In this document: positions 1-64,000 of the stretch, in pieces
Layout of the letters: the number at the start of each line of letters is the position of its first letter
Position numbering within the stretch: position 1 is the first letter of the stretch
Source of the DNA: Propionibacteriaceae bacterium
GTDB taxonomy: Bacteria; Actinomycetota; Actinomycetes; Propionibacteriales; Propionibacteriaceae
Direction: 5' to 3'
DNA length: 64,000 bases
NCBI GenBank assembly: GCA_025965155.1
Contig: JAOPXN010000052.1
Span: 1 to 64,000, forward strand
The notes under the pieces: generated by a model
Databases searched by the model: none
What the model was told of the DNA's origin: nothing
The model's input: only the letters and a program-made list of their open reading frames with translations
Translations under genes and position numbers: made by a program

Positions 1-633
1 ATGAGCACGCTGACATCTCCTCCCGGTCGCACCGGTCATGCCTTGGTTGCACTCATCGCACTGTCGATACTGGCGACCGCCTGCGGCAGCAATCCCACGC
101 CACCAGCCTTAGGGACGGGCGCGCCGACGCCCAGCCTGTCGGCGTCCGCGCCCCAGACGGAGAGCAACCCTCCTGGGGACATTTCAGACAACCAGGCATA
201 CGTCGGCTACCAGCCCACGCCTGCCGTCTTCTCGGTCAAGGTTCCCGAGGGCTGGGCGAAAACCACCCAGGCTGGTGGAGTCACCTTCACCGACAAGCTC
301 AACTCGGTTCAGATCATCTGGAGCTCGAGCGCCGCACAACCCACCGAAGCCTCCGTTAAGAACAAGGTCACCAGTACTGAGGGGGCAGGTACGGGCTTCA
401 CCTACGACAAGGTCAGCAAGGCGGTCCGGAAGAACGCCTCGGGGCTAGTGGCGATCTATCGGGTCGACACCGCGCCCAACTCGGTCACCGGCAAGGTGGT
501 CAACGATGACGTCGAGCAGTACGTCTTCTGGCGCAACGGCACCGAGGTTGATCTTCGGCTGTCCGGACCGCACGGCGCCGACAACGTGGATCCTTGGCGG
601 ATCGTCACCGACTCATTCAGCTGGTCGAAATGA
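1..633 (+). CDS. putative secreted lipoprotein
   Basis: ORF with N-terminal signal peptide and lipobox (LSILATAC); directly upstream of ABC exporter genes. Confidence 0.75.
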   Translation: MSTLTSPPGRTGHALVALIALSILATACGSNPTPPALGTGAPTPSLSASAPQTESNPPGDISDNQAYVGYQPTPAVFSVKVPEGWAKTTQAGGVTFTDKLNSVQIIWSSSAAQPTEASVKNKVTSTEGAGTGFTYDKVSKAVRKNASGLVAIYRVDTAPNSVTGKVVNDDVEQYVFWRNGTEVDLRLSGPHGADNVDPWRIVTDSFSWSK

Positions 634-1304
634 ACATGCCTATCATCGCGAGGGACCTCTACCGGTTCTTCCACGCCGGCGATGAAGAGACGCTTGCCCT
701 ACGTGGTGTCAGCCTGGCCGTTGCACCCGGTGAGATCGTGGTTGTCGTCGGGCCGTCCGGCTCTGGAAAGTCCACCCTGCTGTCCTGTCTGGCTGGACTC
801 GACGATCCCGACGGTGGCGTAGTCCACATCCAGGGTGTACGGATCAGCCGACGGCCAGAGCGGGAACGGACCGAACTCCGCCGCAAGCACATCGGTGTCG
901 TGTACCAACAATGGAACCTGCTGTCGCACCTGACGGTCCAGCAGAACATCCAGGTGGTCCGATCGCTGATCCACGACCAGACAGTGAAGAGCCGGCTGGT
1001 TCCCATTCCGGACCTGTTGACCGAACTCCAGATCGACCATCGTGCCGGGGCGTATCCGCAGCGCCTGTCCGGGGGCGAGTCGGCGCGGGCGGCGATAGCG
1101 GTAGCCGTGGCGGCCGATCCTGCCGTACTGATCGCCGACGAGCCGACAGGCGAGCTGGACCAGCTGACCGAGAATGCCGTGCTGGGTCTCTTCGCCAGCC
1201 AGGCCGCGCGCGGGGTTGCGGTCATCGTGGCTAGTCACAGCCCTAACGTCGAGGCCGCGGCCGACCGGGTGATCCGGATGCGTGACGGGGCGGTGGCTTC
1301 CTGA
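630..1304 (+). CDS. ABC transporter ATP-binding protein (MacB/LolD-like)
   Basis: Walker A GPSGSGKST, signature LSGGE, Walker B VLIADEPTGELD; ATG at 630 preferred to the listed 594 start. Confidence 0.9.
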   Translation: MNMPIIARDLYRFFHAGDEETLALRGVSLAVAPGEIVVVVGPSGSGKSTLLSCLAGLDDPDGGVVHIQGVRISRRPERERTELRRKHIGVVYQQWNLLSHLTVQQNIQVVRSLIHDQTVKSRLVPIPDLLTELQIDHRAGAYPQRLSGGESARAAIAVAVAADPAVLIADEPTGELDQLTENAVLGLFASQAARGVAVIVASHSPNVEAAADRVIRMRDGAVAS

Positions 1305-1993
1305 TGAGCGCCGAAGCCCCCATCGTGGTGGAGTGTGTAGCCGTGACGCGCGTGTTCGGCAGCGGACCCACGGCACATACCGCCGTAGCCGAGGCGACCC
1401 TCACCATGCACGCCGGGCAGCGGGTATCGCTGGTGGGGCCTTCCGGGTCCGGCAAGTCGACCCTCCTTCATCTGCTCGCAGGGCTGGACAGACCAACCAG
1501 CGGCCACCTCAGCTGGCCGAGCCTTGCCTCCGGTACTGAACGACCGAGTGAGCGAACCGGAGTCGTGTTCCAGGCACCGAGCTTGATCGGAAACCTCAGC
1601 GTGATCGAAAACGTCGAGATCCCGCTTCTGATCACCGACCGGCCGGCCAGGCTGGTCCGGAAACTCGCCATGGCGGCTTTGGACCAGCTCGATCTGGCCG
1701 AACTGGCGGATCGGCTTCCTGAGGACCTCTCTGGAGGGCAGGCGCAGCGAGTCGCGATTGCCCGCGCGCTGGCGCGAAACCCGCTCTTGATCTTGGCCGA
1801 CGAGCCGACGGGCCAGCTCGACCGGAACACCGGGGCGCACGTGATCGATGTGCTACTCGCTGCCAGCCAGCTGGTCGGGGCAGCCCTGGTGATCGCCACC
1901 CACGATCCAGCTGTCGCGGCCAAAACCGACGAGCAGTGGAACATGACCGACGGCAGCCTTGCCACGTCACCTCTGGTAGGAGTTCGACCATGA
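1304..1993 (+). CDS. ABC transporter ATP-binding protein (MacB/LolD-like)
   Basis: Walker A GPSGSGKST, LSGGQAQRVAIARAL, LILADEPTGQLD; overlaps neighbours. Confidence 0.9.
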   Translation: MSAEAPIVVECVAVTRVFGSGPTAHTAVAEATLTMHAGQRVSLVGPSGSGKSTLLHLLAGLDRPTSGHLSWPSLASGTERPSERTGVVFQAPSLIGNLSVIENVEIPLLITDRPARLVRKLAMAALDQLDLAELADRLPEDLSGGQAQRVAIARALARNPLLILADEPTGQLDRNTGAHVIDVLLAASQLVGAALVIATHDPAVAAKTDEQWNMTDGSLATSPLVGVRP

Positions 1994-4653
1994 CGCGCAC
2001 CTGGCTTCTCGGCCTTCTCCGACGGCGACCGGGTCGCCTCGCCGGAATCATCGCCGGCATCGGGCTTGCGGTTGCCCTGCTGGGCGCGCTCGGGGGCTTC
2101 CTGGTGGCCGCTCAGTCCACCATGACGGGTCGGGCCACCCGGACGGTCGCCGTGGACTGGCAGGTCCAGGTAGCTGAGAGCGCGGATCCAGCCGCCGTAC
2201 TGCAGACCACCCGGAATGCCGCCGGCACCGTCGCCGCTCTCCCGGTGAGCCGACTTGCGGTACCCAGCCTGTCGGCGACGACCAAGGGAACGCAGCAGCG
2301 GACGAGTACGGCTGTCGTCCTCGGCCTCCCCGACTCCTACCAAGCGACCTTCCCAGGCCAGATCCGGATCTTGGCCGGCATGCCCGGCGGCGTCATGGTG
2401 GCACAGCAGACTGCAGCAAACCTCCATGTGGCACCGGGCGACAGCGTCCAGGTGGCGCTCGACGGACACCGCCAGGCGAACCTGCGCGTGGCGTCGATCG
2501 TCGAGCTCCCGCAGGCCAACTCGTTGTTCCAGCGGGTGGGCGCCACCAGCCAGGCACAGCCGGTCGCGCCACCAGACAACGTGCTCCTGGTTCCGCAGGC
2601 TGTGTTCGACAAGCAGATCGCCAGCGGCTCCACTCAGAGCACCGGCATCTCCTACCAGATCCACACCACCCGCAGCCACCGCCTCCCCGCGACCCCGGCT
2701 GCCGCCTATGTCTTAGAGACCGGCGCTGCCCGCAACCTGGAGGTGGCGCTCGCCGGCGCTGGCACAGTCGGCGATAACCTGGGCGCAGCGCTCGACGCTG
2801 CACGCGGGGATGCCGCGTACGCGCAGATTCTTTTCCTCTTCCTCGGCGCGCCTGGGGCCATCCTGGCCGGCCTGATCACCGCCGCTGTCGCCGCGTCAGG
2901 GACCGGTCGGCGGCGCCGCGAGCAGGCGCTGCTGCGCACCCGCGGTACCGACCAGACGCAGGTCGTCCGCCTTGCCGCCGCCGAAGCCGTCGTGGTGGGC
3001 CTGGCGGGAGGCATCGTCGGTCTCGGTGTGGCCGCCCTCGTCACGGCGTTCGGACCGACCGCGAGCACCGGATTTACAGGTGGCGCGGCTCACTACGTTC
3101 CCTGGTTCGTCTCCGCAGCTGCCATCGGCATCGTTATCGCACTACTCAGCCTGGTCCTGCCGGTGCGAAGTGATCTTCGGTCCAGCACGGTGATGCGCGC
3201 CCGCAGCGAGTCCCTTGCGCCGAGCAGGTCACCCTGGTTCATCCGCTACTACATCGATCTCCTTCTCATCGCCGTCGCGCTGTTGGTGCTGTATTTCACC
3301 AGCCAGAACAAATATGACCTGGTGCTGGCCCCCGAAGGTGTCGCAACGATCTCCGTCAGCTACTGGGCGCTCGCCGCGCCACTGCTGTTATGGATCGGTG
3401 GCGCGGGGTTGATCTGGCGACTGGTCGACCTGCTGCTGCACCACGGACACGCGGCTCTCGCGACTCTGTTTCGGCCGCTGGCCGGCCGGATGTCCAGCAT
3501 TGTGATGTCGGGCATCTCGCGCCGGCGGCGTCAGCTGACCTGGGCGGTGGTACTGCTCGCTCTCGCGACGTCTTTCGCGGTGTCGACAGCCACGTTCAAC
3601 ACCACCTACCAGGCGCAGGCCGAAGTGGATGCTCGGCTGACAACTGGCTCCGATATCGCTGTGAACCAGACTCCCGGAGCGAAGCTCCCTGCAGCGGCCG
3701 GTCGACAGATCGCGAGCGTGGCGGGGGTGGCGTCGGTCGAGCCACTCCTGCACCGCTTTGCCTACGTCGGGAGCGACCTGCAGGACATCTACGGCGTCCG
3801 TCCCGGAACAGTCGGCGCCGCCACCCGGTTGCAGGACTCGTACTTCTCAGGTGGTACGGCGAATGAGCTGATGAACGCCCTCAGCCAGCGTCCCGACGGG
3901 GTCCTGGTCAGCCAGGAGACGGTCACCGACTACCAGCTCAAAGCCGGGGACCACCTCAAGCTGCGGCTGCAGGACAGCCGTACCCACTCCTACCGCGAGA
4001 TCCCGTTCACCTACATCGGCATCGCGACCGAGTTTCCAACCGCACCCAAGGACTCGTTCCTGGTGGCCAACCAGGACTATCTCGCCCAGCAGACACGCGA
4101 CGGCAGCATCGGGACGTATCTGGTCGACACCGGCGGACAGAACACCGCCGGCATCACCCAGCAGCTTCGATCGCTGCTCGGGACCGGCGCCAACATCACT
4201 GACCTCTCAACCGTCCGCGGCCAGATCGGGACCAGCCTTACCTCGGTGAACCTGAAGGGGCTGACCGCCGTCGAGCTGACGGCCGCCATCGGGCTTGCGA
4301 TAGCCGCCAGCGGTCTCGTTCTCGGCCTCGGGCTGAATGAGCGGCGCCGGAGCTCCGCTATCGCCGCCATGCTCGGCGTTCGAGGCAAGGAGCTGGCCGG
4401 CTTCATCACCTCGGAGGCGGCCATCCTGCTCCTCGGCGGCGTCGGCGCCGGGCTGCTGCTGGGCGCGGCTCTCTCCCAGACCTTGGTCAGGGTCCTGACC
4501 GGTGTCTTCGATCCACCACCAGCGGCGCTCACCCTCCCGTGGTCGTATCTGGTCGTCCTGGTCGCCGCTATCACCGCCGCCACCGCAATCAGTGCGCTGA
4601 GCTTCCTTCGATGGGCCCGGCACGCGCCGGTCAGCACCCTGCGAGAGGCGTGA
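1990..4653 (+). CDS. FtsX-like ABC transporter permease
   Basis: Large multi-TM protein with periplasmic domains, follows two ATPases; ATG at 1990 overlaps the stop of the previous gene. Confidence 0.85.
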   Translation: MTRTWLLGLLRRRPGRLAGIIAGIGLAVALLGALGGFLVAAQSTMTGRATRTVAVDWQVQVAESADPAAVLQTTRNAAGTVAALPVSRLAVPSLSATTKGTQQRTSTAVVLGLPDSYQATFPGQIRILAGMPGGVMVAQQTAANLHVAPGDSVQVALDGHRQANLRVASIVELPQANSLFQRVGATSQAQPVAPPDNVLLVPQAVFDKQIASGSTQSTGISYQIHTTRSHRLPATPAAAYVLETGAARNLEVALAGAGTVGDNLGAALDAARGDAAYAQILFLFLGAPGAILAGLITAAVAASGTGRRRREQALLRTRGTDQTQVVRLAAAEAVVVGLAGGIVGLGVAALVTAFGPTASTGFTGGAAHYVPWFVSAAAIGIVIALLSLVLPVRSDLRSSTVMRARSESLAPSRSPWFIRYYIDLLLIAVALLVLYFTSQNKYDLVLAPEGVATISVSYWALAAPLLLWIGGAGLIWRLVDLLLHHGHAALATLFRPLAGRMSSIVMSGISRRRRQLTWAVVLLALATSFAVSTATFNTTYQAQAEVDARLTTGSDIAVNQTPGAKLPAAAGRQIASVAGVASVEPLLHRFAYVGSDLQDIYGVRPGTVGAATRLQDSYFSGGTANELMNALSQRPDGVLVSQETVTDYQLKAGDHLKLRLQDSRTHSYREIPFTYIGIATEFPTAPKDSFLVANQDYLAQQTRDGSIGTYLVDTGGQNTAGITQQLRSLLGTGANITDLSTVRGQIGTSLTSVNLKGLTAVELTAAIGLAIAASGLVLGLGLNERRRSSAIAAMLGVRGKELAGFITSEAAILLLGGVGAGLLLGAALSQTLVRVLTGVFDPPPAALTLPWSYLVVLVAAITAATAISALSFLRWARHAPVSTLREA

Positions 4654-4703
4654 ACCGGGCGGGTGCCGGTGTGTTCGGACCTCTTTCGCTGGACACTGGA
4701 GTC

Positions 4704-6095
4704 ATGGCACGTGCACATGGTCCCTGGGGTCCGCCTACCTGGGGAGTCCGACAGCGGTCGGCCGTCACGGCCGTTGTCGTTGTCGGACTGGCGCTGGCAG
4801 TCGGCGCCGTCGTGTTGCTGTCGCTTCTCCAGTCGGCTCTGGTGTCCACCGCCCGCGATGGGCTCGTGGCCCGTGCCAGCGATCTGAGTGCCTTGTTCGC
4901 CGAGCAGGGAGTCGGCGAGGCCGGCGCGACGCTGAAGGAAAGCAGGCGGCCCGGCGAGGTTGTGCAGGTGATCGACTCGACCGGCGCGGTGGTCGCGGCC
5001 TCGGAGACAAGGCTGGACGCTGTTCCGCTGTCAGACCTACACCCAGCGCCGGGTCAGACGATCACTACAAAGGTGACCGACATACCGATTCTGGAGGACT
5101 CCGACGACTTCCTCCTGGTGGCGCGAGGAGTGAGTATCGGCGGCAACGCGTACCTGGTTCAGGTGGCGTCACCCGTCCAGGTGCAGGCGGACACCGTTCA
5201 GACAGTTGCCCTGTTCCTACTGGGCGCGACACCGCTGATCCTGGCATTGGTGGGTCTCGCGGTGTGGGTGCTGGTGGGCCGATCGCTGGGCTCCGTGGAG
5301 CGCATTCGCCAGCAGGTCGACATCATTGACAGCCAACGTCTTGCGGACCGGGTCGACGTACCACCCACACACGATGAGATCGCCAGACTGGCTACCACGA
5401 TGAACACCATGCTGGAAAGGCTTCAGGCATCGGACAAAGCGTTGCGCGCTTTCTTCTCCGATGCCAGCCACGAGCTACGTAGCCCACTCTCCACACTGGT
5501 CACGACTGCCGAGATCGCGGCTGCGGATGCAACGGGCCGCAGCTGGATAGACCTGCAGCCGACTGTGTTGTCGGAGTCGACGAGGATGCAGGCCCTGGTC
5601 GAGGACTTGCTGACGCTGGCCAAGGCCGATTCGCGTGCGCTGGTGCCCAAGCCGGTCGAGGTAGATCTTGAAGATGTACTGGATATCGAGATCAGGCGGC
5701 TACGGTCGGTGACGCAGCACCGGATCGTGGCGCGCATAGAGCCGGCGCGTGTCGCAGGTGATGCTGGCCGCCTGGCGCAGGTGTTCAGGAACTTGCTGGA
5801 TAACGCGGTGCGGCACGCAGTCTCGTCCATCACCATCTCCACCGAGCGCAGCGGTGACTGGGTGTCGATCTGCATCGACAACGACGGGGAGACCGTGCCA
5901 TCCGAGCAGCGCGAGCGCATCTTTCAACGGTTCGTCCGGCTGGAGCAGAGCCGAACCCGGGACGGCGGCGGCAGTGGCCTGGGGCTGGCAATCAGCGCGG
6001 AGATCGTCGCACTTCATGGCGGCACCGTGAAAGCGACAGAGTCGCCGCAGGGATGGTGCCGGTTCGTCGTAACGTTGCCTGTGCGGGACTGGTGA
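4704..6095 (+). CDS. sensor histidine kinase (HAMP, HisKA, HATPase)
   Basis: FSDASHELRSPLSTL H-box, NLLDNAVRHA N-box, DGGGSGLGLAI G-box. Confidence 0.92.
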   Translation: MARAHGPWGPPTWGVRQRSAVTAVVVVGLALAVGAVVLLSLLQSALVSTARDGLVARASDLSALFAEQGVGEAGATLKESRRPGEVVQVIDSTGAVVAASETRLDAVPLSDLHPAPGQTITTKVTDIPILEDSDDFLLVARGVSIGGNAYLVQVASPVQVQADTVQTVALFLLGATPLILALVGLAVWVLVGRSLGSVERIRQQVDIIDSQRLADRVDVPPTHDEIARLATTMNTMLERLQASDKALRAFFSDASHELRSPLSTLVTTAEIAAADATGRSWIDLQPTVLSESTRMQALVEDLLTLAKADSRALVPKPVEVDLEDVLDIEIRRLRSVTQHRIVARIEPARVAGDAGRLAQVFRNLLDNAVRHAVSSITISTERSGDWVSICIDNDGETVPSEQRERIFQRFVRLEQSRTRDGGGSGLGLAISAEIVALHGGTVKATESPQGWCRFVVTLPVRDW

Positions 6096-6098
6096 TCA

Positions 6099-6135
6099 AC
6101 AGTTCGGTCGCCAACGACACCGCGACCGTTACTGT
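6099..6135. terminator. hairpin between convergent HK and RR genes
   Basis: ACAGT-T-CGGTCGC / GCGACCG-TT-ACTGT stem in the convergent intergenic region. Confidence 0.5.
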
Positions 6136-6824
6136 GGACCCGTCGCGTTCAACACGTCAGGGCTGAGTCGGTAGCCCATGCCTCGCATGGTCGTGAGCGT
6201 GTGCAGGCCAAACGGTACGTCGATCTTCTTGCGCAGGTAACCGATGTAGACCTCTACGACGTTGTCCCCACCCTCGTAGGCGGGATCCCAAACGTTCTCA
6301 AGGATTTGAGTCTTGGTCAGCACATCACCTGGGTGGCGCATGAAGAACTGCAGCAGCCCGAACTCGCGCGCGGTGAGAGTAATCTGTTGGTCCCCGCGCT
6401 GCACCGACCGGCGCGCCGGGTTCATGATCAGCGATCCGACCGTCAAGGTGACCGGCCGTTCCGGTCCTCCACGGCGGACCAGCGCGCGTAGTCGGGCAAC
6501 CAGGACAAGAAAGCTGAACGGTTTGGTCAGGTAGTCGTCGGCGCCGAGGTCGAACGCATCGGTCTGGTCATACTCCCCGTCCTTGGCTGTCAGCATCAAC
6601 ACGGGTGTCCAGATCTTGCGCTCACGCATCTGCTCCAACACCTTGTACCCGTTGAGACCGGGAAGCATGATGTCCAAGACGATGACGTCGTAACCGGCCT
6701 CGGTGGCGGCCCAGAGCCCGTCCACGCCGTCATGAGCCAGGTCCACGATAAAGCCTTCGTTGGTGAGACCGCGTCGCATCGACTCAGCGAGCAGTCGCTC
6801 GTCCTCCACCACCAATACCCTCAC
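6129..6824 (-). CDS. OmpR/PhoB-family response regulator
   Basis: MRVLVVEDERLLAESMRRG receiver, DVIVLDIMLPGLNG, C-terminal winged helix (GDNVVEVYIGYLRKKI); GTG start at 6824 inferred. Confidence 0.92.
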   Translation of the reverse strand: MRVLVVEDERLLAESMRRGLTNEGFIVDLAHDGVDGLWAATEAGYDVIVLDIMLPGLNGYKVLEQMRERKIWTPVLMLTAKDGEYDQTDAFDLGADDYLTKPFSFLVLVARLRALVRRGGPERPVTLTVGSLIMNPARRSVQRGDQQITLTAREFGLLQFFMRHPGDVLTKTQILENVWDPAYEGGDNVVEVYIGYLRKKIDVPFGLHTLTTMRGMGYRLSPDVLNATGPQ

Positions 6825-7011
6825 CGCTACGATCCCCCTGCCCTCTTCGACACCGGTGCATGAGCGTGAGCCCACCACCGCTAGTTGCAATGGCCCATCA
6901 TTGCGCGTGCAGGCTGAGCCCAACCTGTGAAGGGTGCGTCGAGAACCACGCGCTCTGCTGACGCCGAAGACCGTGGACTCATCCCATTTGCAATAACAGC
7001 CGAGGGCTGAC

Positions 7012-8499
7012 TTACGACATGTCGAACCAAGGCTCAAGCCTCCGATAAGCGTCGGTGAACTTCAGATGGGCCTTCTCGTACTCGGAGTGTCGACTCGGTT
7101 CCGTCGTAAACGTTGCAGTCCGGTGGGACAGCTGTTTGGCGATTTCGAAACTGTCGAACATGCCCACCCCGACGCCACCGACGATGGCCGCGCCAAGCGC
7201 GGTCGCCTCGTCGACAAGATTGCGTCGGCGTATGGGCAGGCCCCACACATCCGCGAACACCTGCAGCAGCAGATCCGAGTTGGCGGCGCCGCCGATGGCA
7301 TCCACTCCCTCGATGGAGGCCCCGTTCTGCTGGAATGCCTGCAGCCCGGTGCACAGGTTGAAGGCAATCCCCTCGATCACCGCCCTGGTCAGGTGCGGAG
7401 GGCCGTGGTGTCGACCCAAGCCCGCGAACACTGCTCGTGCCCGCGGGTTCCAGTACGGAGACCGCTCCCCCAGCAGATGAGGTAGGAAGTACAGCCCGTC
7501 CCCGCTTGCCAATACGCCGTTGGCGGCCGACAGCAGGCGGTCATAGCGGTCCTGTTCACCTGGGGCCAGCACATCCATCACCCACTCAAGGGATGCTCCC
7601 CCGGCCTGCATGGTCGCTGTCGGCACGAACTTCCCTGGCACCACATGGTTGAAGGTCATGGTGCGCATCTCGGGATCGTGTAACGGCGCGTCAGCAGCGA
7701 AGGACACCCACGACGAGGAGCCGAGATAGGTGTAGGCACCCGAGTCGGCGTCAATGATCCCAGCCCCAAGCGCCCCCATCGGGCCGTCGCCCCCACCCAG
7801 GACCACCGGGGTGCCCACCCGCAGCCCGGTGACCGCGGCGGCCTCAGCCGTGACCGCTCCAACCACGGCGGTAGACGGAGCGACCTCCGGGAACAGCGAC
7901 CGAGGCAGGCCCGATGCCTCGATGAGCTCCTCCGACCAGCTACCGGATCGCTGGTCGAAGGCGTTGGTGCTGCTGGCATCCGACGGATCGGTGACCAATA
8001 CACCGGTCAGTCGTTGAACGATGAAGTCCTTTGCCAGCACCAGGTGCCGGACCCGGCTGAACACCTCAGGTTCGTTGTCGCGGACCCACATCACCTTGGT
8101 CAGTGAGTAGGTCGGATTCAGCCGGTGACCGGTGATCGCATAACCACGATCCATCCCGACGCGCTCGATCAGCGTGGAGGTCTGAGCCGTGGATCGGGTA
8201 TCCGCCCAGATGATAGCCGGCCGCACGGGTTGGCACGCGCTGTCGAGCAGCACCGCACCCATCATCTGACCTGAGAAGGAAACACCGGCAACCTGGTTCA
8301 CTGCACCCGGGACGGAGTCCAGTAGCCGGCGGGTCGCGGTACCGACCGCCCGCCACCAGGCCTCGGGATCCTGTTCAGCTTTGCCGGACGAGCCGAAGTC
8401 GGTGAGGTAGCTCTCGGTGACCGAGGTGATGACGTGCCCGTCGGCATCGACAAGCGTGGCCTTGTCGCCAGTGGTGCCCAGATCGTGGGAGATGATCAT
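7012..8499 (-). CDS. FGGY-family carbohydrate kinase (xylulokinase-like)
   Basis: HDLGTTGDKATLVD N-term, DTRSTAQ, C-terminal GGAANSDLLLQVFADVWG. Confidence 0.9.
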   Translation of the reverse strand: MIISHDLGTTGDKATLVDADGHVITSVTESYLTDFGSSGKAEQDPEAWWRAVGTATRRLLDSVPGAVNQVAGVSFSGQMMGAVLLDSACQPVRPAIIWADTRSTAQTSTLIERVGMDRGYAITGHRLNPTYSLTKVMWVRDNEPEVFSRVRHLVLAKDFIVQRLTGVLVTDPSDASSTNAFDQRSGSWSEELIEASGLPRSLFPEVAPSTAVVGAVTAEAAAVTGLRVGTPVVLGGGDGPMGALGAGIIDADSGAYTYLGSSSWVSFAADAPLHDPEMRTMTFNHVVPGKFVPTATMQAGGASLEWVMDVLAPGEQDRYDRLLSAANGVLASGDGLYFLPHLLGERSPYWNPRARAVFAGLGRHHGPPHLTRAVIEGIAFNLCTGLQAFQQNGASIEGVDAIGGAANSDLLLQVFADVWGLPIRRRNLVDEATALGAAIVGGVGVGMFDSFEIAKQLSHRTATFTTEPSRHSEYEKAHLKFTDAYRRLEPWFDMS

Positions 8500-8503
8500 G
8501 GCG

Positions 8504-9832
8504 CTAGACGTGCTGCACGCCGAGGCCGAGGACGTTACTGACTACGTCCAGTCGCCGGGTGATGTCACCAGTGGCCAACACGGCATGGTGGGACGGCAGG
8601 TTCTCCACAAAACGGTACCCGTCCTCCACCCGCAGCACCGCGCCATTGAGGCAGTCAGAGTTGGCGTACTGCTCGTAGTTGGTGATCACCGACGGCGTCA
8701 CGGTCAGGCTGTCCATGGTGCTGGTGATCTTCAAGATGGTGGTGGGGCCTTCGGCGATCCGCGCATCGATGGCGTGCGCGTTCGGATCCACGATCTCCAG
8801 CACCCGTGGCTTAAGCGTCCACTCCGTTGCGAAGGACTGCGGCACCACGCCCAGGAACCCGCAGTGGGCAACAAGGATGTGATTCTCGGGCTTATCCACC
8901 GTTGGGAAGTAGGGGATCTTCTCGTGCTTGAGCGCCGCATTCTTCATCAGGAACGGGTACAGGTTGGTCATGATCACCGGCACCCTCAACGACTGGTAGG
9001 TGATGTACTTGGTGATCATCGAGGTGAGGTCTGCCTCGCAGCCCCAGATCAACCCCCGCTCCTCAAAGAGGAGATTCCAGGCTAGACACGGCGTGGTCGG
9101 TGAGGTGGCCGACTCGTTGAGGCAGTTGATTCCGGCCGCAATGACGTTCGGAGTCTCGTCGAGCTCGTCGTTCAGGGCGAGGTAGAGCCGCAGACCCTCC
9201 TCCTTCGCACGCTCGGTGAGGCCCACCATCGGAACGGTCTTCCCGGTGCGCACCTTGGCGTCCTGGACGCGTTGATCAGGGATGGCGGCGGCGCGGGCAG
9301 CCAAGGCTCGGAAGCTGCGGCGCTCCACGCTGACCCCGAAGGATCGCTTCAGGTCGCTGACACACTCCTCCTCCCACCAGTAGAAGCGCTTGAAGATATC
9401 CGGCTGCTTGCCCCCACCGAGATCGTCCTGGTAGGCGAGCATGGTGGACTGCGGCAACGTCTTCTTCACAGCGAGCGCACGGCAGATGTCGTGGAACTCC
9501 TCAAGGGACGTCGGTGCGACAGTGTCCACGTCGCGCCGGCGCAGGTAGTCACGAATCTCCCAGTCCCACATCGACACAGTGCCGAACTCCGAGGTGATCA
9601 CCAGGATGGGCGCCGTGACCGTCTTGAACTCCGGCGTCATCCGATACGCGAGCCCGGTCAAGTCAGGCAGCACAACAGCGTCCGCGCTGGGGTTAAGCGG
9701 ACCGGCGAGATGGGCAGGCGCCAGCCATTCCACCAACCCGCCACTGAGACTTCTCAGATACTCGAACTGGGCGAAGAAGGACGGCGTGGGCTCAGGTTCC
9801 AGATACACGGGAAGCAGCCGTGGGATCAGCAT
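8504..9832 (-). CDS. L-fucose/L-arabinose isomerase-superfamily-like protein
   Basis: Fold-level resemblance (N-terminal TSEFG region, central NCLNE, C-terminal beta domain ending HHAVLATGD); 4 bp from the kinase gene. Confidence 0.6.
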   Translation of the reverse strand: MLIPRLLPVYLEPEPTPSFFAQFEYLRSLSGGLVEWLAPAHLAGPLNPSADAVVLPDLTGLAYRMTPEFKTVTAPILVITSEFGTVSMWDWEIRDYLRRRDVDTVAPTSLEEFHDICRALAVKKTLPQSTMLAYQDDLGGGKQPDIFKRFYWWEEECVSDLKRSFGVSVERRSFRALAARAAAIPDQRVQDAKVRTGKTVPMVGLTERAKEEGLRLYLALNDELDETPNVIAAGINCLNESATSPTTPCLAWNLLFEERGLIWGCEADLTSMITKYITYQSLRVPVIMTNLYPFLMKNAALKHEKIPYFPTVDKPENHILVAHCGFLGVVPQSFATEWTLKPRVLEIVDPNAHAIDARIAEGPTTILKITSTMDSLTVTPSVITNYEQYANSDCLNGAVLRVEDGYRFVENLPSHHAVLATGDITRRLDVVSNVLGLGVQHV

Positions 9833-9905
9833 GGGGTTTCTCCGAAGGGTAGGGCGCGGTTGGGGACAGAACTGCGCGGACGGTTAGCGGCAGGCAGAGC
9901 AGTCG

Positions 9906-10922
9906 TCACGGGGTGATGACGGCTTTGACGCAGTCGCTGTCTGCGACCGCCTTCAGGGCATCTGCATATTCGTGAATAGCAAACCGGTGGGTGATCATGC
10001 CCGAGGTGTCGACCCTGCCTTGCCGCAAAGCCAGCAGCGAACGGTCGAACGAGTAGCACTGCGCGAAGGAGCCTTTGATCGTCAGCTCGCGCCGGAAGAC
10101 CTCATATGGCGGAATGGCCCACTGATCCGTCTCACGGGTCATGCCGTAGACGAATATCGTGCCCCCGTCGCGGGTGAGCGGGATCGTCCGCTGCAGCACC
10201 GGCAATGCGCCCGTTGCGTCGATCACCACGTCAAAACCGGCCGGCGCCAGCGCCTGGAGACGCTCGGCGGACGCGTCGGAACCATCGCGATCGATCAGCA
10301 CAACCTCGTCCGCTCCGCGTGCAGCGGCTATGTCGAGCTTGAACTGAGTTGGGGCCGCGACGGTGAGCCGGCCGGCGCCGTTGCGAGCCAGCAGCTGGAT
10401 CAGCAGCAAGCCGGTCGGTCCCGTGCCGAAGACGAGGGTGTCGCTGCCGGGCATCATGTCGAGCATGTCCAGGCCGTGCACGGCGCAGGCCGTCGGCTCG
10501 GCGAACACCGCCACGTCAGGGTCAAGATCGTTCACCAGATGACAGAGCTCGGCCGGAGCGACGACGTACTCGGCGAAACCACCAGGCGCGTTGACGCCCT
10601 GCGCTACCGGGTTCAGGCAGAAGTTGGAGCGCGCTCGCCGGCAGTTTGCGCAGAAGCCGCACGCCTCCGTGTTGTTGATCGCCACCAGGTCACCGACCGC
10701 CAACGAGGTGACACCCACCCCCAGCGCGGTCACCTCACCGACCATCTCGTGGCCCGGGGTGAGTGGGTAGGTCGGACCGAACTCACCGTGATGCAGGTGG
10801 AGATCGGTTCCACAGACACCAGCGATGACGAGTCTGACTAATACCTGCCCCGGCTTCGCCACCGGGACCGCGACATCGCGGATCTCGAAGTTCTCTGGGC
10901 TGTCGTATACAACGGATTTCAC
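9906..10922 (-). CDS. zinc-dependent alcohol/sugar dehydrogenase (MDR)
   Basis: GVCGTDLHLHHGEFG, PGHEMVGEV, four-Cys structural zinc CGFCANCRRARSNFC. Confidence 0.9.
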   Translation of the reverse strand: MKSVVYDSPENFEIRDVAVPVAKPGQVLVRLVIAGVCGTDLHLHHGEFGPTYPLTPGHEMVGEVTALGVGVTSLAVGDLVAINNTEACGFCANCRRARSNFCLNPVAQGVNAPGGFAEYVVAPAELCHLVNDLDPDVAVFAEPTACAVHGLDMLDMMPGSDTLVFGTGPTGLLLIQLLARNGAGRLTVAAPTQFKLDIAAARGADEVVLIDRDGSDASAERLQALAPAGFDVVIDATGALPVLQRTIPLTRDGGTIFVYGMTRETDQWAIPPYEVFRRELTIKGSFAQCYSFDRSLLALRQGRVDTSGMITHRFAIHEYADALKAVADSDCVKAVITP

Positions 10923-10990
10923 CAGCGGTTCCCCTCATTGGGTGTGCAGGGTGCGGGCGGGCGGACGTCGTCGCGACCGGCCTACCAACC

Positions 10991-11005
10991 CCTAGCGGTA
11001 CAGGA
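10991..11005. promoter_or_regulatory. putative GntR-type operator (CCTAGCGGTACAGGA)
   Basis: Similar to CCTGTAAGTACAGGA near the GntR gene; upstream of the 9906-10922 gene. Confidence 0.45.
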
Positions 11006-11073
11006 TGGCTGAATTGCAGAATGGGTTGTTGGCACGAACTGCGAACCGAGAGATCGCAGAACGCGTCAGCGGC

Positions 11074-11805
11074 TCAGCGCAGTGAGAAGCCGCCGTCAAT
11101 AAGGAGCTCGGTACCGCAGCAGAACGCAGCCTCCTCGCTGAGGAGGTACTCGACGGCGCCGCTGATCTCTCGGATGGTCCCGAACCGGCCGAGCACCGTC
11201 TCTGAGATCCACTGATCGTGCAGGTGCCGCTTCAAGTTGTTGAGCGGCGTATCGACATAGCCGGGAGACACCGCGTTCACCCGAACGCCACGAGGGCCCC
11301 ACTCCACCGCCAGCGAACGGGTCAGCGCACTCACGCCCGACTTGGAGGTGTTATAGACACTCTGTCGCTGGGGGTGATTGACCACCGCGTTGCCCGACAT
11401 CGATGCGACGTTGACGATCGCTCCACCCGAGTCGCTCTCCAGCAGCCGTCTGCCGAACTCGCGGCAGCTGAGGAAGACACCTCGCAGGTTGACCGCCATC
11501 ACCTTGTCGTACAGATCCATCGGCATGTCTTCGGCCGCAACATCGTTTTCGACGATTCCGGCGCAGTTCACCAGGTCGACCGGAGTCGAGTCGTCCTGAT
11601 ACAGACGCCGAACAGCCGCACTGACCGATTCCTCCGACGTCAGATCAGTCTGAATGCCCTCCAACCCGTCAGGAAGCCCGTCGAGTCGAAGATCAAGCGC
11701 GTACACGCGGGCCCCCTGGCTCAGCAGGGAAGCACAGATGCCGGCGCCGATTCCGCCTGCCGCGCCGGTGACAGCGATGCGGCGGCCGGAGAAGCGTAAA
11801 GTCAT
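11074..11805 (-). CDS. short-chain dehydrogenase/reductase
   Basis: TGAAGGIGAGI Rossmann motif, YNTSKSG catalytic Tyr/Lys. Confidence 0.92.
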   Translation of the reverse strand: MTLRFSGRRIAVTGAAGGIGAGICASLLSQGARVYALDLRLDGLPDGLEGIQTDLTSEESVSAAVRRLYQDDSTPVDLVNCAGIVENDVAAEDMPMDLYDKVMAVNLRGVFLSCREFGRRLLESDSGGAIVNVASMSGNAVVNHPQRQSVYNTSKSGVSALTRSLAVEWGPRGVRVNAVSPGYVDTPLNNLKRHLHDQWISETVLGRFGTIREISGAVEYLLSEEAAFCCGTELLIDGGFSLR

Positions 11806-11885
11806 GGTTCCTCCTCATCCCGAGCGCGAGAGTCGCACGGGCACAGTCAACAAAGGTTGGTTCAGGCGAGCGGGGCAGTCCCGGA

Positions 11886-11900
11886 TCTGTAATGACAGGA
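11886..11900. promoter_or_regulatory. putative GntR-type operator (TCTGTAATGACAGGA)
   Basis: Matches CCTGTAAGTACAGGA at 12/15; upstream of the SDR gene. Confidence 0.45.
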
Positions 11901-11995
11901 TAGCAGCATCGGGTCCGGTCGATGGCGGCGGGTCCCGATCTGCGATCAGCGTGCATATCCCAGAACGGGGATCAGAGTGTGTATCCCGAAGGGGA

Positions 11996-12604
11996 TCAGT
12001 GTTCGTAGCCGCGATGTTGCGGGTTGGGGCGGGTCGTCCAGCCACCGTCGCTGGTCGCTACAACCAACTGCTTCATCCCTCCGGCACGTTCGATGATGCC
12101 GTAGTCCTGGCCGGCGTCCGCGGCGTAGCAGAAGAGCGTAACGAACCGCTTGCTGCCGACGTTCACACTGCGGTGCACCCAGTGCCCGGGGACGTAGACC
12201 GCTTCTCCCGGCCGCACCTCGATCGACTCGGTTTGCCCATCCAGGGTTTCCAGCAACATCACTCCGTGACCGGCGACGGTGAGGTAGAGCTCTGACCGGT
12301 CGGCTTGACCGTGCAGATGGCCCTTGGTCATCGCATACTCCTCGCCAACCTGCCCGGGTTCCAGCACGCTGGTCCCAGTGATCAAACCACCGGGCCCGTC
12401 TTCGGTCTGGCTGCTTTCGACCCAGTACACCGGAGCCCCGGAGTCGGCTGCAAGCTTCTCCTCGAAAGACTGCGCATCCTGGTACAAGCCGACAAGGTCG
12501 GGCAGGAACCTCTCATACCGTCCGTTGCTGCCGAGCAACTGCCCTTGCTCTGCCAGGACCGTCAGCTTCACCGGGGTGGTAGGTGGGGTGTTCGATATCG
12601 ACAT
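11996..12604 (-). CDS. cupin-type glucose-6-phosphate isomerase family protein
   Basis: Cupin with MTKGHLHGQADRSELYL and PGHWVHRSVNVG metal motifs typical of the GPI cupin family. Confidence 0.85.
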   Translation of the reverse strand: MSISNTPPTTPVKLTVLAEQGQLLGSNGRYERFLPDLVGLYQDAQSFEEKLAADSGAPVYWVESSQTEDGPGGLITGTSVLEPGQVGEEYAMTKGHLHGQADRSELYLTVAGHGVMLLETLDGQTESIEVRPGEAVYVPGHWVHRSVNVGSKRFVTLFCYAADAGQDYGIIERAGGMKQLVVATSDGGWTTRPNPQHRGYEH

Positions 12605-12651
12605 CTGTACTTCTACTCCTTGTTCGAGTTGTCACCGGGTACCGGCGGGAA

Positions 12652-13626
12652 TCATGGTGTGGCGGGTCGGGAGAACCGACCGAGCCACCGTGCCGGATTG
12701 GCCGTCAGGGCGGCTTCAAGCAGCTCGCCTCGCCCGGCACGGATAAGCCGGGGGACGATCCTGTCCTCCAGATAGGTCAGCCCAGGCATGCCTCCGTATG
12801 CGACGTAGCGCGTCCGGCGGGCGACGTCGCCGCCGAGCAGGATCCGCCCCTGCGCTCCGAGGTCCGCCGCGGCGCACATGCAGTTCAAGATTATCGAGTC
12901 AGGCCACGTGCGGCTCCGAGCAAACCCGTCATACCCCAGGTACGCCCCGGCGGCAGCAAGGTCGGCGTGCAGGACCGGGTCGGGGTTGCGGTCGATGTGG
13001 GCCAGGACGACAGCGTCCGGGCTCACGCCGTCACGTTCCAGCACTGCGAGCACCTCGAACGCGGCGCTGCCGTGTTCGAGATGCACCATGATCGGCGCTC
13101 CGGTACTGCAGTGAGCGACGGCCACCGCTGCCAGCACCCGCCGCTCGAACAGCGAGATGTCCCAGTAGCCGATGCCCGCCTTGAGCAGGCCCGCCCGCAC
13201 TGCCGCGCCTGCCGGTCCGTGCGCAGCCGCACCGGCTTGAGCGCCGTCCGACTCCGGCAGTCCGCTCTCGATATCGGCAGTAAACCGGCGAGCCAGCTCA
13301 GCCTCCGACAAATCGGTCAACCAGTGTCCGGCGCCATAATGTGCCTCCCGGTGCGCGCCGGAGGTGGCAATGATCCGCAGACCGGCGCTCGCGCTGATCC
13401 GGGCGAGGGCCGCCGGGTTGCGGCCGAGCCCGGTGGGCGTCGCCTCCACCATCGCCTGGGTTCCAGCCTGGCGGAGGAGACCGGCTTCCTGCCCGCTGCG
13501 ACCCTCGTCGTCGAGCTCGTCGCCCGGCAACAAGGGGCTCACCTGAAACAGATGCTCGTGATAGTTGACGCGGCCCAAATCGTGCGCTGGCACGTCACCG
13601 AGAACAGTCCGGACAGCTGCCTGCAT
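12652..13626 (-). CDS. phosphotriesterase-family metal-dependent hydrolase (possible sugar lactonase)
   Basis: HDLGRVNYHEHLF, ISASAGLRIIATSGAHREAHY, VVLAHIDRNPD. Confidence 0.85.
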   Translation of the reverse strand: MQAAVRTVLGDVPAHDLGRVNYHEHLFQVSPLLPGDELDDEGRSGQEAGLLRQAGTQAMVEATPTGLGRNPAALARISASAGLRIIATSGAHREAHYGAGHWLTDLSEAELARRFTADIESGLPESDGAQAGAAAHGPAGAAVRAGLLKAGIGYWDISLFERRVLAAVAVAHCSTGAPIMVHLEHGSAAFEVLAVLERDGVSPDAVVLAHIDRNPDPVLHADLAAAGAYLGYDGFARSRTWPDSIILNCMCAAADLGAQGRILLGGDVARRTRYVAYGGMPGLTYLEDRIVPRLIRAGRGELLEAALTANPARWLGRFSRPATP

Positions 13627-14585
13627 CAGCGGAGTCGCGCCGCGACCCTGGCGAGCTCGTCGACAGTGTCCGAAGGCATCGGGATGTCGAAGACGTCGGC
13701 CACTACCTGCGACCAGCCGTGGACGAAGTATCGCCAGCCGTCCTCGATGGTGAGGTCCCGTTCGGCCTGCTGAGCGCGAGCCTGCTGCATGAACTCCAGC
13801 GAGCCGCGGTAGTTGAACTCCCAGACCACTGCGCGATCCGGGAACCGGGCATGGTCGCTCAGCGGGGAGCCCGGCCGGTCCTTACCCATACCCGTCGCGT
13901 TGACGACCAGGCTCCCGGGCGGCAGATTCGCCAGCAGCTCATCGACCTGGTGCGGGTCGGTAGTCAGCACGTAACGCATCAACCCGGCTGGCACCCCAGC
14001 CTTCTCATGCAGATTCCGCTGGTGGTCCAGGCTCTCCTCGCGACGAGCCGTGCAGATCACCCGACTCGGACGGTCCGCACGCATCCCCAGCTGATGGCTG
14101 AGCGCGCATCCCGACCCACCGGAGCCCAGAATCAACGCAGCGGCCCCGGTTTCGGTGAAGTAGTTCTCCGGCACGAACTCCTCCAGCGCCAGCCGGACCG
14201 TCACCGGGTCCTTGGCAGCACCGGTCAGCCGATCGCCACGCTTGGCGACCGACGAGATCTCACCGAACGTCAGGGCTAGGTCGTCGAGATCGTCGAACAG
14301 GTCACCCGCCGAAGCGAACACGTCCATCTTGTGGGTCGTGACCAACGCACCGAAGTGGTTGGGGTCGGCCTTGATCCGGCCGACGACGTCCCGGTACGCC
14401 GCCGGGTCGGCGCCGACCGCGATGTCGTGGCCGACAAGAGTGCGGGTTGGTAGCCCGAGCACCTTCGCCCACTCCGGGAAGACCTTCATGATCGACGAGC
14501 TGCCGGTGGTGACGCCGACGAAGCCCATGTAACCAACGGATTCCTGGGCCGGAGGTTCCTGGCCTTTGAGTTCGGTCCCGCTCAT
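13626..14585 (-). CDS. shikimate 5-dehydrogenase-like protein
   Basis: VTTHK, ALILGSGGSGCALSHQL, LVVNATGMGKD; ATG at 14585. Confidence 0.75.
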   Translation of the reverse strand: MSGTELKGQEPPAQESVGYMGFVGVTTGSSSIMKVFPEWAKVLGLPTRTLVGHDIAVGADPAAYRDVVGRIKADPNHFGALVTTHKMDVFASAGDLFDDLDDLALTFGEISSVAKRGDRLTGAAKDPVTVRLALEEFVPENYFTETGAAALILGSGGSGCALSHQLGMRADRPSRVICTARREESLDHQRNLHEKAGVPAGLMRYVLTTDPHQVDELLANLPPGSLVVNATGMGKDRPGSPLSDHARFPDRAVVWEFNYRGSLEFMQQARAQQAERDLTIEDGWRYFVHGWSQVVADVFDIPMPSDTVDELARVAARLR

Positions 14586-15256
14586 GCGCGTACCTCCGAT
14601 CCGCTCGCTGTAGCCCATGCGGCGGCAAAGGAGCGCGCCGTTGCCTCGATCACGTCCCACCGGTTGTCGGCCATCGCGGCCGGGGAACAGAGGTCGCTGC
14701 CGGCGCCCACGGCCACCGCGCCCGCCGCCAGCCACGCGCCGACGTTGTCCGCGCTGACACCACCAGTGGGCATCAAGGGAACTGAGGGGAACGGTCCACG
14801 CAGCGCCTTGAGGTAGGACGGACCGCCCAACGACGCCGGGAAGATCTTGACCGCGTGGGCACCGATCTGTACTGCTGCCATCACCTCGCTCGGCGTTAGC
14901 GCTCCGAGGAACACCCCGGCTCCGGTGTCGAGCATGGCCTGCCCCAAACGTGCGTCGGTGCCAGGACTGACGAGGAACTTGGCACCGGCCTCCACCGCGG
15001 AGCGGGCCTGCTCGATGGTGACCACCGTACCGGCACCCAGATGCAGCGCATCGCCGTGCCGGCGGGCCAGCTCAGCAATCACCTCAGCCGCACCGGGCGT
15101 GCTGTAGGTAACCTCGATCCCGGTAATCCCGCCGGCCAGCAACGCTTCGACGGTACGCAGAGCCTTGTCGGCGCTCGGAGCGCGAAGCACGGCGACAACG
15201 CCGGCCGAGCGCAGCGCTTCAAGGTGGACCTCGGCCCGCTCATCTGTTGTATTCAT
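14582..15256 (-). CDS. KDPG/KDPGal-type aldolase (2-dehydro-3-deoxyphosphogluconate aldolase family)
   Basis: GITGIEVTYSTPGA, GAGTV, VKIFPA Schiff-base Lys region, LMPTGGVSADNVGAWL. Confidence 0.92.
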   Translation of the reverse strand: MNTTDERAEVHLEALRSAGVVAVLRAPSADKALRTVEALLAGGITGIEVTYSTPGAAEVIAELARRHGDALHLGAGTVVTIEQARSAVEAGAKFLVSPGTDARLGQAMLDTGAGVFLGALTPSEVMAAVQIGAHAVKIFPASLGGPSYLKALRGPFPSVPLMPTGGVSADNVGAWLAAGAVAVGAGSDLCSPAAMADNRWDVIEATARSFAAAWATASGSEVRA

Positions 15257-16275
15257 AGCTCGCTTCCTTGACTCGGGGTAATAACGACGAGGTTCGGCGG
15301 CGTCTCGCCTCGAAGAACGGCCAGCACTGCAGCAGCCGCCCCGACGCCCATGCCGTCAACGGCCTGCACGGTCTGAGCTGCTGAATGCGGGGTGAAGATT
15401 GTCTTGTCGATGAGGTCGGCTGCCAGCAGCGGACTTCCTGCGCCGTGACCACTTTCGGTCGAGAGGCTGTCCGCGGCGTATTTCCGCACCGCCCCCGACC
15501 GCAGCGCCTGAGCCAGTGCCGGCTCGTCGACCAGGTTGGCACGGGCGGTGTTGACCAGGATCAGACCAGGTCGTGCTCGTGCTAGCCAGGGTCCATTGAC
15601 CAAGGTCTGGTCGCCGGGCGCGTGCAGGGTGACGATGTCGCACCGCGCAGCGAGCTCGTCCAATCCGACTGGCTCGATGCCGGCCGTCCGGGCTTGCGCG
15701 TCGGATACCCATGGATCATGCCCGAGGATCACTCCGCCGTAGCCGGACAGCCGGGAAGCCACGCCACGCCCTATCCGGCCCAGGCCGACGATCCCGATCG
15801 TGAGGCTGCTGAGCTCGCGGGTCCTGTTGACCTGCCAGTTGCCGCTCCGAACTCCCCTGTCGCCGGCGGTGACATCGCGCAGCGCCGCCAACATCAGCGC
15901 CAGCGTGTGATCGGCGACAGCGCCCGTGTTGGCTCCGGGTGTATTGGTGACCATGACCTGGTGCCGTGCGGCCGCCTCCAGGTCAACCGCATCCACACCC
16001 ACGCCGTACCGGGCGATGACCCGCAGTTTCGGTGCAGCGGCAAGATGCTCAGCGGTGATCGGCCCAGTGCCGGCGATCCAGGCCACCGTCTCGGCCAAAA
16101 CCGGGCGCAGCGCATTCAGGTTGTGATCGGACGGCGCAGTCACCACGTTCGCACCGACGGACTCCAGGTCAGCCCGCACGTTCACGTCGCCCGTGGAGAA
16201 AGACCGCGAGGTCACCATGACCACCGACTTAGGCTCATCCGACCCATCCCGCACCTTGTGGGTCTTGCCGATCAT
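15253..16275 (-). CDS. D-2-hydroxyacid dehydrogenase (phosphoglycerate dehydrogenase-like)
   Basis: IGIVGLGRIGRGVASRL, NTARANLVDEPAL, FTPHSAAQT. Confidence 0.9.
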   Translation of the reverse strand: MIGKTHKVRDGSDEPKSVVMVTSRSFSTGDVNVRADLESVGANVVTAPSDHNLNALRPVLAETVAWIAGTGPITAEHLAAAPKLRVIARYGVGVDAVDLEAAARHQVMVTNTPGANTGAVADHTLALMLAALRDVTAGDRGVRSGNWQVNRTRELSSLTIGIVGLGRIGRGVASRLSGYGGVILGHDPWVSDAQARTAGIEPVGLDELAARCDIVTLHAPGDQTLVNGPWLARARPGLILVNTARANLVDEPALAQALRSGAVRKYAADSLSTESGHGAGSPLLAADLIDKTIFTPHSAAQTVQAVDGMGVGAAAAVLAVLRGETPPNLVVITPSQGSEL

Positions 16276-16468
16276 GGAAATACCTCCGGGGGTCGTTAGC
16301 GGGTCGATGGCGACGGTCGAGCGTCGATGGAGAGAGGTGACCGGGCGGCACCCCGTGGGCGCCGGAATGCACCGTTCTTCCGGTCGATTCCCGCCGCCAG
16401 GCTTGCTGCGGGTCGTGACTCCGCACTGCCGAGTGGCTTGGTGCCGCGACTACTATACTGGCGGACGC

Positions 16469-16483
16469 CCTGTAAGTACAGGA
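16469..16483. promoter_or_regulatory. putative GntR operator, perfect arms CCTGTA-AG-TACAGG
   Basis: Palindrome in the divergent intergenic region between the hydroxyacid DH and GntR genes. Confidence 0.55.
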
Positions 16484-16591
16484 TGCAGTTATTACCAGTT
16501 ATAGTCGCCATCAGTATCTGCGGTCACAGTGCAATCTGGCACCCGGCCACGTACCCTCTCGTTAGATGAACGGGTTGAGATCGGAGTAGGA

Positions 16592-17368
16592 ATGAAAGCG
16601 GTTGATCGATCTGCTCCACTACCCCTGTACTACCAGTTGAAGCAGATTCTGTTGGCCGAGATGAAGCGGCGGCACCTGGAACCTGGCGACAGGTTTCCTG
16701 GCGACCATGAGCTCTGTAACACCTACGGGGTGTCGCGAACAGTGGTCCGCCAGGCTCTTTCCGAACTGGAAGCAGCCGGTGTGATTGAGCGCATCAACGG
16801 TCGGGGCACCTTTGTTGCTCAGCCCAAGACCGCGGAAGGCCTCGCGCAATCTCTGACGGGGCTCTACGAGGACGTCACTGCGCGCGGTGCGGAACTGTAT
16901 AGCGAAGTGCGCCAGCTGGAGGTGGTTCCGGCCGACGACCAGGTAGCCGAGGCTTTGCAGATCGAAGTCGGTGCACCGGTCATCGCCTTGGATCGGCTGC
17001 GTTTCGTTAACGGTTTGCCGTGGGCGTTGACGATCACCCACATACCGTATGAACTGGCCCCAGGGCTGGTCGAGGAGGACATGACGCAGCAGTCGCTGTA
17101 TGCGTTGCTGGAGGGTAAGTACGGCGTGCAGCTTAAGCATGGCCGCCGCACGATCGACGCCACCACGGCTGACGCCGCGCTGGCGCGAGACCTGCGCATC
17201 CGCCGCGGCGCACCTGTGCTGGTGCTCTCCAGCACCAGCTACGGGATGAACGACCGCCCCGTCGAGGTCTTTGTTGCCTACCACCGTGGCGACCGTAGCC
17301 GCTTCGAGGTGGTACTCACCCGTAGTCCGCTCCCCATGAGCAACCCGCTGGTCGTGGTCACCGACTGA
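16592..17368 (+). CDS. GntR family transcriptional regulator (HutC/UTRA type)
   Basis: PLYYQLKQILLAEMKRRHLEPGDRFPGDHELCNTYGVSRTVVRQALSELEAAGVIERINGRGTFV plus UTRA-like C-terminus. Confidence 0.93.
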   Translation: MKAVDRSAPLPLYYQLKQILLAEMKRRHLEPGDRFPGDHELCNTYGVSRTVVRQALSELEAAGVIERINGRGTFVAQPKTAEGLAQSLTGLYEDVTARGAELYSEVRQLEVVPADDQVAEALQIEVGAPVIALDRLRFVNGLPWALTITHIPYELAPGLVEEDMTQQSLYALLEGKYGVQLKHGRRTIDATTADAALARDLRIRRGAPVLVLSSTSYGMNDRPVEVFVAYHRGDRSRFEVVLTRSPLPMSNPLVVVTD

Positions 17369-17397
17369 CACCGCCCGCCCCGCGCTGTCGAGTCTCG

Positions 17398-18258
17398 TCA
17401 GCGGGCCGACAGCAACGGGCGCAGATAGCTGGCGGCGTCCGCAGCGAGGTCGTCCATGGACGACGCCACCGGCCGCCAGAGCGAGACCGCCCTGGCGATC
17501 TCCGCCACGGTGGGAAGGAAAGACTCAACGACCACATCGCCTGCATAGCCGGTCCCCCGTAGCGCTTTGATGACGGCGGGCCATGGAACGTGACCCTGGC
17601 CCGGAGTACCGCGGTCGTTCTCCGAGGCCTGAAAGTTGAGGATGTGATCGCCCGCGGCTTCGATCGCCGCCGGCAGATCTTTCTCCTCTATGTTCATGTG
17701 GAAGGTGTCAAGCATCAGCCCGACGTGATCTGACCCAATATCAGCGCACAGGGCCAGGCCTTGCTCGACGGTGTTCACCAGGTCGGTCTCGAAGCGGTTG
17801 AGCGGCTCCACCGCCAGGGCGACGCCCGCCGCACCGGCTCGCTTCGCAACCTCCGTCAGCGAGGTAACCGCTCGGTCCCACTGCGCCGCCCGCTCCGCCG
17901 GCGGAAGCAGTCTGGCCTGGCCGGTGGCGGCGTACATGGGACCGCTCACCAGCGGGCTGCCCACCTCTGCGGCAAACTCGACGCAGCTGTAGAGATAGTC
18001 GGCGCCGGTCCGGCGGCGGGCCGCATCCTCGGCCGACACGTCCCGCTCCGGGCCGAATGCGCCGCAGACGAGGACCCGCAGACCCTCGTCCGCCGCTGCT
18101 GCCGCCACTGCAGAAGCGGTCAGCAGCGACGGGTCCTCCACACAGACCTCGATCACGTCGTAGCCCCAGGCCCGCACCTGGCTCATGACACCGAGGTCTG
18201 CATTAGAGAAGGGCGAGGCAAGCACGAAAGTACTCAGCCCCAAGGACAGGTCGGTCAT
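17398..18258 (-). CDS. sugar phosphate isomerase/epimerase (AP_endonuc_2 TIM barrel)
   Basis: AVEPLNRFETDLVNT, GLMLDTFHMNIEE, HVPWPAVIKALRGTGYAGDVVVE; ATG at 18258. Confidence 0.88.
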   Translation of the reverse strand: MTDLSLGLSTFVLASPFSNADLGVMSQVRAWGYDVIEVCVEDPSLLTASAVAAAAADEGLRVLVCGAFGPERDVSAEDAARRRTGADYLYSCVEFAAEVGSPLVSGPMYAATGQARLLPPAERAAQWDRAVTSLTEVAKRAGAAGVALAVEPLNRFETDLVNTVEQGLALCADIGSDHVGLMLDTFHMNIEEKDLPAAIEAAGDHILNFQASENDRGTPGQGHVPWPAVIKALRGTGYAGDVVVESFLPTVAEIARAVSLWRPVASSMDDLAADAASYLRPLLSAR

Positions 18259-19433
18259 GATCGAATCCGGTCGTAGATGCTCTTGTTGAACTCGGCCACC
18301 GGTCCGGTGAAGTCCTCGTAGGCGCGGTCCCAGGGGTCCTTGATACCCCAACCCCGGGCTTTGTTCTCAAGGTAGGCGCACCAGTGGAAGCCAAGGAACC
18401 AAGGCTGTTCTAGCAGCACACCGATCGTCTCGATGTAGTGGCGGGCTCGTTCGGCATGACTGTCCAGCCCTGCCAGCCTTCCCGACGGGTCACCGACCCG
18501 ATGCGGGTTGAGCTCGGTGGGCGCCCAGTTGCCGATGTCCGGCACGTAGAGGGGCTTCCCGGTCAGGGCGACGGCCGCGGACGCGTGTTCAATCATCCGC
18601 TGCTTGGCCTCGTCTGTGTCCCCGGGGAAGTACTGGATGCCGAGCACGTCGACGTAGGGCTTCATGGCCTCAAGCACCGCGTCCGGCAGCGGCCGGTCGC
18701 CGTTGTAGAGGTCACCGAGGATCAGGTGTTCGGAGTCATGCTGCCGGATGTGCCGGTGCATGGTCTCGTAGTACTTGCTGGCGATCTCGAACAGCCGATC
18801 TTCGCGCTTGTTCTCAGGGAGGTCGATCAGCTGCGGGAAGTCCGCACCGCTGACGTGACGTGCCCAGGACGGAGCGTCGTCGTAGGAGTAGCCGATCAGG
18901 TTCGAGCTCCGGGCGTGGTCGACGCAGGTGCTCCGCGTCAGGTAGGCACAGTGGTCCTCAAAGTCCTCGGAGAAGACGTCAGGAAACACCGGGTCGCCGT
19001 ACCAGTCTTCGGTCTTGGCCACCTCCATGAGGACCACGTAAGGCCGGTCGGCGACCTCGAAGTCGCGCGGCGAGAACTGGCTAGTCGACTGCTGGACAGT
19101 GACCCGCTCATTCCAGTCGAAGGCCTTCCGCCAGCCACCACCGACGTAGTCCTGCGTCCAGCCGATGGTGTTGAAGCCCCAGGCATCCAGGTCGGGAACG
19201 AGGCCCTCGCGAATCCACCGCTCCTTCGACGAGCCGTACTTCTCACGCCAGATGTCCACGTTGTGCAGGTACTTCAGGTCGGAGTCGTCGGCGTGGGCTA
19301 CACCGACAGTGAGGAAGCCGGCCCCGGACGGGTCGACGAACCACCAACGGCCGTTCTGCTGCTCGATACGAAAGACACCACTGGCTTCGAACTGGCGGTC
19401 ATCGGTGCCGCCGTACGGGCTTGCGTTGCTCAT
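18255..19433 (-). CDS. agarase-like glycoside hydrolase
   Basis: NGRWWFVDPSGAGFLTVGVAHAD, NLIGYSYDDAPSW, KPLYVPDIG, GFHWCAYLENKARGWGIKDP: TIM-barrel GH resembling beta-agarase-like proteins. Confidence 0.65.
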   Translation of the reverse strand: MSNASPYGGTDDRQFEASGVFRIEQQNGRWWFVDPSGAGFLTVGVAHADDSDLKYLHNVDIWREKYGSSKERWIREGLVPDLDAWGFNTIGWTQDYVGGGWRKAFDWNERVTVQQSTSQFSPRDFEVADRPYVVLMEVAKTEDWYGDPVFPDVFSEDFEDHCAYLTRSTCVDHARSSNLIGYSYDDAPSWARHVSGADFPQLIDLPENKREDRLFEIASKYYETMHRHIRQHDSEHLILGDLYNGDRPLPDAVLEAMKPYVDVLGIQYFPGDTDEAKQRMIEHASAAVALTGKPLYVPDIGNWAPTELNPHRVGDPSGRLAGLDSHAERARHYIETIGVLLEQPWFLGFHWCAYLENKARGWGIKDPWDRAYEDFTGPVAEFNKSIYDRIRS

Positions 19434-19522
19434 TCTTGTTTACCTCACTGTGAGATGGGATAGAACTGACTGGTTGGAAGTGCGGGCTGGCGTCGCGGCA
19501 AAGCCCGCGCCCTGTCGCTTCG

Positions 19523-20665
19523 TCAGGTGAGAGCTGCTCGCGCTCCGGCTTCGGCGATCGTGCGGTCCTGGTCCGGGCTTCCCCCGGACACTCCAATGGC
19601 GCCCACTACCTCGCCTTCATAGACGATGGGCAGACCGCCGCCGATCATGCTGAAGTGCTCCATAGTCGGCAGCGTGTTGGCCAGCGGTGGCGCGTCTTTG
19701 ATCATGTCCCACCAGTCGTGGGTGGGCAGGCCGAAGGTGGCCGCCGTGTAGGCCTTGTCCTGTGCGATAGTGCCCATTAACAGCTGCGCTCCGTTCATTC
19801 TCGCGTAGCTCAGCAGGTGTGCACCGCGGTCAACCACAGCGACGCAGGCCCCTAGTCCAAGAGATCGAGCTACGGCCACGGCCGCAGCGAGCGCGCGCTG
19901 AGCTCCGTCGTAGCCCAGGGTGCTGGCACTGACGACCGAGGAGGGAGTGGGGTCGGCTGCCGCGGTGATCTTGGGAACCTGGGACCACGCGAAGTCGGCG
20001 GCGTAGTCGCCACCGGTCATGTACTCCAGCGTGCTGTACCGACCGTCGTTGGTCTCCGCCAATGAGCGCGGCCCCGGGAACCCGATGGTGTCCCACCCGA
20101 CGAAGTCACGGTTCCCTCCGTAGGCAGGATCCCCGTAGAAGCCGCATCGGGTGTGCAGCACCAGAGTCTCGAAGAAGCTGAGGTCATCGTCACTGACGGG
20201 CTGACTCATGGCCACCTCATAGCTGCCGGCTGACTCGGCGCCGGTCAGTGTCTCCACCTCGTCTGGTACGCCTCGGGCGAAGGCACCCAGAACAGCATCC
20301 TGCGCAGCCTCATCCAGGTCCACGAAGTCGGCATTGCGTGCCGCACGACTAACCCGGTCCAGCTCGAGCAGGCCCGTTCGGTAGCGCGACCGCAGGTTGT
20401 CGATACGCCGCTGCCAAGCCTGGCCCTGCTTGCCCTGCAGGGTGAGAAAACCGCTGCCCCATGCATTGGCGAACACGGCATCGGTGCCTGAGAGGTAGCG
20501 ATCGATGAAGACGACGACGCCGGCCTCCCGAGCACCCGGGTCCTGGTCGGTCGGGATGATGCGCGCCGTGGCGGCCTCAACGGTGACCCACTGGTGGTGG
20601 TCGAAGAACAGGCGGCCTGTTGCTTCGGGCATGGTGTTCGCTCCTGCAGATCCGTTGGAGGTCAT
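19523..20665 (-). CDS. fusion: gluconate 2-dehydrogenase subunit 3-like domain + GlcG/HbpS domain
   Basis: N-term RIIPTDQDPGAREAGVVVFIDRYL (Gluconate_2-dh3); C-term AAVAVARSLGLGACVAVVDRGAHLLSYARMNGAQ...AQDKAYTAATFG...GGGLPIVYEGEVVGAIGVSGG (GlcG). Confidence 0.82.
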   Translation of the reverse strand: MTSNGSAGANTMPEATGRLFFDHHQWVTVEAATARIIPTDQDPGAREAGVVVFIDRYLSGTDAVFANAWGSGFLTLQGKQGQAWQRRIDNLRSRYRTGLLELDRVSRAARNADFVDLDEAAQDAVLGAFARGVPDEVETLTGAESAGSYEVAMSQPVSDDDLSFFETLVLHTRCGFYGDPAYGGNRDFVGWDTIGFPGPRSLAETNDGRYSTLEYMTGGDYAADFAWSQVPKITAAADPTPSSVVSASTLGYDGAQRALAAAVAVARSLGLGACVAVVDRGAHLLSYARMNGAQLLMGTIAQDKAYTAATFGLPTHDWWDMIKDAPPLANTLPTMEHFSMIGGGLPIVYEGEVVGAIGVSGGSPDQDRTIAEAGARAALT

Positions 20666-22302
20666 GACGCGTCACCGCGAGTCTGGATGAGGTGGTCGGC
20701 CACCCGCCATGCGTTGGCCATGATGGTCGGCGTGGGGTTCGCCCCAAGCGCTGTTGGGAAGGCCGCGCCGTCCACGACAAACAGGTTGTTCACCTCATGG
20801 GCGCGGCACCAGCGGTTGAGGACCGAGCGATCGGGGTCATCACCCATTCGGGCGGTCCCCATCTCGTGGCTGCAGTTGCCGGTCAGCTCCGACAGCAGCA
20901 CCGGGTCGACGCGCGAGGCGCCTGCGGCCTCCATCAGATCCATGCTTCGACGGGCGATGTTGTCCGCCTGGGCGATGTCGTTGCTGTGCGGCTTGGCCGT
21001 GATCCGGGCCACCGGCATATCCCAGGCGTCGCGGACATCGGGGTCCAGATCCACGGTGTTGGTCTCCTGCGGGATGTCCTGCAGGATGGCACCGATCTTC
21101 ATGCTGTGGCTGAAGAAGTCCCGGTCGGCGTCCTTGGCCGGCTTCCCCCAGGTCGGATGGCCTGGATAGGTGAAGTTGACCGGGTGTCCGACGGTGGAGG
21201 CCGCACACACGCTTCCCAGTGCGTAGCCGCGGTTCAGATCGGTCTTGTAGAGCTCATAGGTGGCGCCGTTGACATAGGAACCGCTCCACTGGTTCAGCGG
21301 CGGGTGCGTCTCCTTGTCGAAGAGCCCGAATGCTCCCACGTACTCGTGGAACATTGCGTTGCGCCCGACCAGGCCGCTGCCGTTGGCAAGGCCGTCGGGG
21401 TACCGGCCGGACTGGGACAGCAGCAGCAACCGTGCTGTCTCGATGGCACCGCAGCACACGAAGACCGCTTCGGCACGCTGCTCATACTCGATCCCGTTCT
21501 CGTCCTGGTAGACGACCCCGCGGGCTCGCCCATCCGCACCAACGGTGATTTCACTGACGTACGACTCCGGCCTCAGGTCCAACAGGCCCGTAGCCAGGGC
21601 GTCGGGGATGAAAGTGTTCAGGGTGGAGGACTTCGCACCAGTTGGATCGCCGTACTCGTGCCAGAGTCCAGGTTGGGTGCTTGCGGGGCGACCGTTGTGT
21701 GGCGCGGTCAGGATCGCCATCGGTAGCGGGAACCCGTTGTAGCCCATCTTGGCGCAGCCGTCGTAGAACGCCTTTCCGACACCATTGACCGGGTACGGTC
21801 CGACCGGGTAGTCGGCGCTCCGAGGGCCCTCGTAGAGGTTGGCGCCGGCCAGACCGCAGACGCCGAACTCCCATTCCACCTTGGTGTAGAACGGCTCAAG
21901 CTCGTCGTAGCTGATCGGCCAGTCCACCAGGCTCGTTCCCTCGACCTCACCGTAGATGCTGCGCGCGATCAGGTCATCGGGGATGGGCCGGGGGAACCAG
22001 CCGGAATAGTGCACGGTGCCCCCGCCCACCATCTGTGGGACCGGTGAGAACCTGGTCTTGACAGCAACCTCGGAGGAGTCCCGGCGCTTGGTGCGCGGCT
22101 TCAGGTCGATGTCCTGCCAGAGGAACCCGCGGTTCACGTACTTGATCTCATCTCCGGAGAACTCCGAAGGTTTCATCCACGGCCCTCGTTCGAGACAGAC
22201 GACCTTGACGCCGGCCTCGGTGAGTACCTTGGCCACCGTGCCGCCCGAGGCGCCGGCGCCGATCACCACGACATCGGTCGGGGCAAGTTTCCTTGTTGTC
22301 AC
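20662..22302 (-). CDS. GMC-family oxidoreductase (FAD; sugar/gluconate dehydrogenase large-subunit-like)
   Basis: VVIGAGASGGTVAKVLTEAGVKVVCLERG, VDGAAFPTALGANPTPTIMANAWRVADHL. Confidence 0.92.
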   Translation of the reverse strand: MTTRKLAPTDVVVIGAGASGGTVAKVLTEAGVKVVCLERGPWMKPSEFSGDEIKYVNRGFLWQDIDLKPRTKRRDSSEVAVKTRFSPVPQMVGGGTVHYSGWFPRPIPDDLIARSIYGEVEGTSLVDWPISYDELEPFYTKVEWEFGVCGLAGANLYEGPRSADYPVGPYPVNGVGKAFYDGCAKMGYNGFPLPMAILTAPHNGRPASTQPGLWHEYGDPTGAKSSTLNTFIPDALATGLLDLRPESYVSEITVGADGRARGVVYQDENGIEYEQRAEAVFVCCGAIETARLLLLSQSGRYPDGLANGSGLVGRNAMFHEYVGAFGLFDKETHPPLNQWSGSYVNGATYELYKTDLNRGYALGSVCAASTVGHPVNFTYPGHPTWGKPAKDADRDFFSHSMKIGAILQDIPQETNTVDLDPDVRDAWDMPVARITAKPHSNDIAQADNIARRSMDLMEAAGASRVDPVLLSELTGNCSHEMGTARMGDDPDRSVLNRWCRAHEVNNLFVVDGAAFPTALGANPTPTIMANAWRVADHLIQTRGDAS

Positions 22303-22379
22303 GCTTCTTTGCGCTCCTTCGTAGAGGCGAGACCCGTCCGCTGCCGGACCATCTCGATGCGGTTCAGGGGGACGTGCTT

Positions 22380-23936
22380 TCAGACCATGTGAGCGACCAT
22401 CTCGACCTCGGTCGGTTTCGCCTCCGGCGGCGTCTGTATCGTCGCGCGCACGCTTCCACCGCTCATGATGTGGATCTGCGAGCTCATCATGATCAGCTCC
22501 AGGAGGTCGTCGCTGATCAGGACGACGGCCAGACCGTTCGCCACCTGCTCACGCAGCAGCGAGTAGATGTGCTCCTTGGCGCCGACGTCAACACCACGGG
22601 TCGGGTTATCCAAGATCAGAACCTTGGTTCCGGCGGCCAGCCACCGGCCGAGAATGACCTTCTGCTGGTTTCCTCCACTCAGGCGTCCCACCGCCGCCTG
22701 GATGCCCGGCGTCTTGATCTTGAGTAGATCGACGTACTTGTCGGCGTCACGCTTCTCCCGACCGCCGTCCATGACACTGGCACCAAGACCGCCTTCCGTG
22801 GACAACCGAGCCAAGGAGATGTTCCAGGACACAGGCTGCGGCAGCAGCGCTCCTTCCGCCGCACGATCCTGTGGTACGTAGCCCATCCCGGCTTGGGTGG
22901 TGTCCGAGATGGTGCTGACTATCTGTGTTCCGACTCTGACCTCTCCTGCGACGTCCTTACCGGCGCCGAAGATGGCCCGACCTAGCTCGGACTTTCCGGA
23001 ACCGATTACCCCGGCGATCCCGACGATCTCCCCGGGCCGTACATCGAAGCTGACATCGCTGAACGCCCGAGGCTGGGACAGCCCCGCCACGCTCAGGATC
23101 GGCGTCGTCGCAGTCGTCGGCTGCTGCCGGTCCTCGTGGTACAGGAACTCCGATCGGGCGCGGCCGACCATCACCTGGTGCAGCTGCTCCTCGGTCATGT
23201 CACGGGCGGATCCGCGTGCCACCAGGTGACCGTCCTTGATCACCACCACCTGGTCGCTGTTGTCCAGCAGCTCGCCGAGCCGGTGACCGACATAGACGAT
23301 TCCGGTCTTGTTCCGTGCCTGCTTCACTACCCTGAAGAAGAACTCCGTCTCATCGGCCAGCAGACCTGCGGTTGGCTCGTCCAGCAGCAACACCGGGGAC
23401 GGCGTCTCCAACAGATCCGCCAATGCAAACGCCTTGATGATCTCGACGATCTGGCGCACCGAGAAGCTGTAGGAGTCGATCGGCTTGGTCGGATCGATCC
23501 AGCCGTGCTCGAACTCCTCGAGGTAGGCCGATGCCCGGCGCCTCATCGCCGCATGATTGATGAAGCCGTAGTTGGAGAACCGCTTTTCGTGGGTCAGGAA
23601 CAAGTTCTCATACACCCGTAGCCCTGGAACTAGAGCCAGCTCCTGGAACACTCGGAAGATGCCGTTGAAGTTGGCATCCCGATAGCTCTTCAGCCGTACC
23701 TCCTGACCACGAAGCAGCAGCCGGCCGGTGTCGGGAGGAACCACACCGCTGAGAATGTTCAGCAGTGTCGACTTCCCCGCCCCGTTCTCGCCGACGACGC
23801 CCAGTACCTCGCGGTCGTGGATCTCGATGTCGACCCCGGACAGCACCGTATTCGCGCCGTAGGACTTGCCGATGCCCTCGGCCACCAACAGCGGCGCTGC
23901 GGAGGGATCAACAGCCGCACCGTCGTCGGCCATCAC
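22380..23936 (-). CDS. sugar ABC transporter ATP-binding protein (RbsA/MglA-like, two domains)
   Basis: GENGAGKSTLLNILSG, LLLDEPTAGL, second domain LSGGNQQKVILGRWLAAGTKVLILDNPTRGVDVG. Confidence 0.93.
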   Translation of the reverse strand: MMADDGAAVDPSAAPLLVAEGIGKSYGANTVLSGVDIEIHDREVLGVVGENGAGKSTLLNILSGVVPPDTGRLLLRGQEVRLKSYRDANFNGIFRVFQELALVPGLRVYENLFLTHEKRFSNYGFINHAAMRRRASAYLEEFEHGWIDPTKPIDSYSFSVRQIVEIIKAFALADLLETPSPVLLLDEPTAGLLADETEFFFRVVKQARNKTGIVYVGHRLGELLDNSDQVVVIKDGHLVARGSARDMTEEQLHQVMVGRARSEFLYHEDRQQPTTATTPILSVAGLSQPRAFSDVSFDVRPGEIVGIAGVIGSGKSELGRAIFGAGKDVAGEVRVGTQIVSTISDTTQAGMGYVPQDRAAEGALLPQPVSWNISLARLSTEGGLGASVMDGGREKRDADKYVDLLKIKTPGIQAAVGRLSGGNQQKVILGRWLAAGTKVLILDNPTRGVDVGAKEHIYSLLREQVANGLAVVLISDDLLELIMMSSQIHIMSGGSVRATIQTPPEAKPTEVEMVAHMV

Positions 23937-24928
23937 TTGATCAGTCCCACCCGGCTGCGGTCCATCGAGATCGCCACAGCGGCGATGACCACGATGCCCT
24001 GGATGACGATCTGGAGGAACGGATGGACGTTGGCCAGCGTCATGCCATTGGTGAGAATGGTGATGATCAACACGCCAAGGACCGTACGGAGCGGCCCGCC
24101 GACGCCCCCGGTCAGCGGTGTTCCGCCCATCACCACAGCGGCGATCGTCGGCAGCAGGAAGGTGGTGCCCATGTCGGGACCGCTACCGTTGATCCGGAAC
24201 ATCAGCAGCATCCCGGCGACGCTGGCCAGCAGGCCTGCCACGACGAACACCAGGAACTTGTGCTTCTGGACCGGCACGCCGGACAGCCGCGCCACCGCCT
24301 CGCCCCCACCGAGGACGTAGGTGTACCGGCCGAACCGGGTGCGCTGGCAGACCAGGATGGCAGCCAGCAGCAGAACCAGCGCCCAGAGTGCAATCTTCGG
24401 GATGCCCAGAAGATCGCCACTGAACACGCCCGAGAGCGGAGCGTTGGGCGCAAGCGGGGTCGAGGCACCGTTAGAGATGAACAGGCTGACTCCGTTAAAC
24501 GCGTACAACGTTCCCAGAGTGACCAAGAACGACGGCAGTTTCACGAACGCGAAGAGCGCTCCGTTGATGGCTCCCACCACCAGGCCGATCAACGGGACGA
24601 TCAACAGACCCGGAGCTCCGAACTGTTGCAGCAGCAACGCCGATGAGACTCCGGTGAGCGTGACAACGGACCCCACCGAAAGGTCGATACTGCCCATGAC
24701 GATCACGAACGTCTGCGCCACCGCCAGGATCATCAGCACCGAGGCGGCACTCACGATGTTCAGGATGTTCTCGGGATAGAGGAACCGTGGGTTCAGTATG
24801 GTGAACACCACGACCAGAACCGGCACGATGATGAGCGGGCCAACGACCCTGAGCTGGGGCCGATTCCTCGGCCCCTTCACCGGCGGCGCGGCTGCCGATG
24901 GGCTCACTTCCGTCAGTGTGCTGCTCAT
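23933..24928 (-). CDS. sugar ABC transporter permease (RbsC-like)
   Basis: Multi-TM, VIVMGSIDLSVGSVVTLTGV, MGGTPLTGGVGGPLRTVLGVLII. Confidence 0.92.
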   Translation of the reverse strand: MSSTLTEVSPSAAAPPVKGPRNRPQLRVVGPLIIVPVLVVVFTILNPRFLYPENILNIVSAASVLMILAVAQTFVIVMGSIDLSVGSVVTLTGVSSALLLQQFGAPGLLIVPLIGLVVGAINGALFAFVKLPSFLVTLGTLYAFNGVSLFISNGASTPLAPNAPLSGVFSGDLLGIPKIALWALVLLLAAILVCQRTRFGRYTYVLGGGEAVARLSGVPVQKHKFLVFVVAGLLASVAGMLLMFRINGSGPDMGTTFLLPTIAAVVMGGTPLTGGVGGPLRTVLGVLIITILTNGMTLANVHPFLQIVIQGIVVIAAVAISMDRSRVGLIK

Positions 24929-26247
24929 GTGACGATGTCCCCCGCTCCGTCGACGCACAGGTCACGCGCCTTGCCCAGCGGATCACTCTTGAAGTGGTCC
25001 TTGTACAAGGCTGTCGTGGTCTCAAGATCCTTGGCCCAGGTGTCGCCGGAGTAAGCGTCGGGCAGCGAGTAGCCGGCGGGCTTCGTCGACTCCTGGTAGG
25101 CCCAGTACTTGTTGGGATCCATCACACCGACCAGGTTCTGCGGATCCCAGTCCTCCGGGTTCAGGACGCGGGACATCTTGCGCCAGTCGTAGGGCGCCGG
25201 GTCGGCGTACATGATCTTGCGGTACTCGGCGGCAGCCTCGGGGGTGTTCACACTGAAGCAACCCCAGTGGATCATCCGCTCAGCCGGAGTCGGCTTCCAA
25301 CCGTTGAGTGCGTCGTAGATCCGGCTGATGAAGTGTCCGCCGAGCCAGGCCGGGTGGGTGCAGAGGGTGGCGTACACATCTCCGCTCTCGATCAGCCCCA
25401 GCCCCTCCGGGACCCCGTCGCCGGACACAACAACCACCTTGCCGTTCATGCCCTTGTTCTTGAGTGCTTCCACAATTGCCACGGTCATGTCGTCGTTGTG
25501 CGAGACGATGCCGGCAACATCGGGGTGCTGCACCAGGAGTGCGTCGATGATCGGACGGGCGACAGTACGCGACCATCCACCGGCCTGTGAAGGCACCATC
25601 TCGATGTTGGGGTACTTCTTCGCAGCGGCCGCCACGCCGGCCAGGCGTTCGTCGTTGATGCTGGCGCCGCGAATGCCGTCGATCTGAATGACCTTGCCCT
25701 TGCCATCCAGCTTCCGGAAGAGCAGCTCGGCAACGGACTGGAAGGTAGCGGGGCCGTTCACCACACCGAAGGTCAAGTAGTAGTCACCGATGTCCAGGGG
25801 GGTGACCCAGGGCGCGTTGTTCCACATGTTGGCGGTGTAGATCTTTGCGGCTTGCAGGGTACGCATCAGCTCAGGCTGGATGCCGTTGTTGCTGGCGATC
25901 ATGGTGACCCCGGCGATCCCCTGGAGCTCAGCGGACTTCAGCTGAGACAGCTGGGCGGAAGCATCGTTGTTGCTCACAGCCTGGTGGTACTTGAAGCTGA
26001 ACTGGCCCATTGCGGCCCGGCTGCCCTTGTTGTACGCGTCGTAGTAGACGTTGTCCAGCGTGAAGTATGAGTTGAGGATGTTGTGCTCCTCCTCACCGCC
26101 GGGGCCGGACTCGGTACGGGCACAGGCAGCGAGTCCCCCGCCCAGTGCCAGCGCGAGACCACCGGCGCCGGCGAAGCGGAGTACGTCTCGGCGGGACACT
26201 GGTCTGCGGCCGACTGCGTTGCTCAGCGCGTCGAGTTGATTGGTCAA
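24925..26247 (-). CDS. sugar ABC transporter substrate-binding lipoprotein (Tat-like signal)
   Basis: SRRDVLRFAGAGGLALALGGGLAACA Tat/lipobox; periplasmic-binding fold; TTG start at 26247 with AGAGGTGG upstream inferred. Confidence 0.88.
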   Translation of the reverse strand: MTNQLDALSNAVGRRPVSRRDVLRFAGAGGLALALGGGLAACARTESGPGGEEEHNILNSYFTLDNVYYDAYNKGSRAAMGQFSFKYHQAVSNNDASAQLSQLKSAELQGIAGVTMIASNNGIQPELMRTLQAAKIYTANMWNNAPWVTPLDIGDYYLTFGVVNGPATFQSVAELLFRKLDGKGKVIQIDGIRGASINDERLAGVAAAAKKYPNIEMVPSQAGGWSRTVARPIIDALLVQHPDVAGIVSHNDDMTVAIVEALKNKGMNGKVVVVSGDGVPEGLGLIESGDVYATLCTHPAWLGGHFISRIYDALNGWKPTPAERMIHWGCFSVNTPEAAAEYRKIMYADPAPYDWRKMSRVLNPEDWDPQNLVGVMDPNKYWAYQESTKPAGYSLPDAYSGDTWAKDLETTTALYKDHFKSDPLGKARDLCVDGAGDIVT

Positions 26248-26394
26248 CTTCCACCTCTTCTTTGAGATCGCCCCAATTGGTTCGATTCTGTTGGACTTGC
26301 ATCGCTGGTTGAGCAGCGCGATCACGCTGCCGCCGTCAGCCATGGCGGGACAGGAGCGCTGCGATCATCCGATCGACGACCGACTAGCGTGCAT

Positions 26395-26409
26395 CCTGTC
26401 AGGACAGCA
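26395..26409. promoter_or_regulatory. putative GntR-type operator (CCTGTCAGGACAGCA)
   Basis: Matches CCTGTAAGTACAGGA; divergent intergenic region between SBP and monooxygenase genes. Confidence 0.45.
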
Positions 26410-26462
26410 TACTAGGACTGACCGAAGTGCACACGCAATAGCCCAAATGAGAGGAGTCCAAG

Positions 26463-26780
26463 ATGATCAACGACGAGACGACGGATCGCGAGCTGCTGAC
26501 GGTGATGGCATCGATGAAGGCGAGGCGCGGCAAGGAGCAGCTCCTGCGCGAAGCGCTCGAGGCCCTGATCGAGCCCACCCAGCACGATGAAGGCATGGTG
26601 GCCTACCATCTGCACCAGGGGGTGGAGGACCCTGCCTTGTTCTGCTTCTACGAGAAGTGGACCAACGCCGAGGCGCTCGATAGCCACCTGCAGGCGCCCC
26701 ATCTGGTCGAGCTCGGCACCAAGGTCGACGACCTGCTCGATGGCGACATCGTCATCCACCGGGTCCGACGCATTGGTTGA
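26463..26780 (+). CDS. antibiotic biosynthesis monooxygenase (ABM) family protein
   Basis: ~105 aa, MASMKARRGKEQLLREALEALIEPTQHDEGMVAYHLHQGVEDPALFCFYEKWTNAEALDSHL. Confidence 0.88.
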   Translation: MINDETTDRELLTVMASMKARRGKEQLLREALEALIEPTQHDEGMVAYHLHQGVEDPALFCFYEKWTNAEALDSHLQAPHLVELGTKVDDLLDGDIVIHRVRRIG

Positions 26781-26792
26781 ACCGACCTTGCA

Positions 26793-26807
26793 AATGTAAC
26801 GACAGGA
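26793..26807. promoter_or_regulatory. putative GntR-type operator (AATGTAACGACAGGA, followed by TGTCAGGATGTC)
   Basis: Partial match to CCTGTAAGTACAGGA; upstream of the cupin gene. Confidence 0.35.
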
Positions 26808-26889
26808 TGTCAGGATGTCGGCGACTCGAAGGTCGCTTCGCCCGCACCCGGCCACGACTGGCCATGCCGGCCGTGGCCACCGGTTCGAA

Positions 26890-27432
26890 ATGACTTCAGA
26901 AGCACTCTCACCACCACCCAAAGGAGACGTGGACGTGGCAATCACCAAGAAGCCGGTCTGGCACTACTCGGAAATCCCTCAGGACGAAGCGGTCACCGCG
27001 CTCATGCCGGGCTTCGAGATCCAGTACATCGTCGACGACGAGCACTGCGAGCATGACACGCAGGCCGTCTTCGGCCACTGCGTCTTCCCGCCGATCTCCC
27101 AGCACTCGCCGCACCGCCATACCGAGGCCGACGAGCTGGTGTACGTGATCAAGGGCCGCGTGGTCAACGGTCAGATCGACGAGAACGGGGTCGCCACCGA
27201 GTACGAGTGCGGACCCGGAGTCGCGACCTTCGTCGCGAAGGGACGGATCCACTGGAGCCGGAACCCGTTCGACGAGCCGGCCGAGTTCGTGTTCGCGTAC
27301 TACGGCGCCTCGTCACTGGAGAAGAGCGGTCTGATCGACCTCACCAACGAGGTTCCGATCAAGAACGAGCCGGTCGACGGCCAGCGGGTTCTGCCCTTGG
27401 AGCTCGACCCGGGGCTCGTCCAGCACGCCTAA
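26890..27432 (+). CDS. cupin domain protein
   Basis: SPHRHTEADELVYVIKGRV and GRIHWSRNPFDEPAEFVF cupin motifs; start could be GTG at 26935. Confidence 0.82.
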   Translation: MTSEALSPPPKGDVDVAITKKPVWHYSEIPQDEAVTALMPGFEIQYIVDDEHCEHDTQAVFGHCVFPPISQHSPHRHTEADELVYVIKGRVVNGQIDENGVATEYECGPGVATFVAKGRIHWSRNPFDEPAEFVFAYYGASSLEKSGLIDLTNEVPIKNEPVDGQRVLPLELDPGLVQHA

Positions 27433-27465
27433 GCCGCCTATAGCTTTCAGCACCGCATAACACGG

Positions 27466-27502
27466 AATCTCCGCCGCCGCCGACGCGGCGGTGGCGGAGA
27501 TT
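27466..27502. terminator. GC-rich hairpin downstream of the cupin gene
   Basis: AATCTCCGCC-G-CCGCCG...CGGCGG-T-GGCGGAGATT long stem followed by TTCC. Confidence 0.6.
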
Positions 27503-27588
27503 TCCACGCGGTCCCAGCAAGTTCCCCAATGCAACGTCAAGGCGGCGAGACGCGAACGATCCGCCGCATTATCGATTGGAGTTAGTCA

Positions 27589-28491
27589 ATGCGGGTTGGA
27601 ATCGACAGTTACAGCTTTCACCGGTACTTCGGCGAGATCTATCCGGGGCTGCAAAAGGATCCCGGTACACGCTGGGACATGAAGGATGACTTCGTCGACT
27701 TCGCGGTGTCGCTGGATGTGGACGAAGTCGCCCTGGAGACGCTGTTCTACCCAGCCACCGATGACGAGTACTGCGCCGCCCTGAAGGACCGGCTGGACGA
27801 GGCCGGTCTGGACCGTGTGATCGGTTGGGGGCATCCCGATGGCTTGCACGGTGGTCGGGACGAGGATGCCCTGGCCGACCTGATCAGGCACATCCCCCGG
27901 GCGACCGCGGTCGGTGCAAAGATCATGCGCATCGTCGCGTCCAGCATGGTGTACGTCGACGAGCCGCACGGCCCGCAGATTGAGAACTCGATCCGGATGC
28001 TCAAGCAGGCGGTCAAAGTGGCGGACGACCACGACGTCACGCTGGCCATCGAGAACCACATTGACTTCACCTCCACCGAGATCCTGGAGATCATCGAGGG
28101 AGTGGGCTCCGAGCGGCTGCGGGTCAACCTGGACACGGGCAACGCCCTGCGGATGCACGAGGACCCGGTGGAGGCAGCACGTCGGCTGGCTCCGTACACC
28201 GTTGCGACCCACACCAAGGACATCATCACCCGCAAGAAGGGTGGCTCACCCTCGGATCGATTTGTCTGGTGGCCTGCCTGCCCCGCTGGCCAGGGCCTGG
28301 TCGACTTCGAAGGCATCGCGCGTGTTCTTCAGGACGCCAACTTCCAAGGATCACTCGCCGTTGAGCTCGACCTGATGGCTGAGCCGTGGGAGGCCCGGAC
28401 CGAGGAAGAGAACGTCGCGGAGAGCATCGCCTACCTGAAGCAGATCGGTCAGAAGATAGACGCAGAGGCCGCATCGGTGGTGTCGCACTGA
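27589..28491 (+). CDS. sugar phosphate isomerase/epimerase (TIM barrel)
   Basis: MRVGIDSYSFHRYFG, LAIENHIDFTSTEILEIIE, LRVNLDTGNALRMHEDPVEAARRLAPYTVATHTKD. Confidence 0.9.
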   Translation: MRVGIDSYSFHRYFGEIYPGLQKDPGTRWDMKDDFVDFAVSLDVDEVALETLFYPATDDEYCAALKDRLDEAGLDRVIGWGHPDGLHGGRDEDALADLIRHIPRATAVGAKIMRIVASSMVYVDEPHGPQIENSIRMLKQAVKVADDHDVTLAIENHIDFTSTEILEIIEGVGSERLRVNLDTGNALRMHEDPVEAARRLAPYTVATHTKDIITRKKGGSPSDRFVWWPACPAGQGLVDFEGIARVLQDANFQGSLAVELDLMAEPWEARTEEENVAESIAYLKQIGQKIDAEAASVVSH

Positions 28492-29633
28492 TGGCGCTCA
28501 TCCCCGCAAAACCCGACGGCCGGCCTACGGTCAACATTGGCATGCTGGGCTACGGCTTCATGGGCAAGGCACACAGCAACGCCTTCAAGACGATGCCGTA
28601 CATCTTCTGGCCGGACGCCGCACGGCCGCGGCTGAAGGCGATCGCCGGCCGCACCGAGGACAAGGTCGCCGAAGCTGCCACCCGCTACGGCTTCGAGACC
28701 TACAGCACCGACTGGCACGACCTGCTCGCCGATCCCGACATCCAGGTCTTCGACAACGTGGGTCCCGACCCAGAGCACTTCGGTCCGACCATGGCAGCGA
28801 TCAAGGCGGGCAAGCATGTGGTCTGCGAGAAGCCGCTCGCACTCTCGGCACAGGAGGCCACTCAGCTTCACCACGCTGCCGTCGAGGCGAACGTGAAGCA
28901 CCTGACCTGCTTCAACTATCGGTTTGTCCCGGCGGTCCGGCTCGCTTACGAGATGATCTCCAACGGCGAGCTCGGCGAGATCTACACCAGCAGCTTCCGC
29001 TACGCACAGGAGTGGCGCACCGATCCGGACGCGACACTGCCGACGCCGGCTGGCGCGCTCTCTGTGATCGGGTGCCACGCCATCGACCAAGCCCGTCTCC
29101 TGGTGGGTGACATCGCGGCAGTCTCGGCTGTCCTATCCAACCCGGTCTCCTCCGCGGACCGCGGCGAACCGGTCGATGCAGTGACCTCCATCGCGGAGTT
29201 CCACGGCGGTGCCACTGGCACGATCTCGGCAACCCTGATTGCGCCCGGCCGGCGGAACCGCCTCAGCTGGGAGATCAACGGTTCCAAAGGAAGCATCTGC
29301 TGGGACCTGGAGAACCTGAACGTCCTGCGGGTGTATCGGCGCGGCGGTACGACCTCGGAAGGGTTCGCCGAGGTGATCGTCTGTGAGGCCGACCATCCTC
29401 TCGTGGGCCCGTGGTGGCCGAGCGGCCATGTTCTCGGGTGGGAGCATTCGCATATCAACATGCTCGCCGACTTCGTACGGGCGGTGGCCGAGGATAGCCC
29501 GCTCACTCGCACGGCTGCGACCTTCGCCGATGGCGCAAAGGCGGCGCTGGTGGCCGACGCCATCACCGAGTCCGCCGTCAAGGGGGTACGGACAGCGGTA
29601 CCGGAGCTGCCCGGAACCTCTACCGGATCGTAG
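28491..29633 (+). CDS. Gfo/Idh/MocA family oxidoreductase
   Basis: NIGMLGYGFMGKAHSNAF, KHVVCEKPLALSAQEA, HAIDQARLLVGDI. Confidence 0.93.
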   Translation: MALIPAKPDGRPTVNIGMLGYGFMGKAHSNAFKTMPYIFWPDAARPRLKAIAGRTEDKVAEAATRYGFETYSTDWHDLLADPDIQVFDNVGPDPEHFGPTMAAIKAGKHVVCEKPLALSAQEATQLHHAAVEANVKHLTCFNYRFVPAVRLAYEMISNGELGEIYTSSFRYAQEWRTDPDATLPTPAGALSVIGCHAIDQARLLVGDIAAVSAVLSNPVSSADRGEPVDAVTSIAEFHGGATGTISATLIAPGRRNRLSWEINGSKGSICWDLENLNVLRVYRRGGTTSEGFAEVIVCEADHPLVGPWWPSGHVLGWEHSHINMLADFVRAVAEDSPLTRTAATFADGAKAALVADAITESAVKGVRTAVPELPGTSTGS

Positions 29634-29709
29634 CTCACCGGGCAGCGACGAACGGCTCGCAGCTCATGTTCGGCAGACCCATCGTTTATACAAGGCAAGG
29701 AGTAACTAA

Positions 29710-30753
29710 ATGGAGACTCAGATGAAGGCCGTTCGGTTGCCGGGAGGTCAGCAGGTCGAAGTAATCGATCGGCCGATTCCCCGACCGAAGCCCAACGAGG
29801 TGTTGATCAAGGTACGGGCGTCGGCGATCTGCGCCAGTGACCTCTCGCTGTATGCCGGGAACGCACTGGTCGGCGGTGCGAACGCCGGCACCGGAACCAT
29901 CACGCCGGGGCACGAGGCGGCCGGCGACGTCGTCGACATCGGTTCCGCCGTGACCTACGTCAAGCCTGGTGACCGCGTCGCGGTTCATCTTTCCGTTGGC
30001 TGCATGCACTGCGAGTACTGCCGCGCGGGCTACATCCAGCAGTGCCCCGCATGGCAGTGCGTCGGGTTCGACGTCGACGGTGGCGATGCGGAGTACATCG
30101 TGGTTCCGGAAGCGAACTGCCTACCGCTGCCCGACGCACTGTCTTATGAGTCCGGCGCGGTGCTGGTGGACAACTTCGGCACGCAATACCACACCCAGAA
30201 GCGGCTGGGGGTGTCCGGCGCCGACGTGACAGCCATTATCGGTATCGGGCCGATGGGTTCCGCGGCTGTCGCCACAGCGAAGGCCCGCGGCGCTCAGGTC
30301 ATCGCGCTCGACGTGGTCGAGCACCGGTTGGCCCTTGCCGGCCGGCTCGGCGCCGACCATGTGATCAACGTTGCCGACGGCAACGCACTCGAGCAGATCA
30401 TGGACCTCACCGGTGGACGCGGGCCTGAGATCAGCATCGACTGCTCCGGCCGCCCGGATGGTGAAAACCTGGCGCTAGACGCCACGGCGAAGCTGGGCAA
30501 GGTGGCATTCGTGGGTGAGTGCGGCTCCGTCACGATCAACCCGAGCGAGCAGATGATCCGTAAGGAGCTGGACGTTATCGGCGCCTGGGTGTTCCCGATC
30601 TCCGACTACTACGAGATGGTGCGCTTCCTGCTCCGCCACAACGTCACCCCCGAGCAGACGGTCAGCCACCGCTACAGCCTCGACAATGCCCCCGAGGCGT
30701 TCGACCAGGTCAGCCGCCGACTGGCAGACAAGGTGATGTTCACCTTCAACTGA
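29710..30753 (+). CDS. zinc-dependent alcohol dehydrogenase (MDR)
   Basis: ASAICASDLSLYAG, PGHEAAGDV, CMHCEYCRAGYIQQC, IIGIGPMGSAAVATAKARGA. Confidence 0.92.
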   Translation: METQMKAVRLPGGQQVEVIDRPIPRPKPNEVLIKVRASAICASDLSLYAGNALVGGANAGTGTITPGHEAAGDVVDIGSAVTYVKPGDRVAVHLSVGCMHCEYCRAGYIQQCPAWQCVGFDVDGGDAEYIVVPEANCLPLPDALSYESGAVLVDNFGTQYHTQKRLGVSGADVTAIIGIGPMGSAAVATAKARGAQVIALDVVEHRLALAGRLGADHVINVADGNALEQIMDLTGGRGPEISIDCSGRPDGENLALDATAKLGKVAFVGECGSVTINPSEQMIRKELDVIGAWVFPISDYYEMVRFLLRHNVTPEQTVSHRYSLDNAPEAFDQVSRRLADKVMFTFN

Positions 30754-30805
30754 GCACCGCGTCAGGGCGCTCAGTAGTTGTTGTCGTTCACCAGGAAGGA
30801 CGGTC

Positions 30806-31810
30806 GTGGCAGAGTTCGGTGTAACCGCAGGCTCGTTCGGTCAGCGGGAGACGGTCGAGATCTTCAACGAAGAGGCAGGCCAGCGCGTGGTCATTGCGAC
30901 CCAGGGAGCAACCCTGCTGCAATGGCAGAACCGCGTGTCGGGACGGCGTCGCGACCTGATCGACGGGTACGCCACACCGGAGGAGTTCAACGCCCAGGCC
31001 GGCGTACGCAGCGGCATCATGGCGCCGTTTTCAAACCGGGTCCGCTATGGACGGTACGAGTTCGGCGGGCGCCAGCATCAGCTGGCACCCGCCGCACCCG
31101 GGGAGGACCTGGTCTTCCACGGCTTCCTTCGAATGATTGATCTCGCCGTCGTCGACGCCTCCACCACGGCGGGCGGAGCGACCGTCGTGCTGGAGACGAA
31201 AGCGATTCGTCCAGGCGCCTTTGACGGTTATCCATTCGCCATTGATGTCCAGGTGGTGTTCGACGTCGGTCCGTTAGGAATTGGCCTGCACATCACTGCC
31301 GAGAATGTCGGAGACGAGACAGCGCCGTGGGCGTGCGGGTGGCACCCGTACTTCCGGCTCAGCTCGGCCGGCATCGAGGATCTGGAGCTCCAGGTGCCGG
31401 CAAGAACAGTCGTCCGCACCGATGCCGGGCTGCTTCCTCTCGACGGCTCGGCCGCTTGGGCACAGCTCGACGAGCTTCCAGAGCTTGACCACCGGACACC
31501 ACGTCCCATTCGCGGACGCGAGTTGGATACCGCCTACGCCGGACTCCTCGTCGGCGTCGACAGGCTGTCCAGAACCACCGTGACGAACCCGGCGGACGGC
31601 GCCGCGCTGAATGTCTGGCAGCAGCGTGGGCTAATGCACGCCTACACCGGGGAAGGTCTCCAGCGCGCACGACGCAAGTCCATTGCGCTGGAGCCGATAG
31701 AGATGATGACCAACGCGTTCAACCGGCCGGAGGCAGCTGCCGAGGTGTCCTTACCTCCAGGCGCCTCTCGGTCGTTCAAGTGCGGCGTCGACCTCATCGA
31801 TGCACGCTGA
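30806..31810 (+). CDS. aldose 1-epimerase family protein
   Basis: GVRSGIMAPFSNRVRYGRYEFGG, WACGWHPYFRL, ALEPIEMMTNAFNRPE. Confidence 0.88.
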   Translation: MAEFGVTAGSFGQRETVEIFNEEAGQRVVIATQGATLLQWQNRVSGRRRDLIDGYATPEEFNAQAGVRSGIMAPFSNRVRYGRYEFGGRQHQLAPAAPGEDLVFHGFLRMIDLAVVDASTTAGGATVVLETKAIRPGAFDGYPFAIDVQVVFDVGPLGIGLHITAENVGDETAPWACGWHPYFRLSSAGIEDLELQVPARTVVRTDAGLLPLDGSAAWAQLDELPELDHRTPRPIRGRELDTAYAGLLVGVDRLSRTTVTNPADGAALNVWQQRGLMHAYTGEGLQRARRKSIALEPIEMMTNAFNRPEAAAEVSLPPGASRSFKCGVDLIDAR

Positions 31811-31816
31811 CAAGGG

Positions 31817-32293
31817 ATGGGGAATACCGTGGCAAGTCTGTTTGTCCAGAGCCGAAGCCTGGGGCAGGATCTCGCCCGTTGCGCCGTGGACTCGGCCGTT
31901 GCGGAGTCGCGCCGGCTGGGGTGTGTGGCGTGCATCGCCGTCGTGGACGCGGCCGGCCACCTGGCACAGTTCTTACGGATGGACGGCGCCCCACTGCTGT
32001 CGGTTCAGCTGGCCCAGGACAAGGCCTACACAGCCGCGATCCGCGGGCTCGCGACCCACGAATGGTGGGAGATGATCAAGGACGACCCGTCACTGGTGCA
32101 CGGCATCAACAAGATCGATCGGTTGATCATCTTCGGCGGCGGCCTACCTATCATTTTCCGTGGCGAGCTGATTGGGGCTGTGGCGGCCTCCGGGATGAGT
32201 ACCAGCCAACAGGACCGCGACATCGCACAGGCAGCCGTGGACTCAGTGCTGTACGCGCTGGGCCAGTCCGAGGACGGCGACCTTCAAAGCTAG
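31817..32293 (+). CDS. GlcG/HbpS heme-binding-like protein
   Basis: AVAESRRLGCVACIAVVDAAGHLAQFLRMDGA, AQDKAYTAAIRGLATHEWW, GGGLPIIFRGELIGAVAASG. Confidence 0.87.
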   Translation: MGNTVASLFVQSRSLGQDLARCAVDSAVAESRRLGCVACIAVVDAAGHLAQFLRMDGAPLLSVQLAQDKAYTAAIRGLATHEWWEMIKDDPSLVHGINKIDRLIIFGGGLPIIFRGELIGAVAASGMSTSQQDRDIAQAAVDSVLYALGQSEDGDLQS

Positions 32294-32334
32294 GCGATCC
32301 CGCCGTGGGCGGGCAGGCAGCCACCGCTCCCGCC

Positions 32335-32604
32335 TTAGACAACGTGAACCGACGAGTCTTCGCCAGCCTCGCGCTCCGAGTCGGCGTCGAGTGACCACTT
32401 GAACTGAAACTCGATTTCCTCCTCGTCGTCATCACGTTCATGCTCGATCGAGAACTGGGCCCGCTCAGGCACCTGGATCCGAACGCCGGCGATCTGGATC
32501 CTGAAAGGCCTGTCGGTCTCCAGGGCGTCCGCGAGTCGTCGGAGCTTAGCCACTATCTCAGGAGTCGAGTACATGCGCTCAATGTCGCGAGGGCTCCTGG
32601 TCAT
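32335..32604 (-). CDS. amphi-Trp domain-containing protein
   Basis: EIVAKLRRLADALETDRPFRIQIAGVRIQVPERAQFSIEHERDDDEEEIEFQFKW. Confidence 0.75.
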   Translation of the reverse strand: MTRSPRDIERMYSTPEIVAKLRRLADALETDRPFRIQIAGVRIQVPERAQFSIEHERDDDEEEIEFQFKWSLDADSEREAGEDSSVHVV

Positions 32605-32739
32605 ATCGAAACGCCCCTTCGTTTAGTCCCTAACGCAACCGAGCAAGACGGTATTGCGCTTGTTCTGCCAGAGTGTCAGACCTCGGCGAAGTTGGCCAGG
32701 GTGAGCCAGTCTCTCCTCCACGGCACTGCACTACAGCAT

Positions 32740-33405
32740 CTATAGCCGGCTGAGTCCATCGCCCAAGATCACGAACCCCACCATGAGCAACACCAACACG
32801 GTGATGTGTCCGCTGTTCTGGTTGAGCCAGTCCCGCGCCAGGACGAGCCGAGGTTCCATCCGGGCCGGCGCGAGGAGGGTCACGATGATGGGGACGATCA
32901 CGGTGGAGGACGACAAAGCGATGTAGATGGCGATGACAATGACGGCATCGGGAGACTTCAGCGATGAGCCGGCAATGGACAGACCGGCAGCAACTCCCAG
33001 CAACAGCCCTTTTGGTCGGACGTTCAGCGCGACGCCCAGGCCGAGGGCGGTCACGGGCCCGACTGAGTCAAGCGTATCGATCCACCTGCTTCGCTTGTCG
33101 GCCGGTGCTCGGGCTGTTCGTCGCCAGGTAAGCCCCGCAACGAACAGCAGAGCGACCCCGACCACGACCTCGGCGATGCCAATCGACGTCTGCGCCTTCC
33201 GCACCGGCATGACTGGGAGGGTGCTCGCCCCGAGCGCCGATACCGCGACCACAGCAGTCATGCCGGCCACCCACCCGATCAGAAACGGGATCGCCGCCTG
33301 GTTCCGTCGTGGCGAAAGCAGAATCAGAATTGTCACCGTGATCGGCAGCGTGCTCACCGCGACCGCGACGGCTATGGGCAGCAAATGTCCGAGCGCCGAC
33401 AGCAT
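32740..33405 (-). CDS. GAP family protein (Sap/sulfolipid-addressing-like membrane protein)
   Basis: Six-TM pattern, LLPIAVAVAVSTLPITVTILILLSPRRNQAAIPFLIGWVAG. Confidence 0.75.
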   Translation of the reverse strand: MLSALGHLLPIAVAVAVSTLPITVTILILLSPRRNQAAIPFLIGWVAGMTAVVAVSALGASTLPVMPVRKAQTSIGIAEVVVGVALLFVAGLTWRRTARAPADKRSRWIDTLDSVGPVTALGLGVALNVRPKGLLLGVAAGLSIAGSSLKSPDAVIVIAIYIALSSSTVIVPIIVTLLAPARMEPRLVLARDWLNQNSGHITVLVLLMVGFVILGDGLSRL

Positions 33406-33885
33406 GCTCTGAGCTCTTCCCCTTCCGGCACCGGCGACACCAACATCACGATAGCTACTGCCTTTGCCTGCTCAGATGCGTTGAATTCCAGCCTCACTGC
33501 TGCCTGAGCTCAACACATCGCAATGGAAAGGTCATGCCTTTGCATCGTGGATCACGACTAAGTGTGGCATGCGGAGGCACCCGGCGTGACTTCCTGCCAG
33601 TGTCAGGGTTCGCGGTGATGATTTGCCTACTCCCGTTCTGTTGAGTGAAAGTTGGCCTCGCAGCTCGCCACCGGAAGCGAACCGTCGCCGGCTGCCAGGC
33701 TGCTGTGAGGGCTGTTGATGATCCGTATCAATGAGGTCGAAAAAGGGCTTACGATCCCCTCCATCAGGGCCTAGAGTCGAACTGTCGGACCACCGGAGGA
33801 CGCCTCGTACTCAGGCATACTTCTGCGCTCGGACTTGCCGGGTCACTAGTCGTGTGAGGTCTGCCGTTTTGGGGGGTGGGACCCT

Positions 33886-36144
33886 GTGGCACAGTCACAG
33901 TTTGATGATGCTAATGGCAGGTGTGTTCCGCTTGAGGGACTCGGTCTGATCCGGAGCAAGATGGCGCCGAGCCGTCTGCCGGGGGGATTCATCCCACGTC
34001 CAGCCCTTATTGAACGCCTCCGCGGCGGCGGCGGTTGTGTGCTGACGCTCCTGTCCGCGCCCGCCGGCTTCGGCAAGACAACCCTGCTGACCGAATGGGT
34101 AGCTACCCGCGGACAAGGTTCGACTGCATGGGTTTCCCTCGACAGGGGGGACACAGATCCAGTTCGGTTGTGGTCACATGTGATCGCCGCGCTCGCTGAA
34201 GCCGAGCCAGGTGTAGGCGCGGCGTCCTTAGCAGCCGTGCGGGCACGTCCCGACGACATCGAGGCGTATGCGCTACCTAAGTTGTTGGAGGAACTTCCCG
34301 TCGAAGGCCCGGACCTCGTCCTGGTCGTCGATGACTTTCACCTCGCGGAAAGCCCGATCACCAATGGCGCCATAGAGGCCTTCATGCGGTACCGTCCCGC
34401 TCGCATCCAACTTGTCATTGCGACCCGCTCGGACCCCGCCTTGGGGATAGCTCGACTAAGGGCCTACGGGAGCCTGCTGGAGATCCGGGCGGAGCAGCTG
34501 CGCTTCGATGACCGAGAGATCAGGGATTTCCTCAAGGCGCTGGGCCTTAGTCCGGTCTCCGCCGGCGAGGAGGTCCGGCTGGCGAAACGCACCGGTGGCT
34601 GGCCGGCGCCGCTCCGGCTGTTCGCGCTCCTCATGGCGGACCACGATGCGGGGGAGTTTCTGGGCTCGTCCGCTCTCGCGAACCGCCCGGTGATCGACTA
34701 CCTCACCAGCGATGTGCTGGAGCTGCTCGAACCCCACGTGCATGAGTTCTTGCTGCAGGCGTCAATCCTGACCCGGATGAACGCGGCGTTGTGTGAGGCC
34801 GTCGTTGCGGTGCCCGGCTCCGCTACGATCCTCGCCGACCTCGAACGCTCCAACATGTTCACCTCGGTCGACGACACCGGTGAGTGGTACCGGCTGCACG
34901 ACCTGTTCGCCGAAGGCCTCCGACTGGAGCTGGGCCGGACGCGCGCTGAGCTGGTGCCTTTGCTACATCAACGCGCGGCACGCTGGCTCGAGGAGACAGG
35001 TGATCTGGAGCTAGCCACGGCTCATGCGATCAGCGCTCGAGACCTCGGGGCCGCCAGCCGACTGGTGGCGCGGCAGGCGTGGCAGTTCACAGCGGAGGGA
35101 CGGTCGGCAACGGTTCGAGGCTGGTTGGCCGATCTTTCCTGGCCGGCGGCGCAGGTGGACTCTGAACTCGCTTTCGTTCGAGCAACGCTGGCGGTGATGA
35201 CCCACGATATCGATGACGCAGAACACTGGCTCGACGTTGCCGGCACTGGGCCCGAGGACCTAATCGGCGCGATGGGCCTCCCGCTTGGCTACCGCACCGA
35301 CTTTCTCCGTGCCATCGTGAGCGTCAACGACGTCTCGGCCGCCCGTGCGGCTGCGTGCCGGGCGGTCCAGTCAGCCCCCGCTCCGCAGTGGGAAGGCGTC
35401 GCCCTGGCCGGGCTCGGGCAGGCCGAGTACCTGCTTGGGCAGCATGATGCGGCCGAACGCACGCTACGCAAAGCTGTCGGACTGATCTCCGGTGACACAC
35501 CCCACCTGCTGGCGTTTGCTATCGGAACCCTTGCGCTTGTCGAGTATGCCGGCGGAGCTGATGCTCATACCGCCCCGATGCTTGATGGAGCCCTCGAGAT
35601 GTTGCGGACTACGGGGTGGGAGCGATCGCCTCTCAGCGCGGTCGTGCACATGGCGTGCGGCGAACGTGCGCGAAGCGGTGGTGATGCGCGGGAAGCGGCA
35701 CGCTGGTTCGGAACGGCAATCGAGATGCTTGGCAGCGGTGCCCGCAGCGGATGGCTGGCTAGCGCATATCTGCTCCAGGCGCGTACCTGCCAGAAACTCG
35801 GCGACGCGCCAGATGAGACTAACTATCTCGACGCCGCCGACGCCATCTTGACGCGGCTGCCCAACGCGGGAGCTTTGACAGCCGTTGCCGAGCGTCTTCG
35901 ACGGGACTCGTCCGTCGTTGCCCGACCTGTGACCCGGTTCGGCGAACAGCTATCTGATCGAGAGGTCGCTGTCCTGCAGTTGGCCGCCGATGGACTGACG
36001 CAGCGACAGATAGCCGACCAGCTCTTCATCTCCTACAACACCGTCAAGACGCACTTTAAGACCACCTATCGCAAGTTGGGAGCGACGTCCCGGCTCGAGG
36101 CGCTGGCGCAGCTCTATGATTGTCAGATCATCCGGCAACCGTGA
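33886..36144 (+). CDS. LuxR family regulator, MalT-like LAL type (P-loop ATPase + TPR + HTH)
   Basis: SAPAGFGKTTLLTEW, LVLVVDDFHL, C-term LSDREVAVLQLAADGLTQRQIADQLFISYNTVKTHFKTTYRKLGATSR; ATG at 33961 possible. Confidence 0.9.
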   Translation: MAQSQFDDANGRCVPLEGLGLIRSKMAPSRLPGGFIPRPALIERLRGGGGCVLTLLSAPAGFGKTTLLTEWVATRGQGSTAWVSLDRGDTDPVRLWSHVIAALAEAEPGVGAASLAAVRARPDDIEAYALPKLLEELPVEGPDLVLVVDDFHLAESPITNGAIEAFMRYRPARIQLVIATRSDPALGIARLRAYGSLLEIRAEQLRFDDREIRDFLKALGLSPVSAGEEVRLAKRTGGWPAPLRLFALLMADHDAGEFLGSSALANRPVIDYLTSDVLELLEPHVHEFLLQASILTRMNAALCEAVVAVPGSATILADLERSNMFTSVDDTGEWYRLHDLFAEGLRLELGRTRAELVPLLHQRAARWLEETGDLELATAHAISARDLGAASRLVARQAWQFTAEGRSATVRGWLADLSWPAAQVDSELAFVRATLAVMTHDIDDAEHWLDVAGTGPEDLIGAMGLPLGYRTDFLRAIVSVNDVSAARAAACRAVQSAPAPQWEGVALAGLGQAEYLLGQHDAAERTLRKAVGLISGDTPHLLAFAIGTLALVEYAGGADAHTAPMLDGALEMLRTTGWERSPLSAVVHMACGERARSGGDAREAARWFGTAIEMLGSGARSGWLASAYLLQARTCQKLGDAPDETNYLDAADAILTRLPNAGALTAVAERLRRDSSVVARPVTRFGEQLSDREVAVLQLAADGLTQRQIADQLFISYNTVKTHFKTTYRKLGATSRLEALAQLYDCQIIRQP

Positions 36145-36156
36145 CCTCGCTGAGGA

Positions 36157-36168
36157 TCACCCGGGTGG
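36157..36168. promoter_or_regulatory. TCACCCGGGTGG palindrome (zero-spacer class)
   Basis: 1 mismatch to TCACCC|GGGTGA; between the LAL gene and the small ORF at 36219. Confidence 0.35.
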
Positions 36169-36218
36169 TATTCCCAGCGTGTGGTGGCATCCGGCCAGCC
36201 ACCCGTCACGCTGAACAC

Positions 36219-36440
36219 GTGCCTGATATCTGCTGCACGATCATCCTCTCCGAGGAACTCGGCGAGCGCTTCGATGGGGTCTTTGCCGGTCTTGCGCTCA
36301 CGCATGACGCAGGAACGACCGAACTCAACGGACGGGTTACCGATCAGTCCGCACTCAACGGTGTGCTCAAACAGCTGATGGATCTCGGTCTGGACATCAT
36401 CTCAATCTCCACTCACCCGGGTGAATCCCAACGAGGGTGA
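36219..36440 (+). CDS. small hypothetical protein of the YEI(R/V)x(I/L)xG ~60-aa repeat family
   Basis: Aligns by eye to 58217-58441: ...TTELNGRVTDQSALNGVLKQLMDLGLDIISIS; GTG start inferred. Confidence 0.5.
   Translation: MPDICCTIILSEELGERFDGVFAGLALTHDAGTTELNGRVTDQSALNGVLKQLMDLGLDIISISTHPGESQRG
36413..36424. promoter_or_regulatory. TCACCCGGGTGA perfect palindrome (zero-spacer class)
   Basis: 12-bp perfect palindrome ~80 bp before the DUF6325 gene start. Confidence 0.45.
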
Positions 36441-36503
36441 GTACGGACGCCGCGGCGCTGCGAAATGCTGCAATCAGATCCTACCGATGGCGAAAGGGCA
36501 GCT

Positions 36504-36995
36504 ATGAGTACCGCCGGTGAAAGCGCCGCTGTGAATGACTTGGAAGAGACAGGTCCCATCGACTACCTGATCGTCGAGTTTCCGGGCAATCGGATGACGG
36601 GCGAGGGGTTTCCCATGCTAATTGACCTGGTGGACTCAGGCATCATCCGGATTCTCGATCTGGTGTTTGTCAGGCGCGATCTCGACGGGTCGGTGGCGGC
36701 CCTGGACATAGCCGACCTCGACAACGACGGGGACCTGGACCTGACCGTCTTCGAGGGCACCTCCTCCGGGCTGGTGGGACCAGACGACATCGACGAGATG
36801 GGCTCTGTCATCGAGCCCGGCAGCTCAGCCGGTCTCCTGGTCTACGAGAACGTGTGGGCTGCACCCTTCGCCGCCGCGCTCCGACGAGGCGGCGCACAGC
36901 TGGTTTCTAGCGGTCGAATCCCGACACAGGCGATCCTTGCCTCGCTGGACGCCATGGAAGCCGCCGACACCACCGTTGGAGCGGACTCGAAGTAA
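36504..36995 (+). CDS. DUF6325-like family protein (cassette copy 1)
   Basis: GPIDYLIVEFPGNRMTGEGFPMLIDLVDSGIIRILDLVFVRRDLDGSV...AAPFAAALRRGGAQLVSSGRIP; near-identical architecture to 62932-63393. Confidence 0.82.
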   Translation: MSTAGESAAVNDLEETGPIDYLIVEFPGNRMTGEGFPMLIDLVDSGIIRILDLVFVRRDLDGSVAALDIADLDNDGDLDLTVFEGTSSGLVGPDDIDEMGSVIEPGSSAGLLVYENVWAAPFAAALRRGGAQLVSSGRIPTQAILASLDAMEAADTTVGADSK

Positions 36996-37021
36996 CCGCC
37001 ACTACCGAAAGGCCTCCTCCG

Positions 37022-37330
37022 ATGCCAGGTCTTCTGCTAGGGATAGCACGCGCTGCCGTTGTCGCCGGACCCGCCACCGCCGTTTCCCGCCGCGTGCAAC
37101 GCCGCCAGCAGGGACGGTGGGCGGCGGCTCAAAAGCAGGAAGCGGCGGACGCACGAGCCCCACCGGAACCCGCCGTGCCTGCACCACATAGTCCAACGGC
37201 GCCGACTGATGCCGGCAGCAGCACTGACGACAAACCGGCTCAGCTTAAGCAGCTAGGGACCCTGAGAGACGCGGGCGTCCTAAATGACGCCGAGTTCGAG
37301 AACGAGAAGAGGAAGATCCTCGGCGGGTGA
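37022..37330 (+). CDS. SHOCT domain protein (cassette copy 1)
   Basis: C-term AQLKQLGTLRDAGVLNDAEFENEKRKILG. Confidence 0.85.
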   Translation: MPGLLLGIARAAVVAGPATAVSRRVQRRQQGRWAAAQKQEAADARAPPEPAVPAPHSPTAPTDAGSSTDDKPAQLKQLGTLRDAGVLNDAEFENEKRKILGG

Positions 37331-37453
37331 GGCGCAACCTTGGTGGAGCGTACGGATCCAACAGATCCAGGCCAGCTGGGCGTCGCCCGAGCAACAACGC
37401 ACGGCAATCGATCAGCGAGGTCGGGGCCTGTACCTAAGACGGATGGAGCATTC

Positions 37454-38992
37454 ATGACGACTACAACCGCATCGCCGAGGGATAGCGTCGAAGATCGCCG
37501 GGCGCACGGCAAGGAGGCCGCCACGCACACGCCGTTGTCGTCGCATGCAGAACCACCGCGGGCGGACGGCCGCCCGGACCCGGTGGAGCTGCTGATCCAG
37601 CAGAACTCAACGCGGGAGGCGGACCTGGTGCCGGTGCGGCATGGCCGGATGATGGTTTCGCCCTTTACGTTCTTCCGTGGGGCGGCGAAGGTGATGGCAT
37701 CCGACCTCGCCGACACTCCGACGGCGGGACTGGAGGTCCAGCTCTGCGGTGACGCGCACCTGTCGAACTTCGGCGCGTACGCGTCGCCGGAGCGGCAGCT
37801 CGTGTTCGGCCTCAATGACTTCGACGAGACCCTGCCGGGACCCTTCGAATACGACCTCAAGCGGATGGCAACCAGCTTCACGATCGCTGCACGCAACAAT
37901 GGCTTCAGCAAGAACGATGCGACCGCGGTGACCATCGAGTCGGTGAGGGCCTACCGGGTGGCGATAGCGGAGTTCGCCGGGATGCGCTCCCTCGACATCT
38001 GGTACGCACACCTGGCCGAGGGCGACATCCAGGAGGCGATGCGGGCATTCAAGGACCAGGCGTCGGCACCGGGGAAGTCGGGCAAGGACAAGTCCCGCGG
38101 TAAGGGGCACGGCAAGGCGACGAAGGACGGCAAGGCCGGTAAGGCCGGTAAGGCCGGCAAGGCCGGCAAGGCCGCAGATTCCCGGGTGGACGAGTCGATC
38201 AAAGCCGCGCACAAGAACCTCCGTAAGGCTCATACCCGTGACAGCATCCACGCTCTCTCCCGGCTCGCCGAGGTGGTGGATGGCAGGTACCGCATCGTCA
38301 GCGAGCCACCTGTGGTGGTGCCGGTGCGTGATCTCGACGGAGCGTTTGGTCTCTCCGCGGACCAGATGCGAAGCGTGGTGGATGATCAGTTCCAGGCCTA
38401 CCAGACCACCTTGAGCAACGATCGTCGGCAGCTGTTGGAGAGGTTCACGATCGTCGACATGGCCCGCAAGGTGGTCGGCGTCGGGAGTGTCGGCACTCGG
38501 GCGTGGATCGTGCTGTTGCAAGGCCGCGACGACCACGACCCCTTGTTCCTGCAGGTGAAGGAGGCCACCCGCTCGGTGTTGGAGGGCCACCTGCCGAAGA
38601 CCGAGTATGACACCCCCGGGCAGCGGGTAGTTGAAGGTCAGCGACTGATGCAGGAGTCCTCGGACATCTTCCTGGGTTGGACCGAGGGAGTGCAAGACGA
38701 CCGCTACTACTACTGGCGCCAACTACGCGACATGAAAGTGTCGGCACTGGTCGAGACCATGACGCCCTTCGCGATGACGTTCTACGCGCGAATGTGCGGA
38801 TCGACGCTCGCTCGCGCCCACGCCCGATCGGGTGATCCCGTGGCCATGGCGGCATACCTCGGCTCGGGGGACGCGCTCGATCAGGCAATCAATGCGTTCT
38901 CGATTCGATACGCCGACCAGAACAGCCGCGACTATGAAGCCTTCGTCCAAGCCGCAAAAGACGGCCGGATCGAGGCAGTCCATGGGACCTAA
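37454..38992 (+). CDS. DUF2252 family protein with Lys/Gly-rich insertion
   Basis: VPVRHGRMMVSPFTFFRGAAKVMASDLA, LCGDAHLSNFGAYASPERQLVFGLNDFDETLPGPFEYDLKR; insertion GKDKSRGKGHGKATKDGKAGKAGKAGKAGKA. Confidence 0.88.
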   Translation: MTTTTASPRDSVEDRRAHGKEAATHTPLSSHAEPPRADGRPDPVELLIQQNSTREADLVPVRHGRMMVSPFTFFRGAAKVMASDLADTPTAGLEVQLCGDAHLSNFGAYASPERQLVFGLNDFDETLPGPFEYDLKRMATSFTIAARNNGFSKNDATAVTIESVRAYRVAIAEFAGMRSLDIWYAHLAEGDIQEAMRAFKDQASAPGKSGKDKSRGKGHGKATKDGKAGKAGKAGKAGKAADSRVDESIKAAHKNLRKAHTRDSIHALSRLAEVVDGRYRIVSEPPVVVPVRDLDGAFGLSADQMRSVVDDQFQAYQTTLSNDRRQLLERFTIVDMARKVVGVGSVGTRAWIVLLQGRDDHDPLFLQVKEATRSVLEGHLPKTEYDTPGQRVVEGQRLMQESSDIFLGWTEGVQDDRYYYWRQLRDMKVSALVETMTPFAMTFYARMCGSTLARAHARSGDPVAMAAYLGSGDALDQAINAFSIRYADQNSRDYEAFVQAAKDGRIEAVHGT

Positions 38993-39236
38993 AGCACCCT
39001 CTACGCCGTGGTGCCGGCGACTTTGATGATCACCGGCGGCACGTTGCGCCGTTGCACAGCGAACCGGCGCCGCTGGCGACGGACCGCAGTAGGCCCATCT
39101 CCGGCAGCTGGCGCCAGACCTGCCGGCCTTTCGAGTGCAGTGTGACCAGCGGCGGTGGCGACTCACGTGAAGGTCATGATCGTCTGAGTCGTCCAGCAGC
39201 TTCATTGCGCTGCCCTCGATGATCATGATTAGGGCG

Positions 39237-40031
39237 ATGACTACAGTGCCGACGATGTTGCCGGCCGTGGCGGAGGCATACCGGCGCGTGTTCCGGCCCC
39301 CGTTCGAGATCCCGTTCGCGTTGCTCGGCAACGCGGCACTGGTGACAGCCGCCTGGTTCCTGGTCCCTGCGCAAGCACATGACTGGCTCTTCTCACTGCA
39401 CGGACCGCTCGCGTTCCCGCTGATTGTGGCCTCCTGGATGCTGGGCGACACCCCGTCAACGAACGTAGCCGGCCTGGACACGACGAAGGCCATGTCCGTG
39501 CTCGAAGACGCCGACGCCTTTCGCACCTGGCTGCTGGCCCGCAGCATCGTGCTCGCTTCGCTGGTCGGGGTGCCCACCGCGCTCATTGCACTAGCGATCG
39601 GACTTCAGGGCCAGCCGGCCGTCAGGGTCGTCGCCACCTGTGTCGTACTAGCCATCCTGCCTTTCGGCGTCCTACCGATCGCTGCCTGGCTGGGCTTGCT
39701 GCTGCCGTACCGCCTTCGGACGCTCCGCTGGCGTTGGGAACACCGAACCGACTGGCGCCGCAGCGTTCGCTGGGCGCTGTTGGTGCTCGCACCTTTTGCC
39801 ATCGTGCCCGCTCTGGCCACTGTCGTCGTTCTGCCCTCCTTGGGCCTGGCCCACTGGGTGTTCGGCGACGCGCCCCGGGCGCTGACCGACCCTCAGTTTG
39901 TCCTCGTCGCTGTGTCGATCTGCGGCACCGCACTGCTGACCGGGTGGCTCGGTCTTTGCGTCGCGGGATGGCTGAGGATCCGCCGCCACGACCGACTGGC
40001 GGACTTCTTGCAGGACCCGAGCGCCGGCTAG
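39237..40031 (+). CDS. hypothetical multi-TM membrane protein
   Basis: Five or so hydrophobic segments; start uncertain. Confidence 0.6.
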   Translation: MTTVPTMLPAVAEAYRRVFRPPFEIPFALLGNAALVTAAWFLVPAQAHDWLFSLHGPLAFPLIVASWMLGDTPSTNVAGLDTTKAMSVLEDADAFRTWLLARSIVLASLVGVPTALIALAIGLQGQPAVRVVATCVVLAILPFGVLPIAAWLGLLLPYRLRTLRWRWEHRTDWRRSVRWALLVLAPFAIVPALATVVVLPSLGLAHWVFGDAPRALTDPQFVLVAVSICGTALLTGWLGLCVAGWLRIRRHDRLADFLQDPSAG

Positions 40032-40306
40032 ATGGAACTGCGGGCATGACCGATCCCCTCAGACATGGCAATATGTTGGAGAGTCTGTCAGGCTGAATGG
40101 AGACGACTACCGCACAACAGAGCCATCTCACCGCGCGGCGGAGGGGAGAACTCAAGCCGTGCGAGCGGCCGCACTGATGGCTCTAGAGCGGTGCGCGTTG
40201 ATGAGTGTCACGACGAGCGCGGGGGTTCCCCGGAAGTACCGGGCAACCAGCGGCTCTCTTTGCTGCTCGCCAGGCGATGTTCGTCCTGGCCAAAGGAGAA
40301 GTGACT

Positions 40307-40816
40307 ATGGGCCTTCGAGATCGAGGTCGCCGCGACGCGGCTCAGGACCTGCAGCGATACCAGATGCGTCAGCAGCTGATGAGCATCGGCGACGACTACT
40401 GGATCGAGGACGGGGCGGGGGAACGTGCTTTCAGAGTCGACGGCAAGGCTGCGCGTCTGCGCGATACGTTCGTTCTGCTCGACGCGACAGGTGAAGAGGT
40501 CGCCACGATCCAAGAACGCAAGCTTCGCGTGCGCGACACGATGGCAATAGAGCGTGCCGCCGGGAACGCAACCGTTCGCAAGGCTCTGGTTGGTATTCGG
40601 GACCGCTTCAAGATCGAGGTTGACGGCGGCGCCGACATGAGCGCAACGGCCAACGTGGTCGATCACGAGTACGAGATCGAATGCGATGGTGACAAGGTCG
40701 CGGCGGTGTCGAAGAAGTGGTTTCGGATCCGAGACACGTACGGTGTCGAGGTCGAGCCGGGCCAGGACGACGCGTTGGTGCTGGCCATCACGGTTGCCAT
40801 CGACTCATTGACCTGA
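40307..40816 (+). CDS. LURP-one-related (LOR) family protein
   Basis: YQMRQQLMSIGDDYWIEDGAGERAFRVDGKAARLRDTFVLLDATGEEVATIQERKL. Confidence 0.85.
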   Translation: MGLRDRGRRDAAQDLQRYQMRQQLMSIGDDYWIEDGAGERAFRVDGKAARLRDTFVLLDATGEEVATIQERKLRVRDTMAIERAAGNATVRKALVGIRDRFKIEVDGGADMSATANVVDHEYEIECDGDKVAAVSKKWFRIRDTYGVEVEPGQDDALVLAITVAIDSLT

Positions 40817-40856
40817 GAGTGATCGCCCTATGCCACCGCCAAGGCAGGGTTCAGCT

Positions 40857-41254
40857 TCAGGCCTTACGCGTGGTGGCAAGCGCCCAGATCACCGCCACGT
40901 TCAGCCCGATCAAGACCAGAGCCCAGATCGGGTAGATCGGCAACCAGAAGAAGTTGAGTAGACCGTTAACTATGGCCACGATGATGCCGGCGATGAATGC
41001 CCACGACTTCGCCATGAAGATGAAGGGGCCGACTACGACTAAGGCTGTACCAAGGAGCAAGTGAATCCAACCCCACGTCGTTGAGTCGAAGGCATAGATG
41101 TAGCCACCAACTTTCATCAGGAACGTGTGGTTGATTAGCGCAGCAAGCACCGTAAATGCCTGCGAAAGGCACGCCATATCAACATCGCCGCCGCGAAGAC
41201 GGAGATTCCCACAGCTCCGGGACTGTGCCCCGCCTTGTAAGAGAGATCTGCCAT
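40857..41254 (-). pseudogene. DUF7144-like membrane protein with apparent -1 frameshift
   Basis: MADLSYKAGHSPGAVGISVFAAAMLI (ATG 41254) continues in another frame as MACLSQAFTVLAALINHTFLMKVGGYIYAFDSTTWGWIHLLLG...; shift near 41177-41180. Confidence 0.65.
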
Positions 41255-41608
41255 CCCGCACCCCCATCAGGGAAGCCGCACCGGGTCGTCAGCCCGCAGA
41301 CGCCAGCGGTACAGCGGAAGTTCAACAGATACAGGGGAACTTGCCGATGCTCCATCCGGGAGGACTCGTCCCGCATTAAGAACAGCGTACCGCGCAGACT
41401 TGTCGGTGGCCATGAATGTGTCGCTGATCATGCGCGACATCCCGACCTCGCGGACCGACGATTATTGGCAACGTCTTCGCGGAATTGAAGGTAACAAATG
41501 CGCCGCTGCGCTGAAGCGATCACGGCAATGGACTGGTGCACCGCCACCTCTGCTGACACGATGGTGTCTGGCGCGCGACGCCGCACGCCTTGCAAAGGGG
41601 GCGGTCAC

Positions 41609-42808
41609 ATGGCTGAATCGGTTGTAGCCGGGCGCGGAACCATACCCGACGTCACCGCTGGTGGTGCAGTACTTACCACGCAGGCGACAGGCATCCCACG
41701 CGGTTGGTTGATCATCGTCGGAATCGCGGCCGCTCTAGTCGCCGCGCTGGGGATTCAGGCGTTCTCTGAGGTGATCGGCCCGGTCTTCCTCGCCCTGGTG
41801 CTGTCGATCACGGTTCACCCGCTACGGGATCTCGCCCGCCGGCTCCATTTGCCCACCTGGGTCGGGGTAGCGCTGAGCCTCATTGCCGTGTACTGCATCG
41901 TTGTCGGTTTGCTTGTGGTGCTGCTGCTCGCGGGTGCACAGCTGGCTGGGCTGCTTGATGACTATGCACCGCAGTTTCAGGCCTTCCTGCAGAGTGTTGT
42001 TGACTCCCTAGGAAGGCTAGGAGTGAGTGAGGAGAAGCTTCAAGCTGTCGTATCGGGCCTCGACCCCGGCAAACTTATTGGTGTCACCGTCGGCCTGCTC
42101 GGCGGGCTAGCCGGGGTCCTCAGCGGTGTGGCGTTCCTTGTCCTGCTACTGTTCTTCACTGTCACCGATGCTGGCAGCTTTGCATCGAGGCTCGCCGAGA
42201 TCTCACCGGCCGGCCAGCGCCTAGCTAGCGCTTTTCACCTCTTCGCGCGGGGAAGTCGCCAGTACCTGGCCGTCGCGACAGTCTTCGGCGCCGGTGTAGC
42301 GCTGTGTGACGTCATCGCGCTGCTGCTCGTCGATATCCGGTACGCCTGGTTGTGGGGCTTGCTCGCCTTTGTCACCAACTACATCCCAAACGTTGGCTTC
42401 ATCATCGGTCTCGTACCACCGACGATCGTCGCTCTGCTGGATCACAACCCCGGAACGGCTATCGCGGTCGTTGTCATCTACTGCGTACTCAACGTCATCA
42501 TCCAAAGCGTCATCCAACCGCGCGTGGTGGGCACGGTGGTGGGCCTGTCGGGCACCCTCAGCTTCTTGTCACTGATCATCTGGACTACCGTTCTGGGCGC
42601 AGTCGGGGCCCTGCTTGCCGTGCCGGCCACCCTTCTGGTCAAGTCCATTTTCGTGGACGTGGACCCGCACCGTCGCTGGCTCGGACCGCTGCTGTCCAAC
42701 TCACCGGCCGCTGAAGAGGCAGCGCCTGAGACGGTCGAGACGGCTGCGACAGGAAGATCGACTGGCACGGCTGTCGAGAGCGCAGAGGAAGCACGCAAAG
42801 TACCGTAA
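41609..42808 (+). CDS. AI-2E family transporter
   Basis: FVTNYIPNVGFIIGLVPPTIVALLDHNPGTA, VIQPRVVGTVVGLSGTLSFLSLIIW. Confidence 0.9.
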   Translation: MAESVVAGRGTIPDVTAGGAVLTTQATGIPRGWLIIVGIAAALVAALGIQAFSEVIGPVFLALVLSITVHPLRDLARRLHLPTWVGVALSLIAVYCIVVGLLVVLLLAGAQLAGLLDDYAPQFQAFLQSVVDSLGRLGVSEEKLQAVVSGLDPGKLIGVTVGLLGGLAGVLSGVAFLVLLLFFTVTDAGSFASRLAEISPAGQRLASAFHLFARGSRQYLAVATVFGAGVALCDVIALLLVDIRYAWLWGLLAFVTNYIPNVGFIIGLVPPTIVALLDHNPGTAIAVVVIYCVLNVIIQSVIQPRVVGTVVGLSGTLSFLSLIIWTTVLGAVGALLAVPATLLVKSIFVDVDPHRRWLGPLLSNSPAAEEAAPETVETAATGRSTGTAVESAEEARKVP

Positions 42809-42832
42809 AAGCGTGCAGGCGCCGGGCCGGAC

Positions 42833-44242
42833 CTACTCAGGCTTTGGTGCCAGCGGGACGCTGACGTCGAGCCCGCCTTCATGCGTGAGCCGTTGCCGCA
42901 TCTGCACCGCACTAGGTACAGGGACGAATCCACCGGCAAACAGAGCTTCCCCTTGGCGAAACATCGGTGACTGAGCCAGAAGTGCCGCGGGGGCGAAGCC
43001 AAAGATAGTGGCCAGTTCGGCCAGGTCTCGCTCCGAACTCATCCTCATCAGCGCGAGGTTGTCGCATTGAGAGATTATGCCCTGATGCACCTTGGACGGG
43101 CGCTGCGTGGAGAGGAGCAGCCAAAGGCCATACTTCCTCCCTTCAGCGGCGATCTGGATGATCCGCTCCAGAACTGCTTTCTCCAAGGCGGTCTCGGCGT
43201 CAGGCGAACACAGGTTGTGAGCCTCATCGATGACGAGGAGAACAGGCCGGCGCTCGCTGCGCCGTGACCACAGCTCATCCAACACCGACAATGCCACCAC
43301 CAGCGGCTCCTCCTTGAACTTGAATCCACCGAGGTCTAGCACGGTCGCGTTGGGCCGCGTGTCGATGATCTCGGTTGCCGGACGCTCACCTCCTGCCCAG
43401 ATGTCCCAGCTCAACAGTCCTAGATTCTCGATCCTCAGCGCGAAGTCGTTGCGTGCGGGATCATCGGCGGCGCGTAGATCCGGCAAGAGCCTGCCTGGTT
43501 CCGACGTGTTGAGTATGTCCTCAAGGTGAAGAAGCGTGTTGTACTCCACCCGGTCGATCAGCGGGTCCAGACGCAGCACAGCCGCCTTTGCCGAGCGGCC
43601 CAGAGCGGTGAACTTGACGCGGAGCTTCTCCCCCGGCTGGCCTCCTGGCCGTAGGATCCGAACCGTGCGGCGAGCCAACGCTTCCGCTTGCTCCGGCGGC
43701 GCATCGTCACGGACCTCGGCCAACCGCACGAAGTCAGCATTCGGATCGAAGACCACCAACGGCAACTCGGTGTGCATAAGGAGTTCCTCGAGAAGCACCC
43801 CGAGCGCGTACGTCTTTCCAGAGCCACTCTGGCCGCACCAGAAGGTGTGCCGATTGAACCGTCGTGGCATCAGACGTGCCCGGGCACCGGGGACCGAGGT
43901 CAGCTGACCGACCTCGAGCACCGCGCCCACACTGGCATTCAGGCGTTCGACCAGCTCCGAATCCGCAGGTGAAACGGCGGCGGACGTGAATGCTGTGGAC
44001 TTACCGCTCAGGCGTCCTGGCGAGTCGCCGGTTGCGTAAACCCGTCCCGTCGCGGTCAACTCGCCATGGCGGTCGACCTCATTCGCGTCAATCTGACCGA
44101 GCCGGGTCTGCCCGTCGGTGGTTTGTAGCGAGACGAACAGTCCGGGCGGATAGGTCTTGCCATCCATTACCTTGAACCGGAAGAGCCGACCATCTGGCGA
44201 CGTCGCCCCATCACTTCGCAGCAGCACCTGGTTCGAAGTCAT
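42833..44242 (-). CDS. HerA-like ATP-binding protein (DUF87/FtsK-HerA superfamily)
   Basis: FNRHTFWCGQSGSGKTYALGVLLEEL Walker A, RRPVLLVIDEAHNLCSP Walker B, LLLSTQRPSKVHQGIISQCDNLALMRM. Confidence 0.85.
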   Translation of the reverse strand: MTSNQVLLRSDGATSPDGRLFRFKVMDGKTYPPGLFVSLQTTDGQTRLGQIDANEVDRHGELTATGRVYATGDSPGRLSGKSTAFTSAAVSPADSELVERLNASVGAVLEVGQLTSVPGARARLMPRRFNRHTFWCGQSGSGKTYALGVLLEELLMHTELPLVVFDPNADFVRLAEVRDDAPPEQAEALARRTVRILRPGGQPGEKLRVKFTALGRSAKAAVLRLDPLIDRVEYNTLLHLEDILNTSEPGRLLPDLRAADDPARNDFALRIENLGLLSWDIWAGGERPATEIIDTRPNATVLDLGGFKFKEEPLVVALSVLDELWSRRSERRPVLLVIDEAHNLCSPDAETALEKAVLERIIQIAAEGRKYGLWLLLSTQRPSKVHQGIISQCDNLALMRMSSERDLAELATIFGFAPAALLAQSPMFRQGEALFAGGFVPVPSAVQMRQRLTHEGGLDVSVPLAPKPE

Positions 44243-44291
44243 GCCTGATCGTAGTACCGGCCGGGGCTGGCGACCAGAGGACAACCGGCCC

Positions 44292-44350
44292 GCGTCCTTA
44301 ATGGAAGTGAGCATCCTCAGATGGAAGTGAGCGTCCTCAATGGAAGTGGG
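44292..44350. repeat. short tandem repeat, about 3 x 19-20 bp (GCRTCCTHARATGGAAGTGA)
   Basis: GCGTCCTTAATGGAAGTGA / GCATCCTCAGATGGAAGTGA / GCGTCCTCAATGGAAGTGG; includes the 3' end of the 44337 gene. Confidence 0.8.
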
Positions 44351-44960
44351 CCAGGCTGACCTTGAGCAAGATCATAAGAAGCCCAAGTCCACCTCCAGCT
44401 AGCGTCATGCCCAGCAGTTTGAAGCCATGCAGGCCTGACGCCCGGCCAGCACTCCAGCCGTACACGATCAGCATCACCACGATTACGAATAGTGCAATCA
44501 GCGCCGCAGTCGAGGGGGTTGCGCCGAACAGCCGCGCCACCAGGAGGGTGGCCACGGGAATGTAGGAAGCACTGACGACCGGCCATTCCCTTCGTAGCGC
44601 CTCACGAGCATGACTCCAGGTCGGCAGATGACCAGCGCTCGCGTGCTCGACTAGCTCCGCGTACTGCTCGGACAGCCAATAGACCATCGTGGTTACAAAG
44701 ACGGCGACCACAAGTGGCCCTGTGCTCAAGTGCGCTCCTACCGACGCAAGTACCGACCCCGCCACAATGAGGCCATAGATTCCGGAAGCGGTCCGGACCA
44801 AACGGGAGTGAGGATCCGGCTCGCGCGCACCGGAGCTCGCTGTCGACTCCGCTGAGGCCATCGTTGCTCCAATCTGAGAGTTCATCGCCACGGTCCGATC
44901 GACGCCGCGGACCACAGCAGGAAAGAAATCCGCACGCTGATGTCGATTGGCCATTCCCAT
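44337..44960 (-). CDS. hypothetical membrane protein
   Basis: Several TM segments (IYGLIVAGSVLASVGAHL, ALIALFVIVVMLIVYGW, LLGMTLAGGGLGLLMILL); start uncertain. Confidence 0.65.
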   Translation of the reverse strand: MGMANRHQRADFFPAVVRGVDRTVAMNSQIGATMASAESTASSGAREPDPHSRLVRTASGIYGLIVAGSVLASVGAHLSTGPLVVAVFVTTMVYWLSEQYAELVEHASAGHLPTWSHAREALRREWPVVSASYIPVATLLVARLFGATPSTAALIALFVIVVMLIVYGWSAGRASGLHGFKLLGMTLAGGGLGLLMILLKVSLAHFH

Positions 44961-45201
44961 GATTGCTCCAATGGGCGGGCATATGCACTGATCTCACGAG
45001 GCTGGCTACAAGTGGCTCCCGAGGCAGTCGGTCATGGACCAGATCCATCCGTCTTTGTCTTCTCTGTAACGGCTCCGTCACAGCGTCGGCAACGCGGTAC
45101 GGCCTGCGATCTGAGACCTTTGACCCGCGGCAACCCGATTGCTAGAGTCTTTTCAGGGGGGCGGCCGCATTCGCCTTTCCACTTTGGCGAGAGGTCACGA
45201 C

Positions 45202-45786
45202 ATGTCAGATTCGCCTACAATGATTGACAATGAACCCAAGGGACTGCGCATCGCGCTCGGGGTCGTCTGCATCCTCCTAGGCCTGGGCGCGCTCATCTGG
45301 CCGCAGGCAACGCTTCTGATCGTGGCGATTCTGTTCGGGCTCCAGCTCATTGCCGCCGGGGTGGTGCGCGTCATTTCTGCGGTGACTCTGAAGGAGTTGC
45401 CGGGATGGTGGCGCGCGGTGTCGGGAGTTCTCGGGGTGCTTACCTTCATCGCTGGCATCATCTGCTTGTTCAGACCCGGCACCTCGCTGCTCGTGCTGGC
45501 TATCGTTGTCGGCATCGGCTGGATCATCGACGGTATCTCCGAGCTGGTGTCCGCCTTCGCGGTGTCGCGCCCGGCCATGGAGCGTTTCGGACTTATCGCC
45601 TTCGGCGTACTGAGCATTATCGCCGCGATCGTTGTGCTGACCTTCCCGGGTGAGAGTTTGGTGCTACTCGCCCGCACCGGCGGCGTGATCCTGATCCTCT
45701 TCGGCATCATCGGTCTCGTGGCAGCGCTCGCCGGCCGCCGGTCGCAACAGGTCAGCGCCAACGCAGGGCCTGGCCCAACAGCCTAG
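45202..45786 (+). CDS. HdeD family acid-resistance-like protein (DUF308)
   Basis: Six-TM pattern, LRIALGVVCILLGLGALIWPQATLLIVAILFGLQLIAAGVVRV. Confidence 0.85.
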   Translation: MSDSPTMIDNEPKGLRIALGVVCILLGLGALIWPQATLLIVAILFGLQLIAAGVVRVISAVTLKELPGWWRAVSGVLGVLTFIAGIICLFRPGTSLLVLAIVVGIGWIIDGISELVSAFAVSRPAMERFGLIAFGVLSIIAAIVVLTFPGESLVLLARTGGVILILFGIIGLVAALAGRRSQQVSANAGPGPTA

Positions 45787-45793
45787 ACGGTTG

Positions 45794-47083
45794 TCAGTCC
45801 AGTTCCCCGAAGGCGGACTCAGGCCATCTTCGAAGCGCCATAAGCGCCAGGGCGGCCATCGCCGTCACATACATGCCGGGCGCCGCCTCGGCGCTAGTCA
45901 GGCTGAGGAGAACCTGGGCGACCCATGGGGCGGTTCCGCCAATCAAAGCAGTCGCAACGCCGGCTGTCATCGCGACGCCCGTGGAGCGCACAGCTGCTGG
46001 AAAGGACTCGCCAAGCATCGCGACTGACAGGACACCCGCGACTGCCACCCCGGTGAAGAGCTGCGCCACGGCCAAGCCGAGAAGACCCCGGTTTGCGAGC
46101 ACGCACATCGGCGTGGCCAGTACCAGCAGGGCCGCACTGGACCCGATGGCGACTGGTCGTCTACCTATGCGGTCGGACGCCCGGCCGAGCGTCAGGGCGG
46201 CGACTGCGGTCGCAGCCAACGCCGATGCTGTCACCAGCAACGTCACACTCAAACCGGCGCCGTGGCGGGAGATGAGGTTGTTCGGCATGAAGATGAAGAA
46301 GGTGTTGAAGGAGAGGGACCCGGCAGCAATCAGGCAGAACGCTCTGTTTACAGCATCCCGGTGGCGGTTCCACAGCTCTCGGGTCGGATGATCAAGAAGT
46401 CGTGAGGTGGCGTGAAGAGCCACGAACTGCTGGGTCTCGGGCACTCGCCGTCGAAGGTGCACGCCGATGAGCCCGAGCGGAAGAGCAAGCAGGAATGCGA
46501 TTCGCCACCAGCCGGACTCCGGACCGTACTGGCCGAAGAGGGCCGAGAGCGAACCTGCGACTGCCATGCCCGCCGCGATCCCGATCGCCATCGTCGCTGT
46601 GTGCCAGGACGCCGTCTGCCCACGTCGTGATGTGGGCGCATTCTCGAGGATGAACACGGCTGCGGCTCCGAGTTCACCGCCGGCCGCTAGCCCTTGAGTG
46701 ACGCGCAAGAGCATGAGAAGGATCGGCGCCAGCAGGCCGATCGAGGCGTATCCCGGTAACAACCCAACCCCTGCGGTCGCGCCCGCCATAAGAAAGATGA
46801 CGCTGATCAGTACTGTCCGGCGCCCATGGGTATCTCCCATCCCACCGAACACCAGCGCACCCAACGGTCGGACCACAAGTGCGGCCCCGTACAGCGCGAA
46901 GGCAGCGGACAAACCCGTGGCCGAATCCGTCGTGGGAAAGAAAACTAAGCCAACAACGGTTGCTAGAGCTCCGAAAACGGCGAAGTCGTACCACTCCGCT
47001 GCGTTACCGATGCACGCTGCCGAGATTGATCGCCTCGACACGCCGTGAGTATCCCGAGAATCGCCAGTTCCTGCCGTCGGCAT
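45794..47083 (-). CDS. MFS transporter (MHS/ProP-like)
   Basis: ACIGNAAEWYDFAVFGALATVVGLVFFP, RPLGALVFGGMGDTHGRRTVL. Confidence 0.9.
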   Translation of the reverse strand: MPTAGTGDSRDTHGVSRRSISAACIGNAAEWYDFAVFGALATVVGLVFFPTTDSATGLSAAFALYGAALVVRPLGALVFGGMGDTHGRRTVLISVIFLMAGATAGVGLLPGYASIGLLAPILLMLLRVTQGLAAGGELGAAAVFILENAPTSRRGQTASWHTATMAIGIAAGMAVAGSLSALFGQYGPESGWWRIAFLLALPLGLIGVHLRRRVPETQQFVALHATSRLLDHPTRELWNRHRDAVNRAFCLIAAGSLSFNTFFIFMPNNLISRHGAGLSVTLLVTASALAATAVAALTLGRASDRIGRRPVAIGSSAALLVLATPMCVLANRGLLGLAVAQLFTGVAVAGVLSVAMLGESFPAAVRSTGVAMTAGVATALIGGTAPWVAQVLLSLTSAEAAPGMYVTAMAALALMALRRWPESAFGELD

Positions 47084-47150
47084 GGTCTAGAGCGTAGCGT
47101 TCTCGCCTACTGCGTCGGGTCGCTGCAGCCCGCCGGCACCGTTGGACTGC

Positions 47151-47324
47151 TCAATGTTCACGCTGACTCTCGATGGTCGCCTGCCAGATGGCTTCGCAAG
47201 CACGCTTGTCGCGGCGCCGTTGACGCTGGTGACACACATCGGCGAGCCGGTGCCACACAAAGGCAAGCAATAGGCAGGCGCTCGTCACCACGACGCCCAG
47301 CACCAGCATCGCGTCGGCACTCAT
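47151..47324 (-). CDS. small (57 aa) single-TM protein
   Basis: Own translation: MSADAMLVLGVVVTSACLLLAFVWHRLADVCHQRQRRRDKRACEAIWQATIESQREH; below the length cutoff of the ORF track. Confidence 0.45.
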   Translation of the reverse strand: MSADAMLVLGVVVTSACLLLAFVWHRLADVCHQRQRRRDKRACEAIWQATIESQREH

Positions 47325-47459
47325 GGTCGGGCCATTTCATGAGGGGATCCACGTTCGGCCATCGACCCCAGGCTCCACGCTCGGTGCCAACCTTTCCCAG
47401 TCATCCGAAGGCCTTCCCGGTCATGACATCGACGCTAGAGCGAAACGGTGGGAAGGACA

Positions 47460-47476
47460 CCACCCACTTTGGGTGA
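47460..47476. promoter_or_regulatory. inverted repeat CCACCC-ACTTT-GGGTGA
   Basis: N5 class, 1 mismatch; upstream of the 47324 small ORF. Confidence 0.45.
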
Positions 47477-47492
47477 ATACGCGGGGGATGCT

Positions 47493-47915
47493 TCAGATCT
47501 CGCGGCCGTGGGCGGTCAAGGCGTAGATCACCAAGATGTCGACCGCGATCATGATCGCCGACCATACCGGGCTGGCCGACAAGAATGCGAGGTTCCCCAC
47601 CGCACTCACAACAGCGACCACCACCGCCACGATCCGGCTCCACATGTGCCCCTGGAACAGCGCCACCCCGGCGGTGATCACCACGACACCAAGGATCAGG
47701 TGAATCCACCCCCAGCCCGTATAGGACAAGGTGACCACCAGACCATCACTGCGCACCACGTAGTAGTCGTCGTGGAACAGCGCCACCAACCCCGCCATGG
47801 CATGGAAGATGCCCAGCACGATCATCATCACCCCGGCGAACAGGATCCAGCCCAGCCAACCGGTATCTTCCGGTAACGCCTCGTCGTACGTACGGACGTC
47901 GCTTGCCTCAGACAT
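47493..47915 (-). CDS. DUF7144-like membrane protein
   Basis: GWLGWILFAGVMMIVLGIFHAMAGLVALFHDDYYVV...SYTGWGWIHLILGVVVITAGVAL. Confidence 0.85.
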   Translation of the reverse strand: MSEASDVRTYDEALPEDTGWLGWILFAGVMMIVLGIFHAMAGLVALFHDDYYVVRSDGLVVTLSYTGWGWIHLILGVVVITAGVALFQGHMWSRIVAVVVAVVSAVGNLAFLSASPVWSAIMIAVDILVIYALTAHGREI

Positions 47916-47991
47916 CGTCGCCAACCCTTTCATCGACACCCCCAGCGGGCATCGTCCCTGCCAGCATCGAGCCCGATCCAGCGTCCGCGGA

Positions 47992-48008
47992 TCACCTGTC
48001 CCGGGTGA
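47992..48008. promoter_or_regulatory. inverted repeat TCACCT-GTCCC-GGGTGA
   Basis: N5 class, 1 mismatch; 77 bp upstream of the DUF7144 start. Confidence 0.5.
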
Positions 48009-48018
48009 ATGAACTCTG

Positions 48019-48426
48019 TCAGGCAGCGTCGCCGCTACGTTTGGCGGCATCGGCAATGTGGCTGGCACCGCTCATCGCCCGTCGCCGCCATGGCGCCACG
48101 CCCTCTATCTCGATCTCAAGCGAGAAGCTAAGCACCGTACGGATCAGCACGATGGTGCCTAGAATCACCACATTTTCGATGGTGGGTGCAACGGCGACGG
48201 TCCGCACGAGGTCGGCGGCGACTAGCACTTCCAGTCCCAGCAGAATGGCGCCACCGAAGGACTGCCGCAGCACCCGATACGTCACCTGCAGGTCTCCGGA
48301 GCGACGTAACGACCGGACCGCAAGACAGGGCGAGACTACGAGCCCGGCCAGCAGAACAAGCGCGCCAATGGCCTCGAAGATCTTGGCCACTAACTCCATC
48401 GACTCGGCAAAAGTGACGCTCTCCAT
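48019..48426 (-). CDS. DUF1622 family membrane protein
   Basis: VAKIFEAIGALVLLAGLVVS...YRVLRQSFGGAILLGLEVLVAADLVRTVAVAPTIENVVILGTIVLIRTVLSFSLEIEIEG. Confidence 0.85.
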   Translation of the reverse strand: MESVTFAESMELVAKIFEAIGALVLLAGLVVSPCLAVRSLRRSGDLQVTYRVLRQSFGGAILLGLEVLVAADLVRTVAVAPTIENVVILGTIVLIRTVLSFSLEIEIEGVAPWRRRAMSGASHIADAAKRSGDAA

Positions 48427-48868
48427 ACTCGTCCCCCAAGGGCCTTCATCCGCGGTGACTGAACTGGATCTGAACACCCCGCCAACGAATCACTCGGCAA
48501 GCACCCTGCGGCAGGCTCCTCACTCCACGGTAACAGGCCTGAACTGCAGGAGGTCGATTTTCTTTCCCAGGGATGCACTCATGGTGATACACCCGTGGCC
48601 AGGCACTGAGACGGGGCAGGGGACTCTAGGGCAAGCACCACTTCAGAACCGAGGTCAGCTACTCAACGACACCGAGCTCGGGGTGTGAATGTCCCACTTG
48701 TCCGTCTATCGGCTCACCCACCTTCGCTGTACCCTTTGAAATGCTGCACTTCACAGTCGATATGGAGGTCTGAGCCGCCTTTTACGACCCTCGTGCCGCG
48801 ATTGTCCGTTCGATTGGATCTCTACCTTTGATATCTGCGGTGCTTTTTACCGGACCTGACGGCCCCGT

Positions 48869-51136
48869 ATGACAACGGCGGGCAGCCTTGACCGCCGTCC
48901 AGTGTCGCCGCCCTTGGATGCATTCCTAGAGGCGAAGCTTCAGGCACCAAGGGTGCGGCCGGGATGGGTGCGCCGCCTTGGACTGGTCCGAGCACTGGAT
49001 CGAGCAGCCAACTGTCCGCTGACTCTGGTCGCCGCCCCAGCGGGATATGGCAAGACCACCCTCGTGGCGCAGTGGATTCACCAGATCCGTGATCGCGGAG
49101 TTGCCTGGGTGGCTCTCGATGCGGCCGACAATGATCCGGTGCGATTGTGGACCCACGTCGCGACGGCTCTCGCCCGGGCGGGCTGCCGAATCGACGACGA
49201 CGTTGCCGGTCTGGCAGCTTCCCACCGAACGCAGATCCTGACCAGCGTGCTACCCAAGATCATCAACTCCTTTGGGCGGCTCCCCCGCCCGATCGTGATC
49301 GTGTTGGATGACTTCCATCTCATCCGAGCGGGCCTCTGCCGCGAGCAGATCGAGTTCTTGATCGAGCACGTGCCGCAATCCGTCCGGATGGTGATCATCA
49401 CCCGGGCCGACCCGGCCCTGCGCATTGGCCGATTGCGTGTCTCCGGCCAACTAGCCGAGATCCGAGCTGATCGCCTGTCATTTGACGCTGCCGAAGCGTC
49501 GTCCCTGCTAGCGGTCGAAGGCGTTCGCCTATCCGACACGTCCGTTCAAGAACTGGTCGGCCGAACGGAAGGCTGGCCCGCGGCGCTCTATCTGGCGACC
49601 TTGTCGCTGGCCGGTCGGGAAGACCCCGACGCTTTTGTCCACCGGTTCAGCGGGGACAACCGCTTCATCGGCGAGTATCTCACTGAAGAGGTGCTGGGGC
49701 GGCACCCCGCCGCGGTCCGGGAGTTCATCATCAGCTCGGCACTTTTCGAGCGGATGTGCGCGCCGCTGTGCGACTACGTCCTGGAACGTTCTGACTCCCG
49801 GATGATCCTGCAAGATCTAGAGCGCTCGAATCTGTTCCTCTTGCCCCTAGATGCCGAGCGACAGTGGTTCCGATTCCATCACCTGTTCGCCGCAGTCGCG
49901 CGGAGCGAGCTCGAAGTCGGTGACGCACAACGGGTGCGGCGTTTGCACGATCGAGCAGCAGACTGGTTCGCCGAGCATGGCTTCGCCGACGAGGCGATCC
50001 GGCACGCAATCGCGGCAGGGTCTTCGACCCGTGCCTCGCTCCTGGTACAGGCAAACTGGGTTCGTTACGTCGATGCCGGACGCGAAGCGACCGTGGATCA
50101 CTGGTTACAGGCCATCCAAGCCCTGCAGGCCGCCGAGGCGCAGGCCGATCCCTCGGCGGTGGTGACAGCCGCGTGGATGGCGGTGGTCACCGGCGACGAA
50201 CCGACGCTGAACCACCTGCTCCACGCGCTCACCCGCATCGGCGACTACGGACCCCTTCCCGACGGCACCACGTCCGTAGAGTCCGCAATTGCACTCATCC
50301 GGGCGATGTCCGGCTACGGCGGGCCAGTCGACATGCTCTGGTCCGCCCGGCGGGCGGTTGAGCTGGAGACAGACGGAAACTCGCCGTCGTTCGCCTTCGC
50401 GAACTTCGCGCTAGGTCATGCGCTGTACATCTCGGGCGATCTGGAGACGGCGACCAGCGTGCTGCCCAGGGCCGCCTACAACAGTGCGGCGACCGCGATC
50501 GTCAAGACGTTCGCCTTCTCCGTGATGGCCATGGCAGCCAGGGAACAAGGAGACGAGCCCCGCAGTGCGGCCTACACCGCTGCGGCGATGAAGGTGGTCG
50601 AAGACACCTCCATGCAGGCCATGTCCCAGGCGTCGCCGGCCTTCACCGTGTGGGGCGAAACTCAAGCCGCAATGGGCAACCTCACCGGTGCCATGGCCAC
50701 GCTGGAGCATGCTTTCATCCTTCGCGGCACCATCCCAGGCCTGAGCCCGTGGCCGACGATCCACCATGCCATCGCCATGGGCCGAGTAGCGACCGTGGCA
50801 GGTGACCTGCCGCGGGCGGAGCAACTGCTGGATGAGGCCGCACAGGTGATGTCTCGGTTCCCCGACGGGATGGAGGCTATGCGCGCTCGACTCGCGGCGG
50901 CCCGGGCCGCCCTGCGACATCGTCGCTCCCGAGAGCCTGGAGTCCAAGCGTTGACCGGTCGCGAACTCGACATCCTGGGCCTGCTCCAAGGTTCGATGAA
51001 CCTGAGCGAGATCGCATCCGAGCTACACCTGTCGCGCAACACCGTGAAGACGCACGCCCAGGCCGTCTACCGCAAGCTCGGCGCAAGTTCTCGGTCCCAA
51101 GCTGTGGGACTCGCGCGCCAGCGCGCACTGATCTGA
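48869..51136 (+). CDS. LuxR family regulator, MalT-like LAL type
   Basis: VAAPAGYGKTTLVAQW, IVIVLDDFHLI, C-term LTGRELDILGLLQGSMNLSEIASELHLSRNTVKTHAQAVYRKLGASSRSQAV. Confidence 0.9.
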   Translation: MTTAGSLDRRPVSPPLDAFLEAKLQAPRVRPGWVRRLGLVRALDRAANCPLTLVAAPAGYGKTTLVAQWIHQIRDRGVAWVALDAADNDPVRLWTHVATALARAGCRIDDDVAGLAASHRTQILTSVLPKIINSFGRLPRPIVIVLDDFHLIRAGLCREQIEFLIEHVPQSVRMVIITRADPALRIGRLRVSGQLAEIRADRLSFDAAEASSLLAVEGVRLSDTSVQELVGRTEGWPAALYLATLSLAGREDPDAFVHRFSGDNRFIGEYLTEEVLGRHPAAVREFIISSALFERMCAPLCDYVLERSDSRMILQDLERSNLFLLPLDAERQWFRFHHLFAAVARSELEVGDAQRVRRLHDRAADWFAEHGFADEAIRHAIAAGSSTRASLLVQANWVRYVDAGREATVDHWLQAIQALQAAEAQADPSAVVTAAWMAVVTGDEPTLNHLLHALTRIGDYGPLPDGTTSVESAIALIRAMSGYGGPVDMLWSARRAVELETDGNSPSFAFANFALGHALYISGDLETATSVLPRAAYNSAATAIVKTFAFSVMAMAAREQGDEPRSAAYTAAAMKVVEDTSMQAMSQASPAFTVWGETQAAMGNLTGAMATLEHAFILRGTIPGLSPWPTIHHAIAMGRVATVAGDLPRAEQLLDEAAQVMSRFPDGMEAMRARLAAARAALRHRRSREPGVQALTGRELDILGLLQGSMNLSEIASELHLSRNTVKTHAQAVYRKLGASSRSQAVGLARQRALI

Positions 51137-51168
51137 CGCGCACGACGGGCACCGCCGGTAACCAGAGA

Positions 51169-51185
51169 TCACCCCAAGGAGGTGA
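51169..51185. promoter_or_regulatory. inverted repeat TCACCC-CAAGG-AGGTGA
   Basis: N5 class, 1 mismatch; ~110 bp upstream of GH15 gene. Confidence 0.5.
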
Positions 51186-51295
51186 GGACCCTAGCTGCGT
51201 CCAGTGGTTTGCTCCCAGGTAGGGCCGTCGGCAAGTCCCCGGGGATGGCGGCGGCAACGAGCCAAGGAGATGACGATGGAACTAGGAGTGAGGTC

Positions 51296-53191
51296 ATGAG
51301 TGCGACAGCTGTGCGGGGGGCGACTGAGCAGAGCGCTGCGGCACCTTCCCCGTTCCCGCCCATCGCTGACTATGCGTTCCTGTCGGACTGCCACACCGGC
51401 GCACTGGTTGCGCCCGACGGAGCGGTCGACTGGCTCTGCATCCCGCGGTTCGACTCGCCCAGCGTGTTTGGCACCCTGCTGGACCGTCAGGCCGGCTACT
51501 TCAGGTTCGGGCCGTTTGGCATCAACCACCCGACGGCGCGGGTGTACGAGCCGGGGACGAACGTGGTGTCCACGACGTGGAAGACGCCGGCCGGCTGGGT
51601 GCTGGTCCGCGATGCGTTGACGATGGGTCCGCGGGACAGCGAGGACGAAGTCACCCCGCACACCCGTCCGCCCGCCGACGATGACGCCGATCACCTGCTG
51701 GTGCGCACGGTCCGATGCTTGGAGGGCACGGTGGAGATGGAGCTGGTCTGCGAGCCTGCGTTCGACTACGGCCGGACGCCGGCGGAATGGACGCTGGTCG
51801 ATGGTAGTCGGCATACCGCTGACGCCAGCGGCGCCGGTCAGACGGTCAGGCTGCAGACCGATCTCGCGCTGGGCATCGAAGGCAACCGGGTCCGCGCCCG
51901 CCACGTGCTTTCGGCGGGCGATGAGCGCTTCTGCGCACTCTCCTGGGCCGAGGCGCTGGCCGCCCCCAGCGACTTCGCCGACGGCAGCCGGCGCCTCGAT
52001 GCCACAGCGCGGTTCTGGCAGACTTGGCTAGGACGGGCCCGGATGCCTGACCACCGCTGGCGCGACCCGATTCAACGTTCGGCGCTCACCATCAAGGGCC
52101 TCACCTACATGCCCACCGGCGCCACCGTGGCCGCACTCACCACCTCGTTGCCGGAGACACCGGGGGGCGAACGGAACTGGGACTACCGCTACACCTGGAT
52201 GCGGGATACAACCTTCACCCTGCAAGCCCTGCACTACCTCAACCTGGACTGGGAAGCCGACGAGTTCATCCAGTTCGTCGCCGACCTCCAACCCAACCTG
52301 GATGGCGCCTTGCAGATCATGTACGGCATCGACGGCCGACGCGACCTGACCGAATCCACCCGCGATGACCTCTCCGGCTACGCCGGCGCCCGGCCGGTTC
52401 GGGTCGGCAACGGAGCGTTCGACCAACGCCAGAACGACGTCTTCGGCGCCGTACTCGACTCCATCCTGCTACACACCCGACGCGCCGAACGGCTGCCTCG
52501 ACGGCTATGGCCCATCGTGCAGTCCCAAGCCCAGTGCGCCACCGCGGTCTGGCGCGAACCCGACCAGGGCATCTGGGAGGCGCGCGGCAAGCCGCAGCAC
52601 TACGTGTCGTCCAAGCTGATGGGCTGGGTTGCGCTCGATCGAGCATCCAGGCTGGCCGAGATCCGCGGCGACAAAGTCCTAGCTGCGACTTGGGCGGACA
52701 CGGCTGAGGAGATCAAAGCCGACATCCTTGCCCATGGCGTCGACGACCGGGGCGTCCTGCGCCAGCACTATGACACGGATGCCCTGGACGCCTCCACGCT
52801 GTTGGCAGCCATTTTCGGATTTCTGCCTCACGATGACCAGCGGCTCCGGGCAAGCGTGCTTGCCATTGCTGAGGAACTGACCGAACACGGCTTCGTTCTG
52901 CGCTACCGCACCGGCGAGACCGACGACGGCCTTTCCGGCAAGGAGGGGACCTTCCTCATCTGCTCGTTCTGGCTGGTGTCCGCACTGGCGATCATCGGCG
53001 AGGACCAGCGCGCCCGTGACCTGATGGAACGCCTCCTCCGAGTCGCCTCACCCCTCGGACTCTTCGCCGAAGAGTTTGACGTCGACACCGGCCGCCACCT
53101 CGGCAACTTCCCACAGGCCTTCTCCCACCTCGCACTCATCGAAGCCGCCGGCAGGATCATCGCCGCCGAACGGCTAGCGGAGTTTTCATGA
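51296..53191 (+). CDS. glycoside hydrolase family 15 protein (glucoamylase/trehalase-like)
   Basis: IADYAFLSDCHTGALVAPDGAVDWLCIPRFDSPSVFGTLLD, GGERNWDYRYTWMRDTTFTLQAL, KEGTFLICSFWLVSAL. Confidence 0.93.
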   Translation: MSATAVRGATEQSAAAPSPFPPIADYAFLSDCHTGALVAPDGAVDWLCIPRFDSPSVFGTLLDRQAGYFRFGPFGINHPTARVYEPGTNVVSTTWKTPAGWVLVRDALTMGPRDSEDEVTPHTRPPADDDADHLLVRTVRCLEGTVEMELVCEPAFDYGRTPAEWTLVDGSRHTADASGAGQTVRLQTDLALGIEGNRVRARHVLSAGDERFCALSWAEALAAPSDFADGSRRLDATARFWQTWLGRARMPDHRWRDPIQRSALTIKGLTYMPTGATVAALTTSLPETPGGERNWDYRYTWMRDTTFTLQALHYLNLDWEADEFIQFVADLQPNLDGALQIMYGIDGRRDLTESTRDDLSGYAGARPVRVGNGAFDQRQNDVFGAVLDSILLHTRRAERLPRRLWPIVQSQAQCATAVWREPDQGIWEARGKPQHYVSSKLMGWVALDRASRLAEIRGDKVLAATWADTAEEIKADILAHGVDDRGVLRQHYDTDALDASTLLAAIFGFLPHDDQRLRASVLAIAEELTEHGFVLRYRTGETDDGLSGKEGTFLICSFWLVSALAIIGEDQRARDLMERLLRVASPLGLFAEEFDVDTGRHLGNFPQAFSHLALIEAAGRIIAAERLAEFS

Positions 53192-53329
53192 CCCTCCACG
53201 ACAAGAGCTGGACGTCGTTCATCCGACACAGGGCTTCGCAGTCATGACCTTTCACGAGTCGTCGTACGGTCGGTTCCGTATCACTGGAGGACTGCGGCCC
53301 AGTTCGTGCACCGGATTGTCGCTAAGCGA

Positions 53330-53690
53330 CCTTGCCGACAGGCTGGTCGACATCGGCATGCCGTGGACCAGGCCGGCCCCTGGGTTCGCTATCCCCGGGC
53401 CAGCGACTCCTGGTCGATGTCGATCTGACAACGGTGCTTGGCCGCGAAAGCGCGCGCATCGCCGGCCGCCCACGGCAGCCGCGTATAGCCGTTCTGAAGG
53501 GGTATCCCGGCGATGCCGGCATACCCAGGGCCTTCGGCACGATCAAGGCAGCGACCGTCACTCCAGCGATCACATCGCCCCGCAAACCACCCCAATGCGA
53601 TGTCGGCCAGGGACGAAACCAGATCTGAAAGCGCTGACCTTGCGTGTGCGCGAGCGGCCCGCAGCACAACATCTTGAGTTAGCCGTGCGT
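53330..53690 (-). pseudogene. SulP-family transporter N-terminal remnant
   Basis: LRGDVIAGVTVAALIVPKALG in one minus frame, continuing as GYAGIAGIPLQNGY in another. Confidence 0.6.
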
Positions 53691-53782
53691 ACAGGTTTCC
53701 GCATTCTCGCCGCATCGCTGTTGGGCCTGGCCCCTTGGGCGACGGCAGGACAGACGCCGACTAGCGTGAACTGGGCTGTCCC

Positions 53783-53799
53783 TCACCCGCTAAGGGTGA
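53783..53799. promoter_or_regulatory. inverted repeat TCACCC-GCTAA-GGGTGA (perfect arms)
   Basis: N5 class; ~130 bp upstream of the sulfatase gene. Confidence 0.55.
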
Positions 53800-53928
53800 T
53801 GCAGTTGCCTCGAAGGCGGTCAACGATCGGACCTACGCACGGTGATGACCGTGCCACCAGCCGCTTCGCCGCCCCGAACCGCAACTGGGTGGGTGGTGAC
53901 TGGCGCCGGTCCTTCGAGAGGAGCAGCA

Positions 53929-55443
53929 ATGCCGACCGACAAGCCGAACATCCTTCTGATCTTGGCCGACGACATCGGCTCGTTTGACGTAAGCGCATAT
54001 CACCGGGGAGTTATGGGTACTCGCACGCCAAACATTGATCGGATCGCGTCCGAGGGTGCTCTGATGACGGACGGCTATGCGCAGGCGAGCTGCACGGCGG
54101 GGCGCGCCGCATTCATCACCGGACAGATCCCGATACGGACTGGTCTGACAACCGTCGGACTGCCAGGCGCGGAACAGGGACTGCAGCCGGAGGACCCGAC
54201 CCTAGCGGACCTGCTGAAGCCCGAGGGCTACATGAGCGCCCAGCATGGCAAGAACCACCTCGGCGACCGGAACAAGTTCCTTCCCACCGTGCACGGCTTC
54301 GACGAATTCTACGGAAACCTGTACCACCTGAACGCCGAAGAAGAGCCTGAGCAGCCCGACTACCCGAGGGACCTGCCGCTCTTTCAGCAGTTCTTTGTCC
54401 CGCGAGGAGTCCTCGAGTGCAAGGCAACCGATGTTGACGACCCGACAGAGGATCCACGTTTCGGGCGGGTCGGCAAACAGTCAATCATCGACACGGGTCC
54501 GTTGACGCGTAAGCGCATGGAGACTGTCGAGAACGACCTGCTAGAGCGGTCCCTCGACTTCATCGACCGCGCCCACGAGGCGGAGAGGCCGTTCCTGCTC
54601 TGGCATAACACGACTCGCATGCACGTCTGGACCCGCCTTTCAGAACGGTGGAGAGACAAGACGGGACTCGGCCTATACGCCGATGGGATGCAGGAACTCG
54701 ACTGGGTCGTCGGCGAACTGCTGGACAAGCTGGACGACCTGGGTATCGCCGACAACACTGTTGTGGTCTTCGCGACTGACAACGGTGCGGAGGAGTTCAC
54801 CTGGCCCGACGGCGGAACGACCCAGTTCCGAGGGGAGAAGGGCCTGGGTTGGGAGGGTGGCTTCCGCGCCCCCCTACTGGTCCGCTGGCCCGACAGAATC
54901 CCTGTCGGCCAAGTGCTGAACGGCATCATGTCCCTAGAGGACATCGTCCCGACCATGATGGCCGCCGCCGGGGTTTCGGACATCACCGAGCAGCTGCTGG
55001 AAGGCTACGGATCCGGTGACAGGGAGTTCCGCGTCCACCTCGACGGATACAACCAGCTGCCCTACCTGACCGGGGAAACCGAGGAGTCGCCGCGGCACGA
55101 GTTCTTCTATTATGGCGAGCACGACCTGTTCGCCATCCGGTACAACAACTGGAAGGTTCACTTCTTGATCAAGGATGACTGGTTCGCTGGTGCGATGCTT
55201 CGGCCAACGGTGCCGCGTCCCGTGAATCTGCGGGTGGATCCACTTGAGAAGCACATGGACGCGCCGTCCTACCCGGTGTACGCCGGCGAGAAGCTCTGGA
55301 CGGTGCTGCCCGCTGCCGCGATCGTGCTGAAGCACGCGAACACGTTCGTGGACTTCCCGCCTAGGCAGGCACCGCCTGACTTCAACCCACAGGCCATGCT
55401 GCGGACAGTGATGAACGCGGCGGCACAGCGTCAGGGAAACTAG
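53929..55443 (+). CDS. arylsulfatase (type I, formylglycine-dependent)
   Basis: KPNILLILADDIGSFDVSAY, SCTAGRAAFITGQIPIRTG (C-x-A-x-R sulfatase motif), TVVVFATDNGAEE. Confidence 0.92.
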   Translation: MPTDKPNILLILADDIGSFDVSAYHRGVMGTRTPNIDRIASEGALMTDGYAQASCTAGRAAFITGQIPIRTGLTTVGLPGAEQGLQPEDPTLADLLKPEGYMSAQHGKNHLGDRNKFLPTVHGFDEFYGNLYHLNAEEEPEQPDYPRDLPLFQQFFVPRGVLECKATDVDDPTEDPRFGRVGKQSIIDTGPLTRKRMETVENDLLERSLDFIDRAHEAERPFLLWHNTTRMHVWTRLSERWRDKTGLGLYADGMQELDWVVGELLDKLDDLGIADNTVVVFATDNGAEEFTWPDGGTTQFRGEKGLGWEGGFRAPLLVRWPDRIPVGQVLNGIMSLEDIVPTMMAAAGVSDITEQLLEGYGSGDREFRVHLDGYNQLPYLTGETEESPRHEFFYYGEHDLFAIRYNNWKVHFLIKDDWFAGAMLRPTVPRPVNLRVDPLEKHMDAPSYPVYAGEKLWTVLPAAAIVLKHANTFVDFPPRQAPPDFNPQAMLRTVMNAAAQRQGN

Positions 55444-56462
55444 TGGGCTTGGCAGAGGTAGGCATGGATGCACAGTCCGCGCCGGACGCACCCGCGGCCG
55501 CGGCCGCGACTGAATCTCCTGCCTACTCTGACCGTCGAACTGCACCAGGACCGGGAATGGTGTGGATTCCCGGTGGGACATTCCTGATGGGGTCGGACAA
55601 CCACTATCCGGAGGAGGCACCCGCACACCGGGTCACCGTTGCAGGCTTCTGGATGGACCGGCACACCGTGACGAACCAGGAGTTCGCCCTTTTCGTCAAG
55701 AAGACCGGATATGTCACTGTGGCCGAACGCGACCTGAATGCGGCCGACTATCCCGGCGCCAAGGCGGAGATGTTGGCCCCGGCCTCCACCGTTTTCCAGC
55801 AACCGCAGCGACCCGTCGCTCTCGACAATCCCTATGAGTGGTGGATCTATGTACGCGGAGCCGACTGGCTCCATCCGCGGGGTCCTGGGAGCTCGGTGAA
55901 ACGACAACCCCGTCATCCCGTCGTCCACGTTGCCTGGGAGGACATCGAGACCTACGCGGAGTGGGTGGGCAAGGACCTGCCCACCGAAGCTGAATGGGAG
56001 TTCGCAGCCCGGGGTGGGTTGGACGGTGCCACCTATGAGTGGGGCCAGGATCTCACACCCGACGGCCGCTGGATGGCCAACACCTGGCAGGGCCAGTTCC
56101 CCATGAAGAACACCGGCGAGGACGGACACCGAGGGACCGCGCCGGTCGGCTGCTACCCGCCCAATGGCTACGGTCTCGTCGACATGACCGGCAATGTATG
56201 GGAATGGACGACGGACTGGTACCAAGCACACACACAGAACGCGCACAGTTGCTGCGCATCAGAGAACCCTCGAGGTGGGCTCCGGGCAGCGAGCATCGAC
56301 CCGTCGATGCCGGACATCCCGATCCCACGCCGAGTCATGAAGGGCGGCTCACACCTCTGCTCACCGAACTACTGCCGGCGCTATCGGCCCGCAGCACGCA
56401 TGCCACAACCCGTCGACACCTCGACCTCTCATCTCGGCTTCCGCTGCATCAGCCGCGGCTGA
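55443..56462 (+). CDS. formylglycine-generating enzyme family protein (SUMF1/FGE-sulfatase domain)
   Basis: MVWIPGGTFLMGSDNHYPEEAPAHRVTVAGFWMDRHTVTNQEFALFVKKTGYVTVAE, GNVWEWTTDWY, RVMKGGSHLCSPNYCRRYRPAAR. Confidence 0.94.
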   Translation: MGLAEVGMDAQSAPDAPAAAAATESPAYSDRRTAPGPGMVWIPGGTFLMGSDNHYPEEAPAHRVTVAGFWMDRHTVTNQEFALFVKKTGYVTVAERDLNAADYPGAKAEMLAPASTVFQQPQRPVALDNPYEWWIYVRGADWLHPRGPGSSVKRQPRHPVVHVAWEDIETYAEWVGKDLPTEAEWEFAARGGLDGATYEWGQDLTPDGRWMANTWQGQFPMKNTGEDGHRGTAPVGCYPPNGYGLVDMTGNVWEWTTDWYQAHTQNAHSCCASENPRGGLRAASIDPSMPDIPIPRRVMKGGSHLCSPNYCRRYRPAARMPQPVDTSTSHLGFRCISRG

Positions 56463-56468
56463 CGGACA

Positions 56469-56502
56469 TCGTGCCTGGCACCACTCGAGGTCCCAGGCAC
56501 GA
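56469..56502. terminator. bidirectional hairpin between convergent genes
   Basis: TCGTGCCTGG-N14-CCAGGCACGA perfect 10-bp stem. Confidence 0.65.
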
Positions 56503-56518
56503 CGACCCTGGTCCGGCT

Positions 56519-56992
56519 CTAGCGGCGCCGGTCGCGGCGCCGGTTGCGGCGATTCATCCCGGCCAGGGACACTGGGCTCAGCGGGCGGCCAAGCGGATCG
56601 ATGAACAGTGTGGCCGGCCCGGACTCAGCCGGCACGGCACCCTCAAGCACCTCAATGGAGTAGGTGAGCTCGGTCCCCGACCGTACCGGATCGCGTAGTA
56701 CCACCACGGCGTCAGAGGGCATGTCCTCGCCTGCACCGACATAGGACAAGACCGCGTTCGGTGGGTCCTCGAAGAAGCTGTTCGGGCCATCGGTCCACTG
56801 TGCGACGAACTGCTCGGTGGTCATGTGCCCGACAACTCGCTCCGGACGATCGGAGAAGTACAACGTGGACGGCGACATGTCCCGCAGGGTCAGCGTCGTC
56901 TCATCGCTGGTCACGTTTCGCGCGGTCTGCACGAACATCTCCTCCAGCATGATCGTGTCGTCGTCGGTGGTCGTGGTCGGTGACTGGGTCAT
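56519..56992 (-). CDS. hypothetical protein
   Basis: MTQSPTTTTDDDTIMLEEMFVQTARNVTSDETTLTLRDMSPSTLYFSDRPERVVGHMTTEQFVAQW...; own palindromic promoter site. Confidence 0.65.
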   Translation of the reverse strand: MTQSPTTTTDDDTIMLEEMFVQTARNVTSDETTLTLRDMSPSTLYFSDRPERVVGHMTTEQFVAQWTDGPNSFFEDPPNAVLSYVGAGEDMPSDAVVVLRDPVRSGTELTYSIEVLEGAVPAESGPATLFIDPLGRPLSPVSLAGMNRRNRRRDRRR

Positions 56993-57087
56993 CCTCCGCC
57001 TCTTTTCTTTGTAGAGATGCTCTGTGATGGGCCGGAATGGGCCACCAGCACCACTACTCACGGTCCCATCACACGCGTCCAGGTGAC

Positions 57088-57104
57088 TCACCCCTGACGG
57101 GTGA
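57088..57104. promoter_or_regulatory. inverted repeat TCACCC-CTGAC-GGGTGA (perfect arms)
   Basis: N5 class; ~95 bp upstream of the 56992 start. Confidence 0.55.
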
Positions 57105-57434
57105 ACTCGCGGTCGGTGGAAGTAGATGATCAATGATCAACGAAGTCGTCGGTGCGCTTATGCCGGGATCCAGGGTGCCCGCCAGCCACCATGTCCGGCG
57201 GGTACCGGGAGGGCAGCACGTTCGTGATGACGAAGGGTCGGCGCCGGTGATCTCCACCCCCGCGGGCCGCCACCGCGCGCAGCTGGACCGCCGGCTGCAT
57301 CCGCCGGTTGGGGTACTCCAGGTAGCGCAGCGGTCGAGCCACTGCTCGAGCCAGCCATCACAGGGGACCCTTTCTGGAGGTTGCGTTGACGACGTTGAAG
57401 CCGCCTCGGTTCTTGAGGCTCCAGCGAGGGCACC

Positions 57435-57457
57435 GCTTCACCCTAACCGGGTGAAGC
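57435..57457. promoter_or_regulatory. inverted repeat GCTTCACCC-TAACC-GGGTGAAGC (9-bp perfect arms)
   Basis: N5 class; overlaps the 3' end of the truncated G6PDH-like ORF. Confidence 0.6.
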
Positions 57458-58106
57458 GGGGCGACCCTGCTCGTACACTCGAGACCTCAACGGCCGCATG
57501 ATCAGTCAAGCCTCCTCGACCGTAGAGGATTTCCTCCAGGCCAATCTGTCCCCGATAGTGGTCGATCCGGTAAAGCTGAGACTCGTCGACATACTGGTTC
57601 AGCTCCTGGGCGAGGGCCCGGGCGAAGCTTCGGTCAGTTCCGAACGGCTTCTCCACTACGATGCGCCCCGTCTGTGTCAGTCCGGCGCCGACCAGGCCCT
57701 TGACGACGGTGCTGAGGAGCAGAGGTGGGATCTCGAGGTAGAACACCGGACTGTCAGCGCCCATGATGGCTTCTGCGACTCGATCGTATGTCCCTGCATC
57801 GCCGAGGTCGCCCTGCACGTAGCACAGTCGCCCCGCGAAACGGGCAAAGACCATGGGGTCGAGTGGCTCCCCGCTGGATTCGATCGACTCGCGGGCACCT
57901 CGCACGAGCTGGTCCACGGTCCACTTATCCACTGCCACTCCGACGATCTGGCATTGCAGCAAACTTCGCTGCTCAAGCCAGTAGAGCGAGCGGAACGTTA
58001 TCACCTTCGCCGGGTCGGCGGTAATCCCGAACGCCACAAAGACGTCGGCGGGCCTCTGACCTGGCCCCGTCCACGCGCCTACCGGCTCCCCGACCGTCGC
58101 GGCCAT
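57438..58106 (-). pseudogene. truncated glucose-6-phosphate dehydrogenase-like protein (N-terminal part only)
   Basis: ADVFVAFGITADPAKVITFRSLYWLEQRSLL...VFYLEIPPLLLSTVVKGL...RIVVEKPFGTDRSFARALAQELNQYVDESQLYRIDHYRGQIGLEEILY; 222 aa, lacks the C-terminal domain. Confidence 0.7.
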
Positions 58107-58170
58107 CGTTTCCTCCCTTGTAAAAAACGAGATACGGCTGTGTGAAAAAAACGAGATACCGCGTGCCAGG

Positions 58171-58187
58171 TCATCCACTTTGGGTGA
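58171..58187. promoter_or_regulatory. inverted repeat TCATCC-ACTTT-GGGTGA
   Basis: N5 class, 1 mismatch; 65 bp upstream of the truncated G6PDH-like start. Confidence 0.5.
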
Positions 58188-58216
58188 CTCCACTGCGGCG
58201 GGATGGATAGTGAGTA

Positions 58217-58441
58217 TCAGTCAGCATCCTTCTGGTCGACCGGATCACGCCGCACGTCCAGCAGGATGAGGCCATCTCGGCGCAACGCGTTGAGCAGACC
58301 GTACAGCGCGGCCAGATCGGGCAGATCGGCCCGAAGAGTGGTCTGCAGTGACCTTGCTACCAGGGTGACGCCCTCGATCTCAGCAAGCACATCGGGCCGC
58401 ACCTCACCCTCGATCCGGATCTCGTACGTAGCCCTCAACAT
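58217..58441 (-). CDS. small hypothetical protein, ~60-aa YEIRIEG-family domain
   Basis: MLRATYEIRIEGEVRPDVLAEIEGVTLVARSLQTTLRADLPDLAALYGLLNALRRDGLILLDVRRD. Confidence 0.7.
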   Translation of the reverse strand: MLRATYEIRIEGEVRPDVLAEIEGVTLVARSLQTTLRADLPDLAALYGLLNALRRDGLILLDVRRDPVDQKDAD

Positions 58442-58581
58442 TCCGATCTCGTTTCATTCCGAACATCTCTGTCTCCCAAGTCGGGTGGTGGTTCAGCGGA
58501 GCGATCCATGGGCGTTTTGCGGCTCCGAGCGTGGTTATTTGTGATCCTCATGTAGCACCTTGCGCTCACCGCGCACATCGG

Positions 58582-58604
58582 GCGTCACCCGTACCGGGTG
58601 ACGC
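58582..58604. promoter_or_regulatory. inverted repeat GCGTCACCC-GTACC-GGGTGACGC (9-bp perfect arms)
   Basis: N5 class; ~140 bp upstream of the 58441 start. Confidence 0.6.
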
Positions 58605-58662
58605 TGGTCAGATGGATCGGATCCAGGCTGCCGTTTCGTGACTCACCGCTCGCCACGACGCC

Positions 58663-58679
58663 TCACCCGAGCTGGGTGA
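58663..58679. promoter_or_regulatory. inverted repeat TCACCC-GAGCT-GGGTGA (perfect arms)
   Basis: N5 class; second copy in the same intergenic region. Confidence 0.55.
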
Positions 58680-58862
58680 AGACGCAACCAGCCACACGCC
58701 AACCCCGCCACCGTGACTGCCTTCCGATCTCAGCCGGACGGAGAGAAGCGACGGTCGCCATCCGTCTGGCCGCCGGCGGAGCATGTTGAGGAACGCAGCC
58801 ATGATCGGGTCCAAAGACGTGCCTGAGCACCTGGAAGAACGGAATTCAGCATCCCCGGCCCT

Positions 58863-59396
58863 CTACGGCCCACCAAGTGACGCCTCCGCCTGCCGCGCGA
58901 CCGGGTTGAGCCGGATGACCCATTCGAGAGTAAGACCGCAGTCGGTGCAGGAAGCCAGGAAGTGGTGTAGGTCGCCGGGGCTCGTCCGGATTCGAACGAC
59001 GCTCTGCTCCGGCTGGACCCGGATCGACCAGCGCAGGTAGCGCAGCAGTGCACTTCCTAGCCGCCCTTCGACGAGAACCTCGTAAGACCAAACCACCGGG
59101 ATGTACCGGTCGGGGAATCGGCTGAGTTCCTGCCCTGCCGAGATCGTCGTGGTCAGCCGTTCACAGCGACGTCCGTGAGCCGGGCGTCGTCGGGATGGTG
59201 ACTCACGGATCTCCCAGAGTTCCAGCCCGATCGCCTGCAGTTTCTCCAGCAGCACGTCGAGCTCGGCCGCGTCGGTCACCTCGCGGTAGAGAATGGTGGT
59301 CGCTGGGCTGCGGTGGATGGTCATCCCGCGGAACTGTTCCCGGATGGCTGATGGAATGTCCCCGTGGAGTCGGACCTCATAGGTCGGCGAGTTCAT
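58863..59396 (-). CDS. hypothetical protein with two tandem YEVxLxG-type domains
   Basis: YEVRLHGDIPSAIREQFRG...LDVLLEKLQAIGLELWEIRE and YEVLVEGRLGSALLRYLRW...LHHFLASCTDCGLTLEWVIRL align by eye. Confidence 0.65.
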   Translation of the reverse strand: MNSPTYEVRLHGDIPSAIREQFRGMTIHRSPATTILYREVTDAAELDVLLEKLQAIGLELWEIRESPSRRRPAHGRRCERLTTTISAGQELSRFPDRYIPVVWSYEVLVEGRLGSALLRYLRWSIRVQPEQSVVRIRTSPGDLHHFLASCTDCGLTLEWVIRLNPVARQAEASLGGP

Positions 59397-59452
59397 AGCG
59401 TGCGACAGGTCCACCATGTCCTCGACTCTGCTCACTTTTGTTGGCCTGGAGT

Positions 59453-59469
59453 TCACCCGGGGCAGGTGA
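59453..59469. promoter_or_regulatory. inverted repeat TCACCC-GGGGC-AGGTGA
   Basis: N5 class, 1 mismatch; ~57 bp upstream of the 59396 start. Confidence 0.5.
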
Positions 59470-59540
59470 TCCGCCTGCATGCCATGGCCGAGTGGGTTGT
59501 GCTGTCCCACGACGACCACTCTTAGTCCGCTGAAGCGCAC

Positions 59541-60122
59541 CTACTCCGAGCGCCGGTCACCCAGTGCAGCGCCGAACAACACGCGCGCGACCACTCCGAG
59601 GAAGACCAGATTGGCCAGCATCTGCAGCATGGTGATCACTCGAGCAGGCTCGCTGACGGGGGTAATGTCGCCAAACCCCACGGTGGTGAACATGGTGACC
59701 GACAGATATAGCGCGTCGAGGCGCGACATCGGCTCCGAATAGCTGCCCTGGGACCTGAGATCGATCAGAAAATGAGCAACCGCGAAGATCAAAAGCAGAA
59801 GCGGAGCCGAGGTCCCGAGCGACTCCACCGCCCGCAAGCCTGGGTGCTGTGCGCGAGTGGTCGCTCGGATCTCGAAAGCGAGTAGCGCGGGGACCACGAG
59901 CAACCCAACCACAAATGTGACCACGGTCATCGGTCCGCTCAGTCTTTCCAGCGGGAGGATGAAGTAGATCGCCACCAGCGCCCCCGCCATGAGCAGGGTA
60001 CGCAGCAAGGCGAGGGCCACCAACCGCCGCCGCTGTACGGGTGACAACCGCGCGACGCGAGAGTGGGTCAAGGCGCACGCCCGGCTAGCACAGCGCAAGC
60101 CCGCGACCGCGACGAACAGCAT
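59541..60122 (-). CDS. two-pore-domain-style ion (K+) channel protein
   Basis: Selectivity filter region SVTMFTTVGFGDITPVSEPARVITMLQMLANLVFLGVV; N-terminal start uncertain. Confidence 0.85.
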   Translation of the reverse strand: MLFVAVAGLRCASRACALTHSRVARLSPVQRRRLVALALLRTLLMAGALVAIYFILPLERLSGPMTVVTFVVGLLVVPALLAFEIRATTRAQHPGLRAVESLGTSAPLLLLIFAVAHFLIDLRSQGSYSEPMSRLDALYLSVTMFTTVGFGDITPVSEPARVITMLQMLANLVFLGVVARVLFGAALGDRRSE

Positions 60123-62724
60123 CGGCTCGGCGGTTCACCGCAAGTTTGAGGAAAAGGCTCTTGATGTGCGTTTTCACTGTGTTTGCCGACACGAACAGAT
60201 CGATGGCGATCTCCTCAGTGGTGCGCAACTGGGCCAGCCGTTCCAAGACCTGGAGCTCACGCTCGGTCAGCGGTTCGAGTAGCGTATCCGGCTGCGGTGA
60301 CGGCTCGAAGTTTCGGCGCCTGGGGGTCTTGATGATGAGTGAGGCTATAAAGCTGCGATGGCAACGCGACAGGTCAGGCTCCTGGTCGACAAAAGCCAGC
60401 ACCCACGGCGTCACCGCGAATAGTGTCAGCCGGAGCTCCTCACGACTCGCTGCTCGCAGCGCACGGTCGACCAGGGCTCGGGCCCGCCGAGCATCCCCGG
60501 CCTCCCCCGCCAGCTGAGCTTCCAGAATCCAGGCCTGGACCGCTGTCGGCAGCGGCGCCTCGGCCACCTTGCCCTCCACGGAGGTCAGGAGCGCCCGCGC
60601 CCCGCGCTTGTCGCCGATGGCTCGACGAGCCGCCGCCGCGAGCACCCGACCCTCGACCATGGTGTGCCTCGGCTCGGGCGTCAAGGTCGCCAATACCTGC
60701 TGTGGGTCACCTGCGGCCAGGTGTGCTTCGGCCATCGCTACGCTAATTCGATCGGCAAGCCAGCCGGGCCGAGCCACAGGAGTGGTCCCTCCGGTGACGG
60801 CGAGCACCCGCAGTGCAACCTCGGGCTCGCCGACGGCGGTGGCGAGGCGGGCCTCAGCAAGGCGTCGTGCTGCCGCCAGCCATGGTTCACGGACACCTTC
60901 GCCGAGCCGGATCGCGTGATGTAGCCGCTGACCGGCCTGTTCCAGCTCTCCCCGTTCCAGATGGATCCATGCCGCGGCGAGCTGGGCGTAGCCGACGCCG
61001 ACTTCCACACCGTCCGCCGGACGTTTCACCAAAACCTCGGCCGCGTGGCGCGCCGCCGCGGCCAGGTCTCCGCGCAAGGCCTCGAGCAAACCCAGCAGCC
61101 CGGCACACTGAGCGGCGGCGACGTGTTCGGCGTCCGTTCCGACCGTCACATAAGCGGTCGGCTCAAGAACGGCGACCGCCCGATCCAGGTGGCCGGCTGA
61201 CAAGAGGAAGGCACCTTCATACGCATTCAGGAGCGCCGAGAGCTCCGGTGCGGCACGCTGCTCGCGTGGGCCAAGTTCCGCGACCTTCTGTCGGCACTCC
61301 GCTACGGCGCGCAGGCCAGCCTCATGGTCACAACGCTGCCGCGAGATCGCCATCTCGATCACAGCCTGGCTCAAGCGGTGGGCGAGCTCCGGCTCCCCCA
61401 TCCTGGCTATGCCCGCGCGTCCGCGGGCCAACGCAACATCGGCCGCCGGCACATCGCCCCGAGCCACCGCCGCAGCGGCCAGAATCAGCGGCTCAGCGGT
61501 GCCCGCGTCGCTTCTCTCCACCGAACGGGCGGTAGCCCCGTCGGCCGCGCCGAGCACGATGCTCGGCACCGCCATCGACCGCACAAGCGCCGTCGCTATC
61601 CAGTTCCAATCTCCCGCCTCGGCGGCGAGCTGTAACCCTGCCGCCGTGTCCCCGCTGTCGACGTACCAGGCGGCGGCAGCTCGGCGTGCCTCACGCGCTA
61701 GTGCGGGCCAGTCCTGCTCCAAACGCCGTAGTGCGGTACGCCGAAGCAGCGGATGACACCGAAATGAGCCATCCGGTCGAATATCGACGAAGCCGTCTCG
61801 GCTCTCCAGGAGACCAGGCGACAGCCGGGGGTCCGCACCCATGATCGCGCAGGCAACCCCAGCGGAGATTTCAGCTGCCACGCTGGTGCGCAGGATGAGC
61901 TCCCGGCCTGCGGCCGGAAACTGCGTCAACACTTCTCGTTCCACCACATCGTCGAGCGCGAGGTCCACCTGGTCCATAACGTCGGGCGGTGACGACGTGT
62001 CTAGGGCTTCGGCCGCGATACCGACACCGCGTGCCCACCCGTACGTTCGCCCATACACCGACGACACCGTGTGCGGTTCCGGTGTCACCCCGGCTAGGGT
62101 AAGCATCTGGCCGATCTCCTGCTCGTTCATGGAGAGGCTGTCCAGGCCGATGTGGGAGTACTCGCCCGCCAGCCGCAGGCCGTGCACGTCGAGTGCCGGC
62201 GAGCTTCTACAGATCACCACCAGCCGCACAGCGCGGGCACTGCCAGCCAATATCACTGCAATTTGCCGTCCCAGCGAACGGCAGGCTCCAGTCGGGTAGT
62301 CGTCGAGCACCACAGTCCACGTGCCACCGCCAGCACTCAGCGCTCCGGCGAAACTTGTCAACCAGTCGGTCCATCGTGCTTTCACATTGTGCGGCGGTGG
62401 CACCTGCGGTAACGGGCCGGCCCCGAGATGGAGCAAGCCTGTCCGCAGCCCGCACCAGAAGAGTCGGACATCTTCGCTGTACGTGCCGGCGTTGAGCCAA
62501 AGGACCTTGGATGCTAAAAGTGATCTGGCGGCCCAGTCGGCGACCCCCAAAGTCTTGCCGGCACCGGATGGGGACTCGACCACCGTAAGCAGGCCCTCGC
62601 TCGCGGCGTTCAGTCGCTCACCGAGCCTGCGCCTGGCGATAATCAGGGGGCCAAGCTTTGGCAGCCCTAGATACGCCGGACCCTCTGGGCCCACGTCGAT
62701 CGAGTACGGCAGCGTGTTGGTCAT
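60085..62724 (-). CDS. LuxR family regulator, MalT-like LAL type
   Basis: VESPSGAGKTLGVADW, WTVVLDDYP, C-term LTERELQVLERLAQLRTTEEIAIDLFVSANTVKTHIKSLFLKLAVNRRADAV; ATG at 62724. Confidence 0.9.
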   Translation of the reverse strand: MTNTLPYSIDVGPEGPAYLGLPKLGPLIIARRRLGERLNAASEGLLTVVESPSGAGKTLGVADWAARSLLASKVLWLNAGTYSEDVRLFWCGLRTGLLHLGAGPLPQVPPPHNVKARWTDWLTSFAGALSAGGGTWTVVLDDYPTGACRSLGRQIAVILAGSARAVRLVVICRSSPALDVHGLRLAGEYSHIGLDSLSMNEQEIGQMLTLAGVTPEPHTVSSVYGRTYGWARGVGIAAEALDTSSPPDVMDQVDLALDDVVEREVLTQFPAAGRELILRTSVAAEISAGVACAIMGADPRLSPGLLESRDGFVDIRPDGSFRCHPLLRRTALRRLEQDWPALAREARRAAAAWYVDSGDTAAGLQLAAEAGDWNWIATALVRSMAVPSIVLGAADGATARSVERSDAGTAEPLILAAAAVARGDVPAADVALARGRAGIARMGEPELAHRLSQAVIEMAISRQRCDHEAGLRAVAECRQKVAELGPREQRAAPELSALLNAYEGAFLLSAGHLDRAVAVLEPTAYVTVGTDAEHVAAAQCAGLLGLLEALRGDLAAAARHAAEVLVKRPADGVEVGVGYAQLAAAWIHLERGELEQAGQRLHHAIRLGEGVREPWLAAARRLAEARLATAVGEPEVALRVLAVTGGTTPVARPGWLADRISVAMAEAHLAAGDPQQVLATLTPEPRHTMVEGRVLAAAARRAIGDKRGARALLTSVEGKVAEAPLPTAVQAWILEAQLAGEAGDARRARALVDRALRAASREELRLTLFAVTPWVLAFVDQEPDLSRCHRSFIASLIIKTPRRRNFEPSPQPDTLLEPLTERELQVLERLAQLRTTEEIAIDLFVSANTVKTHIKSLFLKLAVNRRADAVRRGRGLALC

Positions 62725-62804
62725 GGGCCCCCCAGATGTCATCTACTTGTCCCAACGTCACCATTACGAGCGACAAACGAACGGCCCCGCCTCATCCAAC
62801 GGGT

Positions 62805-62824
62805 GATCTCACCCGGGTGAGATC
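62805..62824. promoter_or_regulatory. GATCTCACCC|GGGTGAGATC perfect 20-bp palindrome (zero-spacer class)
   Basis: In the divergent promoter between the LAL regulator (62724) and the DUF6325 gene (62932). Confidence 0.6.
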
Positions 62825-62879
62825 TGCTTCGCCGAAGGTGACTGAACCAAGTCGACCGGCGGCCGACTTTGCGGTTCGC

Positions 62880-62896
62880 TCACCCGGAGCGGGTGA
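62880..62896. promoter_or_regulatory. inverted repeat TCACCC-GGAGC-GGGTGA (perfect arms)
   Basis: N5 class; 36 bp upstream of the DUF6325 start. Confidence 0.6.
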
Positions 62897-62931
62897 GACG
62901 CCAGGAACGGCCGAGGCCGCAGAGTGGGGCC

Positions 62932-63393
62932 ATGACGAGCGCAAATGACTTGGAGGACATCGGTCCCATCGACTACCTGGTGGTCGAGTTTCCGGGCAGC
63001 AAGATGACCGGCGAGGGGCTTCCGCTGCTCGTAGAACTGGTCGAATCAGGAACTATCCGGATCCTAGATTTGGTCTTCGTCACCCGTGAGCTCGACGGCT
63101 CGGTGAACGCGGTCGAGATCTCCGACTTCGATAAGGACGGGGAGCTCGATCTGGCAATTTTCGAAGGCGCCTCCTCCGGTCTACTGGGCGATGACGACCT
63201 CGCCGAGGCAACATCGGTCATCGAGCCCGGGAATTCGGCCGGAGTTCTGGTCTACGAGAACGCTTGGGCCGCACCCTTCGCTGCAGCGCTCCGCCGAGAC
63301 GGTGCGCAACTCGTGGCAAGTGGCCGTATCCCGGTCCAGGCAATCCTCGCCGCCCTCGACGAAGCCGAAGCCGAAGCCGCCGCGGCGGTCTGA
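62932..63393 (+). CDS. DUF6325-like family protein (cassette copy 2)
   Basis: GPIDYLVVEFPGSKMTGEGLPLLVELVESGTIRILDLVFVTRELDGSV...AAPFAAALRRDGAQLVASGRIP. Confidence 0.82.
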   Translation: MTSANDLEDIGPIDYLVVEFPGSKMTGEGLPLLVELVESGTIRILDLVFVTRELDGSVNAVEISDFDKDGELDLAIFEGASSGLLGDDDLAEATSVIEPGNSAGVLVYENAWAAPFAAALRRDGAQLVASGRIPVQAILAALDEAEAEAAAAV

Positions 63394-63431
63394 GGCGACC
63401 GTGCACTCCAACTACCGAGAGGTTTACTTTC

Positions 63432-63737
63432 ATGCCAGGTCTCATTCGGGGCGTAGCCCGCACCGCCGTCGTTGCGGGAACCGCCACCGCGGTGTCGGGC
63501 CGCGTCCGTCGTCGCCAGCAGGGGCGGTGGGCCAGCCAGGAGAACGAAGCAGCCGCCGAGGAAGCGGCCGCACCCGAGCCGGTTGCGGACGAGCCTGCTC
63601 CGGCTGCGGCTGAGGCGCCCTCGGGAGGTATGGACGACAAGTTCGCTCAGCTCCGCCAGCTCGGCGAACTCCACGACGCCGGAGTGCTGACCGACGCGGA
63701 GTTCCAAGGCCAAAAGGGCAAGATTCTCTACGCATGA
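63432..63737 (+). CDS. SHOCT domain protein (cassette copy 2)
   Basis: AQLRQLGELHDAGVLTDAEFQGQKGKIL; N-term MPGLIRGVARTAVVAGTATAVSGRVRRRQQGRWA matches copy 1. Confidence 0.85.
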   Translation: MPGLIRGVARTAVVAGTATAVSGRVRRRQQGRWASQENEAAAEEAAAPEPVADEPAPAAAEAPSGGMDDKFAQLRQLGELHDAGVLTDAEFQGQKGKILYA

Positions 63738-63809
63738 TCGGGCCGCAGCTGGCACCCCACACAGGTCGTCCATGGGCTTGACCACGGCCATTTCAGGAGG
63801 TTGAGCGAT

Positions 63810-64000
63810 GTGACGACCGCCGCGCCCGCTGTGACGGCCCGCTTTTGGCGAACCAGACGCTCGGCGGCGATCGCCGGGATCATCTTCGGGGTCCTGCTGC
63901 TTCTGGCCATGACGATGCTGCGCATCGCCTTGTCCGAGGATAGCCTGCTTACTCTTCGGGCCGATGCGGACAGGCGCACTCTCATCGGGCTCAGTCTCCA
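63810..64000 (+). CDS. hypothetical membrane protein, truncated by window end
   Basis: Open frame from GTG at 63810: VTTAAPAVTARFWRTRRSAAIAGIIFGVLLLLAMTMLRIALSEDSLLTLRADADRRTLIGLSL; upstream AGGAGG. Confidence 0.6.
   Translation, partial: MTTAAPAVTARFWRTRRSAAIAGIIFGVLLLLAMTMLRIALSEDSLLTLRADADRRTLIGLSL

Follow-up and report, generated by a model that had tools for sequence, protein, structure and literature searches.

Three genes encoding MalT-like regulators of the LuxR type, hereafter LALa, LALb and LALc, lie in the 64-kb stretch of DNA analysed here (the window). LALa (33961–36144, plus strand) carries a GerE domain (Pfam, 1.7e-17) and aligns with E. coli MalT by blastp at 1e-54, and LALb (48869–51136, plus strand) is 67% identical to LALd, a regulator encoded outside the window. 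LALc (60085–62724, minus strand), the gene faced by the operator array described below, encodes an 879-aa protein that combines a MalT-like NTPase, with the Walker A sequence SPSGAGKT and a match to the MalT structure 8bob over residues 27–375 (3e-9), with a C-terminal LuxR-type helix-turn-helix (HTH; GerE, PF00196, 1e-14, residues 818–871) that also matches the GerE structure 1fse. Against the NCBIfam MalT model LALc scores 3.6e-32 and 111 bits, below the equivalog cutoff of 537, and on this profile it is classed as MalT-like rather than as MalT itself. LALd is strongly MalT-like (NCBIfam MalT, 5.9e-98; 8bob, 8e-46), LALc more weakly so, and LALd too falls below the equivalog cutoff. The HTH regions of LALd and LALc match E. 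coli MalT at 24–26 of 56 positions, and the recognition stretch NTVKTH or TTIKTH is common to LALa through LALd. Several LAL regulators of the genome have a similar recognition helix, and by sequence more than one of them is a candidate binder for each site layout. A scan of the genome contigs with LALc returned one distant, irrelevant match.

Upstream of LALc lies the perfect 20-bp palindrome GATCTCACCCGGGTGAGATC (62805–62824, unstranded), which reads GATC-TCACCC|GGGTGA-GATC and which a sequence-only reading of this DNA had placed at exactly these coordinates. It is the sole zero-spacer perfect palindrome with arms of at least 10 bp in the window; order-1 Markov simulations gave a mean of 0.1 such palindromes, so its length by itself is only mildly unusual. 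Its half-sites, box 1 (reverse) and box 2 (forward), are followed in the direction of the LAL gene by a third box, GGATGA (62792–62797, minus strand), 11 bp past box 2, and then by a -10-like hexamer, AATGGT (62760–62765, minus strand), 26 bp past the third box and aligned as NAATRG in most LALc upstream regions. The palindrome is real and functional-looking, yet it is no zero-spacer operator in its own right: it supplies the two upstream boxes, of three, in a directional array, TCACCC-GGGTGA-N11-GGRTGA, followed by a -10-like hexamer. The earlier division of sites into two spacing classes, zero-spacer (N0) and five-nucleotide spacer (N5), had not taken this three-box array into account: the N0 form belongs to it, and the two classes differ in more than the spacing of a dimer site.

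The bare N0 12-mer occurs seven times in the whole genome, and its reversed pattern does not occur. Four of the seven adjoin LAL genes, namely the site at 62805–62824, that at 36413 beyond LALa, one at contig position 74827 (24 bp after LALd) and one upstream of a further regulator gene, LALe (C81:78085). Other genomes of the genus contain between zero and five bare 12-mers each, mostly within coding genes; the 12-mer is therefore not special by itself, and we dropped it as a genus-wide signal. The intergenic, LAL-linked and GATC-flanked form with a third box is found in three exact copies in the genome, with none at one mismatch and four chance-like matches at two, which is far beyond chance. 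When the nine LAL-linked sites are aligned with the neighbouring gene to the right, they read TCACCC-GGGTGA-GATC-N7-GGRTGA, and a third box of the form RGRTGW is present at +11 in all nine, on the opposite side in none of the nine and in none of 44 background directions. With the spacer left free between 0 and 30, N11 accounts for 13 of 23 matches in 25 genomes and N10 for two (binomial 3e-14, an upper bound on the surprise since some of the 23 are related copies). The GATC arms were considered as an essential part of the element and rejected, being absent from the arrays of a distant actinobacterium, G460, described below.

Conservation was followed both from the DNA and from the protein. Searched at the DNA level only, with at most one mismatch to the 18-mer ATCTCACCCGGGTGAGAT, 397 genomes from the order yielded six sites, five of them at LALd or LALc genes: two in the source genome and one each in G005, G354 and G218, where the site sits exactly between LALd-like and LALc-like genes. 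The match in G194 is the sole one away from such genes. LALc orthologues gathered by protein alone, through alignment of the C-terminal half, came from seven genomes (the source genome, G005, G354, G218, G330, G248 and G195), and the exact 12-mer stands upstream of LALc in six of these; the seventh, G195, has the two-mismatch form GATC-TAACCCGGCTGA, and a fragmentary LALc in an eighth genome, G016, also has the 12-mer. The site is still found upstream of LALc in G248, where the neighbour is not LALd, and the remainder of the LALc intergenic regions is poorly conserved. In the source genome LALd and LALc are distant from each other and each retains one N0 copy, which would fit the break-up of an ancestral LALd-N0-LALc unit. 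Autoregulation of the 60085–62724 gene, which had been suggested from the location of the palindrome, appears well supported by this phylogenetic footprinting. The LALe array was not seen at the orthologue in G006, which is 59% identical, and the promoters of LALa, LALb and LALd themselves have no three-box array. The LALc orthologues of Nocardioides-like genomes (our inferred label for family f3; L105, L106, L108, L112 and L113) have called lengths of about 410–470 aa, and their alignment begins at residue ~482, without the NTPase half; most keep the same operator.

The two DUF6325-SHOCT loci of the window differ in their upstream sites. The first comprises DUF6325 copy 1 (36504–36995, plus strand; PF19850, 1.1e-14) and a SHOCT protein gene (37022–37330, plus strand; PF09851, 1.5e-7), preceded by the N0 pair TCACCCGGGTGA (36413–36424, plus strand), a third box GGGTGA at a spacing of N10 (36435–36440, plus strand) and, 23 bp further, the -10-like hexamer AATGCT (36464–36469, plus strand). 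G460 has an array of this N10 type too, again with a 23-bp step, and the 36413 site is a genuine N10 variant facing DUF6325 copy 1. The pair overlaps the tail of a small ORF (36165–36440), and a coding explanation was set aside because that tail is not conserved among homologues. Homologues of this ORF, which lies behind LALa, adjoin LAL genes at L100 and L101, and a weaker homologue lies behind an array in G460. The core was said to repeat in the window, and it does: TCACCCGGGTGA is exact at 36413 and 62809, and a one-mismatch form, TCACCCGGGTGG, occurs at 36157–36168 (plus strand), 13 bp past the LALa stop codon. The latter has no third box and is thus probably not a full site, leaving its earlier listing as an N0 site unsupported.

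DUF6325 copy 2 (62932–63393, plus strand; PF19850, 1.7e-12) and its SHOCT protein gene (63432–63737, plus strand; PF09851, 1.2e-7) have an N5 site upstream, TCACCC-GGAGC-GGGTGA (62880–62896, plus strand), which lies 56 bp from position 62824, as previously noted. A -10-like hexamer of the form.A...T, CAGAGT (62920–62925, plus strand), follows 23 bp downstream and fits the N5 spacing peak of 22–23 bp described below. Both DUF6325-SHOCT cassettes had been taken to carry the zero-spacer form, which is borne out at 36413 for copy 1 and fails for copy 2: the third box and -10-like hexamer of the 62792–62824 array face LALc and point away from DUF6325, and the DUF6325 orthologue in G005 has an N5 site only. 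On these two grounds we ruled out the N0 element as a promoter element of copy 2. A literature search on DUF6325 found no paper.

TCACCC-N5-GGGTGA is present in six exact copies in the window and 13 in the whole genome, against none for the reversed control, and the sites are clustered, nine of the 13 falling in 16 kb of the contig that carries the window. In a set of 49 directed, non-redundant N5 sites, 30 have the.A...T hexamer beginning 22 or 23 bp downstream of GGGTGA, against an average of 1.4 sites for each of the other positions. In this genus, LALc promoters have AATGGT or AATAGT 26 bp past the third box, not 23, and no clear counterpart of this hexamer was found in the Nocardioides-like LALc promoters. 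In other species, too, N5 sites precede the orthologous sulfatase genes and DUF6325-SHOCT operons. The outer flanks of N5 sites seemed palindromic on inspection, but a hairpin reading was rejected, as complementarity reached just 0.28–0.47 per column over 43 sites.

The genes near these sites include candidates for an N5 regulon: in the window at 53783–63400 and in L001 (contig 60001–78355) we noted sulfatases, DUF6325/SHOCT, PLD and DUF7144 genes, with a formylglycine-generating enzyme gene nearby. The sulfatase orthologues in G001 and G006 (46–77% identical) have N5 sites upstream as well. Neither Pfam nor NCBIfam gives a match for the 225-aa protein encoded at 58863–59540, whose gene recurs next to LALc and is preceded by an N5 site in G354, G218 and G330. 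The gene at 57438–58106 encodes a protein with the NAD-binding half only of glucose-6-phosphate dehydrogenase; it has a one-mismatch N5 site upstream, and its 3' end is overlapped by an exact one.

A class-wide search of 395 genomes found exact arrays in the source genome (three, all LAL-linked) and in G460 (six within 27 kb) only. In the latter, ten arrays, nine aligned as N11 and one as N10, lie within 30 kb around three LAL genes, and every one of the ten has the.A...T hexamer at exactly 23 bp past its third box. At 7 bp beyond the third box of these arrays comes a fourth, which reads TCACCC or nearly so; this fourth box is present too in the Nocardioides-like LALc promoters of four genomes. 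No N5 site at one mismatch or fewer was found in that stretch of G460. As the majority of the G460 arrays face non-LAL genes, the array is not LAL-promoter-specific in general; from sequence comparison it appears to be a general operator layout, used at LAL promoters here and at many genes in G460.

A literature search for TCACCC/GGGTGA found no paper on a bacterial regulator, and the closest described system is one whose box has T/A where the box here has C/G. In Actinoplanes sp. SE50/110 the MalT-type activator ACSP50_3915 has been assigned to TCATCC-N5-GGATGA, whose 3' end lies 34.4 +/- 1.0 nt upstream of the transcription start site (TSS), and its deletion lowers, and its overexpression raises, expression of most genes of its island (PMC7567727). 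The N5 class of the window resembles this operator in its TCAYCC/GGRTGA box and inverted N5 layout, and may do so in promoter distance, with a LAL/MalT-type regulator likewise inside the regulated island among many co-regulated genes of unclear function. The distances compare as about 34 nt to the TSS, overlapping -35, in Actinoplanes and, measured to the -10-like hexamer and not to a TSS, 22–23 bp in those 30 of 49 N5 sites and 26 bp in LALc promoters. Neither a zero-spacer pair nor a +11 third box appears in the available part of the Actinoplanes account (PMC7567727), and the N0 element, with its zero spacer and third box at N11, lies outside that type of site. The N5 class is a further case of a known kind of site and the N0-N11 array a novel variant of it.

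E. coli MalT, an oligomer that binds cooperatively to several boxes, with four sites at pulAp (PMC10427625), offers a second comparison. Its arrays at malPp and pulAp are alike in having a GGA(T/G)GA core and several boxes per promoter for an oligomeric STAND activator (PMC10427625). The malPp arrangement is TCATCC-N7-TCCTCC-N17-GGATGA, whereas here a flush inverted pair is joined by a direct box at N11; the N7 step alone is common to both, between boxes 3 and 4 here, where it is inverted. Boxes 2 and 3, which have the same orientation, begin 17 bp from each other, against 13 in malPp, and so do not form a direct repeat of the E. coli type. The link to MalT, previously offered as only suggestive, is strengthened by GGATGA, the MalT core, as the third box in two of the genome's three N11 arrays and by the Actinoplanes operator (PMC7567727). 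Ordinary sites of LuxR/NarL-type dimers share the perfect dyad of about 20 bp and the LuxR-type HTH, but two spacings and a directional third box do not fit a fixed dimer.

We consider it likely, on sequence grounds, that the three-box operator TCACCC-GGGTGA-N11-GGRTGA is bound by a MalT-type activator (LAL, STAND/LuxR) that raises expression of the 60085–62724 gene; the array's sequence, conservation, direction, spacing and LAL linkage are observed, and LAL binding, activation over repression and autoregulation are what we infer from them. GGRTGA is the MalT-type recognition word, and such an activator would bind the three boxes upstream of LALc and drive or boost that gene, the actor being LALc itself or its usual neighbour LALd. 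With the promoter-proximal third box about 26 bp upstream of the -10-like hexamer (22–23 bp in N5 promoters and the G460 island), the regulator would stand beside the -35 region, in a position to recruit RNA polymerase. At N5 sites it would meet the same box as a simpler inverted pair at target genes (sulfatases, DUF6325-SHOCT, PLD, DUF7144). Most likely, then, LAL activators use one MalT-type box in two layouts, N5 at targets and N0-N11 at LAL promoters here. The array's layout is unlike the sites described for the regulator family, and suggests self-control through a rearrangement of the same DNA word.

The same array, bound by a LAL, could instead repress, with N0 arrays silencing LAL genes while N5 sites activate targets. 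This we judge unlikely. It has a precedent in Streptomyces, where the LAL regulator SCO6993 has a negative role and likewise recognises palindromes in the promoter of its own gene, though of different, non-consensus sequence (PMC9628970), and the 3-bp difference in -10 spacing between LALc and N5 promoters would also suit it. The exact 23-bp spacing of the G460 arrays upstream of many ordinary genes is rather what an activator box would show, and the spacing would agree with that of the Actinoplanes MalT activator (PMC7567727).

A dimeric regulator from outside the LAL family, such as a TetR- or GntR-type repressor, could occupy the palindrome with the LAL link incidental, a reading that we rate as somewhat less probable again. 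Dimer operators are typically dyads like this perfect one of 20 bp with its GATC arms; the core adjoins the LAL gene, and G248 is evidence that other neighbours can change. Such a dimer leaves unexplained why all nine sites have, at a constant +11, a third box in the same orientation, and also the fourth box in G460 and four Nocardioides-like genomes, and G460 lacks the GATC arms; no other regulator gene was seen to recur with the sites, while LALs recur in at least three families, and the box is identical to the known MalT-type word.

A role for the N0 element in terminating transcription after LALd-type genes, or as an RNA hairpin there, seems to us very improbable, even though it lies 4–25 bp past LALd-type stop codons in several genomes and extends to a near-perfect 34-bp palindrome in G005. 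The window copy is flanked by the starts of two divergent genes, a place with no use for a terminator, the outer stems are not kept in G016 and G218, unlike what an intrinsic terminator would require, and the core is invariant in sequence and not just paired, with the third box and -10-like spacing unaccounted for. Chance, or a by-product of coding sequence, can practically be discounted: bare 12-mers of the genus do lie mostly within coding genes, but the LAL-linked copies are intergenic and three-boxed with conserved flanks, and the survey upstream of LALc orthologues and the class-wide array search contradict it.

Returning to a MalT-type activator acting on the array, one can tentatively picture a modular code in which actinobacterial regulators of this type would read one box either as N5 pairs or as N0-N11(-N7) arrays, and several LAL paralogues of one island would split targets or set a hierarchy (LALd and LALc acting on LALc via the array, and on effectors via N5), with islands switching layout between lineages, as G460 may illustrate; we think this possible rather than probable. 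LAL regulators are common in actinobacteria and few have known operators. A conserved directional array with fixed promoter spacing offers a testable operator for a whole set of them, tied to the MalT mechanism, makes a sequence-based reading of regulons such as the sulfatases and unfamiliar island genes possible, and is a natural setting in which to see how well varied box layouts are tolerated by an oligomeric STAND activator.

Two further gene arrangements were noted. A 454-aa protein with no Pfam match (L001:14939–16303), here behind the LALd N0 array, shares an operon with DUF6325-SHOCT in G012 and G006 (55–56% identical). In family f4 (L091–L094 and L096) a LAL gene of about 980 aa is convergent with a DUF7144 gene, which has an N5 site some 80–100 bp upstream that is nearly identical across several species.
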